From Deltaproteobacteria bacterium (GTDB lineage Bacteria > Desulfobacterota > GWC2-55-46), in assembly GCA_016177845.1 (NCBI GenBank), contig JACOUO010000029.1, positions 124,001 to 188,000 of the forward strand: a stretch of DNA of 64,000 nucleotides, read 5' to 3'. The notes under the pieces are model-generated. The model was not told where the DNA came from and did not search any database. It saw only the letters and a program-made list of their open reading frames with translations. The translations under genes were made by a program, and so were the position numbers. This document shows, piece after piece, positions 1 through 64,000 of the stretch (position 1 is its first letter; each line of letters begins with the position of its first letter).

Positions 1-1701
1 CTCACATGGATAGGAGCCGCATTTTGGGCACGTCTCCGGCTCTATCGGCTCGCCGTCCCACTCCGGGTCACTGAAGTGATGGTGCGCCTTCACGAAGTCG
101 TAAATGGTGAAGTAGTCCTTCCCGTCATACAGTCGCGTCCCACGCCCGATGATCTGCTTGAACTCAATCATTGAATTGATGGGCCTCATCAGAACAATGT
201 TGCGTATATTCCTGGCATCCACGCCGGTCGAGAGCTTCTGTGAAGTGGTCAGGATGGTAGGTATGGTCTTCTCGTTATCCTGGAAATCACGCAGGTACTG
301 CTCGCCAAGCCCTCCTTCATCTGCGGTTACCCGGTGGCAGTAGTTCGGGTCGGGGCTGGTCTTAATCTGGTTTATCAGGTCACGCACTGCCAGAGCATGC
401 GTCTGGTTGGCGCAGAAGACAAGGGTTTTATCCCTCTGGTCTATCTGGGACATGAAGATCTCGACCCTCTTCTTCTCCCGCTCCTTTATCTCGATGATGC
501 GGTTGAAGTCCTTCTCCTCGTAACGCTTTCCAGCCTCGATCTCCCCCTCTACGACAGTGTCGTCCGGCGTATAGACATAATCATCCAGGGTAGTGGCTAT
601 CTGCTTCACCCTGAAAGGCGTCAGATAGCCGTCATTGATGCCGTCTTTGAGGGAGTAGATATAGACCGGCTCCCCGAAATAGGCGTAGGTATCAACGTTG
701 TCCTTGCGCTTGGGCGTGGCCGTCAGGCCAAGCTGGACAGCGGGGGAGAAGTATTCGAGGATTCCGCGCCAGTTGCTCTCATCGTTAGCGCCGCCTCTGT
801 GGCACTCGTCTATGACGATGAAGTCAAAAAAATCTGGCGGATACTCGCCGAAATAGGGGGAGGGCTCTCCATTTTTAAGCGGCCCACTCATAAAGGTCTG
901 GAAAATGGTGAAGAAAATGCTGCCGTTCTTCGGAACTTTTCCCTTCTTCCTAATGTCCTCCGGAGCGATGCGCACCAGGGCGTCTTCAGGAAAAGCGGAG
1001 AAGGCATTGTATGCCTGGTCTGCCAGGATGTTGCGGTCGGCAAGAAACAGGATGCGGGGCCTCCGTGCCGGTTCCCCTTCCTTCTTCCAGTCGATAAGGT
1101 TCCAGCGGCTGTGGAATAGCTTCCAAGCGATTTGAAATGCGATGAAAGTCTTACCTGTACCTGTGGCCAGTGTCAGCAGAATGCGGTCCTGCCCTTCGGC
1201 AATGGCTGCCAGTGCCCTTTCTATGGCAATATCCTGATAATAGCGACTTGGGTGGGAACCGCCCTTGTCCTCAAAAGGAACAGCTGCGAACCTGTCGCGC
1301 CAGGCATTATGCACGGAAAAGGTGCGGTTCCACAGTTCATCCGGCGTAGGGAACTGTCCCAGCTCCCCCTCGATACCGGTTTCCATGTCTATGCCGTAAA
1401 TGCCTCTGCCGTTGGCCGAGTACGTAAACCTGATGGCCAGCTTTCCCGCATAGTCCTTTGCCTGGCCCACCCCTTCGGTCAGTTCCTCACCCCACGCCTT
1501 TGCCTCGACAACAGCAAGCTTGGTGTTGCGATACTCCAGAACGTAGTCGGCAATCAGCGGCTTACTGCGCCGGCCAGCGCCCTCAATGCGGCCAAGGGTA
1601 ATGGGGTATTCTCGCCTGATACGGCTCCCCTCTACTACTCCCCAGCCCATTGCCTTCAAGGCAGGGTCTATATGTTCGGCTCGCGTTTCAGCTTCGTTCA
1701 T
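1..1701 (-). CDS. hsdR: Type I restriction enzyme R subunit (HsdR), 3' part beyond window
   Basis: This is the motor and nuclease subunit of a type I restriction enzyme, which translocates DNA with ATP and cuts unmodified DNA. The 567 codons visible run from an ATG at 1701 to the window edge without a stop, so the C-terminus is missing. A PD-(D/E)xK-type nuclease signature is visible near the N-terminus (D52, then E66-A-K68). Superfamily 2 helicase motifs follow: Walker A ATGTGKT with K184, the DECH box starting at D298, and TATPKR about 30 residues later. Near the edge a CPKC pair may begin a small metal-binding segment. It is the last gene of hsdM-hsdS-HNH-hsdR, 14 bases after the HNH gene. 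Family assignment is firm; recognition sequence cannot be read. Confidence 0.95.
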   Translation of the reverse strand, partial: MNEAETRAEHIDPALKAMGWGVVEGSRIRREYPITLGRIEGAGRRSKPLIADYVLEYRNTKLAVVEAKAWGEELTEGVGQAKDYAGKLAIRFTYSANGRGIYGIDMETGIEGELGQFPTPDELWNRTFSVHNAWRDRFAAVPFEDKGGSHPSRYYQDIAIERALAAIAEGQDRILLTLATGTGKTFIAFQIAWKLFHSRWNLIDWKKEGEPARRPRILFLADRNILADQAYNAFSAFPEDALVRIAPEDIRKKGKVPKNGSIFFTIFQTFMSGPLKNGEPSPYFGEYPPDFFDFIVIDECHRGGANDESNWRGILEYFSPAVQLGLTATPKRKDNVDTYAYFGEPVYIYSLKDGINDGYLTPFRVKQIATTLDDYVYTPDDTVVEGEIEAGKRYEEKDFNRIIEIKEREKKRVEIFMSQIDQRDKTLVFCANQTHALAVRDLINQIKTSPDPNYCHRVTADEGGLGEQYLRDFQDNEKTIPTILTTSQKLSTGVDARNIRNIVLMRPINSMIEFKQIIGRGTRLYDGKDYFTIYDFVKAHHHFSDPEWDGEPIEPETCPKCGSYPCE

Positions 1702-1715
1702 ATCATATGACCTTA

Positions 1716-2684
1716 TTAGTCTTGATCTGGTACTTGAGACTTGAACTGCATCGCATAATCCAGCAGTACGGCGTTGATTTGTGCCTGTTCCGGTGCCGCA
1801 TGTGCTTCCCTGTGGCAATTCGGGCATAAAGCTACGCAATTATAGACACGATCACTTTTCCCAACACCGAGAATATGATGAACATCTAAAAAGCCAGAAT
1901 AATCACGACTTGTGCCGCATCCGTTTCTCTCGCATTTCCCCTGTGCTCGCGCGATGACAGCTTTTCTCACGTTCGGATCACGTTTAACATATGACCTCAT
2001 GGCAGTAATTTTCGGCCCGCCATCATTGCCTAATAATGAATTGTCATACCCTAATAGATCGTCGTAAGTATCATCATGACCGTTTGAATTATTCCGCTGG
2101 ACTGTCTCAAGCCGCAACAAATCAAGGGCACCTGGATGCTCCCATAGAGCTTTGTTTACTTCAGGCGCACGCTCATCGTACAGCCAAAGCGTTGGGCTTG
2201 ATCCGTTCATGGCGTGATTCTTTTTACGGCGAAGCTTTCCTGACTTTATCAAGGCAATACTGGCGTCTCTCTGGGCGCACCAAATTTCTAAAAGGCTATT
2301 TTGCGGTATCAATGCGGCATGGCTTATAATCTTATCGGATTCTCTTTGGATGAAAAGAGTATGTGTCACTCCTTGGTTGATTTCATGTTGGAACTTGTCC
2401 TGAAGAGAGCCTTCCCAATCATTATTCGTGATCTTGGGCATTATCTGCGCGGCGGAGTAGGTATCATTAGATTTTTGCCTACGCCAGCACAAGCGGACTT
2501 TTATGACAAGACTCTTGCCTTCTGGGGATGTCGCGTGAATAGTTTGAGATTCAACCTTCCCGTGGAATTTCCGTTCATCACGAATATTATTGAAGCCTCT
2601 TTCAGACAGAAACCCTTCTATCAAGTCACGAGTAACACGCTCAGCATAGTAGCTTTCTGGCGTTCGGAAATCTCTTGTGCTCAT
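1716..2684 (-). CDS. HNH endonuclease-domain protein inside the type I RM operon
   Basis: A 322-residue protein with a C-terminal HNH nuclease domain. C251 and C256, the HH pair at 269-270, C287-x2-C290 and H291/H295 give the metal-binding and catalytic pattern (LDVHH, then CPNCHREAH). The N-terminal 170 residues are not a family I recognise; they contain a basic, Trp-containing stretch (IKVRLCWRR) that could bind DNA. The gene lies 15 bases after hsdS and 14 before hsdR on the same strand, so it is almost certainly co-transcribed with them. HNH enzymes cut or nick DNA. Here it could be an accessory restriction nuclease, for instance against modified DNA, but this is inference from position. 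It is not a standard subunit of type I enzymes. Confidence 0.8.
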   Translation of the reverse strand: MSTRDFRTPESYYAERVTRDLIEGFLSERGFNNIRDERKFHGKVESQTIHATSPEGKSLVIKVRLCWRRQKSNDTYSAAQIMPKITNNDWEGSLQDKFQHEINQGVTHTLFIQRESDKIISHAALIPQNSLLEIWCAQRDASIALIKSGKLRRKKNHAMNGSSPTLWLYDERAPEVNKALWEHPGALDLLRLETVQRNNSNGHDDTYDDLLGYDNSLLGNDGGPKITAMRSYVKRDPNVRKAVIARAQGKCERNGCGTSRDYSGFLDVHHILGVGKSDRVYNCVALCPNCHREAHAAPEQAQINAVLLDYAMQFKSQVPDQD

Positions 2685-2699
2685 ATTCCCACCATAGGA

Positions 2700-3923
2700 T
2701 TACAGTGCACCATTGAAAGCCTGATCAAGCAGTGATTTTTTCAACTCCTCCAGAGCCGCGAGCTTGCGCTGATAAATGGATTCGAGGCGTTGGGTTTCGG
2801 CGGCCAGGCTATCAAGCTTTTCGATGATGTGGTGCTGTTCCTTTACTGATGGCCTTATAAAAGGAAAATCCTTGATTTGTTGGCCGCTGATATGAGGAAC
2901 ACCAATGCCAGTCTGAACGCCAAGGATATGTGTCGTGAAAGCGTCAGAACTTATCAAATAAAGCAAGAAGCGATTATTGAGGTTACTTTTTACTCTGAGT
3001 CGAGCTGTTCGCTGAACCAATAAACAAGGTAAGTCGTCCGGCGAGATTTGGGCCCTTTTCAGTCCCGCTTTAACCCACGGGCGATCCATTGCGAGCACAA
3101 CATCCCCGAAACAAAGCCGATAGCGTTCGTATTCTATTGAATTAACAGCAGGCCAGCGTTTCACATCATCCCAACGCAACTCCCCTTGAATAATATTGTC
3201 GCCCCGCAAGAGCCGAACATCTTTTTCCGTGTCGGTGTACCGGGCGCTTTTGAAGGGAAATCCTGTAAGTATATCAACCTCGGCACCAAGTGTTGTCTCT
3301 ACCCAGTCCTTACTACGTTTCGTAAAGATGGATTGAAGGTAGCTTTCAAAGAGGGCGCGGGTGTTCTGGAGGTTTTTTTCGGCATTGACCCTTGCCTTGG
3401 CGATGCCCGCAAACGCCTCATCAAGTATGCTTACGAGGCGCTGCTGTTCGGGAAGGGGAGGAATTGGAATCGGGTAATTCTCGACAAATTCTTGAGGAAC
3501 TCGCTGGTGTCCGACCGCACCCCCCATCCGCTGCGCTCCCGCGCTCTTGAAATCCTCACGAGATAAAAAATAATAAAGCCACTCATTGGTTATTGTCTTG
3601 TCGGGACGCAAAACAATAAACTCACTCGAGCCGAATCCGATTCCATTTTTAAGGCCCTTAGCGATTCCAAGTTTTCCGTTTTCGAAACAGGGAGTGATTT
3701 TTGCTAGAAGAACATCGCCTTCGGCGAAGTATGTGTAACTTCCAACGACATCCAAGAACTTTCTGGTCCGAGCTGCACAGGCATACTTCTCTGTAATTCT
3801 GAGGTCTTCCATTGGCAAAAAGGAAACCAATGCATCCGAAGATACTCGCCTTCGAACCTCGCTTTTGAGTGGTTTAATCGCAGCAATGTCGCCGATGCGC
3901 TTTATCTGCCAGCGCTCTCTCAT
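2700..3923 (-). CDS. hsdS: Type I restriction-modification specificity subunit HsdS
   Basis: HsdS sets the DNA target of both methylation and restriction by bridging HsdM and HsdR. The 407 residues show the expected duplicated layout: a first target recognition domain at about 10-150, a conserved helical spacer with the typical IPIPPLPEQQRLV segment near 150, a second recognition domain at about 205-360, and a closing helix with EQHHII and LEELKKSLLDQAF. Length is normal for the family. Its start overlaps the hsdM stop by 4 bases, so the two are translationally coupled. The two recognition domains differ, implying a bipartite asymmetric target. The actual target cannot be deduced by eye. Confidence 0.94.
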   Translation of the reverse strand: MRERWQIKRIGDIAAIKPLKSEVRRRVSSDALVSFLPMEDLRITEKYACAARTRKFLDVVGSYTYFAEGDVLLAKITPCFENGKLGIAKGLKNGIGFGSSEFIVLRPDKTITNEWLYYFLSREDFKSAGAQRMGGAVGHQRVPQEFVENYPIPIPPLPEQQRLVSILDEAFAGIAKARVNAEKNLQNTRALFESYLQSIFTKRSKDWVETTLGAEVDILTGFPFKSARYTDTEKDVRLLRGDNIIQGELRWDDVKRWPAVNSIEYERYRLCFGDVVLAMDRPWVKAGLKRAQISPDDLPCLLVQRTARLRVKSNLNNRFLLYLISSDAFTTHILGVQTGIGVPHISGQQIKDFPFIRPSVKEQHHIIEKLDSLAAETQRLESIYQRKLAALEELKKSLLDQAFNGAL

Positions 3924-5374
3924 ATCAACGCCCGTATATGTCTTAGCACTTCCACGCTCTCGGCATCGAGCGCGGTAATTTCGGCCATGATCTCCAGCGG
4001 GGCACGGTGAGTTATTTTCTCTGCGCCATTGGGGTTCTTTACCGAGAGGTCAAAAGTGGCCGGGTCTATATCCTTGGCATTTATACTCCAGCTCTTAGGG
4101 GAGTCGGGTTTTTTCTTTTGCAACTTCACGAACTCGGCAAGGTCATCATCATTGAGCGGGTTTGTCTTTCCGAGATTCCTACCCGGTTCGAGCTGGTAAT
4201 ACCATATCTTCCTAGTTGGCGCGCCTTTCTCGAAAAAAAGCACGACAGTTTTCACGCCTGCGCCCTGAAATGTGCCTCCGGGGCAGTCAAGTATGGTGTG
4301 CAGGTTGCAGGACTCCAACAGAAGCTTCCGCAGGGAGATGGACGCGTTATCTGTATTTGAAAGGAAGGTATTTTTGATGACTACACCGGCACGCCCGCCT
4401 GCCTTGAGCATCTTGATGAAGTGCTGGAGGAAGAGGAAGGCCGTTTCTCCCGTGCGTATGGGGAAGTTCTGCTGGACCTCCTTGCGCTCCTTTCCGCCAA
4501 AAGGCGGATTGGCCAGGACCACGTCCATGCGGTCCTTATCCTGAATATCGGCGAGGTTCTCGGCCAGGGTATTGGTGTGGACGATGTTGGGGGCCTCTAT
4601 GCCATGCAGGATCATGTTCATGATGGCAAGGCAATAGGCAAGAGATTTCTTCTCCTTGCCGTAAAAAGTGCGCGTCTGGAGTGCCTTGAAGTCTCGGGTG
4701 GTGAGCCCAGAAAAGCCCTTCATGTAATCAAAGGCCTCGCAAAGGAAGCCCGCAGACCCGCAGGCGCCATCATAGACGCTCTCTCCTATTTTGGGGGCAA
4801 CCACACGCACCATGGCGCGGATGAGTGGGCGCGGGGTGTAATACTCTCCGCCGTTCCTCCCGGCATTCCCCATGTTCTTTATCTTGGCCTCATAGAGGTG
4901 GGACAGTTCATGCTTTTCGGTCTGGGAGCGGAAGCGGAGCTCATCGATATGGTCGATTATCTCGCGGAGGTTGTAGCCGCTGTGTATCTTGTTCTTTATC
5001 TCCCCGAATATCTCACCTATCTTGTATTCGATGGTGTTCGGCCCGCTGGCCTTCTGCTTGAATCCGTGGAGGTATGGAAATAGCTTACGGTCGACAAAGT
5101 CGCGCAGGTCGTCGCCGGTCATGGCCTTGTTGTGGTCGAGCTTGCCATCTTTCCCCTTGGGCGCGGCCCAGCTTTCCCAACGGTACGGCTCATCCAGGAT
5201 AAAGGAATACTTCTTCCCCTCCAGTTGGGCCTCCATGGCCTTATCCTGCTCAAGGCCGTCGAGATACTTCAGGAACAGTAGCCATGAGGTCTGCTCGGTG
5301 TAGTCCAACTCGGTGGTGCAGCCGGCCTCTTTCCAGAGGACGTCGTCTATGTTTTTAAATGCCTGCTCGAACAT
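3920..5374 (-). CDS. hsdM: Type I N6-adenine DNA methyltransferase subunit HsdM
   Basis: HsdM methylates adenine in the HsdS target using S-adenosylmethionine and protects host DNA. The 484-residue protein has the N-terminal HsdM helical domain (about 1-150), the SAM-binding motif YDGACGSAGF, and the catalytic NPPF motif at residues 289-292. It is the first gene of the restriction operon, with a promoter-like sequence about 80 bases upstream (5453-5480). It starts at ATG 5374; only a weak GAGG lies upstream. Family length is normal and all key motifs are intact, so an active modification system is expected. Confidence 0.95.
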   Translation of the reverse strand: MFEQAFKNIDDVLWKEAGCTTELDYTEQTSWLLFLKYLDGLEQDKAMEAQLEGKKYSFILDEPYRWESWAAPKGKDGKLDHNKAMTGDDLRDFVDRKLFPYLHGFKQKASGPNTIEYKIGEIFGEIKNKIHSGYNLREIIDHIDELRFRSQTEKHELSHLYEAKIKNMGNAGRNGGEYYTPRPLIRAMVRVVAPKIGESVYDGACGSAGFLCEAFDYMKGFSGLTTRDFKALQTRTFYGKEKKSLAYCLAIMNMILHGIEAPNIVHTNTLAENLADIQDKDRMDVVLANPPFGGKERKEVQQNFPIRTGETAFLFLQHFIKMLKAGGRAGVVIKNTFLSNTDNASISLRKLLLESCNLHTILDCPGGTFQGAGVKTVVLFFEKGAPTRKIWYYQLEPGRNLGKTNPLNDDDLAEFVKLQKKKPDSPKSWSINAKDIDPATFDLSVKNPNGAEKITHRAPLEIMAEITALDAESVEVLRHIRALI

Positions 5375-5452
5375 TGATTATTCATTCCTCTACCCACTTT
5401 GGGTTCTGTTAAAAAAACTACTTTGCTCAGGACTTCTTTTAAAGTTTCGTTT

Positions 5453-5480
5453 ATTATATGCTATTCCTATAGCTTTTCCA
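5453..5480 (-). promoter_or_regulatory. Probable sigma-70 promoter of the hsd operon
   Basis: Read on the minus strand, TGGAAA (5475-5480) is followed after 16 bases by a perfect TATAAT (5453-5458), about 80 bases before the hsdM start. The -35 matches consensus at 4 of 6 positions. It is assigned by pattern only. Confidence 0.5.
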
Positions 5481-5765
5481 GTGAATTCGTGGTGATGAAT
5501 ATCTTTACTGCCAGCATAATGGCTTCGCTTAGGTAGTCTGCTTTTAAAAGGGCAAGATCCAATAATCGAGCAGGCCATCAGTTGCTTTAGGCAACTTTAT
5601 AGACTGTGAAATTCTTTTATCAAGTGCAATGACCGGTATCGTTCCTCTCTCTGATTGTGACCGAGGGCAAACTGCTCATTAAATGCACATGGAATAGAGG
5701 CAAAGAGCGAGGATTTTTTAGTCAAACTGGTGACCAAACTGGATACCAGTTGCACTTTTAAACGC

Positions 5766-5797
5766 AAAAGGGGCTACAGCTTTCGCTGTAACCCCTT
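5766..5797 (-). terminator. Rho-independent terminator after tRNA-Lys
   Basis: On the minus strand an 11-bp stem (arms 5785-5795 and 5770-5780, one G-T pair) with a GAAA loop is followed by TTTT, about 10 bases after the tRNA 3' end. This fits an intrinsic terminator separating the tRNA from the restriction operon. Confidence 0.8.
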
Positions 5798-5805
5798 GAT
5801 ATTCC

Positions 5806-5881
<76 letters not shown>

Positions 5882-5936
5882 GTTCCACCTTGAAAACTTT
5901 TCTTAAAAACTCCCCCGCTCAAACCTACAGGCTATA

Positions 5937-6012
5937 TGGCGCGCCTGAGAGGATTTGAACCTCCGACCCTCGGCTTCGGAGGCCGATGCTCTATCCACTG
6001 AGCTACAGGCGC
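5937..6012 (-). tRNA. tRNA-Arg, anticodon CCG
   Basis: A complete 76-base cloverleaf on the minus strand. The 7-bp acceptor stem (6006-6012 with 5941-5947) is intact, the discriminator is G, and CCA is encoded at 5937-5939. The anticodon loop CTCCGAA gives CCG (5977-5979), reading CGG. It lies 55 bases upstream of tRNA-Lys in the same direction, so both may come from one transcript. Confidence 0.96.
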
Positions 6013-6209
6013 AATTGAAACCGAATCTATTTAACTTACAAAAAAATTAAATGCTTGTCAAGAAAGAATGCAAAAAATAGTTCAGGCAAATCATTTAACC
6101 GATTTTACCCTGAATTCAGCGTTAAACCCCTGCTTCATTCATAATCACTTTACACAAAAAGGCGAACCTGTTAATATTTCTTAATCACAGATAAGAGGTT
6201 CTGCATACA

Positions 6210-6578
6210 ATGACAGATACGAAATACGGAACACAGGCCATAGAGGAAGCCGAGCTTGTCGGCTGGGACAACCCCAATCCTGAGAGGGATTACACAATCG
6301 AGATTTCATACCCTGAGTTCACCTGCCTTTGCCCGCGCTCAGGATATCCTGACTTTGCCACAATAAAGCTGACTTATGTGCCTGATAAAAAGGTCGTTGA
6401 GCTTAAATCCCTGAAGCTTTACCTGAACGCCTACCGTGACAAGGCCATCTCGCACGAATCAGTCACGAATAAGATATTCAATGACCTCAATGCCGCGCTA
6501 AAGCCGAGGAAGATGGAAGTAATCGGGGATTTCAATGTCAGGGGCAATGTAAAGACCGTTATAAAGGTGAGCCTGTAA
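6210..6578 (+). CDS. queF: NADPH-dependent 7-cyano-7-deazaguanine reductase QueF
   Basis: QueF reduces preQ0 to preQ1 in the biosynthesis of the tRNA nucleoside queuosine. The 122-residue protein is the short, single-domain type. The catalytic pair is visible: C41 (FTCLCPRSG) and D48 (GYPDF). The diagnostic NADPH-binding motif ELKSLKLY is at 64-71. The start ATG follows AGAGG at a 10-base distance. No other queuosine genes lie in the window. It converges with the sigma-54 activator gene with no space between the two stop codons. Confidence 0.96.
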
Positions 6579-7979
6579 TCAGACCGGTCTTTTATCCTTA
6601 AAGACCATTTTATCAAGCTCGAATTTCTCAAGCTGGCGGCTTACGGTTCTTGTGCTTACGCCCATAAGCTCCGCGACCCTGTTTATAGACCCTTTCTCCT
6701 GCCTCATGTACTGTATCAGATAGGTCTTTTCAAGCTCCTGCGAGACGGTCTCCTTTGCCTTTACATAGCTGAGGCGGGCGGGCATCTCACTAAACATATC
6801 CGGCAAGGCGGCCTTTGAGACCTCAAGCTTTGCAATCCTGTCTATCCATCTGCGGGGGTTTGTGAGTACGGTGCGCTCAATAGAGTTCTTAAGTTCACGG
6901 ATATTGCCCGGCCACGCGTGCTCAAGGAGCTGCTCAACCGCAGACGGGGCAAAACCCTCTATATTCTTATCATAACGCCTTTTGAACGAATCGAGGAAAT
7001 AATTTGCAAGTGTAAGGATATCTTCCTCCCTCTCCCTTAATGGCGGCAGGTCTATCTGGACGACATTGAGCCTATAGTAAAGGTCTTCCCTGAATTTTTT
7101 TTCCTGTACAAGCTGTTCAAGGTTCCTGTTTGTAGCGGCTATCACCCTTGCGTTGAGCTTTATCTGCCTGATGCCCCCGACCCTCTCAAACTCTTTCTCC
7201 TGCAATACTCTAAGGAGCTTTGCCTGAATCTCAAGGGAAGTATCGCCTGCCTCGTCAAGAAAAACAGTACCCCTTCCCGCTGACTCAAGCTTTCCTGTCT
7301 TAAGTATATGCGCGCCGGTGAACGCGCCCTTTTCATGCCCAAAAAGCTCAGACTCAAGGAGCGTATGCTGGATGGCTGTGCAGCTTATCGGCATGAAAGG
7401 CTCGCTTTTCCTGTCGCTTGCCTCATGTATAGCCCTTGCCACAAGCTCCTTGCCTGTGCCGGTCTCACCCCTTACAAGCACCGTTGTATCAGTACCCGCA
7501 ACAGAGTTGATGAGGTCATAGACCTCAAGCATCTTCTTGCTTCTGCCAACAATTGCATGGTAAGACTCAGCCGTTTCAAGGCGTTTTCTTAAGTTAGCCA
7601 CCTCATCGGCAAGTTCCTGCTTCTCAAGGACTTTTTTAATCCTTATCAGAAGCTCCTTGCCGCTTACAGGCTTACAGAGGAAATCGCTCGCCCCTGCCTT
7701 CATTATATTTACCGCCGTATCCACATCGCCATAGCCCGTAAGTACGATTACAGGCACGGGCTTTTTGTTCTTAAGCGCCTGATTGAGCAGCTCTGTCCCG
7801 TCCATTGCAGGCATACGGATGTCAGTGATTATAAGGTCGATGTCACGGACAGCCTCAAGCGTCTGGACAGCATGGATGGCGCTTGTAAAAGTAGCAACCG
7901 TATAACCTTCTCGCTCAAGTATCTCGGCAATGTTAAAAATCGCCTTCTCGTCGTCATCAACGACCATGACCTTCTTCAT
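6579..7979 (-). CDS. Sigma-54-dependent response regulator (NtrC/AtoC type)
   Basis: A 466-residue activator of sigma-54 promoters controlled by phosphorylation. It has an N-terminal receiver domain with the acidic VVDDD cluster, phospho-acceptor D53 and KP near 104. A central AAA+ domain follows (about 140-380), with Walker A GETGTGKE, an intact GAFTGA loop (218-223) that contacts sigma-54, and Walker B FLDEAGD. A Fis-type helix-turn-helix (VAELMGVSTRTVSRQL) ends the protein. It has its own good promoter (8010-8038), separate from the kinase and receiver upstream, but is probably their output regulator. Its target promoters are not evident in the window. Confidence 0.94.
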   Translation of the reverse strand: MKKVMVVDDDEKAIFNIAEILEREGYTVATFTSAIHAVQTLEAVRDIDLIITDIRMPAMDGTELLNQALKNKKPVPVIVLTGYGDVDTAVNIMKAGASDFLCKPVSGKELLIRIKKVLEKQELADEVANLRKRLETAESYHAIVGRSKKMLEVYDLINSVAGTDTTVLVRGETGTGKELVARAIHEASDRKSEPFMPISCTAIQHTLLESELFGHEKGAFTGAHILKTGKLESAGRGTVFLDEAGDTSLEIQAKLLRVLQEKEFERVGGIRQIKLNARVIAATNRNLEQLVQEKKFREDLYYRLNVVQIDLPPLREREEDILTLANYFLDSFKRRYDKNIEGFAPSAVEQLLEHAWPGNIRELKNSIERTVLTNPRRWIDRIAKLEVSKAALPDMFSEMPARLSYVKAKETVSQELEKTYLIQYMRQEKGSINRVAELMGVSTRTVSRQLEKFELDKMVFKDKRPV

Positions 7980-8009
7980 AGGGGCTACTCTCTTGTGCGG
8001 ATTACCTGA

Positions 8010-8038
8010 ATTCTATGTATAAAAATGGCGCAAGTCAA
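8010..8038 (-). promoter_or_regulatory. Sigma-70 promoter of the sigma-54 activator gene
   Basis: On the minus strand TTGACT (8033-8038) and TAGAAT (8010-8015) are separated by exactly 17 bases, each matching consensus at 5 of 6 positions. They lie about 30 bases before the ATG at 7979. This suggests the activator is transcribed on its own. Confidence 0.65.
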
Positions 8039-8110
8039 TTACATTCCTCTCCCGCTCCCGGGCGGGCAAGTAAAAAAACGCATTTTTGCCGTATGGATTT
8101 TTTAACAGTC

Positions 8111-8503
8111 TCATGGCAGGGATATCATTACCCTGAAAAGGTCTCTGAGCATGAAAGGCTTATCAAGATACCTGCATTCGCTCTTCATAATGAAAGTTCT
8201 GGTAAGCGCAGTCTCAGTATCTCCTGTGATGAAGATAATGCGCTCGAGCAGATGCGGCTTTATCTCTTTCACATACCTGTAGAGTTCCATCCCGTTCATC
8301 TTCGGCATCTCTATATCAAGAAGTATGAAATCAAAATCCATCTCCATTATCTTCGCGAGCGCTTCTTCCCCGTTTGTCGCGGTCTCAAGCAGCTCCACAG
8401 CAGGACTTAATACTTCCCGTATGACATCTGTCACTATCTCTTCATCATCGACCAAAAGCACGGCCTTGCCCGATAGACTGCTTAAATCCAGAGTAGCTTT
8501 CAC
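8111..8503 (-). CDS. Single-domain response regulator (receiver only)
   Basis: A 130-residue protein consisting of one CheY-like receiver domain. The DDEE acidic pocket is near residues 19-22, the phospho-acceptor is D63 (LLDIEMP), T at about 94 lies in FITGD, and K in DKPF completes the site. No output domain is present. It starts with GTG directly after the stop codon of the hybrid kinase, so the two genes are coupled. Its sequence closely parallels the receiver domain at the C-terminus of that kinase, suggesting duplication. It probably receives phosphate from that kinase and acts as a relay or sink. Confidence 0.9.
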   Translation of the reverse strand: MKATLDLSSLSGKAVLLVDDEEIVTDVIREVLSPAVELLETATNGEEALAKIMEMDFDFILLDIEMPKMNGMELYRYVKEIKPHLLERIIFITGDTETALTRTFIMKSECRYLDKPFMLRDLFRVMISLP

Positions 8504-10918
8504 TTACCTCATCTCCATTTCTGATTCACACATTACATTCAAAAGCTCCTTCATGGTGAACGGCTTTGGAAGATACCTGCATCCCGTAAGCTTTATGAAC
8601 GAATCCGTTGATTCGTTCTCAATATCCCCGGTAAGAAAGATTATGCGCTCCGCAAGATAAGGCTTGGATTCGTTCAAGTGCCTGTAGAGCTCAATGCCGT
8701 TCATGCCCGGCATTTTTATGTCAAGCAGGACCATGTCATAGTCATTATCCATCATCATATCCAAAGCGGCTTTCCCGTCATTTGCTATCTCTATGTCGGA
8801 TACTTTCTGGCCAATGCCCTCTTTTACAGCCCTTAGGACCCCTTCCTCATCATCTATTATGATGAGTGATTTGCCGGCAAGCCGTGAGTGGTCATACTCA
8901 CCGCTTTTATACCTGTCTTCCTTGCGCCTGGTGTTCCTGTTATGGAGCAGGTTTATGGTAAAGGTAGTCCCTGTGGAAGGAGAGCTTGCTACGGCAATAT
9001 TACCGCCCATTCCCTCTATTATCCTCCTGCTGACACTTAGGCCAAGCCCTGTGCCCTTCCCAACATCCTTTGTCGTGAAGAACGGGTCGAATATCCTGTC
9101 CACCACGGTATCCGGGATTCCGGGGCCGTCGTCCGAGACCTCCACCACTACAATGCCGCCGGGCAGCAGCACAGTTCGGATATATGCCCTTGTGCCCTTC
9201 TTCGACTCTTCTATGGCGTCCTTGGCATTTTGCAGGAGGTTGATGATGACCTGCTGGAAGAGGTTCTTATTGCACCTTACGGCAAGCGCCCTCCTGTCAA
9301 GGTCAAGCTCGATATTTACATTGGCAAGCTTTAACTGATTTCTGAGCAGATCCACCACTTTCTCAATGACACGGTTGATGTCCACATCTTCGACCTCGGT
9401 TGTCTGCTCGCGAGCGAATATCAAAAGGTCCCTTACTATGTTCTTTATCCTTAATACCCCATCCTTAAGGTGCTCTACCCTCTTTATTCCCCGCTCAGAC
9501 ACATTGACCTCAAGGAGTTCAAGGTTTGCCATCATTACCTGCAGGGGATTATTTACCTCGTGGGCTATTCCGGCTGCCATCTCTCCGAGTGCTGCCAGCT
9601 TGCTTGAGAGCAGGAGCCTCTTCTGTATGAGCCTGTCCTCTGTCACATCCTTTGCCGTTATCACATATCCCTGGTTGTCTTCGATATCGGTCTTAAGGCT
9701 GCTTATCGAGAGCTGGAGCACAATGCCGTCCTTGCTTTTAATCTCTTCGGTATGCACCTTGTCAAACTCAGGGCCAAAGCTTCTGACTTTATGGAACACT
9801 TCCGAGAATTCACACGCCCCGCACTGGTTTTGCGGACAGCTGCCAAGGCCCTGTTCAAATCCTTTTTTAGCGCACTCAAGGCTGTAGTTACAGAACGCGC
9901 CGACTAGCTCCATTCCCTTTTTATTTACAGAGGTGGCGTGCCCGTTTTTATCTATAAGGTAAACCCCTTCAGACATACTGGAGAGGATATGGGAAAGCCT
10001 GCTCTCCTCAGCCACTATGTGCGCCAGCAGCCTTTCTATTACCGTATTCGTATGCACAGCCATGGCGTTAAAGACCTTCAGTCCCATTATAGGGTCTGTC
10101 CCTGTGCTTGAATATGAGATAAGCGAGATAATGCCGACAGGCTCTCCCCTGTAATTTATGGGCAGGTCAATGATGTGGGTCGGGGTGCCTTTACCAGGCC
10201 TTTTGCCTGCACTCCTTACCTTTATTGCAGTTACATCAAGCAGGTCTATCTTGGGAAAGCCGGGGCAATAATTTCGTACTCTTGACAGGAGGCTGGCGGT
10301 TATCTTGCATGCGTCCTTGTCATCGAGAGCCCCAAAAGTGGAATATATGCCCCCTTCCGTATGCTTCCTGCTGCTGAGGGCATATGCTCCGATATCAAAC
10401 TCAACGGCAGTCCTCAAAATTGTGAAAAAATTCTCCATCAGGGTCGGCATATCAAAAATGCCGGAGGTGGCGTTCGTGAAATTATAGAGCACTGAAAGCT
10501 GGACATCCCTTGATTCGATTTCAGTTGTAACGCTCTTCTGGAGGCTGTTGAACCTCTCTGCGAGAAAGCCTATCTCATCTTTTCTGTCCAGCAAAAAAGG
10601 ACCTGTTTTTTTTCCATGTTCAAGGTCGCTTATGTGGTTTTCAAACCTTTTAAGGGGAAGGATGACTATTTTACTGAGGACAAACATGAGGAGTAAGAAA
10701 GCGAGAAGAAAAACACCCCAAAGGGATGGGTTCAGGAGCAGATGATAGAGCGTGTCATTACCGCTGCCGTATTCATGGAAAATGACATGGAACAAAAACG
10801 GCGTCATAATGAAGATTCCGACCGGTATCGCTATCTTAAGTCCTATTACGCTGCAATAATTTCTAAGTAAATTACTGGAACTCTTTTTGCAAAATCTCAA
10901 AAAACCTTCATCAGACAT
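8504..10918 (-). CDS. Membrane hybrid sensor histidine kinase with Cys-cluster PAS domain
   Basis: An 804-residue kinase when read from ATG 10918. This start is preferred because GGAGG lies 6 bases upstream; the reading frame stays open 33 codons further without such a site. Order of parts: two membrane segments (about 26-48 and 66-88), HAMP (88-140), a GAF-like region (155-310), a PAS region (320-450) containing six cysteines at about 342-371, HisKA with H453 (GIAHEVNNPLQ), an HATPase domain with DDGPGIP and GTGLGL, and a C-terminal receiver with D733. It autophosphorylates on H453 and can pass phosphate through D733. The single-domain receiver follows at once. The signal is unknown; the cysteines hint at redox or metal sensing. 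Confidence 0.93.
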   Translation of the reverse strand: MSDEGFLRFCKKSSSNLLRNYCSVIGLKIAIPVGIFIMTPFLFHVIFHEYGSGNDTLYHLLLNPSLWGVFLLAFLLLMFVLSKIVILPLKRFENHISDLEHGKKTGPFLLDRKDEIGFLAERFNSLQKSVTTEIESRDVQLSVLYNFTNATSGIFDMPTLMENFFTILRTAVEFDIGAYALSSRKHTEGGIYSTFGALDDKDACKITASLLSRVRNYCPGFPKIDLLDVTAIKVRSAGKRPGKGTPTHIIDLPINYRGEPVGIISLISYSSTGTDPIMGLKVFNAMAVHTNTVIERLLAHIVAEESRLSHILSSMSEGVYLIDKNGHATSVNKKGMELVGAFCNYSLECAKKGFEQGLGSCPQNQCGACEFSEVFHKVRSFGPEFDKVHTEEIKSKDGIVLQLSISSLKTDIEDNQGYVITAKDVTEDRLIQKRLLLSSKLAALGEMAAGIAHEVNNPLQVMMANLELLEVNVSERGIKRVEHLKDGVLRIKNIVRDLLIFAREQTTEVEDVDINRVIEKVVDLLRNQLKLANVNIELDLDRRALAVRCNKNLFQQVIINLLQNAKDAIEESKKGTRAYIRTVLLPGGIVVVEVSDDGPGIPDTVVDRIFDPFFTTKDVGKGTGLGLSVSRRIIEGMGGNIAVASSPSTGTTFTINLLHNRNTRRKEDRYKSGEYDHSRLAGKSLIIIDDEEGVLRAVKEGIGQKVSDIEIANDGKAALDMMMDNDYDMVLLDIKMPGMNGIELYRHLNESKPYLAERIIFLTGDIENESTDSFIKLTGCRYLPKPFTMKELLNVMCESEMEMR

Positions 10919-10983
10919 CTTAAGCCTCCGGCAGAAAAGCCCTGAACCAAATTTAGGTATTCCCATATAACTGCAAAAAGATT

Positions 10984-11003
10984 GCCAATAATGATGTATT
11001 GGC
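10984..11003. repeat. Inverted repeat upstream of the hybrid kinase
   Basis: A perfect 7-bp inverted repeat, GCCAATA-N6-TATTGGC, centred about 75 bases upstream of the kinase start at 10918. Size and position suit a dimeric regulator site, or a small hairpin in the leader. No matching second copy was noticed. Confidence 0.5.
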
Positions 11004-11090
11004 TCACAGCCGGACACCGAGAGATAACATATTGATATTAATATCTTTTAAAATTATTAAGCCTGGCGGCACTTTAAACGGCTGTTCACA

Positions 11091-11133
11091 AAATCGGACA
11101 ACCATGTCCAATAGCGACACGATTGTCCGATTT
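11091..11133. repeat. 11-bp perfect inverted repeat with 21-base spacer
   Basis: AAATCGGACAA (11091-11101) is repeated inverted at 11123-11133. Inside, GGACA/TGTCC (11096-11100 and 11105-11109) could form an alternative smaller hairpin. It lies between the CobD-type gene end (11196) and the kinase promoter region, so it could terminate the cobalamin operon or bind a regulator. There is no long T-run. Confidence 0.6.
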
Positions 11134-11195
11134 CTTAGGACTACCCAATGATACTCTTAAGTGATTTTTAGTGGAAGAAGTATTTGGAGACAGGT

Positions 11196-12323
11196 TTAAT
11201 TTGAGATGCGTACGGAGCCCTGATGCTTCAATGCTACGGGATGGCTGACAAAGACAGCTTTAAAGGCGGCAATAAGCTCTTCATTATCCTTCCGTGATTT
11301 GACCGCCACCCGGAAGAACTCAGGCCCGAGCCCTTTGAACGCGCTCAACTCCCTTATGAGAATCCCTTTTTTAAAGAGCCGTGCCTTAAGCTCAGGTGAC
11401 GAAAGATGGCCTGAGGTTATTTTGACAAGAAAATAATTTACAAAAGAAGGAAAGACCTGAAAATCCCTGATACTGCTCAAGGCACTGAAGAGAAACTCCC
11501 GCTCATCCTTGAGCCACTCCATTGTCTTTTCAATATAAAGATTATCCCCAAGTGCCTGTGCGCCTGCAAAGGCTGCAAGCGTGTTGACCGACCACGGGGG
11601 CAGGGCCTTTTTAAACCTCTCAATTATCCGCTTATTTGAAATAGTAAAGCCGAGCCTCAAGCCGGCCATTGAGAAGAATTTAGTCAGGGATCTCAAGACA
11701 ATCACATTCTTAAGGGTCTGAGCCTCTTTTATGATAGATTCATCTCCGTAAAAATCAGCGAACGCCTCATCTATGACAACGATAGTGCCGACACTCGCGC
11801 AATACTTCGAAAGCTCGATAAGCGCTTCCTTTTTAATGACTGAACCAGAAGGATTTGCCGGGTTAGCTATATACAAGAGATTGTAACTGCCTGATTTAAG
11901 CTTCTTTTTAAGCTTATCAATATCAAGGCTAAAGGAATCTTTTGGGCTTAGGGTGAAGCGCTCGACCCTGCAGCCGCCAAGTCGAAGCGCCTTTGCGTAT
12001 TCGCTGAATGCAGGCTCTATTATCAAAGCCTTTTTAGGCTTAAATACATGGGGGATGAGATAGATAAACTCTGTTGAGCCGTTCCCAACGGCAAGGTTTT
12101 CATCGTTTAACCCGTAGTATCGGGAAATGGCTTGAGTAATAGCCTTTGATTCAGGGTCAGGATAAGGGGGGATGAGGCTTAAGGCGTTTACTATAGCCTC
12201 TTGAGCCTTTGGGGAGAGTCCCAGCGGATTGATGCTTGCGCTGAAGTCCAATATGGAATCTGGAGAGGAGCTGCCCTTTACGGATGCTTCCCATATATTT
12301 CCGCCGTGAATGTCTTTTTTCAT
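11196..12323 (-). CDS. cobD: CobD-type PLP enzyme, threonine-phosphate decarboxylase or HisC-like aminotransferase
   Basis: A fold-type I PLP enzyme of 375 residues, closest by eye to L-threonine-O-3-phosphate decarboxylase. That enzyme makes the aminopropanol phosphate linker of cobalamin. The N-terminal HGGN motif, the FSASINPLG segment and the PLP lysine K215 (SLTKFFSMAGLRLGF) are visible. ATG 12323 is chosen over an upstream TTG that would overlap the previous gene by 26 bases. It is 7 bases after the acyl-CoA synthetase beta gene. CbiB, which consumes the product, is four genes upstream, supporting the cobalamin role. HisC-type activity cannot be excluded from sequence alone. Confidence 0.82.
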   Translation of the reverse strand: MKKDIHGGNIWEASVKGSSSPDSILDFSASINPLGLSPKAQEAIVNALSLIPPYPDPESKAITQAISRYYGLNDENLAVGNGSTEFIYLIPHVFKPKKALIIEPAFSEYAKALRLGGCRVERFTLSPKDSFSLDIDKLKKKLKSGSYNLLYIANPANPSGSVIKKEALIELSKYCASVGTIVVIDEAFADFYGDESIIKEAQTLKNVIVLRSLTKFFSMAGLRLGFTISNKRIIERFKKALPPWSVNTLAAFAGAQALGDNLYIEKTMEWLKDEREFLFSALSSIRDFQVFPSFVNYFLVKITSGHLSSPELKARLFKKGILIRELSAFKGLGPEFFRVAVKSRKDNEELIAAFKAVFVSHPVALKHQGSVRISN

Positions 12324-12330
12324 CTTCCGT

Positions 12331-13032
12331 CTATTCAAGGATAGCCCTTGCGTCAACCGCTATCGCACCCTGCTCATATACTATCAGAGGATTTATCTCA
12401 AATTCCTTGATGTCTTCCATTTTATCAAACAGCACTGAGAGCTTTACGATTGTTTCCGCTACCGCACCAAGGTCTTTTATGTGCGTGCCCCTGAAGCCGG
12501 TAAGGAGAGGATAGCCTTTGACCTCGCCCATCATCTCAAATGCCTCCTGCCTCGTTACAGGCGCAAGCCTGAAGCTTACATCCTTCATAAGCTCTACGGC
12601 CACTCCCCCTGTGCCGAACATCACAACAGGCCCGAACTGCTTATCCCTTATAAGTCCTATTATTACCTCTACTCCCTTTTCAGCCATCTTTTCAACGATA
12701 AATCCCTCTATCATGGCAACAGGGTTATTCTCGGCAATGCTGTATATCATCTGCGACCAGTGCTCTTCAACTTCAGCGGCAGACCTGATATTAAGGGCAA
12801 CTCCTCCGACATCGCTCTTGTGCGGGATATCGGGAGAGATTATCTTTAAGACTACGGGGTAGCCTAACTCCTGAGCGGCCTCAATCGCCCCTGTCACATC
12901 TTTTACAATGCGGGATTCAGGCACATTAATGGTTGAGAGCCTGAGTATCTCCTTTGCCTCAGGTTCGGCCAAAGTCTTTCTTCCGACGCTCATCGCCTCT
13001 TTTATTATCTTCTCAATGCCCCTTCTCTCCAT
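12331..13032 (-). CDS. ADP-forming acetyl/acyl-CoA synthetase, beta (ATP-grasp) subunit
   Basis: The 233-residue protein is an ATP-grasp domain of the ADP-forming acyl-CoA synthetase family. That enzyme converts acyl-CoA, ADP and phosphate into the free acid, ATP and CoA. The N-terminal region contains YPVVLKIISPDIPHKSD, the ATP-grasp lysine region with the conserved HKSDVGGV, and EGFIVEKM further on. Length equals the separate beta subunits seen in archaea and some bacteria. It starts 3 bases after the alpha subunit stop, so the two subunits are made together. Acetyl-CoA is the likely but unproven substrate. Confidence 0.9.
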   Translation of the reverse strand: MERRGIEKIIKEAMSVGRKTLAEPEAKEILRLSTINVPESRIVKDVTGAIEAAQELGYPVVLKIISPDIPHKSDVGGVALNIRSAAEVEEHWSQMIYSIAENNPVAMIEGFIVEKMAEKGVEVIIGLIRDKQFGPVVMFGTGGVAVELMKDVSFRLAPVTRQEAFEMMGEVKGYPLLTGFRGTHIKDLGAVAETIVKLSVLFDKMEDIKEFEINPLIVYEQGAIAVDARAILE

Positions 13033-13035
13033 GCT

Positions 13036-14424
13036 TTAGCTGCGCCCCCTTTTTGCCTTTGCGCCCTTTGCAAGCACTGCCGCCGCCCTTACCGCAGCCT
13101 CAGGGGATGAGAATACGGGCAGGCCAGCTTTTCTGAAGAGCTCAAGCTTGCTCCTTGAGAATACGCCTCCGGGCGAGCATATTATTACGGGCTTGTTCCC
13201 AAACCCTCTTTTTCTTGCAAGCATATCAGGCAATCTATCCGTAAGCGCAGGCGGGCCCCAGAGGGCCGCTACAATTGCCATATCGTAATTATCCCCTGCC
13301 ATGGTCTTTTCAAGGGCATCGGCATACCACTCATCTGTTGCGCTTCCGGTAAGGTCAATGGGATTGGAGACCGAGAAATAAGGCGGGAACATGGGCTTAA
13401 GCCCCTTCTTAAGTTCTTCTGTAAGAGGCGGCACCTCAAGCCCAAGCTCAAAACAGGCATCGGCAATGCCTACACCCATACCTCCGCCGTCCGTTATTAT
13501 CATTACCCTGTTGCCCTTGGCCTCGTTCTGCATGCCGAATGCCTTGCAGGCAACCGTGAACTCCTCATATCCGCCAAGCTCTATGATGCCTGCCTTTTTA
13601 AAGGCCGCCCTATAGACCTCATATCTGCCCGCGATAGCCCCTGTGTGAGAACCGGCTGCGGTAATGCCTGCGCCTGCCTTGCCGACCTTTATGGCCATTA
13701 CAGGCTTTTTGGCACAGCAGCGTGAGGCGGCCTCGACAAACTTCCTGCCCTCCTCAACCGATTCTATATAGATTGCTACAGCTTTTGTAGCTTCATCATC
13801 CGCGAGGAAATCAAGGCAGTCTGCCTCATTCACGTCAGACTTGTTGCCGTAGCTTACTACCCTTGCCACCCCTATGCCTTCCGCTGCAAGCTCATCCATT
13901 GCCGTTATGGCAAATGAGCCGCTCTGAGATATTATCGAGAGCCCGCCGGCTTTAGGCCTCTGAATCCTCTCAGGCGGGATAAAAAATGTATCAAGCCTTG
14001 AAATTGCATCATAAATACCCATGCAGTTAGGCCCGATTACCCTTATCCCCTCTTTTTTGGATATTTCCCTGACTGCCTTTTCAAGCTCTTTGCCCTTGCC
14101 TCCGACCTCGGCAAAACCACCGCTTACGATTATCGCGCCTTTGGCAATGCCCGCGCACCCCATAAGGGCTTCAGGCACATTTTCAGCAGGCAGCGCAAGA
14201 ACAGCGACATCAATTGCCTCGCCTATGACTGAGAGCGAAGGATAGCATTTAAGCCCTGCTACAGTATCGTATTTGGGATTTACCGGGTAAATAGAGCCCT
14301 TGAAGCCTGTTTTTGCGAGGCTTTCGAGAATGATACGGGATATCTTACCCGGTCTTTCAGAGGCCCCGACAATAGCAACAGAGCCCGGGTTAAAGAAGAA
14401 ATCCAGGTTTTTATTTGTCCCCAT
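13036..14424 (-). CDS. ADP-forming acetyl/acyl-CoA synthetase, alpha (CoA-binding) subunit
   Basis: A 462-residue alpha subunit with an N-terminal CoA-binding Rossmann domain (SVAIVGASERPGKI) and two succinyl-CoA-ligase-like domains. The catalytic phospho-histidine is H260 in AAGSHTGAIAG, matching the known position in archaeal enzymes. ATG 14424 is preferred; a TTG 48 bases upstream would overlap the dodecin gene. With the beta subunit it would conserve energy as ATP when acyl-CoA is turned into acid, typical of fermentative or syntrophic metabolism. Its place among cobalamin genes is unusual. Confidence 0.9.
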   Translation of the reverse strand: MGTNKNLDFFFNPGSVAIVGASERPGKISRIILESLAKTGFKGSIYPVNPKYDTVAGLKCYPSLSVIGEAIDVAVLALPAENVPEALMGCAGIAKGAIIVSGGFAEVGGKGKELEKAVREISKKEGIRVIGPNCMGIYDAISRLDTFFIPPERIQRPKAGGLSIISQSGSFAITAMDELAAEGIGVARVVSYGNKSDVNEADCLDFLADDEATKAVAIYIESVEEGRKFVEAASRCCAKKPVMAIKVGKAGAGITAAGSHTGAIAGRYEVYRAAFKKAGIIELGGYEEFTVACKAFGMQNEAKGNRVMIITDGGGMGVGIADACFELGLEVPPLTEELKKGLKPMFPPYFSVSNPIDLTGSATDEWYADALEKTMAGDNYDMAIVAALWGPPALTDRLPDMLARKRGFGNKPVIICSPGGVFSRSKLELFRKAGLPVFSSPEAAVRAAAVLAKGAKAKRGRS

Positions 14425-14452
14425 TTTAAAAGACAGCCCCCGAGCCTTGGAA

Positions 14453-14656
14453 TTAATCGAGCTTGAACGCAACCCTGATTACAGCCTGAAATTCAGTGAT
14501 CTTATTGTCAACGATCCTGCCGTGCTGCTCGACCACCTCAAACCACGCAAGGCCGTGAAGCGTTTTTGAAGCCTTCTCAATCGCGCTTGATACCGCGTCC
14601 TCAAAGCTTTTTGACGATATTCCCACAAGTTCTATCTTCTTATACAGTCTATCCAT
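14453..14656 (-). CDS. Dodecin, flavin-storage protein
   Basis: A 67-residue protein with the dodecin pattern: YKKIELVGIS, a helix with SFEDAVSSAIEKAS, then the strand with LAWFEVVEQHGRI, whose aromatic residue is placed to stack on flavin. Dodecins form hollow dodecamers that bind riboflavin, FMN or FAD. The gene has an AGGAGG-like site just upstream. It lies between the acyl-CoA synthetase alpha gene and a small membrane protein gene. Its functional link to them is unknown. Confidence 0.9.
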   Translation of the reverse strand: MDRLYKKIELVGISSKSFEDAVSSAIEKASKTLHGLAWFEVVEQHGRIVDNKITEFQAVIRVAFKLD

Positions 14657-14713
14657 GCAAGCCTCCTGTTTAAAGGTTTATGGACTGCCGAGCCGTAAAG
14701 AAAACAAGTGATG

Positions 14714-15184
14714 TCAAAGCCTGATATTGCGTCCTGTTACATAGACAAGCCCCAGGCCTGTCAATAGCACGAGCATATTAAGGGCAGAACTTTTAAAATG
14801 TATTTTCTTGAATTCTTTTTCAATGGATTCTTTTTTAACAGGGTCCTCAACGACCTTGGCCTGCGCCTTCAGCTCCCTTGCCTTTGCGGCAACTACAAGC
14901 CCTGTATAGAAAGTCACTACTGTCATTACGGTAAGGAGAAAAAGCCGGGCTGCCGGGAAACCCTTTTCTATGAACGAGATGGCGATAAGAGTGGAAAGGG
15001 ACAATATCCCGGAGATATAGCCTATTGCCCAGTATTTGGGAAAGATGCTCCCGACAAGGGCGCCTGCCATATCTTTCGGCAGAACCCTGAATATACTCGG
15101 AGCCACAAAGAAAGTAAAGAAGATAAGCGCTCCCACCCAGACGACGATGCTTAGAAGATGTATGAATTTTAACACATTAAGCAT
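14714..15184 (-). CDS. Four-helix membrane protein, DUF4149/TMEM205-like
   Basis: A 156-residue integral membrane protein with four predicted helices at about 5-27, 47-70, 78-100 and 130-150. The first helix carries HLLSIVVWVGALIFFTFFVAP, seen in DUF4149 and related copper-resistance D-like proteins. A charged loop (KARELKAQAKVVED) lies before the last helix. Function is not established for this family. It sits between cbiB and the dodecin gene in the same direction. Assignment to DUF4149 is by appearance. Confidence 0.75.
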   Translation of the reverse strand: MLNVLKFIHLLSIVVWVGALIFFTFFVAPSIFRVLPKDMAGALVGSIFPKYWAIGYISGILSLSTLIAISFIEKGFPAARLFLLTVMTVVTFYTGLVVAAKARELKAQAKVVEDPVKKESIEKEFKKIHFKSSALNMLVLLTGLGLVYVTGRNIRL

Positions 15185-15225
15185 TTGTCACCCGAACAGT
15201 CGAAAAGGTGTTTTTTTTAACTTTT

Positions 15226-16209
15226 TTAAAAAATAAAGATAGCCGCTATGCGGAAGATGAATGTAAGAAAGATCATCAGCGCGGCTGTCCAGAGCATTAT
15301 CCTTATGCTTGCCTCAGCCTGCTCTATGTCAACAGGGGCCCCGGCCTCTCCTATCAGAGGCTTTTCACATACAATCCCGCCGTAGCTCATGGTCCCGCCA
15401 AGGGCTACCCCAAGAGCGCCTGCCACAGCGGCCTCAGGCCTGCCTGAGTTAGGGCTCGGGTGCTTTTTGCCATCCCTCATAAATACTTTGAGCGACCTCA
15501 TCCAATTATACCCTAAAATGAAGGAGGTGCAGACTATCAGCACAGAGGTCAGGCGTGCCGGTATGAAGTTGGCCGCATCGTCAAGCCTTGCCGAAAACCA
15601 GCCAAAGTCCCTGTATTTCTCATTTTTATACCCGACCATCGAGTCAAGGGTGTTTATCGCCTTGTACGCCATCATCAGGGCCGGGCCGCCGAGCGCAAGA
15701 AAGAAAAGAGGGGCGATTATCCCGTCAGATGTATTTTCCGAGACCGTCTCTACGGTTGCCTTGAGCACGCCTTCCCTTGAGAGGTTTTTGGTATCCCTTC
15801 CCACTATCCTTGAAAGCTGCGCCCTTGCCTTCTCAAGCCCCTGGGATTTAAGCTTCTCAATAACATCTTTCGCCTCTTTCTTTAGAGACTTTATTGATAT
15901 AGAGGTCCAGACAACATAAGAAGCAAAAACAAAGAAAAGGGGCAAAACATACTTATAAGTGATAAATAGAATAAGCAGGACTATCCCGTAAGTAAGCCCG
16001 ACAGTAACAAGCGCAAGTATAACCCCGCCAATCTTAAGCTTAAAGGGCGTATCTGCGGATCTTCTTATCTGATTCTCCAGCAATCCTATAAGTTTTCCTA
16101 TCCATCTTACAGGATGCGGGAATTTTTCAGGGTCTCCGAATATCAGGTCAAGTATGTAAGCAAGTATTATGATGATGGGCGGAAATGGTATTGCGTTCAA
16201 AAGATGCAT
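15226..16209 (-). CDS. cbiB: Adenosylcobinamide-phosphate synthase CbiB
   Basis: CbiB joins the aminopropanol (phosphate) linker to adenosylcobyric acid in cobalamin biosynthesis; it is an integral membrane enzyme. The 327 residues begin with the family hallmark LDLIFGDPEKFPHPVRWIG. They contain TVSENTSDGIIAPLFF in the middle and SPNSGRPEAAVAGALGVALGG near the end, all typical. Several hydrophobic helices are spread along the chain. It follows cobQ by 27 bases. CobQ supplies cobyric acid and the CobD-type enzyme downstream supplies the linker, so the three form one pathway segment. Confidence 0.95.
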   Translation of the reverse strand: MHLLNAIPFPPIIIILAYILDLIFGDPEKFPHPVRWIGKLIGLLENQIRRSADTPFKLKIGGVILALVTVGLTYGIVLLILFITYKYVLPLFFVFASYVVWTSISIKSLKKEAKDVIEKLKSQGLEKARAQLSRIVGRDTKNLSREGVLKATVETVSENTSDGIIAPLFFLALGGPALMMAYKAINTLDSMVGYKNEKYRDFGWFSARLDDAANFIPARLTSVLIVCTSFILGYNWMRSLKVFMRDGKKHPSPNSGRPEAAVAGALGVALGGTMSYGGIVCEKPLIGEAGAPVDIEQAEASIRIMLWTAALMIFLTFIFRIAAIFIF

Positions 16210-16236
16210 GGCTGAAAATCTACTGCCTCCCGGAAA

Positions 16237-17748
16237 TCAGAACTGAACCCCTATTATATTCAAAAGTTCATCAATCCTCAAACTATTCTCTACAATATCT
16301 GCCACAGCCTTGAACGATGCCTCCTTCTGAGCGGCGTACGATTTGGCTAACCCGTTGTTTTCAAAGCCGTTTTTCCTCTTAAGCCTGTCAAGTATGTTTT
16401 TTCTGAGGCCGTCGTTGTCAAATATTCCGTGGATATAAGTGCCGATGATATTGCCGTCTTTTGAAATGGCGCCGTCCTTTACGGAAGCTTCCAGTGAGTT
16501 CCTTTTTAAGATGGTTGAGAAAGGCAAGGCATTGCCTGAGGTCTCTCCCATGTGTATCTCATAGCCTTGGACAAGACACTCCCTGCCTTCAACCTGAACT
16601 GTTGCCGTGACCTGAAAGGTATTTTTCTCTTTCATCATAGTAGTCACCGTATCAAGGAGCCCTACGCCGTCCATCTGTTTCAGGTCTGATTCAACGCCGA
16701 ACGGGTCTAAAATCTTTTTCCCAAGTATCTGAAAACCTCCGCATATGCCCCAGACAACGCCTCCGCCCCCTGAAAAATCGCCCAAAGCCCTAAAAAACCC
16801 TTTATCCTTCATCCATTTGGCATCCTCAAGAGTGTTTTTCGTGCCCGGTATTATAACCATGTGGCTGCCGTGCAACTCTTGAGGGGTATCTATAAAATCA
16901 AGCTCAACATCGTCCTCACACTTAAACGGGTCAAAATCAGTAAAATTTGAAATCCTCGGCAGTTTGATGACCGAAATCCTGAGAGAACCCATCTTCCTTG
17001 ACCTCGATTCAAGGGCAACTCCGTCCTCATCAGGCAGGATTATGTCTTTCATATACGGCACAACACCCAGTACAGGGCGATTTGTCCGCTTCTCAAGGAA
17101 TTCAATGCCCGGGGTCAGCAGATTTATATCGCCCCTGAACTTGTTGATGATAAAGCCCTTGACCCTCTCCCTTTCATCTTCCGTCAACAGCTCCATCGTG
17201 CCGACAATAGAAGCAAAGACCCCGCCCCTGTCAATATCGCCCGCAAGTATAACGGGGCTGTCCACAAGCTCCGCAACTCCCATATTCGCGATATCGTTTT
17301 CCCTTAAGTTTATCTCGGCAGGGCTGCCTGCCCCCTCTATTACAATCACATCATAGTTTTCAGCAAGCCTTGAGTAGCTCTCAAGCACGAACTTTTTCGC
17401 CTCTTGCTTAAAGGCGTGGTACTGCCTTGCGGACATCACCCCGACTACCTTGCCGTGGATGATGACCTGCGATAGCGAATCCCCTGTTGGCTTAAGGAGT
17501 ATCGGGTTCATGTCAAAGGTAGGCGGCACGCCTGCGGCCTCAGCCTGAAATGCCTGCGCCCTGCCTATCTCAGAGCCGTCAGCGGTAACGGATGAGTTAA
17601 GCGCCATGTTCTGTGCCTTGAATGGGGCGACCTTAAATCCTCTGTCCCTGAGTATCCTGCACAGGGCGGCTGTAAGGATACTTTTCCCCACATGGGACGA
17701 GGTGCCTTGCACCATTATCGGCTTTGCTGATTTTTTATTTGATTTCAT
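16237..17748 (-). CDS. cobQ: Cobyric acid synthase CobQ/CbiP
   Basis: CobQ amidates four carboxylates of adenosylcobyrinic acid a,c-diamide using glutamine and ATP, giving cobyric acid. The 503-residue protein has the N-terminal dethiobiotin-synthetase-like ATP domain (MVQGTSSHVGKS, then PFKAQNMALNS) and a C-terminal class I glutaminase domain. Nucleophile C336 is in WGICGGFQILG and H440 in GTYIHGIFDN. It is the first gene of a run that continues to the CobD-type gene at 11196. Only 89 bases separate it from the divergent peptidase gene, leaving no room for a full B12 riboswitch, and none is visible. Confidence 0.96.
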   Translation of the reverse strand: MKSNKKSAKPIMVQGTSSHVGKSILTAALCRILRDRGFKVAPFKAQNMALNSSVTADGSEIGRAQAFQAEAAGVPPTFDMNPILLKPTGDSLSQVIIHGKVVGVMSARQYHAFKQEAKKFVLESYSRLAENYDVIVIEGAGSPAEINLRENDIANMGVAELVDSPVILAGDIDRGGVFASIVGTMELLTEDERERVKGFIINKFRGDINLLTPGIEFLEKRTNRPVLGVVPYMKDIILPDEDGVALESRSRKMGSLRISVIKLPRISNFTDFDPFKCEDDVELDFIDTPQELHGSHMVIIPGTKNTLEDAKWMKDKGFFRALGDFSGGGGVVWGICGGFQILGKKILDPFGVESDLKQMDGVGLLDTVTTMMKEKNTFQVTATVQVEGRECLVQGYEIHMGETSGNALPFSTILKRNSLEASVKDGAISKDGNIIGTYIHGIFDNDGLRKNILDRLKRKNGFENNGLAKSYAAQKEASFKAVADIVENSLRIDELLNIIGVQF

Positions 17749-17837
17749 AATCCCAAAGTGCTAAAATCGCTTTGGATGAGCGACTTTTCTATCGAACATT
17801 CTTCCCTTTTCCCTCTCACATCCCAATTAACTAAGTT

Positions 17838-18371
17838 ATGAAAATCACAGGAAAAATAAAAGCTATTGCCATTGGCGTCCTTATCTTATCATCCGTGGCA
17901 TGGAGTTCCGCAAAGGCCGATGCGGCTGACGCCGACAGCATCAGGACAAAGGTAGCGCGGGTTGCCTTGAAACTTGAGCCTGTAACGGGCATTAAGGTCA
18001 ACATAAAGGTCCTTACTGACTCTAAAAAGGATGCGTGCGTTCTGCCGGACGGCACTGTTCTGGTCACAAGTGCCCTTATCTCTGCCAGCGAATCGGATGA
18101 TGAGGTGGCTTTTATCCTGGCCCATGAGATCTCTCATGTTATCGCGAAAGACTATTACAGCTTCACCCCTGAGTTGAATAACGCCAATATCCCCAACCTC
18201 CAGCTAAGGGAGATCAACGCGGATATGAACGCGGTCCATTTTACCAAAAAGGCAGGATACGACCCGAGTGCGGCAATGCAGATACTCTCAAGGCTTAATA
18301 CCGTCTCAACCCCGGTCTTCAGGAACAGGCTTGAGAACCTCTCAATCTATCTCAAAGACATCAAAAAATAA
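17838..18371 (+). CDS. Small exported M48-family metallopeptidase
   Basis: A 177-residue protein with a signal peptide (about 1-29, ending near AKADA) and a compact M48-type zinc protease core. HEISH at 96-100 gives two zinc ligands and the catalytic Glu. E125 in REINADMNAVHF is the third ligand in the family pattern ExxAD. It lacks the extra TPR region of BepA-like proteins and is short for the family. Periplasmic location is inferred from the signal. It is divergent from cobQ and 120 bases ahead of rsmE. Possible roles are quality control of outer membrane proteins; substrate unknown. Confidence 0.85.
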   Translation: MKITGKIKAIAIGVLILSSVAWSSAKADAADADSIRTKVARVALKLEPVTGIKVNIKVLTDSKKDACVLPDGTVLVTSALISASESDDEVAFILAHEISHVIAKDYYSFTPELNNANIPNLQLREINADMNAVHFTKKAGYDPSAAMQILSRLNTVSTPVFRNRLENLSIYLKDIKK

Positions 18372-18491
18372 TCTCCAAAGTACTCCCATTCCCGGGCAAT
18401 TAAGATTATAATAAATCATCGGACCAGGCAAGAGGTTTGTAGCCCCTCTATTGTCTTGCCATATACCTGAAAAATCCGCAGGGACCCCCTT

Positions 18492-19235
18492 ATGCCGCAA
18501 TCAGGAAAGATAAAAATAAATGAGGCCGCCTTGATTAAAGGCGAATACACGCTCTCAGAAGACGGGCTTAAGAACCTGCTTTCATGGAAACCAAGAATTG
18601 GCGAGGCTTTTACAATCTCAGATGCCGATAGCAATCTCTTCCGCGCGCGTCTAATCGAACTTGGCATGGATACAGCCCGCGTGATTGTCTTTGAGCAAAT
18701 AGGGAAGGCAGCTCCCGAGCCCGAGATAACGCTCATTCAGGCCTTGCCTGAGAAGGAGCGCATGGAGCTCATAATCCAAAAGGCAACAGAACTTGGAGTT
18801 AAAAGGGTAATTCCTTTTAAATCAGAAAAATCCACAAGCCTGGAAGAGCGTGAAGCGCTCCAGAAGAAATCCCATAAATGGCAGGAGATTGCCTTAAAGG
18901 CAGCCAAACAATCGAGAAGGGACACTATCCCTGATGTGCTGCCTTATTGCAGTTTTGAAGAGGCAATGGGGCTTTGCGAGGACGCAGGCTTAAAACTCAT
19001 ACTTTGGGAGAGACAAGGGATAACCCATCTTAAAGGAGCGCTGAAAAGCTTCAAAAATCCAAGCCCAAAGGTCTGCCTTTTGAGCGGGCCTGAAGGTGGC
19101 CTTGAGGAACCGGAGATAGACAAGGCGCGCCAAAGCGGATTCATACCTGTAAGCCTTGGGAAAAGGATACTAAGGACAGAAACCGCTGCGATAATCGGGG
19201 TGGCGCTGGTTCAATACGAGCTTGGAGAAGATTAG
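18492..19235 (+). CDS. rsmE: 16S rRNA (uracil1498-N3)-methyltransferase RsmE
   Basis: RsmE methylates N3 of U1498 in 16S rRNA. The 247-residue protein has the N-terminal PUA-like domain (1-75) and a SPOUT methyltransferase domain. The knot region shows LSGPEGGLEEPEID and SLGKRILRTETAAI, which are the SAM-binding hallmarks. GGGA lies about 7 bases before the ATG. A repeat element follows the stop codon within six bases. Confidence 0.95.
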   Translation: MPQSGKIKINEAALIKGEYTLSEDGLKNLLSWKPRIGEAFTISDADSNLFRARLIELGMDTARVIVFEQIGKAAPEPEITLIQALPEKERMELIIQKATELGVKRVIPFKSEKSTSLEEREALQKKSHKWQEIALKAAKQSRRDTIPDVLPYCSFEEAMGLCEDAGLKLILWERQGITHLKGALKSFKNPSPKVCLLSGPEGGLEEPEIDKARQSGFIPVSLGKRILRTETAAIIGVALVQYELGED

Positions 19236-19240
19236 ATAAG

Positions 19241-19371
19241 CTCTGATTAATTCTCGTTTCTGCTGTCATTGCGAGAAGTGAAACGACGAAGCAATCTCTA
19301 ACTGCTTGATTTATCTAAAAATTAGATTGCTTCGCTGCTCTCGCAAAGACTACTCAATGAATTAATCAGAG
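19241..19371. repeat. 131-bp palindromic intergenic repeat element
   Basis: The ends are a perfect 12-bp inverted repeat, CTCTGATTAATT at 19241-19252 and its complement at 19360-19371. A second perfect 11-bp inverted pair, CGAAGCAATCT (19287-19297) with 19324-19334, lies inside. The sequence TGTCATTGCGAG near 19264 followed by ACGAAGCAATC resembles dispersed REP-like repeats known from many environmental genomes. The whole can fold into a long hairpin and may end rsmE or the receiver-PilZ transcripts. No transposase is present. Confidence 0.8.
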
Positions 19372-19376
19372 GTTCC

Positions 19377-20102
19377 TTAGATAAGCATCTCAGAGTCAAA
19401 CTCGCCTGTAAGCTGGTCCTCGATAAACTTCCTCAGGCCAAGCTGAATCTCCCTGTCAAGATTAAGGAAACGTATGCCCATGCCAGGCTCAATATATTTT
19501 TCCTGCCCCGGCTTGACCACATAGATAACCTCTCCGTCAAGGGTCAGAGGCTTTTCACTCGGCAGGTCCAAAGCCAGCTTTATCTTTGTATTCACAGGAA
19601 GCGGATTAAGTGAATGGATGAACGCGCCCTGCTCTGATATCCTTGTGGCAAATGAGCTTCTGCCGGTATTGCCCACAAAGATGGTTGTCTTGAATATAAC
19701 CCTGAGCCTTGGTATCTGCCTCGGGTGAAGCTCTACAAGATTATGCACTGTCCTGTACAGCTCAGTTGCACTGATGGGCCTTGTGATATAGCCTTCCGCG
19801 CCTTTTTTGACGCTCTTTTCAAGGTTGGCTTTTTCAGACCTGTCGCCCACCATCACTATTTTTATGATGCTGTACATCTTTGTCGAGCGAAGCTTCTCAA
19901 GACAATTCTGCCCTTCGATTGGCGGCATATTCACATCCAACAGTATCAGATTGGGCATTATCCCGTTGGCTATGCGAAGTATATCAAGGCCCATAGGGGC
20001 TACAAATACATTGTACTCAAGCCTCTTTAAAAGAAGCGCAAGATGAAGGCTCCTGTCAGTATTGTCATCCGCTACAAGAATATTTTTAGGCAGGGCTGAA
20101 AT
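19377..20102 (-). CDS. Receiver-PilZ response regulator, likely ATT start codon
   Basis: A two-domain regulator of 241 residues read from ATT 20102. Residues 7-125 form a receiver with NILVADDNTD and phospho-acceptor D56 (LLDVNMPP). The C-terminal 100 residues resemble PilZ, but the c-di-GMP motif is imperfect: SEQG is present while the preceding Asp/Asn and the RxxxR arginines are not clear. Starting at the first ATG (19994) would remove the first strand and the acidic pocket of the receiver. No ATG, GTG or TTG occurs between that point and the upstream stop. GGAGG at 20110-20114 lies 7 bases before the ATT codon, so ATT is chosen. Its target process is unknown. Confidence 0.8.
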   Translation of the reverse strand: MSALPKNILVADDNTDRSLHLALLLKRLEYNVFVAPMGLDILRIANGIMPNLILLDVNMPPIEGQNCLEKLRSTKMYSIIKIVMVGDRSEKANLEKSVKKGAEGYITRPISATELYRTVHNLVELHPRQIPRLRVIFKTTIFVGNTGRSSFATRISEQGAFIHSLNPLPVNTKIKLALDLPSEKPLTLDGEVIYVVKPGQEKYIEPGMGIRFLNLDREIQLGLRKFIEDQLTGEFDSEMLI

Positions 20103-20270
20103 AGGGCAGCCTCCTCTGATAATTTTTCAAATGAATTATTCCGGGTCAAGGCTTCACACCGGAACAATAAAAGCATATACTAACCCGTAATTTTCGTCAA
20201 ATCAGAGATTTCCCGCCCAAAGCATTTTTGAGCTTGTGGGCAGATGGCAAAACATTTAAAATGACCTCTC

Positions 20271-21131
20271 ATGTATTGGCTCCCTATAGCGCTCCTGACA
20301 GCCCTTGCGCTCTCTACGGCTGACGCTCTCAGCAAACGCGCCCTGAATGACAAAACAGACGACCTTGTAATCGTATGGGTGCGGCAGGGCTATGCCCTCC
20401 CGTTCCTGTTCCTGGCATTTCTTTTTGTCGAAGTGCCAACCCTGGACAGGGCCTTTTGGATGAGTGTAGCCGCCCTCATCCCTCTTGAGATCATAGCCCT
20501 CATGCTCTACATAAAGGCCATCAGGCTCTCTCCCCTGTCCTTAAGCATCCCCTTTTTGGCGTTAAGCCCTGTATTTATCATATTTACCGCATTCCTTTTC
20601 CTTGGCGAATGGCCGAGCATATACGGCCTTATCGGCATAATATTGATTACCTTCGGGGCGTATATGTTAAACGCAGCCTCATCGGAGAAAGGCCTCCTCG
20701 GGCCTCTTAAGGCTATTACCAAAGAGCCCGGCTCAATGCTGATGATAGCGGTTGCCTTCATTTACAGTATTACCTCAACCCTCGGAAAGATTGCCATACA
20801 GCACTCAAGTCCTATATTTTTCGGGTCTTTTTACCCGTTTCTTTTGACAATAGTGCTCACTGTCATGATAATCTCAAAAGGCAGGCTGCCGCTTGTCTTC
20901 TCAAAACCCGGGCAGTTTCTCCTGATAGGTTTTTGCATAGCCGCAATGATACTCTCCCATTTCATAGCCTTAAGCCTTACGAATGTGGCGTACATGATAT
21001 CGGTCAAGCGCACAAGCCTGATATTCAGTGTCATTTACGGCAAAATCCTTTTTAACGAGGTCAATATAAGGGAGCGGCTTTTAGGTAGCGTAATAATGGT
21101 GGCAGGGGTTGTGCTTATCGCCCTCTTTTAG
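20271..21131 (+). CDS. EamA-family (DMT) transporter
   Basis: A 286-residue membrane protein with about ten hydrophobic helices arranged as two EamA repeats (about 5-135 and 150-285). The first repeat has ADALSKRAL near the N-terminus; the second closes with LFNEVNIRERLLGSVIMVAGVV, typical of drug/metabolite exporters. Members move amino acids, sugars or other metabolites across the inner membrane; substrate cannot be predicted. It stands alone between the receiver-PilZ gene and a SpoIIM-like gene. Confidence 0.9.
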   Translation: MYWLPIALLTALALSTADALSKRALNDKTDDLVIVWVRQGYALPFLFLAFLFVEVPTLDRAFWMSVAALIPLEIIALMLYIKAIRLSPLSLSIPFLALSPVFIIFTAFLFLGEWPSIYGLIGIILITFGAYMLNAASSEKGLLGPLKAITKEPGSMLMIAVAFIYSITSTLGKIAIQHSSPIFFGSFYPFLLTIVLTVMIISKGRLPLVFSKPGQFLLIGFCIAAMILSHFIALSLTNVAYMISVKRTSLIFSVIYGKILFNEVNIRERLLGSVIMVAGVVLIALF

Positions 21132-21218
21132 TATCCTTGAAATAAAAGAAATGAAATTAATCTGCTAATATTATATAGTTAAGCGCTGATAAATAATGTT
21201 GGACGGAACAGGGGATTA

Positions 21219-21863
21219 ATGTCTTTAAAGGGGCTTCTGCAGGACTCAGTCGAATCAGCCAAAAAACTTAAGAACCTCATCATATTCTTCGCCCTTGCGC
21301 ATACAGTGCTGCTCATCTTCGGCCAGTGGATGGTGGCACAGGGCTATCCAGGTGTGCTTGAGCTCAGGGCCGAGCAGCTCAAAGAGATACAGAACCTGCC
21401 CTACCTTAAGCCCCTCACAGGGATACTGGCTGATAATCTTATACTTAAGATACTTTATACCTTCTTTTTTAACCTCATCTTCGGGGCCTTTCTCTCTACT
21501 ACCGCAACAGGCGCCATCTTCTTTCTCCCTTACCTTATAGCAGTGTGGAGGGGCTTCATAATAGGCATCCTCGTATATGACATGGCAGTAAGCCCTGCCA
21601 TGATAGCGGTCTTTTACGGCACTTTTATACTTGAGTTCGGGGCTTACTGCCTCTCCTCAGCCGTGGGAATGGATCTGGGACTTACGCTCCTTTGGCCAGG
21701 GAGAAAAGGGACTACCTCAAGAAAAGATGCTCTCAGAATAGCCGCCAAGGACGGGGCAAAATTATATGTATTTGTAATCATTATCCTTTTTATCAGCGCA
21801 ATCTGGGAGATATCCTGGCTCCATTACCTCGGCCCTCTCATGAAGCCCATTGCAGGGCAATAA
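21219..21863 (+). CDS. SpoIIM/DUF95-like membrane protein
   Basis: A 214-residue integral membrane protein with about five helices and a pattern seen in the stage II sporulation protein M family (DUF95). FNLIFGAFLSTTATGAIFF is followed by IAVWRGFIIGILV and then HGxxE-like YGTFILEFGAYCLSSAVGM. Despite the family name such proteins occur in non-sporulating bacteria. Function is unknown. Its stop is about 200 bases before yggS. Assignment is by pattern and moderately sure. Confidence 0.7.
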   Translation: MSLKGLLQDSVESAKKLKNLIIFFALAHTVLLIFGQWMVAQGYPGVLELRAEQLKEIQNLPYLKPLTGILADNLILKILYTFFFNLIFGAFLSTTATGAIFFLPYLIAVWRGFIIGILVYDMAVSPAMIAVFYGTFILEFGAYCLSSAVGMDLGLTLLWPGRKGTTSRKDALRIAAKDGAKLYVFVIIILFISAIWEISWLHYLGPLMKPIAGQ

Positions 21864-21907
21864 GCGCAGGATGATTTTGAAAAACAAAAAAAACTAAAAG
21901 ATTTCTC

Positions 21908-21936
21908 TTGGAGAGCCCGGTAACATATGCTATAAG
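21908..21936 (+). promoter_or_regulatory. Possible promoter of the yggS-proC-yggT-divIVA-yggU operon
   Basis: TTGGAG (21908-21913) and TATAAG (21931-21936) are spaced by 17 bases, about 125 bases before yggS. The -10 matches consensus at 5 of 6 positions, the -35 only at 3. Pattern evidence only. Confidence 0.35.
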
Positions 21937-22061
21937 GTGTAAACATTGGGTGATAGTATTTCTTTAGTGTTCAGCTTCGAAAATTGAAAAGAAGTTTTCT
22001 CTGTTTTTTCAGGCAGTTACACATTTACCGTAAATAAAAAAATACTATTACAGGCCCACTG

Positions 22062-22769
22062 ATGGCAGGAATAATCTCCGAAAATCTATCAAGTATTTTA
22101 GACCGCATAAACAGGGCAGCCCGCAAGGCAGGACGCGACCCAAGCGAAGTTACGCTTGTCGCGGTCACAAAGACGGTCGAGCCTAAAAAGATAAAAGAAG
22201 CCATCTCCGGCGGAGTTCGGGTATTCGGCGAGAACTACATACAGGAAGCCGAAGAAAAAATAGCAAAAATAAAAGAAAAGAACATCAAGTGGCATTTTGT
22301 CGGCCACCTGCAAAAAAATAAGGCAAAACTGGCTGTAGAGATGTTCGACCTTATCCATACGGTTGACTCTGTTGAGCTGGCTGCCGAGCTCAACAAAAGG
22401 GCGAAAGAGCCGCAGGATGTTCTCATAGAAGTAAATATTGGCAGGGAAAAGACAAAGACGGGCGTCGATGCTGAAGGCGCGGTAAAGCTTGCAAGGGCTA
22501 TGTCCGAGCTTGAGAACCTGAAGCTTAAGGGGCTAATGACCATACCGCCCTTTTTCGAAGAGCCTGAGATGTCACGGCCTTATTTTGTAATGCTCAGAAG
22601 GCTTGCCGAACGCATTAACAAGGAACGGATACCAAGGGTTTTCCTCCATGAACTCTCAATGGGCATGTCAAATGACTTTGAGGTGGCAATCGAGGAAGGC
22701 GCCACTCTTATAAGGGTTGGCACTGCCATATTCGGGCCAAGAGAAAAAAAGGCATCCAAAACCGCTTAA
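22062..22769 (+). CDS. yggS: YggS/PROSC-family PLP homeostasis protein
   Basis: A single-domain, alanine-racemase-like barrel of 235 residues that binds PLP and balances vitamin B6 and amino acid pools. The PLP lysine is K37 in LVAVTKT. WHFVGHLQKNKAK and the C-terminal HELSMGMSNDFEVAIEEGATLIRVGTAIFG region are hallmarks. It begins a five-gene run (yggS, proC, yggT, divIVA, yggU), an order conserved near division genes in many bacteria. A weak AGG precedes the ATG. Confidence 0.95.
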   Translation: MAGIISENLSSILDRINRAARKAGRDPSEVTLVAVTKTVEPKKIKEAISGGVRVFGENYIQEAEEKIAKIKEKNIKWHFVGHLQKNKAKLAVEMFDLIHTVDSVELAAELNKRAKEPQDVLIEVNIGREKTKTGVDAEGAVKLARAMSELENLKLKGLMTIPPFFEEPEMSRPYFVMLRRLAERINKERIPRVFLHELSMGMSNDFEVAIEEGATLIRVGTAIFGPREKKASKTA

Positions 22770-22842
22770 AACAGGACCCGCTCAAAACCCGGTCCGGACC
22801 CTTTAAAGAGTTCTGCCGTTTAACTTACCGAAAGAATAGAAT

Positions 22843-23679
22843 ATGCTTACTCGAAAAACCATAGGCTTCCTTGGAGCTGGCAATCTGGCCGAGGCGCTTA
22901 TAAAAGGGCTGCTCGCCTCCAAAAGCGTGCACGCGGGGCAGATAATTGCCGCTGATAAATCGAGTGAAAGGCTTGTCCACCTTGCCGAGAACTACGACAT
23001 CAAGGTATATAACAAAAACTTCGAGATAGTAGAAAACGCTGATATAATTTTTATAACGGTAAAACCAAACGATGTAAGGGGTCTCTTAGCTGAAATTGCC
23101 CCTGAGGTCGGACAGGGTAAGCTCATCATATCGGCAGCCGCAGGCATCACCACTACTACGATACTTGAGACTCTTAAGCACAGCGGCGCAAGGCACATTA
23201 TCCCGATTATAAGGGCAATGCCCAACACGCCCGCTATTGTTCAGGAAGGCGCAACAGGACTTTGCGCAGGAATAGGCGCGCACAAAAACGACATCAAGCT
23301 TGCCAAGGCAGTATTTGAGGCTGTCGGCAAAGTCATAGTTGTCGAAGACGAGTCCCTGCTTGACGCTGTAACAGGGCTTAGCGGAAGCGGGCCCGCGTAT
23401 GTATTCCTTTTCATGGAGGCTCTTTTAGAAGGCGGAGTCAAAATGGGCCTTTCAAGGGCTGACGCAAAGACCCTTGCCATACAGACTACGCTTGGCGCAG
23501 CTAAGCTTGCCCTTACAGGCACAAAAGATTTGGCAGAGCTCAGGCGAATGGTAACCTCCCCCGGAGGCACTACAATCGAAGGGCTCAAAAAGCTCGATGA
23601 GCTTAAGTTCAAGGAAACCGTAGAGATAGCTGTTGAAGCGGCCACGGTCAGGGCAGGAGAGCTTTCGTCAGGCAAGTAG
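22843..23679 (+). CDS. proC: Pyrroline-5-carboxylate reductase ProC
   Basis: ProC reduces pyrroline-5-carboxylate to proline, the last step of proline synthesis, using NAD(P)H. The 278 residues contain the N-terminal Rossmann motif GFLGAGNLAEALIKGLL and the family signature GLSGSGPAYVFLFMEALLEGG near 180. The C-terminal helical domain with MVTSPGGTTIEGL follows. Length is normal. It lies between yggS and yggT. Confidence 0.96.
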   Translation: MLTRKTIGFLGAGNLAEALIKGLLASKSVHAGQIIAADKSSERLVHLAENYDIKVYNKNFEIVENADIIFITVKPNDVRGLLAEIAPEVGQGKLIISAAAGITTTTILETLKHSGARHIIPIIRAMPNTPAIVQEGATGLCAGIGAHKNDIKLAKAVFEAVGKVIVVEDESLLDAVTGLSGSGPAYVFLFMEALLEGGVKMGLSRADAKTLAIQTTLGAAKLALTGTKDLAELRRMVTSPGGTTIEGLKKLDELKFKETVEIAVEAATVRAGELSSGK

Positions 23680-23753
23680 CTTAAAAAAGCTTAATTATTG
23701 GATATACCAGCAAAACAACCGAATAACGATTTTCATATAAGGAGTTCCTTAAG

Positions 23754-24065
23754 ATGTATGTACTGGCCAACCTTCTGAACGCAGTCGCGCAGATACTCGA
23801 TATCATCCTGAGCATCTACTTCTGGATACTTATCGCAAGGGCGCTTATATCATGGGTAAACCCTGACCCGTATAACCCGATAGTCCGATTCCTGTACCAG
23901 GCAACAGAGCCTGTACTTGGCAGGGTCAGGAGATGGATTCCCTACATGGGAGGGCTCGACCTTTCCCCGCTAATCGTCATCCTTTTGATTTACTTCATAA
24001 AATGGGCTATAATATCAACACTTATCGATACAGCGATAAGACTTAAAGCCGGAGGAAGTTTATGA
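23754..24065 (+). CDS. yggT: YggT-family membrane protein
   Basis: A 103-residue protein with two hydrophobic regions (about 8-32 and 72-97) separated by the family segment ISWVNPDPYNPIVRFLYQATEPVLGRVRR, here interrupted only by usual variation. AGGAG lies about 10 bases upstream. YggT proteins have been linked to osmotic tolerance and, by position, to cell division. Its last bases overlap the divIVA start by 4, so translation is coupled. Confidence 0.92.
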   Translation: MYVLANLLNAVAQILDIILSIYFWILIARALISWVNPDPYNPIVRFLYQATEPVLGRVRRWIPYMGGLDLSPLIVILLIYFIKWAIISTLIDTAIRLKAGGSL

Positions 24066-24559
24066 AAGTAACATCTCTTGATATACGCAGCCATCAGTTA
24101 AAGACAAGCTTCAGGGGCTACGATATCAGGGAGGTTGAGGCGCTAAGGGATCTGGCGGCAAACGCCGTAGAGGAAGCCACAAGGGAAAATTCAATCCTTC
24201 AGGAAAAACTGAAAGACGCTACCGAAAGGCTTGCCGAGCACATAGCAAATGAGAACATGCTCAGGGACACCATCACAACGGCACAGAGGATGGTGGAAGA
24301 CCTGAAGGTAAACGCCAGAAAAGAGGCTGAGCTTCTTGTAGCAGAAGCCAGAATGCAGGCCGAAGAGATAGTCAGACAATCACAGGACCGCGCCACACTG
24401 CTTCAGGAAGAGATATACAGGCTCAAGAGACAAAGGATTGAGCTTGAGACATCCATAAAAGCCGTTATCGAATACCACTCAAGCACGCTTATCATGGAAG
24501 AAGGCGAATCAAAAAAGGCCGATGAAGAATCGGAAAAGCTCAAGTTCTTCTCAAAGTAA
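24062..24559 (+). CDS. DivIVA-domain coiled-coil protein
   Basis: A 165-residue protein starting with a DivIVA-like membrane-binding region: TSLDIRSHQLKTSFRGYDIREVEALRD is shown in part by LKTSFRGYD and VEALRD. A long coiled coil (about 35-140) follows, with many Glu, Arg and Ala. In Gram-positive bacteria DivIVA marks poles and septa. In diderms such proteins are less studied. The location after yggT fits a division or envelope role. The charged C-terminal tail overlaps the next gene by 38 bases. Confidence 0.85.
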   Translation: MKVTSLDIRSHQLKTSFRGYDIREVEALRDLAANAVEEATRENSILQEKLKDATERLAEHIANENMLRDTITTAQRMVEDLKVNARKEAELLVAEARMQAEEIVRQSQDRATLLQEEIYRLKRQRIELETSIKAVIEYHSSTLIMEEGESKKADEESEKLKFFSK

Positions 24560-24857
24560 ATTCCCTTTCCTTGAAATCACCCCAAAAGGTAATTTTATAA
24601 GGCTTAGGCTTCAGCCAAGGTCTTCCAGAAACCTCATTGACGGGGTTCAGGGCGACGCGCTGAAGGTGCGCCTTACGGCCCCTCCCGTAGAGGGCGAAGC
24701 GAATAAAGCTCTCATCGAATTTCTCTCTGATGTGCTTGGAGTGAAGAAAAGCGCCCTGAGCCTTGAGGCAGGTCATAAGTCAAGGGATAAGAGGGTCAAA
24801 GTGGACGGAATGACGCCGGAAGATATTGAAAAGGCGTTCAGTAAGGACTTAGGCTGA
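24522..24857 (+). CDS. yggU: DUF167/YggU-family protein
   Basis: A 111-residue protein of the small YggU (UPF0235) family. The diagnostic segment RLTAPPVEGEANKALIEFL is present, followed by SLEAGHKSRDKRVKV. The function of the family is not known. The chosen ATG overlaps the end of divIVA by 38 bases; the conserved part begins about 15 residues in, so the true start could be later. It closes the run that began with yggS. Confidence 0.88.
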   Translation: MKNRKSSSSSQSKFPFLEITPKGNFIRLRLQPRSSRNLIDGVQGDALKVRLTAPPVEGEANKALIEFLSDVLGVKKSALSLEAGHKSRDKRVKVDGMTPEDIEKAFSKDLG

Positions 24858-24883
24858 ATTTTATTTTTGCGAACTGCATCGCC

Positions 24884-26572
24884 TCATACCACTGATTTCG
24901 GGCAAACCTGATTCCTGCCCACTTCTTTTGACTTATAAAGCTCTTTATCAGCGGCCTCAACAAGCATAGCCGGGTCAGGGGCATTATCAGGGAAAGTCGC
25001 CACACCGATACTTACCGTGACATCCCCATTAGGCTGCATATCCTCATAAGGGATTATCTCTTCCTCGACCTTCTTTCTTAGCCTTTCAGCTACCTTTAAC
25101 GCCCCTTCAAGGCTTGTCTCAGGCAGTATCACCACGAATTCCTCCCCCCCGTACCTTGCGGCAATATCTATCTCGCGCACATTTTTCATGAATACCTCGG
25201 CAACTTTTTTAAGCGCCATATCTCCTTGGGCATGCCCGTGGGTATCATTGTAATGCTTGAAAAAGTCTATATCAGCCATTATGAGAGAGACCGGCCTGTT
25301 ATATCTCTGGGCAGTCTTTATATATTTCTCAAGCTCAGTTTTAAAATACCTGTGGTTATACATGCCTGTGAGGCCGTCAGTAATGGCAAGGGCCTTAAGC
25401 GCCTCGTCCCTTCTTTTAATGGCCTCTACCATCAGATTGAATGAATCGGAAAGCTGGCCAAGCTCATCCGCCCGCCCGACCTCTATCTTTGGCATCTCTC
25501 CGCTGGCAAGCTTATTTGTAGCGCCTGCAAGCTGCCTTATCGGCTTTGTAATATAGTTGCCTATCACATATGCCAGTATTATGACAATTAAGAATGTAAA
25601 GCCCAGGGCAAGAACATTATACCTGAGTATCGCAAGCTCGACATAGACCCTGTCGCTTGGGATTACATACGCTATTGCCCATCTGTTGTCATTCCTGCCC
25701 TTGTTGTAAGAGGCGGCAATAGGCTGAAATATCGCGTAATAATCCTGTCCGCCTGCGTTGAACTGCTCGATGCCGCTTTCCCCCGTAAGCATCCGCTTAT
25801 ATATATTTACAAGCGCAGGAGGCGTCTCCGGCGTTATTGCCGGGCGAAGCGGCTCTTTGTCATTCAGATTAAGGACTGTATGCGCTATAAACTCGCCTGA
25901 ATCGTTTAATATGAAACCATATCCCCTGTCAGGGTTGATGAGTTTTTTTAGAAGAAGTTGGAAGTAGCTCAGGTTCACCTCGAAATGGAGTATTGCCGCT
26001 TTCCTTCCGTTTACAATAATGGGCGTGGCGTTCGGTAGCACCCACCTGTGCGTGTCTTCCGAGATAACTGGCTTTCCCTGATAGACTTCGCCGTCTCCAA
26101 GAAGAAACGCCTCTTTGAAGAATATCGACCTGTCCTCGTCAGATGAAAGCTGATGCTGATGCGAAACCTCATCAAGGACTATTCTTGAGACCTCCTGACC
26201 GCTGGCTTCTATGAAGCAGGCCTCATCAATGATATCAGGATAAATTTTTCTGAAATGCTGGAGCGTCTTCTGCTGTTCCTTCACCCAATTATGCTTGTTC
26301 AGCGGGTCAAGGAAGTACATTGTAAAGGCTGTATTTTTAGAAGCGATTATAAGGTCTTTTCCGGTATCGCTGAAATGCTCCTGGATGATGCCCTGCATCT
26401 CATTTGCATTCCATTTAAGCTCCTTGAAGACATTTTTAAAGAGGGCGTCCTTTGCGGTGTAGTAGAAGAAAAGGCTTGCGCCGGTAAGCGGAATAATGCC
26501 CACAATGAGCAATATTATAGTGAACTTTGCCCTGAGGCTTTTCCTTATGTTCTGAAAAAAAGTTATGTCCAT
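24884..26572 (-). CDS. Membrane diguanylate cyclase, Cache-HAMP-GGDEF
   Basis: A 562-residue enzyme that makes the second messenger c-di-GMP. A first membrane helix (about 15-37) is followed by a roughly 270-residue periplasmic Cache-type sensor. A second helix (about 315-337), a HAMP domain (to about 390) and a GGDEF domain complete it. The active-site GGEEF lies at about 475-479 and the inhibitory I-site RxxD (REID) sits five residues before it, so product inhibition is expected. The ligand is unknown. The window also holds a possible effector domain, the receiver-PilZ protein at 19377, though its c-di-GMP motif is degenerate. Confidence 0.94.
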   Translation of the reverse strand: MDITFFQNIRKSLRAKFTIILLIVGIIPLTGASLFFYYTAKDALFKNVFKELKWNANEMQGIIQEHFSDTGKDLIIASKNTAFTMYFLDPLNKHNWVKEQQKTLQHFRKIYPDIIDEACFIEASGQEVSRIVLDEVSHQHQLSSDEDRSIFFKEAFLLGDGEVYQGKPVISEDTHRWVLPNATPIIVNGRKAAILHFEVNLSYFQLLLKKLINPDRGYGFILNDSGEFIAHTVLNLNDKEPLRPAITPETPPALVNIYKRMLTGESGIEQFNAGGQDYYAIFQPIAASYNKGRNDNRWAIAYVIPSDRVYVELAILRYNVLALGFTFLIVIILAYVIGNYITKPIRQLAGATNKLASGEMPKIEVGRADELGQLSDSFNLMVEAIKRRDEALKALAITDGLTGMYNHRYFKTELEKYIKTAQRYNRPVSLIMADIDFFKHYNDTHGHAQGDMALKKVAEVFMKNVREIDIAARYGGEEFVVILPETSLEGALKVAERLRKKVEEEIIPYEDMQPNGDVTVSIGVATFPDNAPDPAMLVEAADKELYKSKEVGRNQVCPKSVV

Positions 26573-26583
26573 CCAACATCCTG

Positions 26584-26623
26584 AAAAAAAAAGGGATTCC
26601 TCAGATTATCTAAGGAATCCCTT
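26584..26623 (-). terminator. Intrinsic terminator after rpoD
   Basis: A perfect 11-bp stem (26591-26601 with 26613-26623) with an 11-base loop that can add further pairs is followed on the minus strand by a run of nine T. It lies 30 bases after the rpoD stop and just before the diguanylate cyclase start. The other strand has TTTTT, so weak bidirectional action is possible. Confidence 0.88.
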
Positions 26624-26653
26624 TTTCAAATGCCTGTAATTATATCGGACTGA

Positions 26654-28210
26654 TTAGCCTTCACTAAACCCCTTGAGGAGTTTTGCCCTGGTCGGGTGGC
26701 GAAGCCTTCTGATTGCCTTGGCCTCTATCTGCCTGACCCTCTCCCTTGTTACGCCAAGCACCTTGCCGACCTCTTCAAGGGTGTAGTCCTGTTTTTCCCC
26801 TATTCCGAATCTCATCCTTAAGACCTTCTCCTCTCTGGGAGTAAGGCTTTCAAGCACAAGATTTGTCTGGTCTGAAAGGTCTTTCTCTATTGCAGCGTCT
26901 GACGGAGACGGGGATTTTTCATCCTCGATAAAATCTCCGAGCGAGCTTTCTTCGTCATCGCCGATAGGGGTCTCAAGGCTCAGGGTCTGCTTCATGAGCC
27001 TGAGTATACGCCTTACCTTGGCAATGGGTATGTCCATTCTCTCGGCTATCTCTTCAGGGTACGGCTCCCTGCCAAGCTCTTTAAGGAGTTGGCGTGAGGT
27101 CTGAAGAAGCCTGTTGATAGTCTCGATCATGTGGACAGGTATCCTGATTGTCCTGCCATGGTCTGCGATAGACCTTGTAATAGCCTGCCTTATCCACCAA
27201 GTCGCATAAGTGGAGAACTTATATCCTTTTTTATAATCGAACTTATCCACGGCCTTCATAAGGCCGATATTGCCTTCCTGGATAAGGTCTGAGAACTTAA
27301 GCCCGAGGTTTACATATCTTTTTGCAATACTTACGACAAGCCTTAAGTTTGCTTCAATAAGCCTCTGCTTGGCTTCCCACATATGGAAGTCATTCACCTT
27401 TACCGCACGGGCGAGTTCCTTTACCTCATTGCGTTTCATCTCAAGGTGCTTGAGTATTCTTTTAATCCTAAGCTTCGCGCGCTCCTGCTTGCGGGGGCCC
27501 TTTTTATGCTCCTCCCTTTCAATCAGGTGCTCAAGTTTTACTATCCTTTTTACAATTCTGCGTATAAGATTATTGCTTAAATTAACATCTTTCAGGAGCT
27601 TATAGGCGCTCTCCGGCTTTCTTCTCTTAAGCCTTTCAAGCTTTCCGATTATCTCTTCGGAATTATGGTCCGGGGCTACGCTGACTACTCCTTCAACCGC
27701 TTCTTCCTGGCCTACTTCCTCGGCTTCCTCTATGAGGTTCCTTAAAGAAGCCTTGCCTTCCCTTACCCTGCCGACAACCCTTAATACTTCCCTTACGGCA
27801 AAGGGGCTTGAAAGGGTAAGCCTGCGAAGCTCTTCCCTGGATTCCTCGATCCTCTTTGCGTAGACTATTTCTTCTTCTCTCTTAAGGAGCGGGACAGCGC
27901 CCATCTCCCTCATGTAGATCCTTACAGGGTCTTCAACCCTTTCCGCCTCAAGGACCTCTTCTTCCTTGACTTCCAACTCCGGGGCCTCGGCGCCGCTTTT
28001 ATCGGCAGAGTCAACTATATCAATTCCCAGTTCTCCGAGTGTCTCAAGGAGAGTATCCATTTCCTCAACGGAAAAATTGTCCTGCGGAAAAGCATCATTT
28101 ATCTCATCGTATGTGAGAAAACCTTTGTCTTTCCCGATATCAATAAGACTGGTAAGGTCGCTATTGCCATTACCGGGATTTACGTTATTAGTTACGACTC
28201 TTTTAGTCAT
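26654..28210 (-). CDS. rpoD: Primary RNA polymerase sigma factor RpoD
   Basis: The 518-residue housekeeping sigma factor directs RNA polymerase to -10/-35 promoters. Region 1.1 (about 10-75), region 1.2 ([16 protein letters not shown]), and regions 2.1-2.4 ([41 protein letters not shown]) are seen. Region 3, and region 4.2 with the helix-turn-helix ([22 protein letters not shown]) complete the protein. It is shorter than the E. coli protein mainly in the non-conserved part between regions 1.2 and 2.1. It is transcribed alone, with its own promoter and terminator. Confidence 0.97.
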
Positions 28211-28259
28211 AGTCCACCCTTATATAGGATACGATTCCCTGTACATAGAAAATCATTTA

Positions 28260-28289
28260 ATCCTAACATAACTGTATATCAATTGTCAA
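28260..28289 (-). promoter_or_regulatory. Promoter of rpoD
   Basis: On the minus strand a perfect TTGACA (28284-28289) and TAGGAT (28260-28265) are spaced by 18 bases, about 50 bases before the rpoD start. A second TTGAC lies a few bases further upstream. Confidence 0.6.
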
Positions 28290-28389
28290 GCATCGTCAAG
28301 TCGTTGTTTTCTAAGAGTTTATGCTCCTGTAACTTGACGTTTCCTCTTGTATGTGTTAATTTTTACTATTCGAATATTTTTACTTGTTA

Positions 28390-28395
28390 TATAAT
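28390..28395 (+). promoter_or_regulatory. Possible -10 element of the ABC importer operon
   Basis: A perfect TATAAT lies 32 bases before the ATG at 28428, in an AT-rich stretch. The -35 region at 17 bases has no clear match, so an activator may be needed or the site may be chance. Confidence 0.3.
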
Positions 28396-28427
28396 ATCTA
28401 TTCAGTAACTTATGTCACCTTTACCCT

Positions 28428-30683
28428 ATGACATCTACGAAAAGGCCGGAAGGAGGGCTTAAAGTCAGAATCTCAAACTCATTTTTCTGGGTTCTGGTCT
28501 GTTTTTTATTAATATTTACAAGCAGTTGCACGCCTAATGACCCGTATAGAGCTTCAGAACGGGAAGACAACACCTTCTACTCCACTTTTAATGAAGCCCC
28601 GAAGCACCTCGACCCCGCAAGGGCCTACAGTTCCGACGAATACGACTTCCTTGGCCAGATATATGAACCACCCCTGCAGTACCATTATTTGGTGCGGCCT
28701 TATGCCCTCGTGCCTTCAACAGCCGAAGAGGTACCCGTACCGGTCTATATTGACAGGAGCGGCAGGAAACTCCCGCAGGAAGTCTCCCCTGAAAAAGTCC
28801 ATAGGGCAATCTACGAAATAAAGATAAAAAAAGGGCTCATGTATCAGGAGCACCCCGCGTTTGCCAAGGACGCCTTGGGTGAGCCCATGTATGCACAACT
28901 CACTCATAAAGATATTGAAGGCATTGATGAGGTCAAGGATTTCAAGGTAAAAGGCTCCAGAGAGGCCAAAGCCGAGGACTTTGTATTCGAGATCATGAGG
29001 CTTGCGGACCCGCAGCTTGAAAGCCCCATCTCCCCGATGCTGGAGAAATACATTCTCGGGTACAAGGAATTTTCTGAAAACCTTAGAAAAGACCTTCTTG
29101 CTATCAGGAAAGAAAGAAGAAAGGCCGCTGGGCTTTCCTATAACCAGACCGTTGATGAAAAAGAAAACCCCATAATACTTGATTATAAGAAATACCCGTT
29201 CCCCGGCGTTGAGAAGGTTGACGATTATACATACAGGATAATACTTAAAACAAAGTATCCGCAGTTTGTCTACTGGCTTGCCATGCCGTTCTTCTCCCCT
29301 GTGCCTGAGGAGGCGGCTGCCTTCTACAAGCAGGGCCCGCTTGCGGATAAAAACATCACTCTTGACCGCTTCCCAGTGGGCACCGGTCCGTATATGATAG
29401 ATACCTTTAATGCAAACATGGAGATAATCCTTGTAAAGAATAAGAATTTCCACTTTGAAGCGTATCCGTCCGAAGGCGAGGAGGGCGACCTTGAAAAGGG
29501 GCTCCTCGAAGACGCAGGCAAGAAGCTTCCGTTTATTGACAGGCTCGTATTCAAGAGAGAGAAAGAGGCAATACCGCGCTGGAACAAATTCCTGCAGGGA
29601 TACTACGATAATTCAGGCATAGCCTCCGAAAGTTTTGACCAGGCAGTATCAGTATCAGCCGCGGGCAGGGCAGAGCTTACCGATACAATGAAGGACAGGG
29701 GCATCTATCTTATGACCTCGGTGCGCCCTTCCATCTATTACGGCGGTTTCAATATGCTTGACGATGTTATCGGAGGGTATTCCCCTGAAAAGCAGAAGCT
29801 CAGACAGGCAATCTCCATTGCGCTCGACTATGAAGAATATATAGAGATATTCAATAACGGCAGGGGACTGGCCGCCATGTCGCCCATACCTCCGGGAATA
29901 TTCGGGCACATTGAAGGCAAAGAGGGCGTAAACCAGTTTGTCTATGAGTGGGATGAGGCAAGGAAAAAGCCTCTCCGCAAATCCATAGAGTACGCAAGAA
30001 AATTAATGACTGAGGCAGGTTATCCGGGCGGAAGGGACAAGAACGGCAGGCCCCTTGTAATCACCTTTGACAACCCGTGGACAGAGGCCGATGCAACACC
30101 CATGATAAACTGGTACATTAAAAAGCTCAGGCTCCTTGGCATCCAGCTTGAGAACAGGACAACGGATTACAACCGTTTTCAGGAAAAGGTCATGAAGGGA
30201 AACTTCCAGCTCCTCTCTTGGGGATGGAATGCCGACTATCCTGACCCCGAGAATTTCTTCTTCCTTCTGGCAGGGCCAAACAGCAAAGTCAAATATCAGG
30301 GAGAGAACGCCTCAAACTACGCTAACCCCGAATTCGACCGCCTTTTCAAGCTCATGGAGAACATGGATAACTCCCCTGAGAGGCTTAAGATCATAAACGA
30401 GATGAATGAGATTATCAGGAAGGACTCCCCCTGGATATGGGGCTACCATCCTGTTGCCTTCGGGCTTTATCACCAATGGATTGGCAATGTCAAATCCAAC
30501 TCGATGGCCAATAATACTTTCAAGTACATCAAGATAAATCCTGATGTCAGAAAACAGTTCAGGGACGAGTGGAACAAGCCTAATTACTGGCCGATAATCA
30601 TACTTTTCTCTGTCCTTGTAATCGGCTCGATTCCTGCCGTAATATCCGTGAGGAAAAAACGGCTGGGCAGGATTAAAAAATAA
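28428..30683 (+). CDS. Peptide-type ABC importer substrate-binding protein with C-terminal membrane helix
   Basis: A 751-residue solute-binding protein of the OppA/DppA (SBP_bac_5) family, clearly longer than the usual 500-600. An N-terminal hydrophobic segment ends in SSC at about residues 33-35, a weak lipobox. The mature part shows FNEAPKHLDPARAY, VGTGPYMI, and NWYIKKLRLLGIQLENR, all typical. Residues about 720-740 form a clear transmembrane helix followed by basic RKKRLGRIKK, so the protein may be held in the membrane at its C-terminus. The ATG has no good ribosome site. GGAGG lies 7 bases before codon 13 (GTC), so the real start is uncertain. It heads the importer operon. Confidence 0.88.
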   Translation: MTSTKRPEGGLKVRISNSFFWVLVCFLLIFTSSCTPNDPYRASEREDNTFYSTFNEAPKHLDPARAYSSDEYDFLGQIYEPPLQYHYLVRPYALVPSTAEEVPVPVYIDRSGRKLPQEVSPEKVHRAIYEIKIKKGLMYQEHPAFAKDALGEPMYAQLTHKDIEGIDEVKDFKVKGSREAKAEDFVFEIMRLADPQLESPISPMLEKYILGYKEFSENLRKDLLAIRKERRKAAGLSYNQTVDEKENPIILDYKKYPFPGVEKVDDYTYRIILKTKYPQFVYWLAMPFFSPVPEEAAAFYKQGPLADKNITLDRFPVGTGPYMIDTFNANMEIILVKNKNFHFEAYPSEGEEGDLEKGLLEDAGKKLPFIDRLVFKREKEAIPRWNKFLQGYYDNSGIASESFDQAVSVSAAGRAELTDTMKDRGIYLMTSVRPSIYYGGFNMLDDVIGGYSPEKQKLRQAISIALDYEEYIEIFNNGRGLAAMSPIPPGIFGHIEGKEGVNQFVYEWDEARKKPLRKSIEYARKLMTEAGYPGGRDKNGRPLVITFDNPWTEADATPMINWYIKKLRLLGIQLENRTTDYNRFQEKVMKGNFQLLSWGWNADYPDPENFFFLLAGPNSKVKYQGENASNYANPEFDRLFKLMENMDNSPERLKIINEMNEIIRKDSPWIWGYHPVAFGLYHQWIGNVKSNSMANNTFKYIKINPDVRKQFRDEWNKPNYWPIIILFSVLVIGSIPAVISVRKKRLGRIKK

Positions 30684-30684
30684 T

Positions 30685-31665
30685 ATGCTTACTTACATTA
30701 TCAGGCGAATACTTTACGCTATACCGATTGTGATAGGGGTCAACCTCCTTACCGCGATACTGTTTTTCTATGTAAACACCCCTGATGACATGGCCCGTAA
30801 AATACTCGGAGAGAAAAATGTCACCCCTGCTGCCATTGAGAACTGGAAGGCTGACCACGGCTACAATCTCCCGACTTTCTTAAACACGAAAGAAGAAAGT
30901 ATCGGAAAGGTCACGCAGACCATCTTCTTCCAGAAATCAGTGCCGCTCTTCTGGTTTGATTTCGGCAGGTCTGACAGAAACAACATCGATATAGGAAATG
31001 AGATAAAGACAAGGATGTGGGCAAGCCTTGCCATAAGCGTGCCCATGTTCATACTCGGCATCTATGTTGACCTGTTTATCGCCATGATGCTCGCCTATTA
31101 CAGAGGGACTTACCTTGACCTGTGGGGGCTTATAATCGGGGTTGTCATGATGTCGGTCTCAACCCTTTTCTACATCATCGGCGGGCAGTTCATCTTCGGC
31201 AAGGTCCTGAAGCTCTTTCCCATTTCGGGCTACGACACAGGCCTGCACTCAATCAAGTTCCTGATACTGCCCGTGATAATCGGCGTGATAAGCTCGGCAG
31301 GCGCGGGGATACGCTTCTACAGGACGGTTTTCCTTGAGGAGATGAACAAGGATTACATCAGGACGGCAAGGGCAAAGGGGCTCTCCGAAGGCAAGGTGCT
31401 CTTCAAGCACGCGCTCAAGAACTCCATGATACCGATACTTACGAATGTAGTGGTCTCCATCCCGTTCCTGTTTTACGGAAGCCTCATCATGGAGACATTC
31501 TTTGCCATACCCGGGCTTGGGAATTTTACGATCGAGGCCATACAGGCACAGGACTTTGCCATTGTAAGGTCAATGGTCTATCTCGGCTCCATTTTATATA
31601 TCATTGGGCTTATATTGACAGACATCAGCTACACCCTTGTTGACCCAAGGGTAAGGTTCGAATAA
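30685..31665 (+). CDS. ABC importer permease, DppB/OppB type
   Basis: A 326-residue inner-membrane permease with six predicted helices. An N-terminal MLTYIIRRILYAIPIVIGVNLL is typical of the B-type subunit. The coupling segment YIRTARAKGLSEGKVLFKHA carries the EAA-type loop that contacts the ATPase. It ends with TLVDPRVRFE, a family C-terminus. The start is 1 base after the binding-protein stop, so the two are coupled. A periplasmic insertion between helices 1 and 2 is normal in this subfamily. Confidence 0.94.
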   Translation: MLTYIIRRILYAIPIVIGVNLLTAILFFYVNTPDDMARKILGEKNVTPAAIENWKADHGYNLPTFLNTKEESIGKVTQTIFFQKSVPLFWFDFGRSDRNNIDIGNEIKTRMWASLAISVPMFILGIYVDLFIAMMLAYYRGTYLDLWGLIIGVVMMSVSTLFYIIGGQFIFGKVLKLFPISGYDTGLHSIKFLILPVIIGVISSAGAGIRFYRTVFLEEMNKDYIRTARAKGLSEGKVLFKHALKNSMIPILTNVVVSIPFLFYGSLIMETFFAIPGLGNFTIEAIQAQDFAIVRSMVYLGSILYIIGLILTDISYTLVDPRVRFE

Positions 31666-31705
31666 TAAAATAATAAGCTTCTGCAATTTTACAAGAGAAT
31701 AAAAA

Positions 31706-32878
31706 ATGCCCGTAATACTTGCAACAGACCTGATAGTCTTTTTCCTTATCGCAATGGCAGTATACTTTGCCATCGGCTCAAGGAAGGAAGGCACGATAAA
31801 GACAGCATGGCATGAGCTTAGAAAGAACAAGCTCGCGATGCTCTGCCTTGCCATACTCTCGGTCTATGTTGCTTTAGCAACCATGGACAGCATACGCTGG
31901 AGGGATGCCATCCTTGAGGAAAGCGGCAAGGCTGCGCTCACGCCTGATGGGGCCATAATCTACAGCCCTCAGGCCTTAAGCGTCCTTGACAGGGTATTTT
32001 CAAATATCAGGACGAATACGGAGAAGACCTATTCAACCCCTCTTTCTTCACGCCAGTACTCAAAGGAGAGCGTGGAGAAGCCTGACGGGACAATCGTGAG
32101 GGATTATCCTATTTTAAAATATCCGGGGACGCATCTGTTCGGGACTGACAAGGTAGGCAATGATGTCTTCTTCATCGCCCTGAAGGGAGTGCGCACAGGC
32201 ATAGTCATAGGCGCTGGCACTACCATCATCATAATCCCGTTTGCCATATTCTTCGGCGTCATCGCAGGCTTCTACGGCGGCCTCATAGACGATATCGTCC
32301 AATATATTTACACAACGCTCTCATCAATCCCCGGAGTGCTTTTGATAGTGTCGTTCATGCTCCTTTTCGGCACAAGCGGGTATCAGGGCGGGCTTTTATC
32401 CGAATTAAATATCAGGCTTGGGTTTTTCGTGCCCAATGAAAGGCTCTTCTGGCTCTGCGTGATACTGGGCATAACATCGTGGACAGACCTTTGCAGGCTA
32501 ATCAGGGGAGAGACCCTTAAATTAAGGGAGCTTGAATATGTGCAGGCGGCAAAGGCATTCGGGGTTGGGAAGCTTTCAATAATCAGCCGCCACATAGTGC
32601 CCAATGTCATGCACCTTGTGCTCATAACATTCGTCCTCCAGTTCAGCGGCCTTGTGCTTGCGGAGGCCGTATTGAGCTACATCGGCATAGGCGTAGGCCC
32701 TGAGATGGGGAGCTGGGGCAATATGATAAATACCGCACGGCTTGAACTGAGCAGAGAGCCTGTCGTGTGGTGGAATCTTTTAGCGGCGTTCATTTTCATG
32801 TTCGGCCTTGTGCTTCCGGCAAATATCTTTGGAGATGCCGTAAGGGACGCGCTCGACCCAAGGCTCAGGTACAGGTAA
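31706..32878 (+). CDS. ABC importer permease, DppC/OppC type
   Basis: A 390-residue permease partner. An extra N-terminal helix (about 5-25) comes before the usual TWHELRKNK-like segment (KTAWHELRKNKLAMLCL). The long first periplasmic loop contains HLFGTDKVGNDVF, a C-type hallmark. The EAA loop is seen in YVQAAKAFGVGKLSIISRHI, and the chain ends with DALDPRLRYR. It is longer than the usual 300 residues because of the N-terminal helix and long loop. It follows DppB by 40 bases and precedes the ATPase by 3. Confidence 0.93.
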   Translation: MPVILATDLIVFFLIAMAVYFAIGSRKEGTIKTAWHELRKNKLAMLCLAILSVYVALATMDSIRWRDAILEESGKAALTPDGAIIYSPQALSVLDRVFSNIRTNTEKTYSTPLSSRQYSKESVEKPDGTIVRDYPILKYPGTHLFGTDKVGNDVFFIALKGVRTGIVIGAGTTIIIIPFAIFFGVIAGFYGGLIDDIVQYIYTTLSSIPGVLLIVSFMLLFGTSGYQGGLLSELNIRLGFFVPNERLFWLCVILGITSWTDLCRLIRGETLKLRELEYVQAAKAFGVGKLSIISRHIVPNVMHLVLITFVLQFSGLVLAEAVLSYIGIGVGPEMGSWGNMINTARLELSREPVVWWNLLAAFIFMFGLVLPANIFGDAVRDALDPRLRYR

Positions 32879-32881
32879 TTT

Positions 32882-34762
32882 ATGTCAGCACCGATAATCG
32901 AAGTCAAAGACCTCAAGACTTATTTCCAGACCCCGAAGGGGATAGCGAAATCAGTTGACGGGGTATCGTTCAGCATACCAAGAGGGGGGACCTTTGCCCT
33001 TGTGGGAGAGTCCGGCTGCGGAAAGTCCGTTACAGCCCTTTCTCTCATCCAGCTTGTCCCTGAGCCGGCAGGCTATATTGCCGGAGGCGAGATACTGCTT
33101 AACGGCAAGGACATAATATCGCTTACTGAGAGCGAGAAAAGGAATATCAGGGGTAATAAGATCTCCATGATATTCCAGGAACCCATGACATCCCTGAACC
33201 CGGTATTTACCATAGGCGATCAGATAATGGAGACCATCAGGCTCCATCAGGGCAAAACAAAGAAAGAGGCACAAGAGATTGCAATAGACATGTTCAGAAA
33301 AGTGGGGCTGCCCAACCCTGAGGCCATGATAAACGAATATCCCCACAGGCTCTCAGGAGGCATGAGGCAAAGGATAATGATAGCCATTGCCCTTGCGTGC
33401 AAGCCTGACCTCCTCATAGCTGACGAGCCCACAACAGCTCTTGATGTCACCATACAGGACCAGATATTAAAGCTCATAAACGAGCTTAAGGCCTCAATGG
33501 GCACAGCGGTTCTCCTTATCACGCATAACCTTGCCCTTGTCTATCAGAACGCTGAGACTGTCGGTGTAATGTACGCGGGTAAGATAGCTGAGATGGCCTC
33601 TACCAAAGACCTCTTCAGAAACCCGATGCACCCGTACACGGTAAAGCTCCTTCGTTCTATACCCGGAGGAAAGAAGAGGGGTAAGGCGCTTGATACCATT
33701 ATCGGCACAGTGCCTCCTGCGACATCCTATCCGTTGGGGTGCCACTTTGCGGGAAGATGCCCGAGGGAGATGGAAGGGTGCGCCACAATTGAGCCGCCAC
33801 TTGCCGAGCGCGCTCCGGGCCATCTTGTAGCCTGCCATCTGCATGACCCCGAGTTCATGAACAAACCTTATTCAAAGCCCATAAGGCAGGAGCCTGACAA
33901 GCTCTCACCACTTGCCACACCGTTTAAGGACAGGGAGATTATCCTTGAGGTCAAGAACCTTAAAACATATTACCCGATACGCAAGGGACTTCTTAAAAGG
34001 GTTGTCGGCAATGTAGCTGCAGTAGACGGCATAGACCTTTCCATCAGGCAGGGCTCTACCCTTGCCCTTGTCGGGGAATCAGGCTGCGGGAAGACAACCG
34101 CGGGCAAATCCATCATCCAGCTTATAAGACCGACAGAGGGCGAGATACTTTTCAGGAACAACGACCTTGCCAGACTTGGCGACCGTGAGCTTAAGAAATA
34201 CAGGTCGCTTATCCAGATAATATTTCAGGACCCGTATTCATCGCTCAACCCAAGGCTTATGGTAAAGGACACCATCGAAGAAGGGCTTAAGACCTTAAAG
34301 CCTGACATGGGAAAAGAGGCACGGATGAAAAGAATCGCCTCTACGCTTGAAAGGGTTGGGCTTGTGCCTGAGATGATGTACCGCTACCCGCATGAATTTT
34401 CAGGAGGCCAGAGGCAAAGGATAGGCATAGCAAGGGCGCTGGCGGTTGACCCTGAGTTCATTGTGTGCGATGAGGCCGTAAGCGCGCTCGATGTCTCCGT
34501 GCAGGCGCAGATACTAAATCTCCTTAAATCAATCCAGAGGGACTTCGGGCTCTCATTCCTTTTCATCACGCATGATCTAAGCGTAGTAGAGTATATAGCC
34601 GATGAAGTAGCCGTGATGTACGCAGGCAAGATTGTAGAGAGGAACAGGACTGAAGAGATATTTTCTAATCCGCAGCATGACTATACAAAAAAACTCCTCT
34701 CCGCCATTCCCAGGATAGATGAAAGCCTTGTCAACGCATGGAAGCTGCCCGGGCATCATTAA
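32882..34762 (+). CDS. Fused double ATPase of the peptide-type ABC importer (DppD-DppF)
   Basis: A 626-residue protein carrying two ABC ATPase domains that are separate proteins in many bacteria. The first (about 5-260) has GESGCGKSVT, LSGGMRQR and LLIADEPTTALD. A CGHFAGRCP-like oligopeptide tail follows (CHFAGRCPREMEGC at about 287-300), where cysteines can bind a cluster in related importers. The second domain (about 350-600) has GESGCGKTTA, FSGGQRQR and CDEAVSALDVS. The fusion resembles GsiA-type proteins. It is the last gene of the operon and its stop touches the stop of the convergent unknown gene. Confidence 0.94.
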   Translation: MSAPIIEVKDLKTYFQTPKGIAKSVDGVSFSIPRGGTFALVGESGCGKSVTALSLIQLVPEPAGYIAGGEILLNGKDIISLTESEKRNIRGNKISMIFQEPMTSLNPVFTIGDQIMETIRLHQGKTKKEAQEIAIDMFRKVGLPNPEAMINEYPHRLSGGMRQRIMIAIALACKPDLLIADEPTTALDVTIQDQILKLINELKASMGTAVLLITHNLALVYQNAETVGVMYAGKIAEMASTKDLFRNPMHPYTVKLLRSIPGGKKRGKALDTIIGTVPPATSYPLGCHFAGRCPREMEGCATIEPPLAERAPGHLVACHLHDPEFMNKPYSKPIRQEPDKLSPLATPFKDREIILEVKNLKTYYPIRKGLLKRVVGNVAAVDGIDLSIRQGSTLALVGESGCGKTTAGKSIIQLIRPTEGEILFRNNDLARLGDRELKKYRSLIQIIFQDPYSSLNPRLMVKDTIEEGLKTLKPDMGKEARMKRIASTLERVGLVPEMMYRYPHEFSGGQRQRIGIARALAVDPEFIVCDEAVSALDVSVQAQILNLLKSIQRDFGLSFLFITHDLSVVEYIADEVAVMYAGKIVERNRTEEIFSNPQHDYTKKLLSAIPRIDESLVNAWKLPGHH

Positions 34763-35452
34763 TCAACATCCCGTGCTGCCAAGGGAGTAAACAAAACTTT
34801 CAGGCCCTTTTGGAGTATGCACAAGGAAGCATGAGGCCCCTCTCTTGGTAACACAGTAGTCCCCGAACTCCGTTGTCTTACAGCAGGAATTATTGGCAAA
34901 CGACCAAAACCCTACTTCGGCGCTAAGCGCCTCTTCAACCAGACTTACGACCTTTGGGTCGACCTCTTCCTTTGTCTTTGTGAAAAGGTCTGTAAACATC
35001 ATCTCCCCTGCGCCACTCTCTATTATGGATTTAAGGAGCTTGTGCCTCCTGTTCCTCACCTGCTCCTTTTTCGATTCATCCGATATCGGTATAGGAAGCC
35101 TGAAGCCCAGCTTCCAGAGGTTTCTCCTGAGCCCCACTGCATGATTGCCAAGCTCATCGTTTGATTTGAGTATGAAATCACTTGTCGTAAGTTTGCCGCA
35201 TTCTCTGGCAAACTCCCCTAAAGCCTCGATAAGGCCCTCATGTACCTTGATATGGTCAGGCGGGTTCCTGAGCTGTTTTATTATTGAGGATGTTAGTGAT
35301 TCAAACGGGGTCTGGAGGATCTTGCTGATAGGGATTCCTGCTACTGCCCATGCGTATAGGTTGATGCTGTCATATGTTTCCTGAAGCTGCTTATTCGGTA
35401 CGGTCGGGTTTGACACAAAATTACGGACCGCAAACTGCGCCCTGCGTGCCAT
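34763..35452 (-). CDS. Unrecognised protein with Cys-rich C-terminus
   Basis: A 229-residue protein that I do not recognise. AGGAGG lies 5 bases before the ATG, and codon use looks like its neighbours, so it is likely real. The first 160 residues look mainly helical and soluble, without a signal peptide. The last 45 residues are different: NNSCCKTTEFGDYCVTKRG, then SCFLVHTP and a terminal STGC, giving six cysteines with a possible metal or disulfide role. It is transcribed alone, converging on the importer operon with zero spacing. A TATAAT at 35507-35512 on its strand may be its -10 element. Confidence 0.75.
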   Translation of the reverse strand: MARRAQFAVRNFVSNPTVPNKQLQETYDSINLYAWAVAGIPISKILQTPFESLTSSIIKQLRNPPDHIKVHEGLIEALGEFARECGKLTTSDFILKSNDELGNHAVGLRRNLWKLGFRLPIPISDESKKEQVRNRRHKLLKSIIESGAGEMMFTDLFTKTKEEVDPKVVSLVEEALSAEVGFWSFANNSCCKTTEFGDYCVTKRGASCFLVHTPKGPESFVYSLGSTGC

Positions 35453-35546
35453 GGCAACCTCCTTTGATTTTTGATATTGTTTTTCGCATATTTAGCTCCT
35501 ATAAAAATTATATATCATAAAACCTATAAGTCGAGATGCGCTCTGT

Positions 35547-37583
35547 TTAAGATGTCTTTACAAGGCACCTGAGGAGTTCCGCCACGCTCCACGCCTGGGC
35601 AATGCAGCCGCCGGGGCTGAAGGGCTCTTCCGCGTCAAAGACCTCGCTCATAGTGCCTACTCCGGCAGCGCTTAACTGGCCCCAAAAGCCGTTCAGCAGC
35701 TCTCTCGCCTCAGAGGTTTTTTCAGGGTAAGTCTTAAGCCAGGCATCTATGAAAGGCCCTATCAGCCATGCCCAGACAGTGCCCTGATGATAAGCCGCAT
35801 CCCTTGAACGAAGGTCCCCGAAGTACCTCTTCTTATAATTCGGATGGTCAGAAGAAAGCGAGCGCAGGCCGAAATCAGTCACGAGCCTCTCTTGGACAAT
35901 ACTTACCACAGGCTCCCATTTATCTCTTTCGAGCACCGGGTTTTTGAGCGATATTGAAAAGAGCTGATTGGGCCTCAGGGCATTGTCTTTCTCCCCAAGC
36001 TCTCCGTCAACCACATCATAGAGACACCCCCGTTTTTCATTCCAGAACTTCTCGTTGAAAGCCTTTTTCACACGCTTCGAAAGGTCAATATAAAAATTCG
36101 CGGCCTTGTCACCCTTCTCAAGCCTTACCCAATCCGCAAGCAGGCACAGGGCATTGTACCAGAGCGCGTTTATCTCTACCGCCTTGCCCCTTCTTGGCGT
36201 GACGACCCATTCCCCCACCTTTGCATCCATCCATGTGAGCTGATATCCTTTCTGCCCCTGCTTCATAAGGCAGTCCTTTTTATCCATTCCTATGCCGAAC
36301 CTTGTACCTTTGATATGGTGGTCTATTATTTTTATGAGGCTTGGCAGTATTCTTCTTAAGGTTATCATGTCACGGGTGAACTCAAGGTATCTCTCCATAG
36401 CATGGAAGAACCAGAGCGTGGCATCAGCGGTATGATAAAGCCCTTCGCTCGTGCCCTCAGGGAACATGTTGGGTATGAGGCCGTCCCTTATGTAGTGGTC
36501 GAATGTCCTTAGAATATAGCCTGCCTCAAGGTGCCTGCCCGTGAGAAGCGCAAGCCCTTCAAGGCTTATCATCGTATCCCTGCCCCAATCCGTAAACCAG
36601 TGGTATCCCGCAATCACGGTACGCATTTCATCGCCTGCGGCCCGTGCGCGGGCTGAGTCCTCTATGCGCCCCACGGGAGTTATTATGAACTGGTCTGCGG
36701 CAAGTATAAGCTCAGGGCCAAGCCCCTTCTTTGACCTCGGGTCAGCCTCCGAGAGCAGCCTCTCCCTCCTTAGCAGTTCGGCGTTCATGGCATCATCAGA
36801 CTTAAGCGCAAGTATCGTCTCCCAGCTCTCGGTCGAAGAAACAAGCGCGGCCTTGCCGCCTTCCCTGAGGTCAACTGAAAAATGCCCCGGGCTCCACAGG
36901 TCGCCAAGGCAGTCATACCCCCTGCACTCTTCAACGGTATAGAGTATCTCTACAATAGTGCGCTCCTCAATGGTGAATGAGGAATTATGCCCGTACGAAA
37001 GCATCCTTAAGGGAGGCAGGTTCTGCTTTGAAGAGAACTCATAGAGGCTTTCAGTTACCTGTATGGTGTAAGGCCTTACAAGAGGGACATTTACGGGAGC
37101 CTCATGGTGCCTGAAGTTTATCGAAGGCCTGAGCTTGAGTTTTATTAAACCTTCACCCTTGATAAGGGTGTAGCCCATGTGAACGGTGTTCTGCTGATAA
37201 GGCATGATTATGCGCTTCTCAAGGACAAACCCTTCAAATTCGTAATGCCATACGGGAAGGCCTGATTCAAGCCTGAACTCTTTAAGGTACGGACATTGAT
37301 ACAAGTCCTGCTTTGTCAAAAACTCTTCGCCGAATATCTCTATCGTCCTTCCGTCTGGCAGTTCTATAAGCTCGGCCAAATGGCTCAGCATGCTTATACG
37401 CCCAAGCGGAACAGGCATGGAGGCGATAAGCAGGCCGTGATATCTGCGTGTTATTACCCCGGATACCGTTCCGGACGCGTAGCCGCCTATGCCGTTTGTA
37501 ACAAGCCACTCAAGGCTGTTGAAAGGCTCTGCCTCCCATGACTTTATGTCCTCTCTCCTGATCTTTCTGATGATGCTTTCCAT
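35547..37583 (-). CDS. Glycogen debranching enzyme (amylo-alpha-1,6-glucosidase type)
   Basis: A 678-residue protein of the bacterial/archaeal debranching enzyme family. An N-terminal beta-rich domain (about 15-235) opens with EWLVTNGIGGYASGTVSG and RRYHGLLIA. A catalytic (alpha/alpha)6 barrel (about 285-675) contains WFTDWGRDTMISLEGL, PNMFPEGTSEGLYHTADATLWFF (family pattern) and a final GTMSEVFDAEEPFSPGGCIAQAWS region. It removes alpha-1,6 branches of glycogen or similar glucans. It follows treZ by 5 bases, so the two genes are co-transcribed for glucan or trehalose metabolism. Confidence 0.93.
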   Translation of the reverse strand: MESIIRKIRREDIKSWEAEPFNSLEWLVTNGIGGYASGTVSGVITRRYHGLLIASMPVPLGRISMLSHLAELIELPDGRTIEIFGEEFLTKQDLYQCPYLKEFRLESGLPVWHYEFEGFVLEKRIIMPYQQNTVHMGYTLIKGEGLIKLKLRPSINFRHHEAPVNVPLVRPYTIQVTESLYEFSSKQNLPPLRMLSYGHNSSFTIEERTIVEILYTVEECRGYDCLGDLWSPGHFSVDLREGGKAALVSSTESWETILALKSDDAMNAELLRRERLLSEADPRSKKGLGPELILAADQFIITPVGRIEDSARARAAGDEMRTVIAGYHWFTDWGRDTMISLEGLALLTGRHLEAGYILRTFDHYIRDGLIPNMFPEGTSEGLYHTADATLWFFHAMERYLEFTRDMITLRRILPSLIKIIDHHIKGTRFGIGMDKKDCLMKQGQKGYQLTWMDAKVGEWVVTPRRGKAVEINALWYNALCLLADWVRLEKGDKAANFYIDLSKRVKKAFNEKFWNEKRGCLYDVVDGELGEKDNALRPNQLFSISLKNPVLERDKWEPVVSIVQERLVTDFGLRSLSSDHPNYKKRYFGDLRSRDAAYHQGTVWAWLIGPFIDAWLKTYPEKTSEARELLNGFWGQLSAAGVGTMSEVFDAEEPFSPGGCIAQAWSVAELLRCLVKTS

Positions 37584-37588
37584 ATATT

Positions 37589-39499
37589 TTACTTGGCCAT
37601 TTCCTTTGGTGAAAAAAGCACTGCCGACTCCCTGATTACGCTCAAAGCCTCAGAGGGGTCAGGCTCTATTATCCCGCTTCCTCCGTAACAAGGGTCTTCA
37701 CTCGACCAGAGCACCTGCCAGTCCCTTTCAAAAGGCGGGGCAAGCAAAGGCTCAGGAGCAGGCTCAAGGCGCAAGTCTGCCCCAAGGTTCACAATTAAAA
37801 GCCTCTCGTCTTCCTCTCCGAAATATCGCAGGAGGAACGAATGCTCCCCAAGTATCGCCCCGTCAATGCTGCCCTCTTTTACAGAGCTTAATACAATATC
37901 CTCCCGTCTCAATTTCAGCAAATCCTTATACATCTGATATATTTCACTGTGCTTTATCCTTTCAGAGAGGTCGAGCTTTGATTTTAAAAATGTATCCAGA
38001 TGGCTTGGGTCAGGTATAAGCGACTGCACCCTTTCGCCTTTAAGGTTTGGGAACTGCTTAAGAAAATTGAACCTGCCATTTTTTACGGACACCATGAGCC
38101 TGGTATTCAGATCAGCGAAATAGAGAAAGGGGCTGGAAGAGCCGAACTCCTGCCCCTGAAAGATAAGCGGGGTGCCGGGCATGAGCAGCAGTAGCGCTGT
38201 CATTGCCCTGAATTTTGGCGGGCTTGCCAGGTAATTGGCCCTGAGCCCTTGAAAGGAGTTTGCCACCTGGTCATGGTTCTGAAAATAGTTGATGAATGTC
38301 TCAGGCCTTATACCCCGTGTTGAAGTGCCCCTCTTTTTATGCTGCCAGAAATACCTCTGACCCTGAAAAAGATAGCCTCTTTTTGCCTCAGAGACAAACT
38401 CCTGCGGCGTTCCCCTATAATCCGAATAATATGCCTGATGATATCCCGTGAGAGCTACCATCGCGCTATGGTGGAAGTCATCATTCCAGAGCCCGTCAAA
38501 CCCGTAGCCCCCTTCTTCAACAGGCTTTACAAGCTTCACCTTCTGGGGCTCGTTCTCAGCTATCAGCAGTACGGAACGGCCTGAGGCAGCCTTTCTCACA
38601 CGCTCTGATATCTCAGCAAGGATATAGCTCCCGGAATTATCGATTATCGTCTGTGTGGCGTCAAACCTGAACCCGTCAAAATGGAACTCGCTTATCCAGT
38701 ATTGCGCATTTGAGGCAAAGAATTCCCTTACCGCGGTTGAGTTATCCCCGTCAAAATTAATGGGCTTTCCCCATTCATTGAAATACCTGTCAGTAAAAAA
38801 ATCGTCCGAGAACTTCTGAAGGTAGCATCCTTCGGGGCCGGTGTGGTTATAGACAACGTCAAGGATAACGCCAAGGCCTGTCTCATGGGCGGTATTTATG
38901 AAATTCCTGAGGTCATCAGGCCTGCCGTAGACGCGTGCGGGAGAATAAAGATAGGTTCCGTCATATCCCCAGCCAAACCTGCCGGGGAATTCCGAAATGG
39001 GCATGACCTCAACTGTAGTAATGCCAATTCGGGCAAGCTCTTTCAGCTCCCTTGCCGCCGCCTCCCAGGTACCCTCTTTCGTAAAAGTGCCGATATGCAT
39101 CTCATAGATGATCTGCCCCTTAAGGTTAACGCCCTTCCATGTCTTATCAGTCCATTTAAATTCAAAAGGGTCTATCACCTCGGACGGCCCGTGAGGCCCC
39201 TGAGGCTGAAACCTCGAGGCAGGGTCAGGATAGGCATCTTTTTCATCAAGCCTGTAGCGGTAGAGCGTTCCCTTTGCCGCCTGTTTTACAAAGGCTGAGA
39301 AATACCCGTCCCCTTCAGGGATAAGCTCCGCATTCTCAATAGAGGCTTCGGCTTTGCCGTTTTCGAATAGTGCCTCTACCTTTTTGGCCTTCGGTGCCCA
39401 GATGCGAAAGTGCGCCCCAGCACTACCGGGGATAATCTCCGCTCCAGCCGGAAAACGCCTATCTGTGCTGCCGGTCTGCCCTTTTTTATTGTTTTTCAT
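37589..39499 (-). CDS. treZ: Malto-oligosyltrehalose trehalohydrolase TreZ
   Basis: TreZ releases trehalose from maltooligosyl trehalose ends. The 636-residue GH13 protein has an N-terminal carbohydrate-binding-like domain (IPGSAGAHFRIWAPKAKKVEAL) and the barrel with VILDVVYNHTGPEG. Nucleophile Asp is in GFRFDATQTI, the acid/base Glu in IAENEPQ, and the third Asp in FQNHDQVANS. These TreZ-specific motifs separate it from branching enzyme GlgB. The partner TreY is not in the window. It is upstream of the debranching enzyme gene. Confidence 0.93.
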   Translation of the reverse strand: MKNNKKGQTGSTDRRFPAGAEIIPGSAGAHFRIWAPKAKKVEALFENGKAEASIENAELIPEGDGYFSAFVKQAAKGTLYRYRLDEKDAYPDPASRFQPQGPHGPSEVIDPFEFKWTDKTWKGVNLKGQIIYEMHIGTFTKEGTWEAAARELKELARIGITTVEVMPISEFPGRFGWGYDGTYLYSPARVYGRPDDLRNFINTAHETGLGVILDVVYNHTGPEGCYLQKFSDDFFTDRYFNEWGKPINFDGDNSTAVREFFASNAQYWISEFHFDGFRFDATQTIIDNSGSYILAEISERVRKAASGRSVLLIAENEPQKVKLVKPVEEGGYGFDGLWNDDFHHSAMVALTGYHQAYYSDYRGTPQEFVSEAKRGYLFQGQRYFWQHKKRGTSTRGIRPETFINYFQNHDQVANSFQGLRANYLASPPKFRAMTALLLLMPGTPLIFQGQEFGSSSPFLYFADLNTRLMVSVKNGRFNFLKQFPNLKGERVQSLIPDPSHLDTFLKSKLDLSERIKHSEIYQMYKDLLKLRREDIVLSSVKEGSIDGAILGEHSFLLRYFGEEDERLLIVNLGADLRLEPAPEPLLAPPFERDWQVLWSSEDPCYGGSGIIEPDPSEALSVIRESAVLFSPKEMAK

Positions 39500-39636
39500 G
39501 GGATTCCGATTAGCGGTTTAACAGGCGCAAAGGCTCAAAATCAATTCTAACACAGAATTTCAGGGATACTGTCCGGACAGGAAATAGAGTTAAAATCCAT
39601 TTTAAAAACAGGTGGTTGGATTAAGGAATGGAAAAT

Positions 39637-39668
39637 AAAAAAAGGGGATGGCATCAAGCCATCCCCTC
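39637..39668 (-). terminator. Intrinsic terminator after rpoZ
   Basis: A perfect 9-bp GC-rich stem (39644-39652 with 39658-39666), 5-base loop, followed on the minus strand by seven T. It lies 20 bases after rpoZ and ends the long LPS-gmk-rpoZ gene run. Confidence 0.9.
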
Positions 39669-39688
39669 TGTAAAGATATTTATCCGTT

Positions 39689-39904
39689 TTACTCTGAAAG
39701 CTCTCCCTTTTTCCTGGAAGGCTCTGCTACTGAGATATAACCTGCGGCGATTTCCCTGAGTGCGGTGACAACCGCCTTGTTCTCGCTCTTTACAAGCGGG
39801 GGAGCGCCTTTCAGAAGAACCCTTGCCCTCTGGGAAGCAAGATGCACAAGAGCAAAACGGCTATTGACCTTCTTAAGACAATCTTCTACGGTAATTCTTG
39901 CCAT
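39689..39904 (-). CDS. rpoZ: RNA polymerase omega subunit RpoZ
   Basis: A 71-residue omega subunit, which helps assemble RNA polymerase. The family start [25 protein letters not shown] and the conserved [13 protein letters not shown] are seen. GGAGG lies 9 bases before the ATG. It follows gmk, a pairing found in many bacteria, and is the last gene of the run. Confidence 0.95.
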
Positions 39905-39938
39905 TTATATTTTCCTCCCTGACGATTTCTCTTTTAAA

Positions 39939-40571
39939 TTACTTTATATAAGCCCCGAAAAGTTTTTCGACCTTATCGAGCATTTTCGGGGTCTTTGCCT
40001 TTTCAGCTATTATGATGGATTTGAATATCTCGAAGGCCTCTTCGAGCTTATCATTTATGATGATATAATCATACTCAGGCGCCTTGCCTATTTCCGCTTC
40101 GGCAATCCTGAGCCTTTTTTGAATCTCTTCAGGCGAATCCTTGCCCCTGCCCTTTAGCCTTTCCTCGCAAGCCTCGATGGATGGGGGGAGTATGAAAACG
40201 GAAACCCCTCCCTTTAACTTGCCCCTGACGCTTTGCGCGCCCTGTACATCTATTTCAAGGATTACATCGTAGCCTTGTGAAAGGAGCGTCTCAAGGTCTG
40301 CCTGGGAAGTGCCGTACCTTCTTCCGTAAACCCCGGCATGCTCTATGAATTCGTCCCACTCTATCATACGGTCGAATTCCGCGTCGTCGACAAACTTATA
40401 ATCGACTCCGTTTACCTCTCCGGGCCTGGGCTTGCGGGTGGTATAAGAAATAGAATGCCTGAAATTCGCAAAAAAATCAACTGCCTTCTTACAGAGGGTG
40501 GTTTTTCCTGCCCCTGAGGGCGCTGACACGATAAAAGGTATCCCGCTCATCTCCCTGCCATTACTCGACAT
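39939..40571 (-). CDS. gmk: Guanylate kinase Gmk
   Basis: Gmk phosphorylates GMP to GDP. The 210-residue protein has the P-loop SAPSGAGKTT near residue 16, the GMP-binding SYTTRKPRPGEVNGVDY region and the lid. ATG 40571 overlaps the end of yicC by 11 bases; a second ATG (40550) seven codons later is an alternative start with GGGAG directly next to it. The order yicC-gmk-rpoZ is conserved in many bacteria. Confidence 0.95.
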   Translation of the reverse strand: MSSNGREMSGIPFIVSAPSGAGKTTLCKKAVDFFANFRHSISYTTRKPRPGEVNGVDYKFVDDAEFDRMIEWDEFIEHAGVYGRRYGTSQADLETLLSQGYDVILEIDVQGAQSVRGKLKGGVSVFILPPSIEACEERLKGRGKDSPEEIQKRLRIAEAEIGKAPEYDYIIINDKLEEAFEIFKSIIIAEKAKTPKMLDKVEKLFGAYIK

Positions 40572-41430
40572 TCTGGACCTGTTCCCTGATCTTTTCTATC
40601 TCGCCCTTCATGTCGATTACATACCCGGTAATTTTTGTGTCATTGGCCTTTGAACCTATTGTATTTATCTCCCTGCCTATCTCCTGGCAAAGGAAGTCGA
40701 GCTTCTTGCCTATGGGCTCGTCAAACTTCAGGAACTTTCTGAACATATCAAGGTGACTCTTGAGCCTTGCCGTCTCTTCGTTTATGTCAGTCCTTTCCGC
40801 GAATATGGCTGCTTCAAGGAGTATCCTTGAATCATCTATCTTGCCCCCGATCAGCCTTTCCATCTCTTCCTTGAGCTTTTGCCTATAGGCTTCAAGGGTT
40901 TTGGGAGCATGCGCCTCTACATCAAACAGTATGCCGTCAAGGGTGCCAAGCTTCTTAAGAAGATCTTCCCTCAGGTTTGCGCCTTCTTTAAGCCTCCAAT
41001 CAGCAAGCTGGTCAAACGCGGCATAAAGAGCAGCCTTAAGGGCTTCCCAGTCAGCCTCGCCCAAGGCGCCTTTTTTCTCAAATGTAAAAATATCTTTTAA
41101 TCTTAAAAGAGTCGCAATGTCAGCCTCTCCCTTGACCCCAAGCTCCTTTTTAAGCCCTTCGGCAGCCTCGATATACAGCCTTGCCATATCAAGGTTCAAT
41201 TTAAGAGGCGGAACTTCGGCTGAAGTAGCGGTGATGTGCAGGGAGAACGAGCCCCTTGCGAATGTTTTCTTCACCTCTTCCCTAATCCTGTTCTCAAAGG
41301 CAAAGAACCTCTCAGGCCCCCTGTAATGCACATCTATGAAGCGGTGGTTGAGGGATTTCACCTCTATTGAGAATACCTCAGCCCCTATCGAAAAATCGCT
41401 CCGGCCATAGCCGGTCATGCTCTTAGCCAC
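40561..41430 (-). CDS. yicC: YicC-family endoribonuclease
   Basis: A 289-residue YicC (UPF0701) protein, a family described as an endoribonuclease in E. coli. The N-terminal MTGYGRSDF segment, EVKSLNHRFIDV and the C-terminal GREINTIGSKAND are hallmarks. It precedes gmk with an 11-base overlap and follows the DUF4416 gene with an 8-base overlap. Confidence 0.93.
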   Translation of the reverse strand: MAKSMTGYGRSDFSIGAEVFSIEVKSLNHRFIDVHYRGPERFFAFENRIREEVKKTFARGSFSLHITATSAEVPPLKLNLDMARLYIEAAEGLKKELGVKGEADIATLLRLKDIFTFEKKGALGEADWEALKAALYAAFDQLADWRLKEGANLREDLLKKLGTLDGILFDVEAHAPKTLEAYRQKLKEEMERLIGGKIDDSRILLEAAIFAERTDINEETARLKSHLDMFRKFLKFDEPIGKKLDFLCQEIGREINTIGSKANDTKITGYVIDMKGEIEKIREQVQNVE

Positions 41431-41962
41431 GCTTCAACCCCTTGCCTATCTTAAAGGCATAGCGCTTCCTTATCTGTTTAAGGAGCGCCTTCATTGCGTC
41501 AGTATTGTAATCAGGGTATGTCCATTCAAGGCTTCTGAACCTGCCCTGCTCATATATCATCGTAAGGTCGGCGAAAACGCCTTCCTTTAAATATATCCTA
41601 TGCGAAAAGTTCTTGCAGCTTGCCAGCACGAACTTCTCAAGGGCCATAAAACCCGGGTCTATATTGACCCTTCTTTTATTATCGCCTTTTAAGTACTCCG
41701 CCTCAAGGGCGTTGGTAAAGAGCTTTATAGGCGCAAGGTCTTCTATGTTGATAAGCTCTTCAAATGAAGCGATCTTGCGCTTAAGCCCTGTGCCGAACTC
41801 ACCTTCATAATAGTCGGTGCTGGAGAAATCCAGCGTTTCACTTAAACAGTCTATGGCCCCGAACCTCTCCTCAAGCCTGGAAAGCGCTTCAGGGAAAAGA
41901 TTTGTCTCATTTGTAAAAATGCTTATTACAAGCTTGACAGGGTCTATCTGCCTTGGCCTCAT
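41423..41962 (-). CDS. DUF4416-family protein
   Basis: A 179-residue protein that matches the DUF4416 pattern by eye: DPVKLVISIFTNETNLF near the start, LDFSSTDYYEGEFG in the middle, and RSLEWTYPDYNTDAMKALLK near the end. No function is known. The gene overlaps both rfaE1 (4 bases) and yicC (8 bases) and so is tightly coupled to envelope and RNA genes. The acidic start of the conserved part and lack of a signal peptide suggest a cytoplasmic protein. Confidence 0.8.
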   Translation of the reverse strand: MRPRQIDPVKLVISIFTNETNLFPEALSRLEERFGAIDCLSETLDFSSTDYYEGEFGTGLKRKIASFEELINIEDLAPIKLFTNALEAEYLKGDNKRRVNIDPGFMALEKFVLASCKNFSHRIYLKEGVFADLTMIYEQGRFRSLEWTYPDYNTDAMKALLKQIRKRYAFKIGKGLKRG

Positions 41963-42987
41963 TTTGACTTTGCTTTTGTCTTAAGCCCTACTGTAACTGC
42001 CTCGATAAGTTCGGCAGGCGTCAATGTAGCTGTGCCGACCTTGCCTACGACAACCCCCGCGGCAAAGTTCGCAAGGACAGCTGCTTCCTTAAAGGTAGCG
42101 CCTGAAGCAAGGGAAAGCGCAAGGGTGCCTATGACGGTATCTCCTGCGCCGCTTACATCAAATACCTCTTTTGCCACAGTCGGGATATGGGTCTCAAAGC
42201 CCGGCTCAAAAAGGCTCATGCCGTTCTCTCCCCTTGTGATGAGGAGCGCCTCGCAGCCGAGTTTATTGAAAAGCACCTCGCCTGCCCTGTGAAGCGATGC
42301 GTTATCCACAATATCCACGCCTGAGGCCTGACTTGCCTCAAGGTTATTCGGGGTTACTATGCTTACGCCTTTATAATAATCGAAATGCTCTACCTTTGGG
42401 TCAACCGCGACAGGCTTCTTCAGCTTTTTGCAAAACTCATTTGTCTCTGCCATGAGGTTTTCCGTGATAAGGCCTTTGGCGTAATCAGATATGACGACCA
42501 GGTCAGCGGACTTAACAGCCTTCTTGATATAGCTTATGACCTTTGCTGCGCTCTCAGCCTCTACCTTATCCCTCTTCTCACGGTCAAACCTTACTACCTG
42601 CTGGCTGTGCGCCACAATCCTTGTCTTGATTGTTGTAGGCCTCTTGTTGTCAGCGATGATGCCCTCTGTGGGAATTCCTTTTTCCTTAAGTATCTTTATA
42701 AGCCTCTTGCCGTCGTCATCTTTTCCGATGACGCCTGTAACAAGGGACTTTCCCCCAAGGCTGTGTATGTTATTTACCACATTGGCGCTTCCGCCGAGCA
42801 TGATGCTCTCTGAAGTCACCTCAACCACCGGCACAGGGGCCTCAGGCGATATCCTCTTGACCTTGCCCCATATGAAATGGTCCATGATAAGGTCGCCGAT
42901 TACAAGCACCTTTGCCCTGCTGAAGTGATTGATTATCGAGTACGCTCTCTTGAGATTCAAATGGTTTTTTATCATCTCTGTCCTCAT
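41959..42987 (-). CDS. rfaE1: D-glycero-beta-D-manno-heptose-7-phosphate kinase (RfaE1/HldE N-domain)
   Basis: This kinase makes heptose-1,7-bisphosphate, the substrate of GmhB, on the way to ADP-heptose for the LPS core. The 342-residue PfkB-type protein shows ISPEAPVPVVEV near residue 42 and the catalytic base D283 in DVSGAGDTVIG. It carries only the kinase domain; the nucleotidyltransferase half of E. coli HldE is absent, so a separate RfaE2 is expected elsewhere. It overlaps its neighbours by 4 bases on each side. Confidence 0.94.
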   Translation of the reverse strand: MRTEMIKNHLNLKRAYSIINHFSRAKVLVIGDLIMDHFIWGKVKRISPEAPVPVVEVTSESIMLGGSANVVNNIHSLGGKSLVTGVIGKDDDGKRLIKILKEKGIPTEGIIADNKRPTTIKTRIVAHSQQVVRFDREKRDKVEAESAAKVISYIKKAVKSADLVVISDYAKGLITENLMAETNEFCKKLKKPVAVDPKVEHFDYYKGVSIVTPNNLEASQASGVDIVDNASLHRAGEVLFNKLGCEALLITRGENGMSLFEPGFETHIPTVAKEVFDVSGAGDTVIGTLALSLASGATFKEAAVLANFAAGVVVGKVGTATLTPAELIEAVTVGLKTKAKSK

Positions 42988-44105
42988 TTTCGGATTGCTT
43001 CCACTACCTTAAGGAACTCACTTACATTCTTCTCTATCGGGTATTTCTCAGCGGCCTGCCTTGAAAGCCGGCCTGCCTTAAGCCTCTTATCCTTATCCAG
43101 AAAAAGAAGCGTCTTCTCAGCTACTTCGGCATGGTCTGCCGGGTCTTCGATGATGCCTGCGTTTACCCCGTTCTGTAATACTTCGGATGCGCCGTTCACC
43201 CTTGAGGTCACAACAGGAAGGCCTGAGGCCATTGCCTCAAGGCACGCGTTGCTGAACGGCTCATAGATAGTGGGCAATATAAAAATATCAGCCGCGCCGT
43301 AATACCCGGCAGTCCCTTTTACCGGGCCTTTGAAGATGACCCTGTCAAGGACCCCAAGGCTTTTTGCCTCCTCAATATACTTCGAGGCCTTGCCCTTGCC
43401 AACGACAAGCAGCCTGAAATCCCCTTTTTCCTTAAGGAGACCAAGCGCGCGTATGGCATACATAAGCCCTTTTCGCTCAAAGCCTGAGCCAACGAAAAGG
43501 AGCATGATTGTATCCGGGTTTATCCCCAGCCCGGTACGGAATCTTTCTCTTTCATCTCCGGCAGGGGCATTGAAACTGGACAGGTCTATTCCATTGTATA
43601 TAACACATATCTTTTCGTCTGGCAAACCATAATGCCTTATAATATCCTGCTTTACCTGATTGGAATTTGCCACGACCTTCTTAAGCCGCTTGCTTGAAAA
43701 AAGCCTTTTTTCAATATGGAGAAGCACTGAATGAAGGGGGTTTAGCCTGATTAAAAACCTCTTGAGGCCTGAAACAGACCTTCCTCTTCTTATGAGCCAT
43801 TCCCTGTGACAGCCGTCCCCTGCCCTGTAGATGTCCTGGCAAAAGGTCCTCTCAAGGCTTATCACGCAGTCAAGCCCTGACTTGTCCACCTCTTTTTCCG
43901 CATTGAGGGCAAAAGTCAAAGGCCTTAGGAACGATGGGCCCGCGGCTTTTACCTTATGCACCTTAAGGCGGCCCTTCTCCTCCCAGTTCGTTGAGAACAC
44001 TTCGAGCGAATGCCCCCTCTTAAGCAGTTCATCCATGAACCTTTGAAGGAAGACCTCTGCCCCGCCAAACGGGGTATAACGCATCCTTATAAGCCCTATT
44101 CTCAA
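42984..44105 (-). CDS. GT4-family LPS core glycosyltransferase
   Basis: A 373-residue GT-B enzyme resembling WaaG-type core glucosyltransferases. The N-terminal MRIGLIRMRYTPFGGAEVFLQRF shows the glycine-rich acceptor-side loop. The C-terminal donor site has FKGPVKG and YEPFSNACLEAMASGLPVV, with the EX7E-type glutamates. Overlaps of 4 bases on both sides place it firmly in the operon. Which sugar it adds is unknown. Confidence 0.9.
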   Translation of the reverse strand: MRIGLIRMRYTPFGGAEVFLQRFMDELLKRGHSLEVFSTNWEEKGRLKVHKVKAAGPSFLRPLTFALNAEKEVDKSGLDCVISLERTFCQDIYRAGDGCHREWLIRRGRSVSGLKRFLIRLNPLHSVLLHIEKRLFSSKRLKKVVANSNQVKQDIIRHYGLPDEKICVIYNGIDLSSFNAPAGDERERFRTGLGINPDTIMLLFVGSGFERKGLMYAIRALGLLKEKGDFRLLVVGKGKASKYIEEAKSLGVLDRVIFKGPVKGTAGYYGAADIFILPTIYEPFSNACLEAMASGLPVVTSRVNGASEVLQNGVNAGIIEDPADHAEVAEKTLLFLDKDKRLKAGRLSRQAAEKYPIEKNVSEFLKVVEAIRK

Positions 44106-45142
44106 ACCGCACCTGTCTGATTGTATAACTGCATGAATGCCGGGAACGCCTCCTCGACAGTAACCGAGGCGGCAAGCTTTGTATCTTTCTGTAATATTAT
44201 ATTAGGCACTCCCCACGGCGCCCATCTCTTCTTATCGGTAGAGCCCCATATGGTAAGAATGGGCTTCCCGAGGGCGGCCGCTATGTGCATTGCCCCGCCG
44301 TCAGAGCATACTGCGATGTTTGCAATGCTCATGGCAGATATAAGCTCTTTAAGGCTTGTGGTCCTGTACGCAAAAGGCTTCTCCTTCATATTGGACAAAA
44401 GCCACTCCGCCTTTTCATCATCTCCGGGATGTAGAGGATTACGGTCGCTGCCCGGAGACCACAGGAGCATTATCTTTAATCCAAGCTCTTCCTGAAGTTT
44501 TTCGGCAAGCTCTTTAAACCTCTCCTTGGGCCACCTGTTCTGAGGTTTTCTTGAGCTTATGTGAAGCGCGACGAGCCTGTCATTGCCCTTAAGACCCGCG
44601 CCCCTTAAAAAATTCAATGCCTTATCCTGCTCAGCCTTATCAGGGATTATTGACATCCTGGGTATCGAAGTCATGTCAACCCCAAGAGGCTTTACAAGGT
44701 TCATCATTGCCTCGACCTCGTGGATTGATTCCTGAGGCTCTAAAACAGGCACATTGTATAAAGACCTTGAAAGGAATTTATGGACATAGCCTATGCGCGC
44801 CTTACCCCCTGTAAGGAAAGTGTATCTGGCAAGCCTCGCTGAGTAGCCGTAGCTGCAACCGATTGCCGCATCGAACCTGGCAGCCCTGACCTTTCTTATA
44901 AGGCTGAAATTATTGAGGGCTACCTTTATCATCCCCTTTGAGGCATTGTGCTTGCCTTTCTCATAGATAAAGACATCATCCACATCCGGGTTATCCAGTA
45001 TGGCCTCGGCATTATATGAATTTACAAGCACGCCTATTTTGATATCGGGATATTTAAGGCGCACCGCTTCAATTGCAGGTGTGGTGCAGACAAGGTCCCC
45101 TATATTATCCCTTCTTATGAATATGACGCTCTTTAATGCCAT
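44102..45142 (-). CDS. GT9 heptosyltransferase-like protein without Cys motif
   Basis: A 346-residue GT9 protein. The N-terminal IRRDNIGDLVCTTPAIEAVR and the C-terminal AVCSDGGAMHIAAALGKPILTIWGST are family signatures for ADP-heptose binding. Unlike the other five GT9 proteins in the window it lacks the C-terminal cysteine cluster and ends soon after a WAPWGVP segment. It overlaps the O-antigen-ligase-like gene by 10 bases. Role: adding heptose or a related sugar in the core. Confidence 0.88.
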   Translation of the reverse strand: MALKSVIFIRRDNIGDLVCTTPAIEAVRLKYPDIKIGVLVNSYNAEAILDNPDVDDVFIYEKGKHNASKGMIKVALNNFSLIRKVRAARFDAAIGCSYGYSARLARYTFLTGGKARIGYVHKFLSRSLYNVPVLEPQESIHEVEAMMNLVKPLGVDMTSIPRMSIIPDKAEQDKALNFLRGAGLKGNDRLVALHISSRKPQNRWPKERFKELAEKLQEELGLKIMLLWSPGSDRNPLHPGDDEKAEWLLSNMKEKPFAYRTTSLKELISAMSIANIAVCSDGGAMHIAAALGKPILTIWGSTDKKRWAPWGVPNIILQKDTKLAASVTVEEAFPAFMQLYNQTGAV

Positions 45143-46419
45143 TGTTTTTCTTCCGCTGTTGAATTAAGCTGCCTGTAAAGCACAAAAGAGCAGGCAGCAA
45201 ATGTCATCATCAGCACTCCGCTTGACTCTTCCCATAACCCGTTCGTATAATTTATCAGCGCATAGGAGAGCAGCATGCCTGTGACACCGTACTTGAGAAA
45301 AGACGCGGGAGGGCTGAAGCGCTTTCCGAAAACAGAGATGGACTTGTACAGTATCGTCGCCCAGAAGAATAAGAATGCCAAAAGCCCGATAATGCCTATC
45401 TCAAATAATATTTGCAGGACGAGATTATGAGGGTTTGCCTTGCCGTATCCGTTATCGTTAAAATAAAGATGCGTGCGTCCTGACTTATCCCACTTCTCAA
45501 TATAGCCCTTATCCCTTGCCACCCACGACAATTTCTTCCATCCGTAGCCCCATCCGGCAATAGGCCTATCCTCTATCATATCGACTGTGCCATGCCATAT
45601 CGCGAGCCTGTCATTAAGGCCCTCATGGTCATTTGAGACATAATTCCTGGGATTAAGGAGTGTCTTGTACCTGTCAAAGGCACTGGGGTTCATCTCAAGG
45701 ATTACTACGCCTGAAATAATGCAGAAGATAATCCCTGCGGCTATTACCTTATATTTTTTTGCCAGGAGCGTTGAGAGGAAAACGCCTGCCGTAAAGGCCA
45801 CTATCTGCGTCCTGTGGTTATTGAGCACAGAGAGGATAAACTCAAGGACTATGAAAAATATTATGAGGCCTTTCATCTTTGCGCTGTCATTTGAAGAGTA
45901 CAGATAGCCTACCGCAAGGGGGATATAAAAAGTGGCATAGAGGGAGTACCCTCCGAGGAACGGCCTGCCCTTGTTCGGCTCATCAAGCCAATGCAGCAGC
46001 ACATCGATATTGTTATTCAAAAGAACAAGGATGCTCAGGAACGCGAAGCCGCCGATGAGCGCGTAGAAAACAGGCTTAAGCTCATCGAAGGTCTTAAATT
46101 CCGTTATGACCACGAGGAATATGACTGCCTGATACGCAAGGTTTTTCCTGATAAAATCAAAACTGTCCAGCGGGTACGGGCTTAAGGCCGCACTGAGCAC
46201 GCAGGCAACAATAAGCGCGGCAAGCCCCTGTATCGTCCTGTCCTTGAAATCAATGCTTACCTTTTTCCTTGCGAGCTTTAAAATAAAAATCAGCAGCACC
46301 AGAACAAAGGCAGTATTCCTCACGCCTGACATCTGCTTGAAAGGCTGCATGAAAAGGTATATGGCAAGAAAAACTGGGGTAAGCCTGTATTTGATTATAA
46401 GCTCTTCGAGTCTTTCCAT
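45133..46419 (-). CDS. O-antigen ligase-like membrane protein (WaaL/Wzy_C family)
   Basis: A 428-residue integral membrane protein with about eleven helices. A large periplasmic loop (about 250-335) contains DRPIAGWGYGWK and ends with GYGKANPHNLVLQILFEIG, where the PHN histidine motif is typical of O-antigen ligases and polymerases. It would attach a polymer from a lipid carrier to lipid A-core, or polymerise repeats. No Wzx/Wzy partner is seen in the window. It is placed among core glycosyltransferases. Confidence 0.85.
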   Translation of the reverse strand: MERLEELIIKYRLTPVFLAIYLFMQPFKQMSGVRNTAFVLVLLIFILKLARKKVSIDFKDRTIQGLAALIVACVLSAALSPYPLDSFDFIRKNLAYQAVIFLVVITEFKTFDELKPVFYALIGGFAFLSILVLLNNNIDVLLHWLDEPNKGRPFLGGYSLYATFYIPLAVGYLYSSNDSAKMKGLIIFFIVLEFILSVLNNHRTQIVAFTAGVFLSTLLAKKYKVIAAGIIFCIISGVVILEMNPSAFDRYKTLLNPRNYVSNDHEGLNDRLAIWHGTVDMIEDRPIAGWGYGWKKLSWVARDKGYIEKWDKSGRTHLYFNDNGYGKANPHNLVLQILFEIGIIGLLAFLFFWATILYKSISVFGKRFSPPASFLKYGVTGMLLSYALINYTNGLWEESSGVLMMTFAACSFVLYRQLNSTAEEKQWH

Positions 46420-46428
46420 TATCTTACG

Positions 46429-47544
46429 CTATCTCGTTTCAGGGATTATCTTAAGCACGGATTTTAAAACCGTATCAGGTGTTATTTCAGTTACGCAGTT
46501 TTTGTGTCCGAACCTGCACTTGTAAGGCGTTGAGAATGTGTGCGAGCAGGGTATGCAGCTATATCCCTTCTCCTGCACTATCTGGCTCTGTTTTCCGATG
46601 GGCCTCTGGTCATTCATATCGCACGGGCCGGCTATATCTATCACAGGCACATCAAGCGAATCCGCCATATAGATGAGCCCTGTATCAACTCCTATTACAA
46701 GCGAGAGCTTACGCATAAGCGCAGGCAGTTCCGTGAGCGAAAACAGGCCGCAGTAGTTTACTACCCTTTTGCTGTTGCCTACAAAGGTAGCCAGCTCTTC
46801 CCCTGTCTGCCTATCCTTCTCAGAGCCGAGGAGCACAATGGTCGCCTCGGTATTCTCAAGAATTTTGCCGGCGAGCGTAAGGAAGTTATTCTTGCCCCAG
46901 TCCTTTAGCTCATTGCCTGTGCCGAGCACAAGCCCTATGCAAGGGCCGCTTCTCTTAAAGACTGCAGCTACCTTTGCCTCAGCCTCAGATGACTGATAGA
47001 CTTCCTTTTGAAGCTCATACTTATCTATCCCCAGATGCTTAAGGCTCCTGAGGAATGTCTCCATGGACATCCTCGGGTTAAGATGGTATTCAACATGGGT
47101 GTTAAGCTTCATAAGCTTCTTAAGCGTCCTGCCGGAGTAGTCCGGGTATACCGCTATCCTCTTCGGTATGCCTGCCCAGTAAGCAGCCATTATATTGGTG
47201 ACATTCGGCATCAGTATAAGCGCAGTTGAATATCCCTTCTCACTAATCTGCTTAGCGAACGCGCGCTTGCCTTTAAGCCCCTTCTTTGCCTTGCCGTCCA
47301 GAATTATTATTTCATCTATATAAGGGTTGTGCTCAATGACGGGAAAGGCAACCGGGTCTATTACGACCCCAAGCCTTGATTTGGGATATGCCTTTTTTAT
47401 CTCCCTGAATACGGGTGTAGTGCATATCATATCCCCTATCTTGGCGGTCTGGAATACCAGAATGGAGCCGTCCCTGCGCTTTCTGAATCTTGAAGCAAAG
47501 AAAACAAACGGGTATGTCAAATATGCTAAAATCGCGTAAATCAA
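46429..47544 (-). CDS. GT9 heptosyltransferase-like protein with C-terminal Cys cluster
   Basis: A 371-residue GT9 protein. It has a hydrophobic N-terminal segment (about 3-17) not seen in the others and FQTAKIGDMICTTPVFREIK. The donor-site segment is LVIGVDTGLIYMADSLDVPVIDIAG. The C-terminus holds four cysteines: C-IPC, then C-x5-NC (about 335-355). The HTFSTPYKC insertion is longer than in its paralogs. It follows the ligase-like gene's upstream neighbour order and probably transfers a heptose-like sugar. Confidence 0.87.
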   Translation of the reverse strand: MIYAILAYLTYPFVFFASRFRKRRDGSILVFQTAKIGDMICTTPVFREIKKAYPKSRLGVVIDPVAFPVIEHNPYIDEIIILDGKAKKGLKGKRAFAKQISEKGYSTALILMPNVTNIMAAYWAGIPKRIAVYPDYSGRTLKKLMKLNTHVEYHLNPRMSMETFLRSLKHLGIDKYELQKEVYQSSEAEAKVAAVFKRSGPCIGLVLGTGNELKDWGKNNFLTLAGKILENTEATIVLLGSEKDRQTGEELATFVGNSKRVVNYCGLFSLTELPALMRKLSLVIGVDTGLIYMADSLDVPVIDIAGPCDMNDQRPIGKQSQIVQEKGYSCIPCSHTFSTPYKCRFGHKNCVTEITPDTVLKSVLKIIPETR

Positions 47545-48734
47545 CTCAAGACCTCTTCAAAAACCCTGCTGACCCCATCTATGTACCTTTCAATGCCGAA
47601 TGATTCCGTAACCCTTTTTCTTCCGGCCTCTCCCATGGAGCGCATCTTATTTGTATTGCCAAGAGCTGCCTCTATCGCACTGGCAAGGGCCTCGGCGTTT
47701 TCTTCCTTCACAAGGATGCCTGTTGAATCATTTACCGCCAGCTCCCTCGTGCCTACCACATCAAAGGCAACAACAGGCTTTCCCATCAGCATTGATTCAA
47801 GTATCACCCTCGGCAAACCCTCTTTCTCCGAAGGCATAACGAAAAGGTCAAAGGCATTGATGTAAGATATCGCGTCAGCGGAAAAGCCCGTGAATATGAC
47901 CCTGTCCTTTATCCCGAGCCTTACGCAGGACTCCTTCAAATTATCCATCTCAGGCCCTTCGCCTACCACTGCGCAGAAAATATCTTTCCTCTTCAGCTGC
48001 GCGAATGCTTCAATGAAAAGGTTTATCCTCTTCCTCTTTACAAGAGAGCCTACCGTACCGATAAGGAGAGACCCTTTGCGCACTCCAAGCTCTTTGCGTA
48101 TTTCTTCTGGGCCCCTCTTTGCCTTTACCCGTGAATCTATCCCATTATAGACGACCGTGCACCTGTCTTGATTTACACCGCTTGCAAGAAGCGAATCCTC
48201 AACTCCTTTGGAGACGCAGATGACCTTTGACACCCACCTGTTCACAGCATCGGCTTCAACGCTGTTTAACTTCACCTCTACCCTTGAATGTTGTATGCAG
48301 GGCAGCTTCAGAAGCTTTGCCGCAAGTATCCCTTCAAGGTTTGAAGATGGCTGATTATTCATATACAGCAAATCAAAGCCGCCATGACTTAAAACCTTTG
48401 CGATTCTTTCTGAATCAGGGATTATCCTGCTTTTATAATCAAGATTGAAGATGAACCTTTTTTTAAGCTGCGGGCTTAAAACTAAAAAAGGCCTTATAGC
48501 CTCTTTTGCCGCCTTGAAGTAAAACCGTTTTTCAGACCTCTCCAGGAGTATGAACTCCACCCCGAGCTTTTCAAGCTCTGCCTTTATGTTCGACCCTGAG
48601 CCCATCTTGTAATTGGTGTAGAAAAGGGCGGAAAACATGAACCTGCCCCTGTCTATTCTCTTAAGGAGCTCTATGAGGCTGTTTGTTCCGCCTCCCCATT
48701 CTTTTCCGGTATCGAGGATGAGTATCTTTTTCAT
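47541..48734 (-). CDS. GT4-family glycosyltransferase
   Basis: A 397-residue GT-B glycosyltransferase. It begins with ILDTGKEWGGGTNSLIELLKR and carries the donor-domain motif VVYNGIDSR. The conserved PSEKEGLPRVILESMLMGKPVVAFD closes the active site. It is shorter of membrane segments, so it acts at the inner membrane's cytoplasmic face. Overlap of 4 bases with the GT9 gene downstream shows coupling. Sugar unknown. Confidence 0.9.
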   Translation of the reverse strand: MKKILILDTGKEWGGGTNSLIELLKRIDRGRFMFSALFYTNYKMGSGSNIKAELEKLGVEFILLERSEKRFYFKAAKEAIRPFLVLSPQLKKRFIFNLDYKSRIIPDSERIAKVLSHGGFDLLYMNNQPSSNLEGILAAKLLKLPCIQHSRVEVKLNSVEADAVNRWVSKVICVSKGVEDSLLASGVNQDRCTVVYNGIDSRVKAKRGPEEIRKELGVRKGSLLIGTVGSLVKRKRINLFIEAFAQLKRKDIFCAVVGEGPEMDNLKESCVRLGIKDRVIFTGFSADAISYINAFDLFVMPSEKEGLPRVILESMLMGKPVVAFDVVGTRELAVNDSTGILVKEENAEALASAIEAALGNTNKMRSMGEAGRKRVTESFGIERYIDGVSRVFEEVLS

Positions 48735-49364
48735 CTATCTGCCGGGCACCCTTGCCACTGCCGCAATCCCTGAGGCAAAATCCATCCTCATCATCTTAAG
48801 GAGAGGCTTGTAGTATAAGGACATGAGCTTTTCTTTAAGCCTGTATCTGCCGCACCTCGCTATCTCAATATCAGAAAAACCTGTTGCGGCAAGTAGCCCG
48901 AAAAGCTCATCATACCGAAACGGGGTTATGTGGGTGCAGTCCCTCCAGAACACAACCGGATGACAGACATTGGGTGTGCTTATTACAAAAACGCCGCCTT
49001 TTTTAAGGAGCGAGAACGCCCTTTTAAAAGTCTCCACTACAAGAGGGACTTCCATGTGCTCTATCACCTCAAAGGCAACGATTGCGTCAAACTTCATATC
49101 AATCGCGTTGAAATCATAATAATCATGCTTAAGGGTCTTATCTATGTCAAAGCTCCTGTACTCTGCATCCATGCCTTTTTGCTTCAGGAATTTTTCAATA
49201 TTCCTGTCATTTGCGCCGATATCAAGAAGGCTGTCGCCTTTTTTGATGTTCTTTAAGAGCAGGTCCCGCGCGCTTTCCACAATAGGCAGCTTAAGGATGT
49301 GCGGCAGTTTGCCTGCTGCTACCTTTCTGCCTTTCATTATCTCGTTCCACTCGGTAAAGCTCAT
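48735..49364 (-). CDS. Class I SAM-dependent methyltransferase
   Basis: A 209-residue methyltransferase. Motif I is SLLDIGANDRNIEKFL at about 41-57, the acidic strand-2 end is SFDID, and the post-I region VAFEVIEHMEVP is typical of O-methyltransferases acting on small molecules or sugars. A C-terminal helix is basic. Immediately upstream of the GT4 gene, it may methylate a sugar in the LPS. The acceptor is not predictable. Confidence 0.85.
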   Translation of the reverse strand: MSFTEWNEIMKGRKVAAGKLPHILKLPIVESARDLLLKNIKKGDSLLDIGANDRNIEKFLKQKGMDAEYRSFDIDKTLKHDYYDFNAIDMKFDAIVAFEVIEHMEVPLVVETFKRAFSLLKKGGVFVISTPNVCHPVVFWRDCTHITPFRYDELFGLLAATGFSDIEIARCGRYRLKEKLMSLYYKPLLKMMRMDFASGIAAVARVPGR

Positions 49365-49366
49365 TG

Positions 49367-50434
49367 TCAGACTTTAAGCCCCTTCATGCTGTTGTAGCTC
49401 TCGATGATGATGTCAGCGACATTATCGTAGGTGTAATTCGTTCTCACATGAGCGCAGCCTCTAAGCGCCAGCCTCTCCCTTTCGCTGTCATTGCCGATGT
49501 AGTGGGAGAGCATATCCCCGAACTGGTTGATGCCTTCATATAATATCACATGCTCGCCCGGAGTTACTATCTTCTTCAGGTCTATTGAGCCGTCGGTAAG
49601 CATGGCTGCCCCTGAGGCAGGCACTTCAAGCACCCTCATGTTCATGCCGCTTCTTTTGTCGCCCTCGCCAAAGCCCCAGTTGGTTATGTTGAGTACCACC
49701 TTGCTTTCATTGTAGAGCTTTACAAGCTCAGCGCCTTCAATGTAGTCACCCTTGACAACCTTATGCAGGGTAAAATTAAGCATGTTCTTTTTAAGCCACT
49801 TCGGCCCGTATATGGCCGCGTTCTTTGATATCTTAAGCGCCCTTTCTATAAAGAGCTGGCGCTTAGGCGACCACCCGCCAACAAAGCACCAGTCGTATTT
49901 TTTGGGGCAGTCCATCTTATAAAATGCCTCGGTATCTACCGAATGGAGCAGGGCGCTTGCGTTTGTAAAACCTTTCTCTTCAGCAGCCTCTACACAGCGG
50001 GAGTTCATGAAAAAATAATGGTCATAGAGGTGTATCTCCTTAAACGCTTCAGCCATCCTCTCTTCTTTTTCAATCCACCACCCGAATAAGGCCGCGTTCT
50101 CTCTTGCGTACTTAAGCACATCCTCAGTAAACCTTATACCCCTTATCAGAAGGATAAGGTCAGGTGAGTATTCCTTTATCTTTTCTGCGAGCCTTGTGCC
50201 CCTGTAGTGGAGGTGGGCAAGAGGATGCTCCTTGAAAAGGTCCCTGCCCTTTGGAAGGATTCTAAGATTATGGGCAGTTTTATTTACATTATGGATGACA
50301 TATTTGTCAAACCAGCTGTTCACATCAGCATGCACATGGTCTGCTTCTATGCCCTTTTTCCTGAAGGCGCGCTCCATGTACTCGGTAATGGGCGGCTTGC
50401 TTGAATAGACCAACAACACTCTTTTAAGCGGCAT
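49367..50434 (-). CDS. CgeB-like glycosyltransferase
   Basis: A 355-residue GT-B fold protein resembling the CgeB (spore maturation) and Glyco_trans_1_2 group. The central part FVGGWSPKRQLFIERAL marks the start of the donor domain. RVLEVPASGAAMLTD, about residue 270, and the GEHVILYEG segment fit the donor-binding loop of this group. It lies 2 bases after a methyltransferase gene and 13 bases from a GT9 gene. It probably adds a sugar to the core; the substrate is unknown. Confidence 0.8.
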   Translation of the reverse strand: MPLKRVLLVYSSKPPITEYMERAFRKKGIEADHVHADVNSWFDKYVIHNVNKTAHNLRILPKGRDLFKEHPLAHLHYRGTRLAEKIKEYSPDLILLIRGIRFTEDVLKYARENAALFGWWIEKEERMAEAFKEIHLYDHYFFMNSRCVEAAEEKGFTNASALLHSVDTEAFYKMDCPKKYDWCFVGGWSPKRQLFIERALKISKNAAIYGPKWLKKNMLNFTLHKVVKGDYIEGAELVKLYNESKVVLNITNWGFGEGDKRSGMNMRVLEVPASGAAMLTDGSIDLKKIVTPGEHVILYEGINQFGDMLSHYIGNDSERERLALRGCAHVRTNYTYDNVADIIIESYNSMKGLKV

Positions 50435-50447
50435 TGCCTGCTCCTCT

Positions 50448-51563
50448 TCACTTTGAGATCACCTGCTTGACCGCTCTTTCCACTTCATCCACGCTTATCG
50501 CTTCCATGCACTTCTGGTACTCGCATTTTTTGCTTACGCAGGGCTCACAGGTCCTTGGTTTCTGTATGACGAAATGCTTTCCTTTATCATAAAGAGGGCC
50601 GGTCTTCCTTGCGTCAGCAACAGCGTAGAGTGCGACAACTGGAGTTCCGAGTGAGATGGCTATATGCATTGGGCCGGTATCCCCTGTAACAAGCGCGTCC
50701 AATCTATCTATCAATGCCGCGGCTTCCTTAAGCTTCAGTTTGCCTGCGGCAAGTATTGCCCTATCCCCTATCCCCTTTTGTATTTCACTTCCGAGCTTCA
50801 CCTCGGAAGGAGAGCCTGTTATAACGACCCTTGAGTGCGGGATATCTTTCAAAAGCCTTTTGCCAAGCTCAATGTATCCTGGCGCGAACCATTGCCTGCT
50901 TACGGTAGACGCCCCTGCCTGAAAGCCTATCAATATTTCGTTTTTCTTTACGCCTTCGCCTGCAAGGTAATCAGCCGCCTTTTTCCTTGAGGGCTCATCG
51001 ATTACAAGCTCCATCCTCTCGCCTGCCGATCTGCAGTGCGCAAGCCCGGCAACCATCAGCCTTCCCGTAATGCCGTGGCCCATATCCTCCCATTTTACGA
51101 TGGGGCTCCTGTTTGAAAGGAGAAAATTATATTGGCTCGAGTTCGGCAGTTTCATTATAAACTGCGCCCCTGCCAGATAGCACATCGGGGTTGCCTGCGG
51201 CTCATTGCCGTGGAATATCAGGGCAAGGTCAAAATTGAATTTTTTAAGTTCCTTTATCGTAGGGAAAAATCTTTTATACCCTCCGTAATAAGGCACAATC
51301 CCGTCAAGGTTAGGATTGTTTTCAAACAGCTCCATGTTGCCTTTATTCAGGAGCGCTATTATCTTTGCTTTTGGGAATTTCTTCCTCACTGCCCTGAACG
51401 CAGGGGTTGAGAGCAGGGTATCGCCGATTGCCGTAGATGAGACTACGAGTATATTTTTAATCCCATTAGGCTTGAACGCGCTGATATCGGTTGCCCGTTT
51501 GTCAGCCGCTTTCCTTGCCTTCATCCATAGGTACAGGAGATTATCAACGGGCTTGAGCCTCAT
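50448..51563 (-). CDS. GT9 heptosyltransferase-like protein with C-terminal Cys cluster
   Basis: A 371-residue GT9 protein. Family parts are ILVVSSTAIGDTLLSTPAFRAVRK near residue 34 (shown in part) and DALVTGDTGPMHIAISLGTPVVALY. The C-terminus carries the pattern C-EPC-x4-C-x4-CMEAI (about 338-355). Its start overlaps the deacetylase gene by 4 bases. It is one of five GT9 paralogs with this cysteine motif in the window. Heptose or a similar ADP-sugar is the expected donor. Confidence 0.9.
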   Translation of the reverse strand: MRLKPVDNLLYLWMKARKAADKRATDISAFKPNGIKNILVVSSTAIGDTLLSTPAFRAVRKKFPKAKIIALLNKGNMELFENNPNLDGIVPYYGGYKRFFPTIKELKKFNFDLALIFHGNEPQATPMCYLAGAQFIMKLPNSSQYNFLLSNRSPIVKWEDMGHGITGRLMVAGLAHCRSAGERMELVIDEPSRKKAADYLAGEGVKKNEILIGFQAGASTVSRQWFAPGYIELGKRLLKDIPHSRVVITGSPSEVKLGSEIQKGIGDRAILAAGKLKLKEAAALIDRLDALVTGDTGPMHIAISLGTPVVALYAVADARKTGPLYDKGKHFVIQKPRTCEPCVSKKCEYQKCMEAISVDEVERAVKQVISK

Positions 51564-52363
51564 GCCTTCTTAAACCTCAGATACACTTCAGCCATAAGAG
51601 GGTTTGTATATATCCTGAGCCTTGATCTGAACCAATCAGCCTTGTCCTTCACAACTATCCTCTTGATTGAGAAAGGGCTGCTCCCTTTTTTCACGATGCC
51701 GTGGACTGTCGTAAAAAGCCCCTTGTAGCCTGCCTGCTTAGCAGCCTCGACTGAGGCAGCGTTGAACCTGCCTTTTGGCCAGCAGAGTAAATCGCACCTC
51801 TCCCTGAGCCTTGACTCAATCGTTGCCTTTGACTCCTTAAGCTCTTTCAAAACCTCTTCGCCGGAAATAGTGTCGCATGCGCTGTGGCTCGCGGTATGGG
51901 AATAAAATTCAATCAAGCCGCTCTTTCTCATCTCAAAGACCATGTCCCAGCTTATGGAGAATCTTTCGAATTCCTTTTTTTCAGCCAGCGCCTTGGCGTC
52001 ACTGTGCGTCACAGGCCTTTTCCTGTATTCATCCACTACGGCCTTTTTATCCTTTATAACCGATGCGCCGTCAACCCACCTGCTTACAAGGAAGACCGCT
52101 GCCCTGAGCCCGTATCTTTTTAATATCGGGTATGCGTATATATAATTATCAAGATAGCCGTCATCAAATGTTATGGCTACGCACTTCTCCTTGAAATGGA
52201 CCCTGCCCTCGATAAAATCAATAAGCTCGCTAAGGCTAAGCGTCCTATAGCCCTTCTCCTTGATGTGGCGCATCTGCTTCTCAAACACATCAGGGGCAAC
52301 AGTTATCATATCCCCCTTATTGGGATTGACATGATGGTACATGAGAACAGGCACAGTGGGCAT
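51560..52363 (-). CDS. Polysaccharide deacetylase family protein
   Basis: A 267-residue NodB-type deacetylase. AITFDDGYLDNY at about 65-76 gives the base and metal-binding Asp pair, and SHTASH at about 155-160 gives the metal-binding histidines. The N-terminal PVLMYHHVN is typical of this subgroup. It removes N- or O-acetyl groups from a sugar. No signal peptide is obvious, so it may work on the cytoplasmic face on a lipid-linked or core intermediate. It sits between GT9 and GT4 genes. Confidence 0.9.
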   Translation of the reverse strand: MPTVPVLMYHHVNPNKGDMITVAPDVFEKQMRHIKEKGYRTLSLSELIDFIEGRVHFKEKCVAITFDDGYLDNYIYAYPILKRYGLRAAVFLVSRWVDGASVIKDKKAVVDEYRKRPVTHSDAKALAEKKEFERFSISWDMVFEMRKSGLIEFYSHTASHSACDTISGEEVLKELKESKATIESRLRERCDLLCWPKGRFNAASVEAAKQAGYKGLFTTVHGIVKKGSSPFSIKRIVVKDKADWFRSRLRIYTNPLMAEVYLRFKKA

Positions 52364-52366
52364 GGC

Positions 52367-53458
52367 TCAGCCCTTTTTCACAAGAGTGTTGTAAAGATTG
52401 AACATCCTTTCAACCATCCTGTCTGTTGAATAATCCTTCTCAACCATTGCCCTGCCCTCCATGCCCATTCTTACCCTTAACTCATTATCTTTAAGCAGTT
52501 TTATAATCGCCTTTGCAAGCCCCTTGGAATCTTCCGGCTCTATCAATAGCCCTGTCCTGCCTTCGGCAACCGCTTCAGGCACGCCGCCCACACGGGTAGC
52601 TATGACAGCCTTTCTCATTGCGGATGCCTCAAGGATTGAAGTGCCGAGAGCCTCCTGAAGGGTCGGCAGCACAAAGAGGTCAAGACCCTTTAAGACTGCA
52701 GGCACATCTGACCTCAGGCCAAGTAGTATTACACTTTTTCCTATCCCAAGCTCTTTTATCTTTTCTTCTATGTTGGCCTTCTGCGGCCCGTCGCCCGCAA
52801 AGACAAACTTCGCGTGAGGGACTTCCTTCAGCACATCAGGTATCGCGTCAAGAAGTATGTGATGCCCCTTCTTCCTCCTGAGTATGGCAACTGTCCCAAC
52901 GATAAGCTCTTTGGAGTTCAAGCCAAGCTCTTTTCTTAGAGTATCGGGAGTTGAGTCAGGGTCAAACTTCTTCAGGTCAACGCCGGTCGGGATGGATATT
53001 ACCTTATCTTTATCTATCCCTTTTTCCTCGACAAGGTATTTCCTTACGGACTCGCTCACCGTAACGACCCTGTGCGGGAAATGCGAATAAGTAACCTTTG
53101 AAGTTATCGGCAGGGAGAGGTGCCGTGTCCGTACAATGACAGGCTTTTTTGATGAGAGCCTGCCTGCGATAGCGCACAGAAAGCTGTCATCGCCGCTGTG
53201 CGTGCTTATCACATCGATTGATTCTGATTTAATGAGTTTGAGGATATAAAAAAGCGCGGAGAGGTCGCGGTTGGAGCTCATTTTATGAGTGCGCACTTCA
53301 AGGCCTGCGGCCTCGGCGCGGCCTTTGAGCCTGCTTTCAGGCTTGCAGAGTATTATCACCCTTGCGCCAAGCCTCTTAAGGCCCATGCACTCATGCAGCG
53401 TCCTGTTCTCCTGGCCGCCCCACCCGAGGGAGGACTCTGAGTGAAGGATAGTAAGCAT
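52367..53458 (-). CDS. GT4-family glycosyltransferase
   Basis: A 363-residue GT-B enzyme. N-terminal part: ILHSESSLGWGGQENRTLHE. Donor part: GLRSDVPAVLKGLDLFVLPT followed by EALGTSILEASAMRKAVIATRVGG, with both glutamates of the EX7E motif. It starts 4 bases after the methyltransferase gene stop and is 3 bases ahead of the deacetylase gene. A core or O-chain sugar transfer is likely. Confidence 0.9.
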   Translation of the reverse strand: MLTILHSESSLGWGGQENRTLHECMGLKRLGARVIILCKPESRLKGRAEAAGLEVRTHKMSSNRDLSALFYILKLIKSESIDVISTHSGDDSFLCAIAGRLSSKKPVIVRTRHLSLPITSKVTYSHFPHRVVTVSESVRKYLVEEKGIDKDKVISIPTGVDLKKFDPDSTPDTLRKELGLNSKELIVGTVAILRRKKGHHILLDAIPDVLKEVPHAKFVFAGDGPQKANIEEKIKELGIGKSVILLGLRSDVPAVLKGLDLFVLPTLQEALGTSILEASAMRKAVIATRVGGVPEAVAEGRTGLLIEPEDSKGLAKAIIKLLKDNELRVRMGMEGRAMVEKDYSTDRMVERMFNLYNTLVKKG

Positions 53459-53462
53459 CTTG

Positions 53463-54146
53463 CTAATTACCTGTTTGAGAAATTTCCAGGATGAGGTGGT
53501 CTCCCAGAAGCACTTCTTTTGAAGAGAGCTGTTTCAGGAGCTCGTATTTTTCCTCATGACTCTCGAAAAGCAGTCCGAGCGAATACATCGCCTTTAGAAA
53601 AGGGTACAAGGGAAAATTCGAGGACTTCATCCTTGATGCCTTAACGCACCTGAGGGTAAAATTATTCCTTTTTACAAGCTCCATAATATCAACAAGGGAG
53701 ACCGGATTATAAGCTATCCCGTCCCACCCCTTTTTTGCGTCTATTGTCCTGATGGGTTTGAAGTTGGGGTAATACCCCCTCTGCAGGAAGTACAGCCTTG
53801 AATTGGCATTGAGGAGATTGGGTATGCTTAATACCACGCTGCCGCCCTTCCTTAGTAATCTCTGGAACTCCCTGAAAAGCCCCGCATGGTTCTCAAGATA
53901 CTGGAGGGATTCGCTGCACAGGATATAATCAAACGAGCCGTCCACAAACGGAAGGCAAGCGTTCATGTCAGCCCTTATGAACCTGTTCTTCAAAAACGGC
54001 TGTTCGTAGAGGTCAAGAGAGAACACATCAAAGCCCCTATCCTTAAGAACACGGCCAAGCGCGTCTCCGCCTGAGCCTGCGTCAAGAAGTCTGCCCGGCT
54101 TTAAGCCCTTGAAATAATTCAATACAGCCAATTGATGATTCTTCAA
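53463..54146 (-). CDS. Class I SAM-dependent methyltransferase
   Basis: A 227-residue methyltransferase with motif I LLDAGSGGDALGRVL at about 20-34 and FDYILCSESLQYLENHAGLF as post-motif region. The later half carries SIPNLLNANSRLYFL, typical of sugar or lipid methyltransferases. It differs clearly from the other methyltransferase in the cluster (48735). It lies between a GT9 and a GT4 gene. Acceptor unknown. Confidence 0.82.
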   Translation of the reverse strand: MKNHQLAVLNYFKGLKPGRLLDAGSGGDALGRVLKDRGFDVFSLDLYEQPFLKNRFIRADMNACLPFVDGSFDYILCSESLQYLENHAGLFREFQRLLRKGGSVVLSIPNLLNANSRLYFLQRGYYPNFKPIRTIDAKKGWDGIAYNPVSLVDIMELVKRNNFTLRCVKASRMKSSNFPLYPFLKAMYSLGLLFESHEEKYELLKQLSSKEVLLGDHLILEISQTGN

Positions 54147-54168
54147 ATTGAAATACCTGAGATTACCC

Positions 54169-55320
54169 TTACTGCTTCTTCAAGTCCAATAGCCTGAATT
54201 CTTCCAGCGCTTTCCACACATAATCCGGATCAAGCTGGTCAAGACAGTCGCTTTTCTTGCTGCCCTTGCATCCATCCTTGCCGCAAGGCACGCAGTCCCA
54301 ATCCTTTTGTATAGCCATATTCGCTCCGAATACCTGAACCCCGCTCTTTTTAGGGTACGGAGAGTTTACCTCCCCTTGCCTTTGAGCGTAGCCCTGTATT
54401 GCCCTGTTATCCCACTGGCCCCAGTCAAACACGCCGCTCGGCCCGAAGATGCTTATTACCCTTGTCCCTGTTGCAGCGGCTATGTGCATGGGGGCTGAAT
54501 CAACACCAAAGAAAAATGCCGCCCTCTTTGAAAGGCTCGCAAGGTGCTTTAATCTTATGTTGCCCAGAAGCTCAATGGGCTTCGTCTTCATGAGCCTTAC
54601 TATCGAGGCTGCCTTTTTAAGTTCCTTCTCATCAGGCCCCGTGGTTACAACCACCTTGAAACCTGCCTGAGAGAGCCTGTCCATCACATAGGCCATGCCT
54701 TCGTCTGTCCAGCACTTGAAAAGCCACCTTGATGTGGGATGCACATGGACGAATGGTTCGCCTTTTTTAACGCCTTTTTCAGCAAGCAGTCCATCTATGA
54801 ATTTATCATCTTCGGCAGAGGTGTATATGTTTACGGACAGGTCCTTTGTATCTATGCCAAAAGCCCTGACAACGCCCAGGTCTCGCAGTACCGTATGGGT
54901 CTTTACTTCAGGCCGTTTTGCAAGGTGAGTATAAAGGAGCTTTTTCCCTGCAAAGCCTCCCTTAGGCTCGTAACCGAGCCTGTACCTTGCGCCTGCAGCA
55001 AAACCTATTAATGCCGGCCTGTCGCCTCCGGTAAGGTCAACGGTCATGTCGAACTTTTTCCTGCGCAGCTCCGCTATGAAGCCAAGCTCACCTTTTACGC
55101 GCTCTGTAACGGGAAGCCCTTTTAACGACCTGTTGTAGGTAAGCACCTCGTCAATGAGCGGATTGAGCGTGAGCATGTCCTGCGTGCCTGCGTTTACAAG
55201 GGCTGAAATGCTTGCGCCGGGAAAAGTATCTTTCAATGCCCGTATCGCGGGTACGGTTAGAAGCACATCTCCTATATGGCGGAGCTTTATTACAAGTATT
55301 CTCTTTGTACCCTCAAACAA
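54169..55320 (-). CDS. GT9 heptosyltransferase-like protein with C-terminal Cys cluster
   Basis: A 383-residue GT9 protein, the longest of the set. N-terminal ILVIKLRHIGDVLLTVPAIRAL and donor site AFFFGVDSAPMHIAAATGTRVISIFGPSG are visible in part. The C-terminus has C-VPCGKDGC, then a DCLDQL segment (about 345-368), a variant of the cysteine pattern. It contains a short insertion before this region. It follows the GT2 gene by 31 bases. Confidence 0.9.
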   Translation of the reverse strand: MFEGTKRILVIKLRHIGDVLLTVPAIRALKDTFPGASISALVNAGTQDMLTLNPLIDEVLTYNRSLKGLPVTERVKGELGFIAELRRKKFDMTVDLTGGDRPALIGFAAGARYRLGYEPKGGFAGKKLLYTHLAKRPEVKTHTVLRDLGVVRAFGIDTKDLSVNIYTSAEDDKFIDGLLAEKGVKKGEPFVHVHPTSRWLFKCWTDEGMAYVMDRLSQAGFKVVVTTGPDEKELKKAASIVRLMKTKPIELLGNIRLKHLASLSKRAAFFFGVDSAPMHIAAATGTRVISIFGPSGVFDWGQWDNRAIQGYAQRQGEVNSPYPKKSGVQVFGANMAIQKDWDCVPCGKDGCKGSKKSDCLDQLDPDYVWKALEEFRLLDLKKQ

Positions 55321-55351
55321 CTTAAACTCGCTCTGCCTTTACGGAAGGCCT

Positions 55352-56110
55352 TTATCCTTTTATGCCGAGCCCCTTTTTCATTTCCCAGAGCTTGGCGTAT
55401 TTCGCAAGGGTATATGATGAATAAAGAATGGAAAGGATTACTCCGGCAGTGCCTTCAAGAAAACCCCTCTTAAGTATGAACATCTTGAAGAATGTGAACG
55501 GGGGCCTGAAAATGATATCCAAAAAACCGGCGTTCTTTCCGCTGTTTAGCATTTCCTCTGCGGCAAGGGTCGAGTACTTCTGCATCCTTGCGAGGTAGTC
55601 AGAAACATCCTTATAGGTGCGGTGCACCATGGGGTTTTTAAGATGAGCCTTCGGCCCGTTAACGGCTACAGCCTCATGCACATACCTGTCAACGAACCGC
55701 CCCGTGTCTTTCCTGTAAAGCCTTAGATTATAATCAGGGTACCAGCCGCAGTGCCTTATCCACCTGTCCCCGAAATAATTTTTGCGGGGGATATAAAAAC
55801 CAGCCTTATCAGTCTTCTCAAGGGCCGTTTCAATCTCGACCCTTAGCTCAGGCGTTATCCTCTCATCAGCGTCGATATTGAGCACCCAAAGGTTTTTGGC
55901 CCTGTCGCCTACAAGGTTTTTCTGCCTGCCGAAGCCGAGCCAGAGATCATTGAACACGGTTGCCCCGTATTCACGGCATATCTCTACCGTTCTGTCAGTG
56001 CTGCCCGAGTCTGACACAAGTATTTCATCAGCCCACTTGACGCTCTCAAGGCAGTCCCTGATATTGGACTCTTCATTCAGGACTATTATGGTAACGGAGA
56101 TCTTTTCCAT
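55352..56110 (-). CDS. GT2-family glycosyltransferase, WaaE/KdtX-like
   Basis: A 252-residue GT-A enzyme. ITVTIIVLNEESNIRDCL is the start of the nucleotide-binding region, DSGSTD at about 33-38 and NIDADERI at about 80 give the metal-binding acid residues. It closely follows the layout of WaaE/KdtX beta-1,4-glucosyltransferases, which add glucose to heptose I. A C-terminal amphipathic or membrane helix (FFKMFILKRGF) fits membrane attachment. It is 37 bases after the Trm112-like gene. Confidence 0.9.
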   Translation of the reverse strand: MEKISVTIIVLNEESNIRDCLESVKWADEILVSDSGSTDRTVEICREYGATVFNDLWLGFGRQKNLVGDRAKNLWVLNIDADERITPELRVEIETALEKTDKAGFYIPRKNYFGDRWIRHCGWYPDYNLRLYRKDTGRFVDRYVHEAVAVNGPKAHLKNPMVHRTYKDVSDYLARMQKYSTLAAEEMLNSGKNAGFLDIIFRPPFTFFKMFILKRGFLEGTAGVILSILYSSYTLAKYAKLWEMKKGLGIKG

Positions 56111-56147
56111 CGGCCTTCATGTTCTTACAGCCTTTTTTTACAGCCGA

Positions 56148-56318
56148 CTACTTTAAAGAAACCGCCTCATCGATAAGCATTACCGGTATATCATCCTTTA
56201 TCGGATATACGACACGGCACTTTTCGCAGACAAGGCCGTCTTTTTTCTCATTGAGCTTTATCTTGCTTTTGCACTTGGGGCACGCAAGGATTTCCAGAAG
56301 TTCCTTATCTATTGCCAT
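56148..56318 (-). CDS. Trm112-family short zinc-ribbon protein (YcaR-like)
   Basis: A 56-residue protein that is easy to overlook. It starts MAIDKELLEILACPKCK, with CPKC at 13-16 and CEKC at 32-35 forming a four-cysteine zinc site, and continues VVYPIKDDIPVMLIDEA, the Trm112/UPF0434 hallmark. GGAGGG lies 7 bases before the ATG. Trm112 activates methyltransferases in eukaryotes and archaea. In proteobacteria the YcaR gene is next to lpxK and kdsB, so placement in an LPS cluster fits. Two methyltransferases in the same operon are possible partners. Confidence 0.9.
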   Translation of the reverse strand: MAIDKELLEILACPKCKSKIKLNEKKDGLVCEKCRVVYPIKDDIPVMLIDEAVSLK

Positions 56319-56397
56319 TATAAACCCTCCGAAAGTATCGATAACCCGGTCTATTTAAAATATAACACAAAAAAGGGCAGCGATTGCACCGGCCCAC

Positions 56398-57366
56398 CTA
56401 CATCTCAGCCGGCTTCTCCTCCATTACCTCTTTTTTGCCGCCTATCCTTATGTACTCAATACCGCCGATAATGCTGACAAAGGCGGCTATCACGAACCAG
56501 AGCAGTGAAAGCGTAAGCGCCTGTTCTGTGCTTGCACCGATGCTGGTAAACAGATAAACAAAAGCCCCTTCCCTAAGCCCCAAGCCTGAAAGCGAGATGG
56601 GAAGCATTGAAATAGCAGTAGTGAGCGGGATAAAGAGGAAGAAGTACTGAAGCCCCACATTCATTCCAAGCCCTCTGCTCAATACCCAATAACCCACAAT
56701 CACACCTGCCTGAACAAGCACGGAGCAGATGAATATCTTTATCAAAATATCATAGTGCTTCTTGTAGCCCATCAGCACCTTATAGAATGTATCTATCTTT
56801 TTATTGATGCCGTAGAAGTGTATCTTTGCCAGTATCTTCATCGCCCAGCTGTGCAGGGGCCCGACCCAGATAACAAGGCTCATGCAGAAAAACCCGCCGA
56901 TAAGGAACACGAAAAACGCAGGCAGGCCCGTACCCTTTATAAGGGCATAGCCGGGGATGAGCGAAAGCGTGGTTATTACCATCAATGCGGCAAAGCCCGA
57001 ATACCTGTCCATGAATATGGAGGCAAGCGACACATCGCCCTTCTTTGTATATTTATAGAGGTAATACCCTTTTATAAGGTCGCCTCCGACCATCGTGGGA
57101 AGGAAATTATTGAAGAACATGCCTACGAAATAAATGGAGAGCAGTCTTAAATAAGAGATATCGACATCTTTTTTCAAGATAACCGACCAGCGGAAAGTGG
57201 AGATGGACTGGCTTGCTATAAAAAGCAGGGCAACGAATACAACGGCGAAAGGCTCTACATTTGAAAGCGTCTTCCAGAACGCGTCAAGGTCGATGTTGCT
57301 GAAGAGGAAATAGAGTATCGCAATGCTGATGCCAATCTTTACAACAGTGGTTATAAGATTTTTCAT
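56398..57366 (-). CDS. YbhN/AglD-like membrane protein (flippase-like, UPF0104)
   Basis: A 322-residue protein with eight to nine helices, matching the lysylphosphatidylglycerol-synthetase transmembrane region family. The segment STFRWSVILKKDVDISY, then GMFFNNFLPTMVGGDLIKGYYLYKYT, and the later PISLSGLGLREGAFVYLF are typical. Members are thought to move lipids or lipid-linked sugars. It overlaps the GT2 gene by 4 bases, pairing it with the polyprenyl-phosphate sugar synthase below. Confidence 0.88.
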   Translation of the reverse strand: MKNLITTVVKIGISIAILYFLFSNIDLDAFWKTLSNVEPFAVVFVALLFIASQSISTFRWSVILKKDVDISYLRLLSIYFVGMFFNNFLPTMVGGDLIKGYYLYKYTKKGDVSLASIFMDRYSGFAALMVITTLSLIPGYALIKGTGLPAFFVFLIGGFFCMSLVIWVGPLHSWAMKILAKIHFYGINKKIDTFYKVLMGYKKHYDILIKIFICSVLVQAGVIVGYWVLSRGLGMNVGLQYFFLFIPLTTAISMLPISLSGLGLREGAFVYLFTSIGASTEQALTLSLLWFVIAAFVSIIGGIEYIRIGGKKEVMEEKPAEM

Positions 57367-58310
57367 CTGCCAAGCACCTTTTTGATGGTAAAAATCGGTT
57401 TACCTTGCGATTCGTGATATACCCTCGCAAGCATCTCTCCCAAAAGTCCCATTACAATAAGCTGTACTCCCAGAATCATCATGAGTATGCTTAAGAACAA
57501 AAGAGGCCTTGTGCCGATATTCTGGCCCATAAAGATTTTTTCAAAGCTTAAGTAAAGCGCGAGCAGGAAACCTACTATGCCAAGCACCAGCCCGCCCGGG
57601 CCGAACGCGTGAATGGGGCGTGTCGAGAAGCTCTGTAGGAACTTTACCGTGATAAGGTCGAGGATGACCCTTATCGTCCTTGAGATTCCGTACTTTGATT
57701 TTCCGAACTTCCTTGCGTGATGCGTTGTCTCCACCTCTGTGATGGATGCTCCGACCCAGCTTGCAAGCGCGGGGATGAACCTGTGCATCTCACCGTAGAG
57801 CCTTACATTCTTGATGACCTCTTTCCTGTAAGCCTTGAGCGTGCAGCCGTAATCATGCAGATGAACGCCTGTGACCCTTGAGATAAGGCCGTTGGCAATC
57901 ATTGAGGGAAGCCTTCTTGAGACAAACTTGTCCTGCCTGTTCTTCCTCCAGCCGCTTACCACATCATAGCCCTTGATCTTTTCAAGGAGCTTGGGGATGT
58001 CATTGGGGTCGTTCTGCAGGTCGGCATCCATGGTTATAATGATATCGCCTGTAGCGTACTCAAAGCCCGCTGCCATTGCCGCGGTCTGGCCGAAGTTCCT
58101 CCTGAAAGACACCACAACCACGGTTGGGTCTTTTTTCTGTATCTCGGCAAGGAGCTTGAAAGTATTATCCTTGCTGCCGTCATCAACGAAGACTATCTCG
58201 TACTTGTTCTTTATCTTTGCCAGCGCGTCTTTTATAGCCTTATAAAGATGCGGTACGGATTCCTCTTCTTCGAATACAGGTATTACAATTGAAACAGTCT
58301 CTTCCAACAA
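57363..58310 (-). CDS. GT2 polyprenyl-phosphate sugar synthase (ArnC/DPM-like)
   Basis: A 315-residue GT-A enzyme that transfers a sugar from a nucleotide donor to undecaprenyl phosphate. VSIVIPVFEEEESVPHLYKAI, then FVDDGSKDNTF and ITMDADLQNDP carry the donor and metal-binding acids. Two C-terminal helices (about 235-258 and 268-292) anchor it in the inner membrane. It stands next to a flippase-like gene and an ArnT-like GT39 gene, forming a lipid-linked sugar module. The sugar could be Ara4N or a hexose; not determined. Confidence 0.92.
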   Translation of the reverse strand: MLEETVSIVIPVFEEEESVPHLYKAIKDALAKIKNKYEIVFVDDGSKDNTFKLLAEIQKKDPTVVVVSFRRNFGQTAAMAAGFEYATGDIIITMDADLQNDPNDIPKLLEKIKGYDVVSGWRKNRQDKFVSRRLPSMIANGLISRVTGVHLHDYGCTLKAYRKEVIKNVRLYGEMHRFIPALASWVGASITEVETTHHARKFGKSKYGISRTIRVILDLITVKFLQSFSTRPIHAFGPGGLVLGIVGFLLALYLSFEKIFMGQNIGTRPLLFLSILMMILGVQLIVMGLLGEMLARVYHESQGKPIFTIKKVLGR

Positions 58311-58333
58311 GACCTCCCGTAGCTTAAGACAAT

Positions 58334-59851
58334 TTAGTATTTATTCTTCTCATGCCGCTCCATGCCTTTGAAGTTATAGCAGCGGAAGAGTGAAAATTCC
58401 TTCAAGGGTTTTCCGTCCCAGTATATCGGGGCGACTTCTCTGTCGCACCTGTCGAACGCCTCTGAAATCGCAGGCTCTATGTCAGCTATCCCGCCTTTTA
58501 CATAAAGCGCGTTATATCCGATAAGCCCCTGATATCCGCTCCAGAGGTCATACTGGTTCATCCTCCTTGAGCCTGTATCAAAGTTATAGGCAATTGGATT
58601 GCCCTTTGTGTAGAGCGCAAGCTCGCTTGTTATCTGATAGGTATCGCTCGCCACAAAAGTCTTGCCCAATTTTTCCATCTCTTCTTTTACCGAAGAGACC
58701 TTATCTCCCAACTGCTGCCAGCCCGTGACCCTGTTATAAGGGGGGCCTTTCATTATCCTTTTTACGCCAAGGGGCTCAAGGGCCCAGGGGAAATAGGCAA
58801 GGGCGGATATTATGACGCCAAACGCTATTGTAAAGACAGCAAGCCCTTTCAAAACCTTTCTGCCTGTTGCGCCTTTTCTGTTATAAAGGACGCTGAATGC
58901 CCAGACAGAAGCAGGGAATGCGGTGGCAAAGGACGCAATCGCCCAGTTAGCCTGAACCTTACCATGAAGGCTCTTAAAAAGGAAAAACAAAAAAAGCGGA
59001 GCTGACGAGAAGAAAACGAGCAAAAGCTCGCTCCTTTTCTCTTTGAACCCGAGTATCAGGCACCTCCAGACCCCGTACACCGCGCCTATAAAAATAAGAG
59101 GCGTAAGAAGACCGGCCTGAGAGCCTAAAAACTCGAAAAAAGGCCCCAAAGAAAAGCCGCCGCTTCCCACATGGGCCTGGCCCATGGTGTGCTTTATTGT
59201 AACCTGTCCGTGAGCAATATTCCAGAAGATTACAGGGGTAGCAAAGACGAGGCTAATCAGGCCTGTTATATAGGGTTCTTTCCTTGTAAGCCAGTGCCGG
59301 TTCTCCTTTGAAATCAGGAAAAAGAGAGCCAGAAAAGGGTATAAGAGCACTATCGTATATTTGCTTAAAAAGCCCAATCCCACAAGGACGCCCCCAGAGT
59401 ACCACCAGCCGCCTTTTCCGGTATCTATCGCGCGCTTTACGCAATAGATAGCAGATACCCAGAAAAATATGAGCATAACATCCGTTGTCATAAGGATGGT
59501 GCCGATGGAGAATATCGGGGTTATATTGGGCAGGAGAGCCGAGTAAAACCCTATCTTTTCGCTTTTAAAAAGCTCTTTGGCAACAAGGTAAATCATCCAT
59601 GAGCCTGCTGTGGAGAATACGACAGCTCCTATCCTTATGCCAAGCTCATTTGCCCCGAAAATCGAAGTAAAAAAGGCTATTACATAGGCAACGCCCGGGC
59701 CTTTGCTGTAGTACGAAAGATCAAGCCTCCTTGACCATTCCCAGTAGTGCGCCTCATCAGGCGAGACATCAAGCGGGCCAAGGATAATATATAAGACCCT
59801 GAATACGGCAAGGGCTGCCAGAAGCGCAATGGTATAGTTCCTGTATCTCAA
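58334..59851 (-). CDS. GT39-family (ArnT-like) integral membrane glycosyltransferase
   Basis: A 505-residue GT-C enzyme with about eleven helices and a C-terminal soluble region (about 380-505). The first periplasmic loop has GPLDVSPDEAHYWEWSRRL with the catalytic DE pair, then YYSKGPGVAYVIAF. Such enzymes take sugar from a polyprenyl carrier and add it to lipid A, as ArnT does with Ara4N. Its neighbours make and move that carrier-linked sugar. It overlaps the PAP2 gene by 4 bases. Confidence 0.9.
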   Translation of the reverse strand: MRYRNYTIALLAALAVFRVLYIILGPLDVSPDEAHYWEWSRRLDLSYYSKGPGVAYVIAFFTSIFGANELGIRIGAVVFSTAGSWMIYLVAKELFKSEKIGFYSALLPNITPIFSIGTILMTTDVMLIFFWVSAIYCVKRAIDTGKGGWWYSGGVLVGLGFLSKYTIVLLYPFLALFFLISKENRHWLTRKEPYITGLISLVFATPVIFWNIAHGQVTIKHTMGQAHVGSGGFSLGPFFEFLGSQAGLLTPLIFIGAVYGVWRCLILGFKEKRSELLLVFFSSAPLFLFFLFKSLHGKVQANWAIASFATAFPASVWAFSVLYNRKGATGRKVLKGLAVFTIAFGVIISALAYFPWALEPLGVKRIMKGPPYNRVTGWQQLGDKVSSVKEEMEKLGKTFVASDTYQITSELALYTKGNPIAYNFDTGSRRMNQYDLWSGYQGLIGYNALYVKGGIADIEPAISEAFDRCDREVAPIYWDGKPLKEFSLFRCYNFKGMERHEKNKY

Positions 59852-60417
59852 ACAGAGCCTCTTTTTTTCGAAAAGTAGTCAAAAAGGACAGGGGTGTACT
59901 TCTTGTCAGCAAAATAAAAGAGAAAAGCAATGCCTGTGCCAAAGATAGCCCCAACCATTATGTCAGAGGGGTAATGGACACCGACATATACCCTTGAGTA
60001 TGCGACAAGAACCGCTATCACAAGAAAAACGGGAGTGAACTTTTTATATCTTGTGCTTAAAAAGACCATTGCCGTAAAGATGTTTGAAGCATGGCTTGAA
60101 GGCATTGAAAAAGACCCGCCGCAGCCGACCAGCACGCGCGCGCCCTCAAGTGCGCTGCAAGGCCTTAAGCGCATGAACAGGTGCTTCAATATATCAGAGG
60201 CAAAGTCATTCAGCCCAACCGCAAGGACAAGCAGGATAAGCCCAAACCTATCCCTCCTATTTCCCATGAACCAGATGAGCGCGGCGGCTATTATTATAAT
60301 GCCTAAAAAATTGAACTTCTGGGTGATGTACGGAAAGAATACATCAAGCGCAGGGGAAGTAAGCCTGTTGTTTATAAGGTAAAAGATATCGGTATCGAAT
60401 TTTAAAATGGAGTTCAT
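59848..60417 (-). CDS. PAP2-family membrane phosphatase
   Basis: A 189-residue membrane phosphatase with five to six helices. All three family motifs are present: KHLFMRLRP (KxxxxxxRP), MPSSHASN (PSGH variant with Ser), and SRVYVGVHYPSD (SRxxxxxHxxxD). It may dephosphorylate undecaprenyl pyrophosphate or lipid A. Position before the GT39 gene favours a role in lipid A modification or carrier recycling; the sequence does not separate these. Confidence 0.92.
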   Translation of the reverse strand: MNSILKFDTDIFYLINNRLTSPALDVFFPYITQKFNFLGIIIIAAALIWFMGNRRDRFGLILLVLAVGLNDFASDILKHLFMRLRPCSALEGARVLVGCGGSFSMPSSHASNIFTAMVFLSTRYKKFTPVFLVIAVLVAYSRVYVGVHYPSDIMVGAIFGTGIAFLFYFADKKYTPVLFDYFSKKRGSV

Positions 60418-60451
60418 CTATTCATATCGCAGACATTAAGGCCGCAACCTT

Positions 60452-61465
60452 TCAGCTTTTTAAGATACCCTCAACAGCGGTCAGCACTTCATCGACTGTT
60501 ATCTCATCCATGCACTTTACAGGTGAGCACTTCTTTTTAAAGCAAGGGCTGCACTTAAGCCCTTTTCTTATGATTGTATGACCGCTGCCGTAAGGGCCTG
60601 TCCTCCACGGGGCAGTAGGGCCGAATAAGGCGACAATCTTAGCCCCGGCAGCCGCTGCCAGATGCATAGGGCCTGAATCAACGGTTACGACAAGGCTTGA
60701 GAGCTTAAGCACTGCCGCAAGCTCATCTAAGTTTGTAAGGCCTGCAAGGTTTACCGCCCTTGCTCCTGAATCTGCTTTTATCTTCTCAAGGGCGTCTCTG
60801 TCGCTTTCACTGCCTATAAATACAGGGATAAGACCTGTATTTTCAGAGACTTTTTTAGCAAGCTCCGCGAATTTCCTGTCATCCCAGAGCTTCGTCTCCC
60901 AGCGTGCCCTTGCAATAAGGACGAAGAAACGGGAGCCTTTGGGAACCCCGTTTTTCTGTAATATCTTCTGGCAGCTGTCCTTTGACGCCCTCGGGATATT
61001 CAGGGAAAAGTCCGCGCCTTCAATCAATCCTCCCGCATGCCTTGCAAGTGTCAGATACCTGTCTACGGCGTGCTTTTCTATATCAAAAGGAGGGAGTTTC
61101 TCATTTAAAAATATATGGCTCAGTTCCCTTGAATTTGAAAATCCTACTCTCCTTTTTGCCTTTGAAAGATACACCCAGATGCCGCTTTTAAGGAGCCCCT
61201 GAAAATCAAGCGCCATGTCATAGTGCTGCCCCGCAAGGTAGTTCGCTGTCTTAAGGTTATCCCTGAGATTCTTCTTCCAGCCGCGTTTCGCTATTATTAC
61301 ATTGTCAATAAAGGGGTTATTCCTGAGGATGCCGCTTGCGGCCTCTTCCACAAGCCAGTCTATGCGCGCCTTTTTCCCAAGCCCTTTCCTAAGGGCTGAA
61401 AGAGAGGGGAGCGTATGGATGACATCGCCTATAGAGGACAGTTTAATTATCAGTACCTTCATCAA
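60452..61465 (-). CDS. waaC: Lipopolysaccharide heptosyltransferase I (WaaC-like), Cys cluster
   Basis: A 337-residue GT9 protein, the best WaaC candidate: MKVLIIKLSSIGDVIHTLPSLSAL at the start, ARIDWLVEEAASGIL next, and VVTVDSGPMHLAAAAGAKIVALFGPT as donor site. WaaC adds the first heptose to Kdo2-lipid A. The C-terminus has C-SPC-x4-C-x4-CMDEI (about 307-322), a feature shared with neighbours but not with E. coli WaaC. It follows gmhB by 13 bases. Confidence 0.92.
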   Translation of the reverse strand: MMKVLIIKLSSIGDVIHTLPSLSALRKGLGKKARIDWLVEEAASGILRNNPFIDNVIIAKRGWKKNLRDNLKTANYLAGQHYDMALDFQGLLKSGIWVYLSKAKRRVGFSNSRELSHIFLNEKLPPFDIEKHAVDRYLTLARHAGGLIEGADFSLNIPRASKDSCQKILQKNGVPKGSRFFVLIARARWETKLWDDRKFAELAKKVSENTGLIPVFIGSESDRDALEKIKADSGARAVNLAGLTNLDELAAVLKLSSLVVTVDSGPMHLAAAAGAKIVALFGPTAPWRTGPYGSGHTIIRKGLKCSPCFKKKCSPVKCMDEITVDEVLTAVEGILKS

Positions 61466-61478
61466 AGACCCGCTTAGG

Positions 61479-62036
61479 CTACGCGTTTAGATCATCCAAT
61501 ATCCAGTCAACCGCTTCTCTTAAGTCCTTTGCCACATGGTCAGCCGCAATATCATTGTTTTTATGCTCATCAGTTCCCTTACCCGTTAATACCAGTATAC
61601 CCTTTGCCCCAATGTTTCCGGCAAGATCAACATCAGAGCCCTTATCGCCTACAACATATGAACGGAGCCCGTCTATTTCATGCTCAAGAGCAGCCTGTTT
61701 CGCAAGCCCGGTACTCGGCTTTCTGCAGTCGCATTTAAAATCAGGATGGTGGGAGCAGTAGTAAATCCCGTCAATCTGCGCCCCTGTCGGGCTTAACAGC
61801 TCAAAGAGCCTTTTATTTACCTTTTCCACATCATCGTTTGTATAATAGCCCCTGCCCACGCCAGACTGGTTTGAGACCACAATTACTTTTATATTTGCGC
61901 TGTTGAGCTTTTTAATGGCTTCACCTGCCCCCTCGATAAGTACAAGCCCTTTCGGGTCAGAGAGATAACCTACATCCTCGTTTATTGTCCCGTCCCTGTC
62001 GAGAAAAACTACTGCTTTTGATATGGAATTTTTCAT
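61479..62036 (-). CDS. gmhB: D-glycero-beta-D-manno-heptose-1,7-bisphosphate 7-phosphatase GmhB
   Basis: GmhB removes the 7-phosphate in ADP-heptose biosynthesis. The 185-residue HAD phosphatase has nucleophile D13 and acid/base D15 in VVFLDRDGTINED. The zinc loop is CSHHPDFKCDCRKP (about 91-106), a hallmark of this HisB-type family, and GDKGSDVDLAG gives the metal-binding acids. It is 1 base after waaF. With rfaE1 at 41959 two steps of heptose activation are covered. Confidence 0.95.
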   Translation of the reverse strand: MKNSISKAVVFLDRDGTINEDVGYLSDPKGLVLIEGAGEAIKKLNSANIKVIVVSNQSGVGRGYYTNDDVEKVNKRLFELLSPTGAQIDGIYYCSHHPDFKCDCRKPSTGLAKQAALEHEIDGLRSYVVGDKGSDVDLAGNIGAKGILVLTGKGTDEHKNNDIAADHVAKDLREAVDWILDDLNA

Positions 62037-62037
62037 A

Positions 62038-63072
62038 TTACTTTATAAATCTCTCCGCCTCTTTATAGACCTCCTGAGGCTCTATCAAGGCAAGGCACTT
62101 GTAATGTTTATGTCTGCACTCCCTCTCAAAACATGGGCTGCATTCGATATTTTTTATGATGACCTTGACCTTACTTCCAAGCGGGCCGGTAAGGATCGGG
62201 TCTGTTGAGCCGAAAATGGCAATTGTCGGCACTCCCAGGGCCGCGCTTATGTGCATGGGCCCTGAATCGTTGGTGATAAATACATCGAGCTTTGAAAGGA
62301 TTGCCATAAACTGCCTTAAATTAATCTTTCCAGCAAGGTTTAAGGCTCTCCCATTGATTTTACCAGCAACACTGTCGCAGGCTTCCTTATCCTCTGTTCC
62401 TCCGAAGATAAGAGAAACGCTTTCATGCCCGTTATTAAAAGCTTCCAGAACCGAGGCAAAGTTCTCAGGCATCCACCTCTTTGCCTTGCCGTAGCTTGCG
62501 CCCGGGGAAGCCCCTGCAAGGCTTTTGCCTTTAAGCCCTTCTTTTTTAAGGTACTCCTCAGCCCAGCCCTTCTCCTGCCTGCTTAAAAAAATCCTGGGTA
62601 TCGGACTGCCTGAATGAGTTCCGCCGATAGCCTTAACGATATTTAAATAGTAATAGACCTGATGCTTTTTTTTAATTTCTTCGGTAACAGGGATTGCCTT
62701 GGTAAGAAGCCTGCTCCTTAAGTCCCGCGCGTATCCGACCCGCTCAGGTATCCCAGCGGTAAAGGCAATAAAGGCAGCGTCAAAGGCATTCTGAAAAAGC
62801 ACTGCCAACTCAAAGCCCCTCTCCCTCAATTCCTTTGAGAGCCTCATTTTGCCTGTTATACCCTTGTGCCTACCCCTGTCCTCATAGACCATTACCTCTT
62901 TGACGGCAGGGTTATTCTCAAAGACAGGTGTGGCGCGGCCCTTTGTGAGTATCGTAATCTCAGATTTAGGGTAGAGTTTTTTAAGGCTCGCGAGCGCCGG
63001 AAGGCACATCACAGCATCGCCTATCCAGTTAGGCGCCCTTACCAGAATTTTCCTTGTGCCTTGGGAAGCCAT
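62038..63072 (-). CDS. waaF: Lipopolysaccharide heptosyltransferase II (WaaF-like), Cys cluster
   Basis: A 344-residue GT9 protein beginning ILVRAPNWIGDAVMCLPALASL, the WaaF form of the N-terminal motif. LSKLDVFITNDSGPMHISAALGVPTIAIFGSTDP gives the donor site (only partly quoted hallmark: NDSGPMHISAALG). WaaF adds the second heptose. The C-terminus holds C-SPC-x4-C and a later KCLAL (about 312-328). It is the first gene of the 26-gene run, with a promoter-like sequence at 63151-63181. Confidence 0.93.
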   Translation of the reverse strand: MASQGTRKILVRAPNWIGDAVMCLPALASLKKLYPKSEITILTKGRATPVFENNPAVKEVMVYEDRGRHKGITGKMRLSKELRERGFELAVLFQNAFDAAFIAFTAGIPERVGYARDLRSRLLTKAIPVTEEIKKKHQVYYYLNIVKAIGGTHSGSPIPRIFLSRQEKGWAEEYLKKEGLKGKSLAGASPGASYGKAKRWMPENFASVLEAFNNGHESVSLIFGGTEDKEACDSVAGKINGRALNLAGKINLRQFMAILSKLDVFITNDSGPMHISAALGVPTIAIFGSTDPILTGPLGSKVKVIIKNIECSPCFERECRHKHYKCLALIEPQEVYKEAERFIK

Positions 63073-63150
63073 TTAAAAGTTTTTTCTACCCGAATTTAGT
63101 TAAAAATCAAAGAGTTTAGCGATTCCGACAAGCCGCAATGTTAATTTTGT

Positions 63151-63181
63151 ATTATAGTATAAAAGGTAGCTATGTTGTCAA
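63151..63181 (-). promoter_or_regulatory. Probable promoter of the LPS operon
   Basis: On the minus strand a perfect TTGACA (63176-63181) and a perfect TATAAT (63151-63156) are separated by 19 bases, slightly longer than ideal, about 80 bases before waaF. Confidence 0.55.
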
Positions 63182-63228
63182 TTTAATTGAGCTTTGAGGC
63201 AGTCCTTTTTTAAATCGATTTTTTTGGA

Positions 63229-63234
63229 TATAAT
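63229..63234 (+). promoter_or_regulatory. Likely -10 element of the P-type ATPase gene
   Basis: A perfect TATAAT stands 47 bases before the GTG at 63281. The -35 region is only a T-run. It lies between the arms of a 9-bp inverted repeat (63184-63192 and 63241-63249). Confidence 0.45.
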
Positions 63235-63280
63235 CAATTAGCTCAATTATAGGTCATTTAAAGGGGGAGGCATAAGCCCG

Positions 63281-64000
63281 GTGGAATGGTACCAGAAAAA
63301 AGTCAATCAAGTCCTGGAAGAGCTCAATACAGACCCTGAAAAAGGCTTAAGCTCCGGAGAGGCAAGGGCGCGCCTCGACAAATGGGGGCCGAATTCCCTT
63401 GCCGAGCAGAAAAAAGAGCCTTTAATCCTCAAATTCCTCAAACAATTCACGGAATTCATAATACTCGTCCTCATAGGCGCAGCAGCCATAGCAGGCGCAC
63501 TTGGCGAATGGGTGGACGCCCTTGCCATCATGGGAATTGTGGCGCTTAACGGCGTAATCGGCTTTATACAGGAAGAGAAGGCCGAAAAGGTCATGGAGGC
63601 GCTTAAAAAACTTGCCGCTCCAAACGCAAAGGTATTAAGGGACGCAGGGCTAACTACCCTTTCTACGGACAAGCTTGTGCCCGGCGATATAGTCGTCCTC
63701 GAAAGCGGAGACCACATCCCTGCCGATTGCCGTATCATAGATTCAAAGTTCCTGAGGATTCAGGAGGCGGCTCTCACCGGAGAGTCACACCCCATAGAAA
63801 AAGAGCCTGATGAGCTTGAGAACACCCTGCCCCTTGCGGACAGGATAAATATGGCCTACCTCGGCACAAATGTAGTCTATGGCAGGGGCAAGGCAGTCAT
63901 TGTAGGCACAGGCATGAATACGGAGATGGGCAAGATTGCCAAGATGCTTCAGGAGGTCAAGCCTGAGCCCACTCCCCTGCAGAAAAAACTTGCCGAGTTC
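63281..64000 (+). CDS. Cation-transporting P-type ATPase, N-terminal part (cut by window)
   Basis: The first 240 residues of a P2-type ATPase (calcium-type or related), open to the window end. The cation ATPase N-terminal domain (about 1-55) is followed by membrane helices 1-2 (about 58-98) and the actuator domain, with TGES at 166-169 (LTGESHPIEKEP). The start is a GTG, 10 bases after GGGGGAGG; no ATG in frame is available nearby. The phosphorylation site DKTGT lies beyond the window, so ion specificity cannot be judged. It is divergent from the LPS operon. Confidence 0.9.
   Translation, partial: MEWYQKKVNQVLEELNTDPEKGLSSGEARARLDKWGPNSLAEQKKEPLILKFLKQFTEFIILVLIGAAAIAGALGEWVDALAIMGIVALNGVIGFIQEEKAEKVMEALKKLAAPNAKVLRDAGLTTLSTDKLVPGDIVVLESGDHIPADCRIIDSKFLRIQEAALTGESHPIEKEPDELENTLPLADRINMAYLGTNVVYGRGKAVIVGTGMNTEMGKIAKMLQEVKPEPTPLQKKLAEF

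Follow-up and report, generated by a model that had tools for sequence, protein, structure and literature searches.

The window analysed here, a 64,000-nt stretch of the genome of a Deltaproteobacteria bacterium (the source genome), carries on its minus strand a gene for a receiver-PilZ response regulator (19377-20102) that, read from an ATT codon at 20100-20102, encodes 241 amino acids followed by a stop codon. A Shine-Dalgarno (SD) sequence, AGGAGG, lies at 20110-20115, and an in-frame TGA at 20127-20129 closes the frame upstream, the minus strand reading TGA AAA ATT ATC AGA GGA GGC TGC CCT ATT TCA GCC CTG CCT AAA AAT ATT CTT GTA GCG GAT. The earliest in-frame ATG of the gene is at 19994, and a product initiated there would begin at residue 37, losing 36 residues that include the start of the receiver; ORF calling limited to ATG, GTG, and TTG hence yields a truncated receiver domain. 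Read from the ATT, the receiver (PF00072; 61.4 bits against a curated cut-off of 30.2) spans residues 8-119 (19746-20081) and covers positions 1-110 of the 111 in the profile, which bears out the proposal of the initial annotation that the domain is whole only if translation starts upstream of ATG 19994. Its further observations, that no ATG, GTG, or TTG occurs between the upstream TGA and the receiver and that GGAGG (20114-20110) stands 7 nt before ATT 20102, likewise agree with the sequence.

The PilZ domain (PF07238; 33.7 bits against a curated cut-off of 22.5) occupies residues 128-227 (19422-19721), and TIGR02266 also matches the protein, below its cut-off (49.8 vs. 68.7). The phosphorylation site of receiver domains consists of an acidic pair, the phosphorylated Asp, a Thr or Ser, and a Lys. 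In the 16 family sequences aligned, the phospho-Asp is invariably present, while the second acidic residue is lost in 14 (it is kept in the window and is Glu in G013) and the signature Lys is replaced by Arg in 14, including the window, and by Asn in one copy of G010, being retained only in the second G010 copy; a complete phosphorylation site is thus not found. The second c-di-GMP motif of the PilZ domain, (D/N)xSxxG, keeps the Ser and the Gly and lacks the Asp/Asn in all 16 sequences. The RxxxR sequence, named as the PilZ c-di-GMP motif in a report on PixA (PMC8316039), reads RxxxK in the window and is seen as RxxxR in three of the 16 (G005, G006, and G008), and the two receptor motifs are not found in full. 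The changes at the Lys, the second acid, RxxxR, and the Asp/Asn hence point to an atypical receiver and make the protein a doubtful c-di-GMP receptor.

Conservation of the start codon

Searches for the regulator detected the gene in 15 of 30 family genomes, the source included, at E ≤ 1e-30 (11 of the 19 more complete genomes), a match in 18 of 48 genomes of the order, and, with an alignment as query, 24 of 63 genomes of the class at 1e-35. Family and order homologues share 36-56% identity. The start region could be read in 17 family copies, with two copies each in G010 and G020 and the G007 copy taken from a contig-end fragment (L134). At the aligned start position, 12 of these 17 carry ATT, ATC, or ATA (ATH) behind an SD site: ATT in G000, G010, G024, G026, G027, G028, and G029, ATC in G019 and in the first G020 copy, and ATA in G025, G006, and G008. 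This recurrence at a single aligned position exceeds chance as judged from the alignment, and the SD-to-ATH spacing is 6-9 nt in every case. The remaining five copies are canonical, with ATG in G005, GTG-ATG in G007, and GTG in the second G020 copy at the aligned position, and with ATG one codon away in G013 and in the second, diverged G010 copy, so that 15 of the 17 present ATT, ATC, ATA, ATG, or GTG at the position itself.

The initial annotation had read translation as beginning at the ATT and had proposed the codon of orthologs at this place as a check. The comparison strongly supports that reading: since related copies mostly keep ATT, ATC, or ATA, the weak start appears to be real, and since the canonical orthologs have their ATG or GTG there or one codon away, they too mark the ATT position as the start, contrary to the suggestion that orthologs might initiate normally elsewhere. 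In eight of the 12 ATH copies (the window and seven others), the interval between the upstream stop and the receiver contains no in-frame ATG, GTG, or TTG. Of the other four, two (G026 and G010) carry a TTG in frame on the 5' side of the SD; in the remaining two (G006 and G008), a TTG or GTG that could serve as the start immediately precedes the ATA, though just 3 nt from GGAGG. The existence of canonical family copies indicates that the near-cognate start is not indispensable. A tandem duplicate of the regulator on contig C65 of G020 (L021 and L023), with an ATC start in one copy and GTG in the other, offers a natural pair for comparing a weak and a stronger start.

Outside the family, a canonical codon is available at the front of all nine homologues inspected (three in family f3, four in f13, and one each in f8 and f9). 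Parsimony on a tree of 24 proteins, built after removal of the first residues, requires five changes between the canonical and ATH classes, or four if G006 and G008 are scored as canonical, and eight changes in start-codon identity. Because the deep branches of this tree are poorly resolved, a single gain followed by reversions and several independent gains are both possible.

The regulator protein is under purifying selection, with dN/dS of 0.07-0.26 in the 10 pairs for which the ratio could be computed. In an eleventh pair (G000-G029), synonymous sites are saturated and the ATT start is retained in both members; G029 and G024 also share it at a dS of 1.42. Across the six genes of genus g13, ATT accounts for seven of 107 internal Ile codons (starts excluded) versus five of the six starts, although these ATT starts share descent and are not independent events. 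By this comparison, the codon behaves as a start held near-cognate, unlike an ordinary Ile codon.

Upstream region and gene neighborhood

Promoter-like sites were scanned in 15 family copies and three outgroup copies, with G007 and the second G010 copy left out. Near-consensus sites ending 25-36 nt before the start, and matched by at most four of 200 shuffles, precede 11 of the 15 family copies, two of which have canonical starts. In the window, no promoter better than shuffles was found, the best candidate (TTGACG-17-TATGCT, 20172-20200, minus strand) lying 69 nt from the start and being equalled by 21 of 200 shuffles, which places it not above chance. The best site in G024 was matched by 92 of 200 shuffles, and those of G019 and G013 lie 80 nt (0/200 shuffles) and 53 nt (2/200) from the start. 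A promoter at a common place in all copies was therefore rejected, as it fails in these four. Folding of eight 55-nt leaders revealed no outstanding RNA structure that might hide the start (z-scores of −0.68 to 0.71).

Within the roughly 1.5 kb of flank available, rsmE lies downstream of the regulator at 11 of 15 family loci inspected, and G029 and G024 also share the more extended gene order running from cobD to divIVA; both arrangements support the orthology of the regulator copies. In the window, a repeat of about 134 bp (19238-19376) separates the 3' end of the regulator from that of rsmE and is bounded by 16-nt terminal inverted repeats (19238-19253 and 19359-19374). Of 58 first-look candidates, 40 were scored, and among the 41 matches listed in the source genome there are 16 copies, its own included, with at least 90% identity over at least 116 of the 134 bases. 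Its copies and terminal inverted repeats identify it as a MITE-like element.

Other near-cognate starts in the family

As a positive control, the infC gene was located at 26 loci (L029-L054) in the 30 family genomes, and all 26 carry an ATA start. No in-frame canonical alternative exists at 22 of them; at the other four, all from genus g2, an in-frame GTG falls inside the ribosome-binding site and could be picked by an automatic caller.

Homologous ORFs were then surveyed for further cases. A first pass compared 400 kb of G029 with 400 kb of G024 (182 ORF pairs, 30 raw candidates), and a second, which covered 161 ORFs and yielded 22 candidates, compared 330 kb of the source genome with both, together with two infC loci; candidates in both passes were inspected by eye. 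The third pass consisted of three comparisons that overlap and share genes: 800 kb from each of G029 and G024, with a G024 infC locus added (304 ORFs kept, 174 of them N-terminally informative); the source genome against G029 (206 kept, 136 informative); and the source genome against G024 (168 kept, 110 informative). In 47, 27, and 14 pairs, respectively, both partners showed homology reaching three or more codons beyond their first canonical codon. Requiring an SD ahead of that codon reduced these to 24, 12, and 7 pairs, at the cost of losing infC in both G024 comparisons. When an ATH codon was sought 4-10 nt after an SD-like 4-mer and aligned within one codon in both partners, only the regulator and infC emerged from the 47, 27, and 14 pairs, in each of the three comparisons, in a survey blind to genes present in a single genome and to any ATH start with a canonical codon close behind it. 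Conserved starts of this kind thus appear rare in the sampled stretches.

Relaxing the partner rule, so that 14 or more codons of the homologous part had to precede the first canonical codon (a cut below which infC falls), added by eye the cheD-like gene of the source genome alone. Everything else on the relaxed list resembled an antisense shadow, an overlap between genes, a frame that was broken or fused, or, in one instance, a release-factor-like ORF with its front in another frame, and was discarded. The added gene (L105:14278-14778, minus strand, contig C9), which we take to be cheD-like from its sequence, appears to be without a canonical start before its conserved part. An ATT at 14751 follows GAGAGG by 8 nt, and several orthologs have TTG, GTG, or ATG there; the ATH start is not conserved in the relatives read, and the gene may possibly start instead at a downstream ATG without an SD.

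Canonical codons are available in six receiver paralogs of the source genome. At 20 of 20 pcnB-like loci (PF12627; 20 of the 30 genomes, inspected by eye), the conserved N-terminal stretch has a canonical codon ahead of it, in most cases GTG; because the scan took the earliest such codon in the longest ORF, it reports availability rather than use. With a canonical codon at hand in all 20, no ATH start is needed, and a pcnB parallel within the family was set aside.

Discussion

Initiation factor 3 (IF3) rejects initiation complexes that lack pairing between the initiator tRNA and a canonical start codon. Starts at AUU, AUC, or AUA are for this reason expected to be weak and IF3-sensitive, with a strong SD holding up a basal yield, and the infC gene itself has an AUU or AUA start that limits its translation. 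In E. coli pcnB, which the initial annotation cites, an AUU start is reportedly limiting as well (Binns and Masters). The regulator described here resembles both in its AUH start, and infC is ATA-initiated throughout the regulator's own family; infC, however, serves the autoregulation of IF3 itself, while pcnB encodes an enzyme whose relatives in this family have canonical codons available. The closest parallels lie among regulators. The ccpN (AUA) and cvfC1 (AUU) genes of Staphylococcus aureus have conserved starts behind extended SDs; in poor medium, both yield about 10% of what AUG gives, with ccpN reaching up to 30% in rich medium and cvfC1 showing no medium effect (PMC13009471). They share with our gene a conserved near-cognate AUH codon behind a strong SD, and ccpN is a regulator and cvfC1 a possible one, but they encode other proteins in another organism, and their starts are documented by ribosome profiling and reporters where ours is read by comparison (PMC13009471). 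The Streptomyces sigR gene starts at GTC in 32 of 34 species and at GTT in two, and is repressed by IF3 (PMC5472188). It too is a misannotated signalling regulator with a conserved non-canonical start, behind AGGAGGTG, although its GTC/GTT codons are not AUH, its product is a sigma factor with an anti-sigma gene in the operon, and its IF3 control is experimental (PMC5472188). In domain content, the nearest comparison is PixA of Myxococcus xanthus, a response regulator of PilZ and receiver domains encoded by an orphan gene, which differs in having PilZ first, in its full set of c-di-GMP and phosphorylation residues, and in its role in motility regulation (PMC8316039). The words "start codon" are absent from the text of that paper (PMC8316039).

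The explanation that we hold to be probable is that the regulator is translated from the ATT and that AUH, kept by selection, limits initiation at the IF3 check, giving a low yield and an IF3-linked dosage. In this explanation, AUU 20102 would be read by the initiator fMet-tRNA under the guidance of the strong AGGAGG. Because selection would retain the near-cognate AUH in most of the family, initiation is expected to be limited at the IF3 start-codon check, the atypical receiver-PilZ protein would be made in small amount, and its level should increase under a shortage of IF3 relative to 30S subunits. By analogy with infC, sigR, and ccpN/cvfC1, it is most likely that the weak start limits translation and renders the regulator IF3-sensitive, and the suggestion of a deliberate IF3-linked control point is, on the same analogy, plausible. 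Sequence comparison shows where the start lies, that it is conserved, that the protein is under purifying selection, and that such starts are rare in the stretches sampled, while we infer the low yield, the IF3 sensitivity, and the dosage-control purpose.

A close competitor, to which we would give somewhat less than an even chance, also accepts the ATT start as real and takes it to be a fixed brake, a constant cut in dosage that transmits no change in IF3 or growth state. S. aureus cvfC1, with its AUU start at about 10% of the AUG yield and no growth-medium effect, offers a precedent for such behavior (PMC13009471), but a gene requiring only low output could weaken its promoter or SD instead, and 11 of the 15 copies scanned combine a promoter-like site with strong SDs, an argument from which the window is exempt, since it lacks such a promoter. 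The canonical starts of five family copies, and the presence of the gene in only 15 of the 30 family genomes at 1e-30 (11 of the 19 more complete ones), would in turn agree with drift in an unimportant gene, the near-cognate codon being a tolerated, slightly deleterious mutation. We regard this as improbable, because the protein is under purifying selection and because the third base varies among T, C, and A while the class persists even where synonymous divergence is saturated; Belinky et al. also report a single AUG-to-AUU change among 61,358 ancestral AUG starts.

A lineage that uses AUH starts freely, in which the regulator would be nothing special, could account for ATA in all 26 infC loci and for the candidate ATT start of the source cheD-like gene. 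It is nonetheless very unlikely, since no third conserved case appeared among the 304, 206, and 168 homologous ORFs, and the six receiver paralogs and 20 pcnB-like loci have canonical codons available. We give still less credit to the use of a different start, be it an upstream TTG or GTG, the CTG at 20093, or a start in another frame combined with frameshifting. In-frame TTG or GTG codons do exist upstream in G006, G008, G026, and G010, and in the window gene the CTG occupies codon 4; in eight ATH copies, however, the receiver is preceded by no in-frame canonical codon, the CTG is separated from the SD by 16 nt and is absent at that place in the g13 orthologs, and the ATH codon is the feature common to all 12 copies, 6-9 nt behind every SD. 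An error of sequencing or assembly, which the initial annotation had named as a possible source of the ATT, is contradicted by ATH at the same place in 11 other copies, and its probability is negligible.

Conserved near-cognate starts in regulators constitute a known, small class, which the receiver-PilZ gene joins. In the literature searched, whose coverage leaves out most subscription journals, no response regulator with a conserved near-cognate start was found, nor any paper treating PilZ, response regulator, start codon, and AUU together. Few genes of bacteria are known to have preserved a near-cognate start through extended evolution; every such gene is readily overlooked and demonstrates that the start codon itself can have a regulatory role. 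For the protein itself, the weak start probably keeps production low, and a regulator controlled by its amount rather than by phosphorylation would, speculatively, fit its atypical receiver. A broader and distinctly doubtful extension of the IF3-linked explanation is that infC and the receiver-PilZ regulator form a small IF3-read set, in which the receiver would be switched chiefly by amount and its level would report how much free IF3 there is per 30S subunit, tying translational capacity to PilZ output such as pili or surface behavior. The presence of a response regulator with an ATH start in a lineage whose infC is also ATH-initiated makes the existence of such an IF3-read gene set a testable question.
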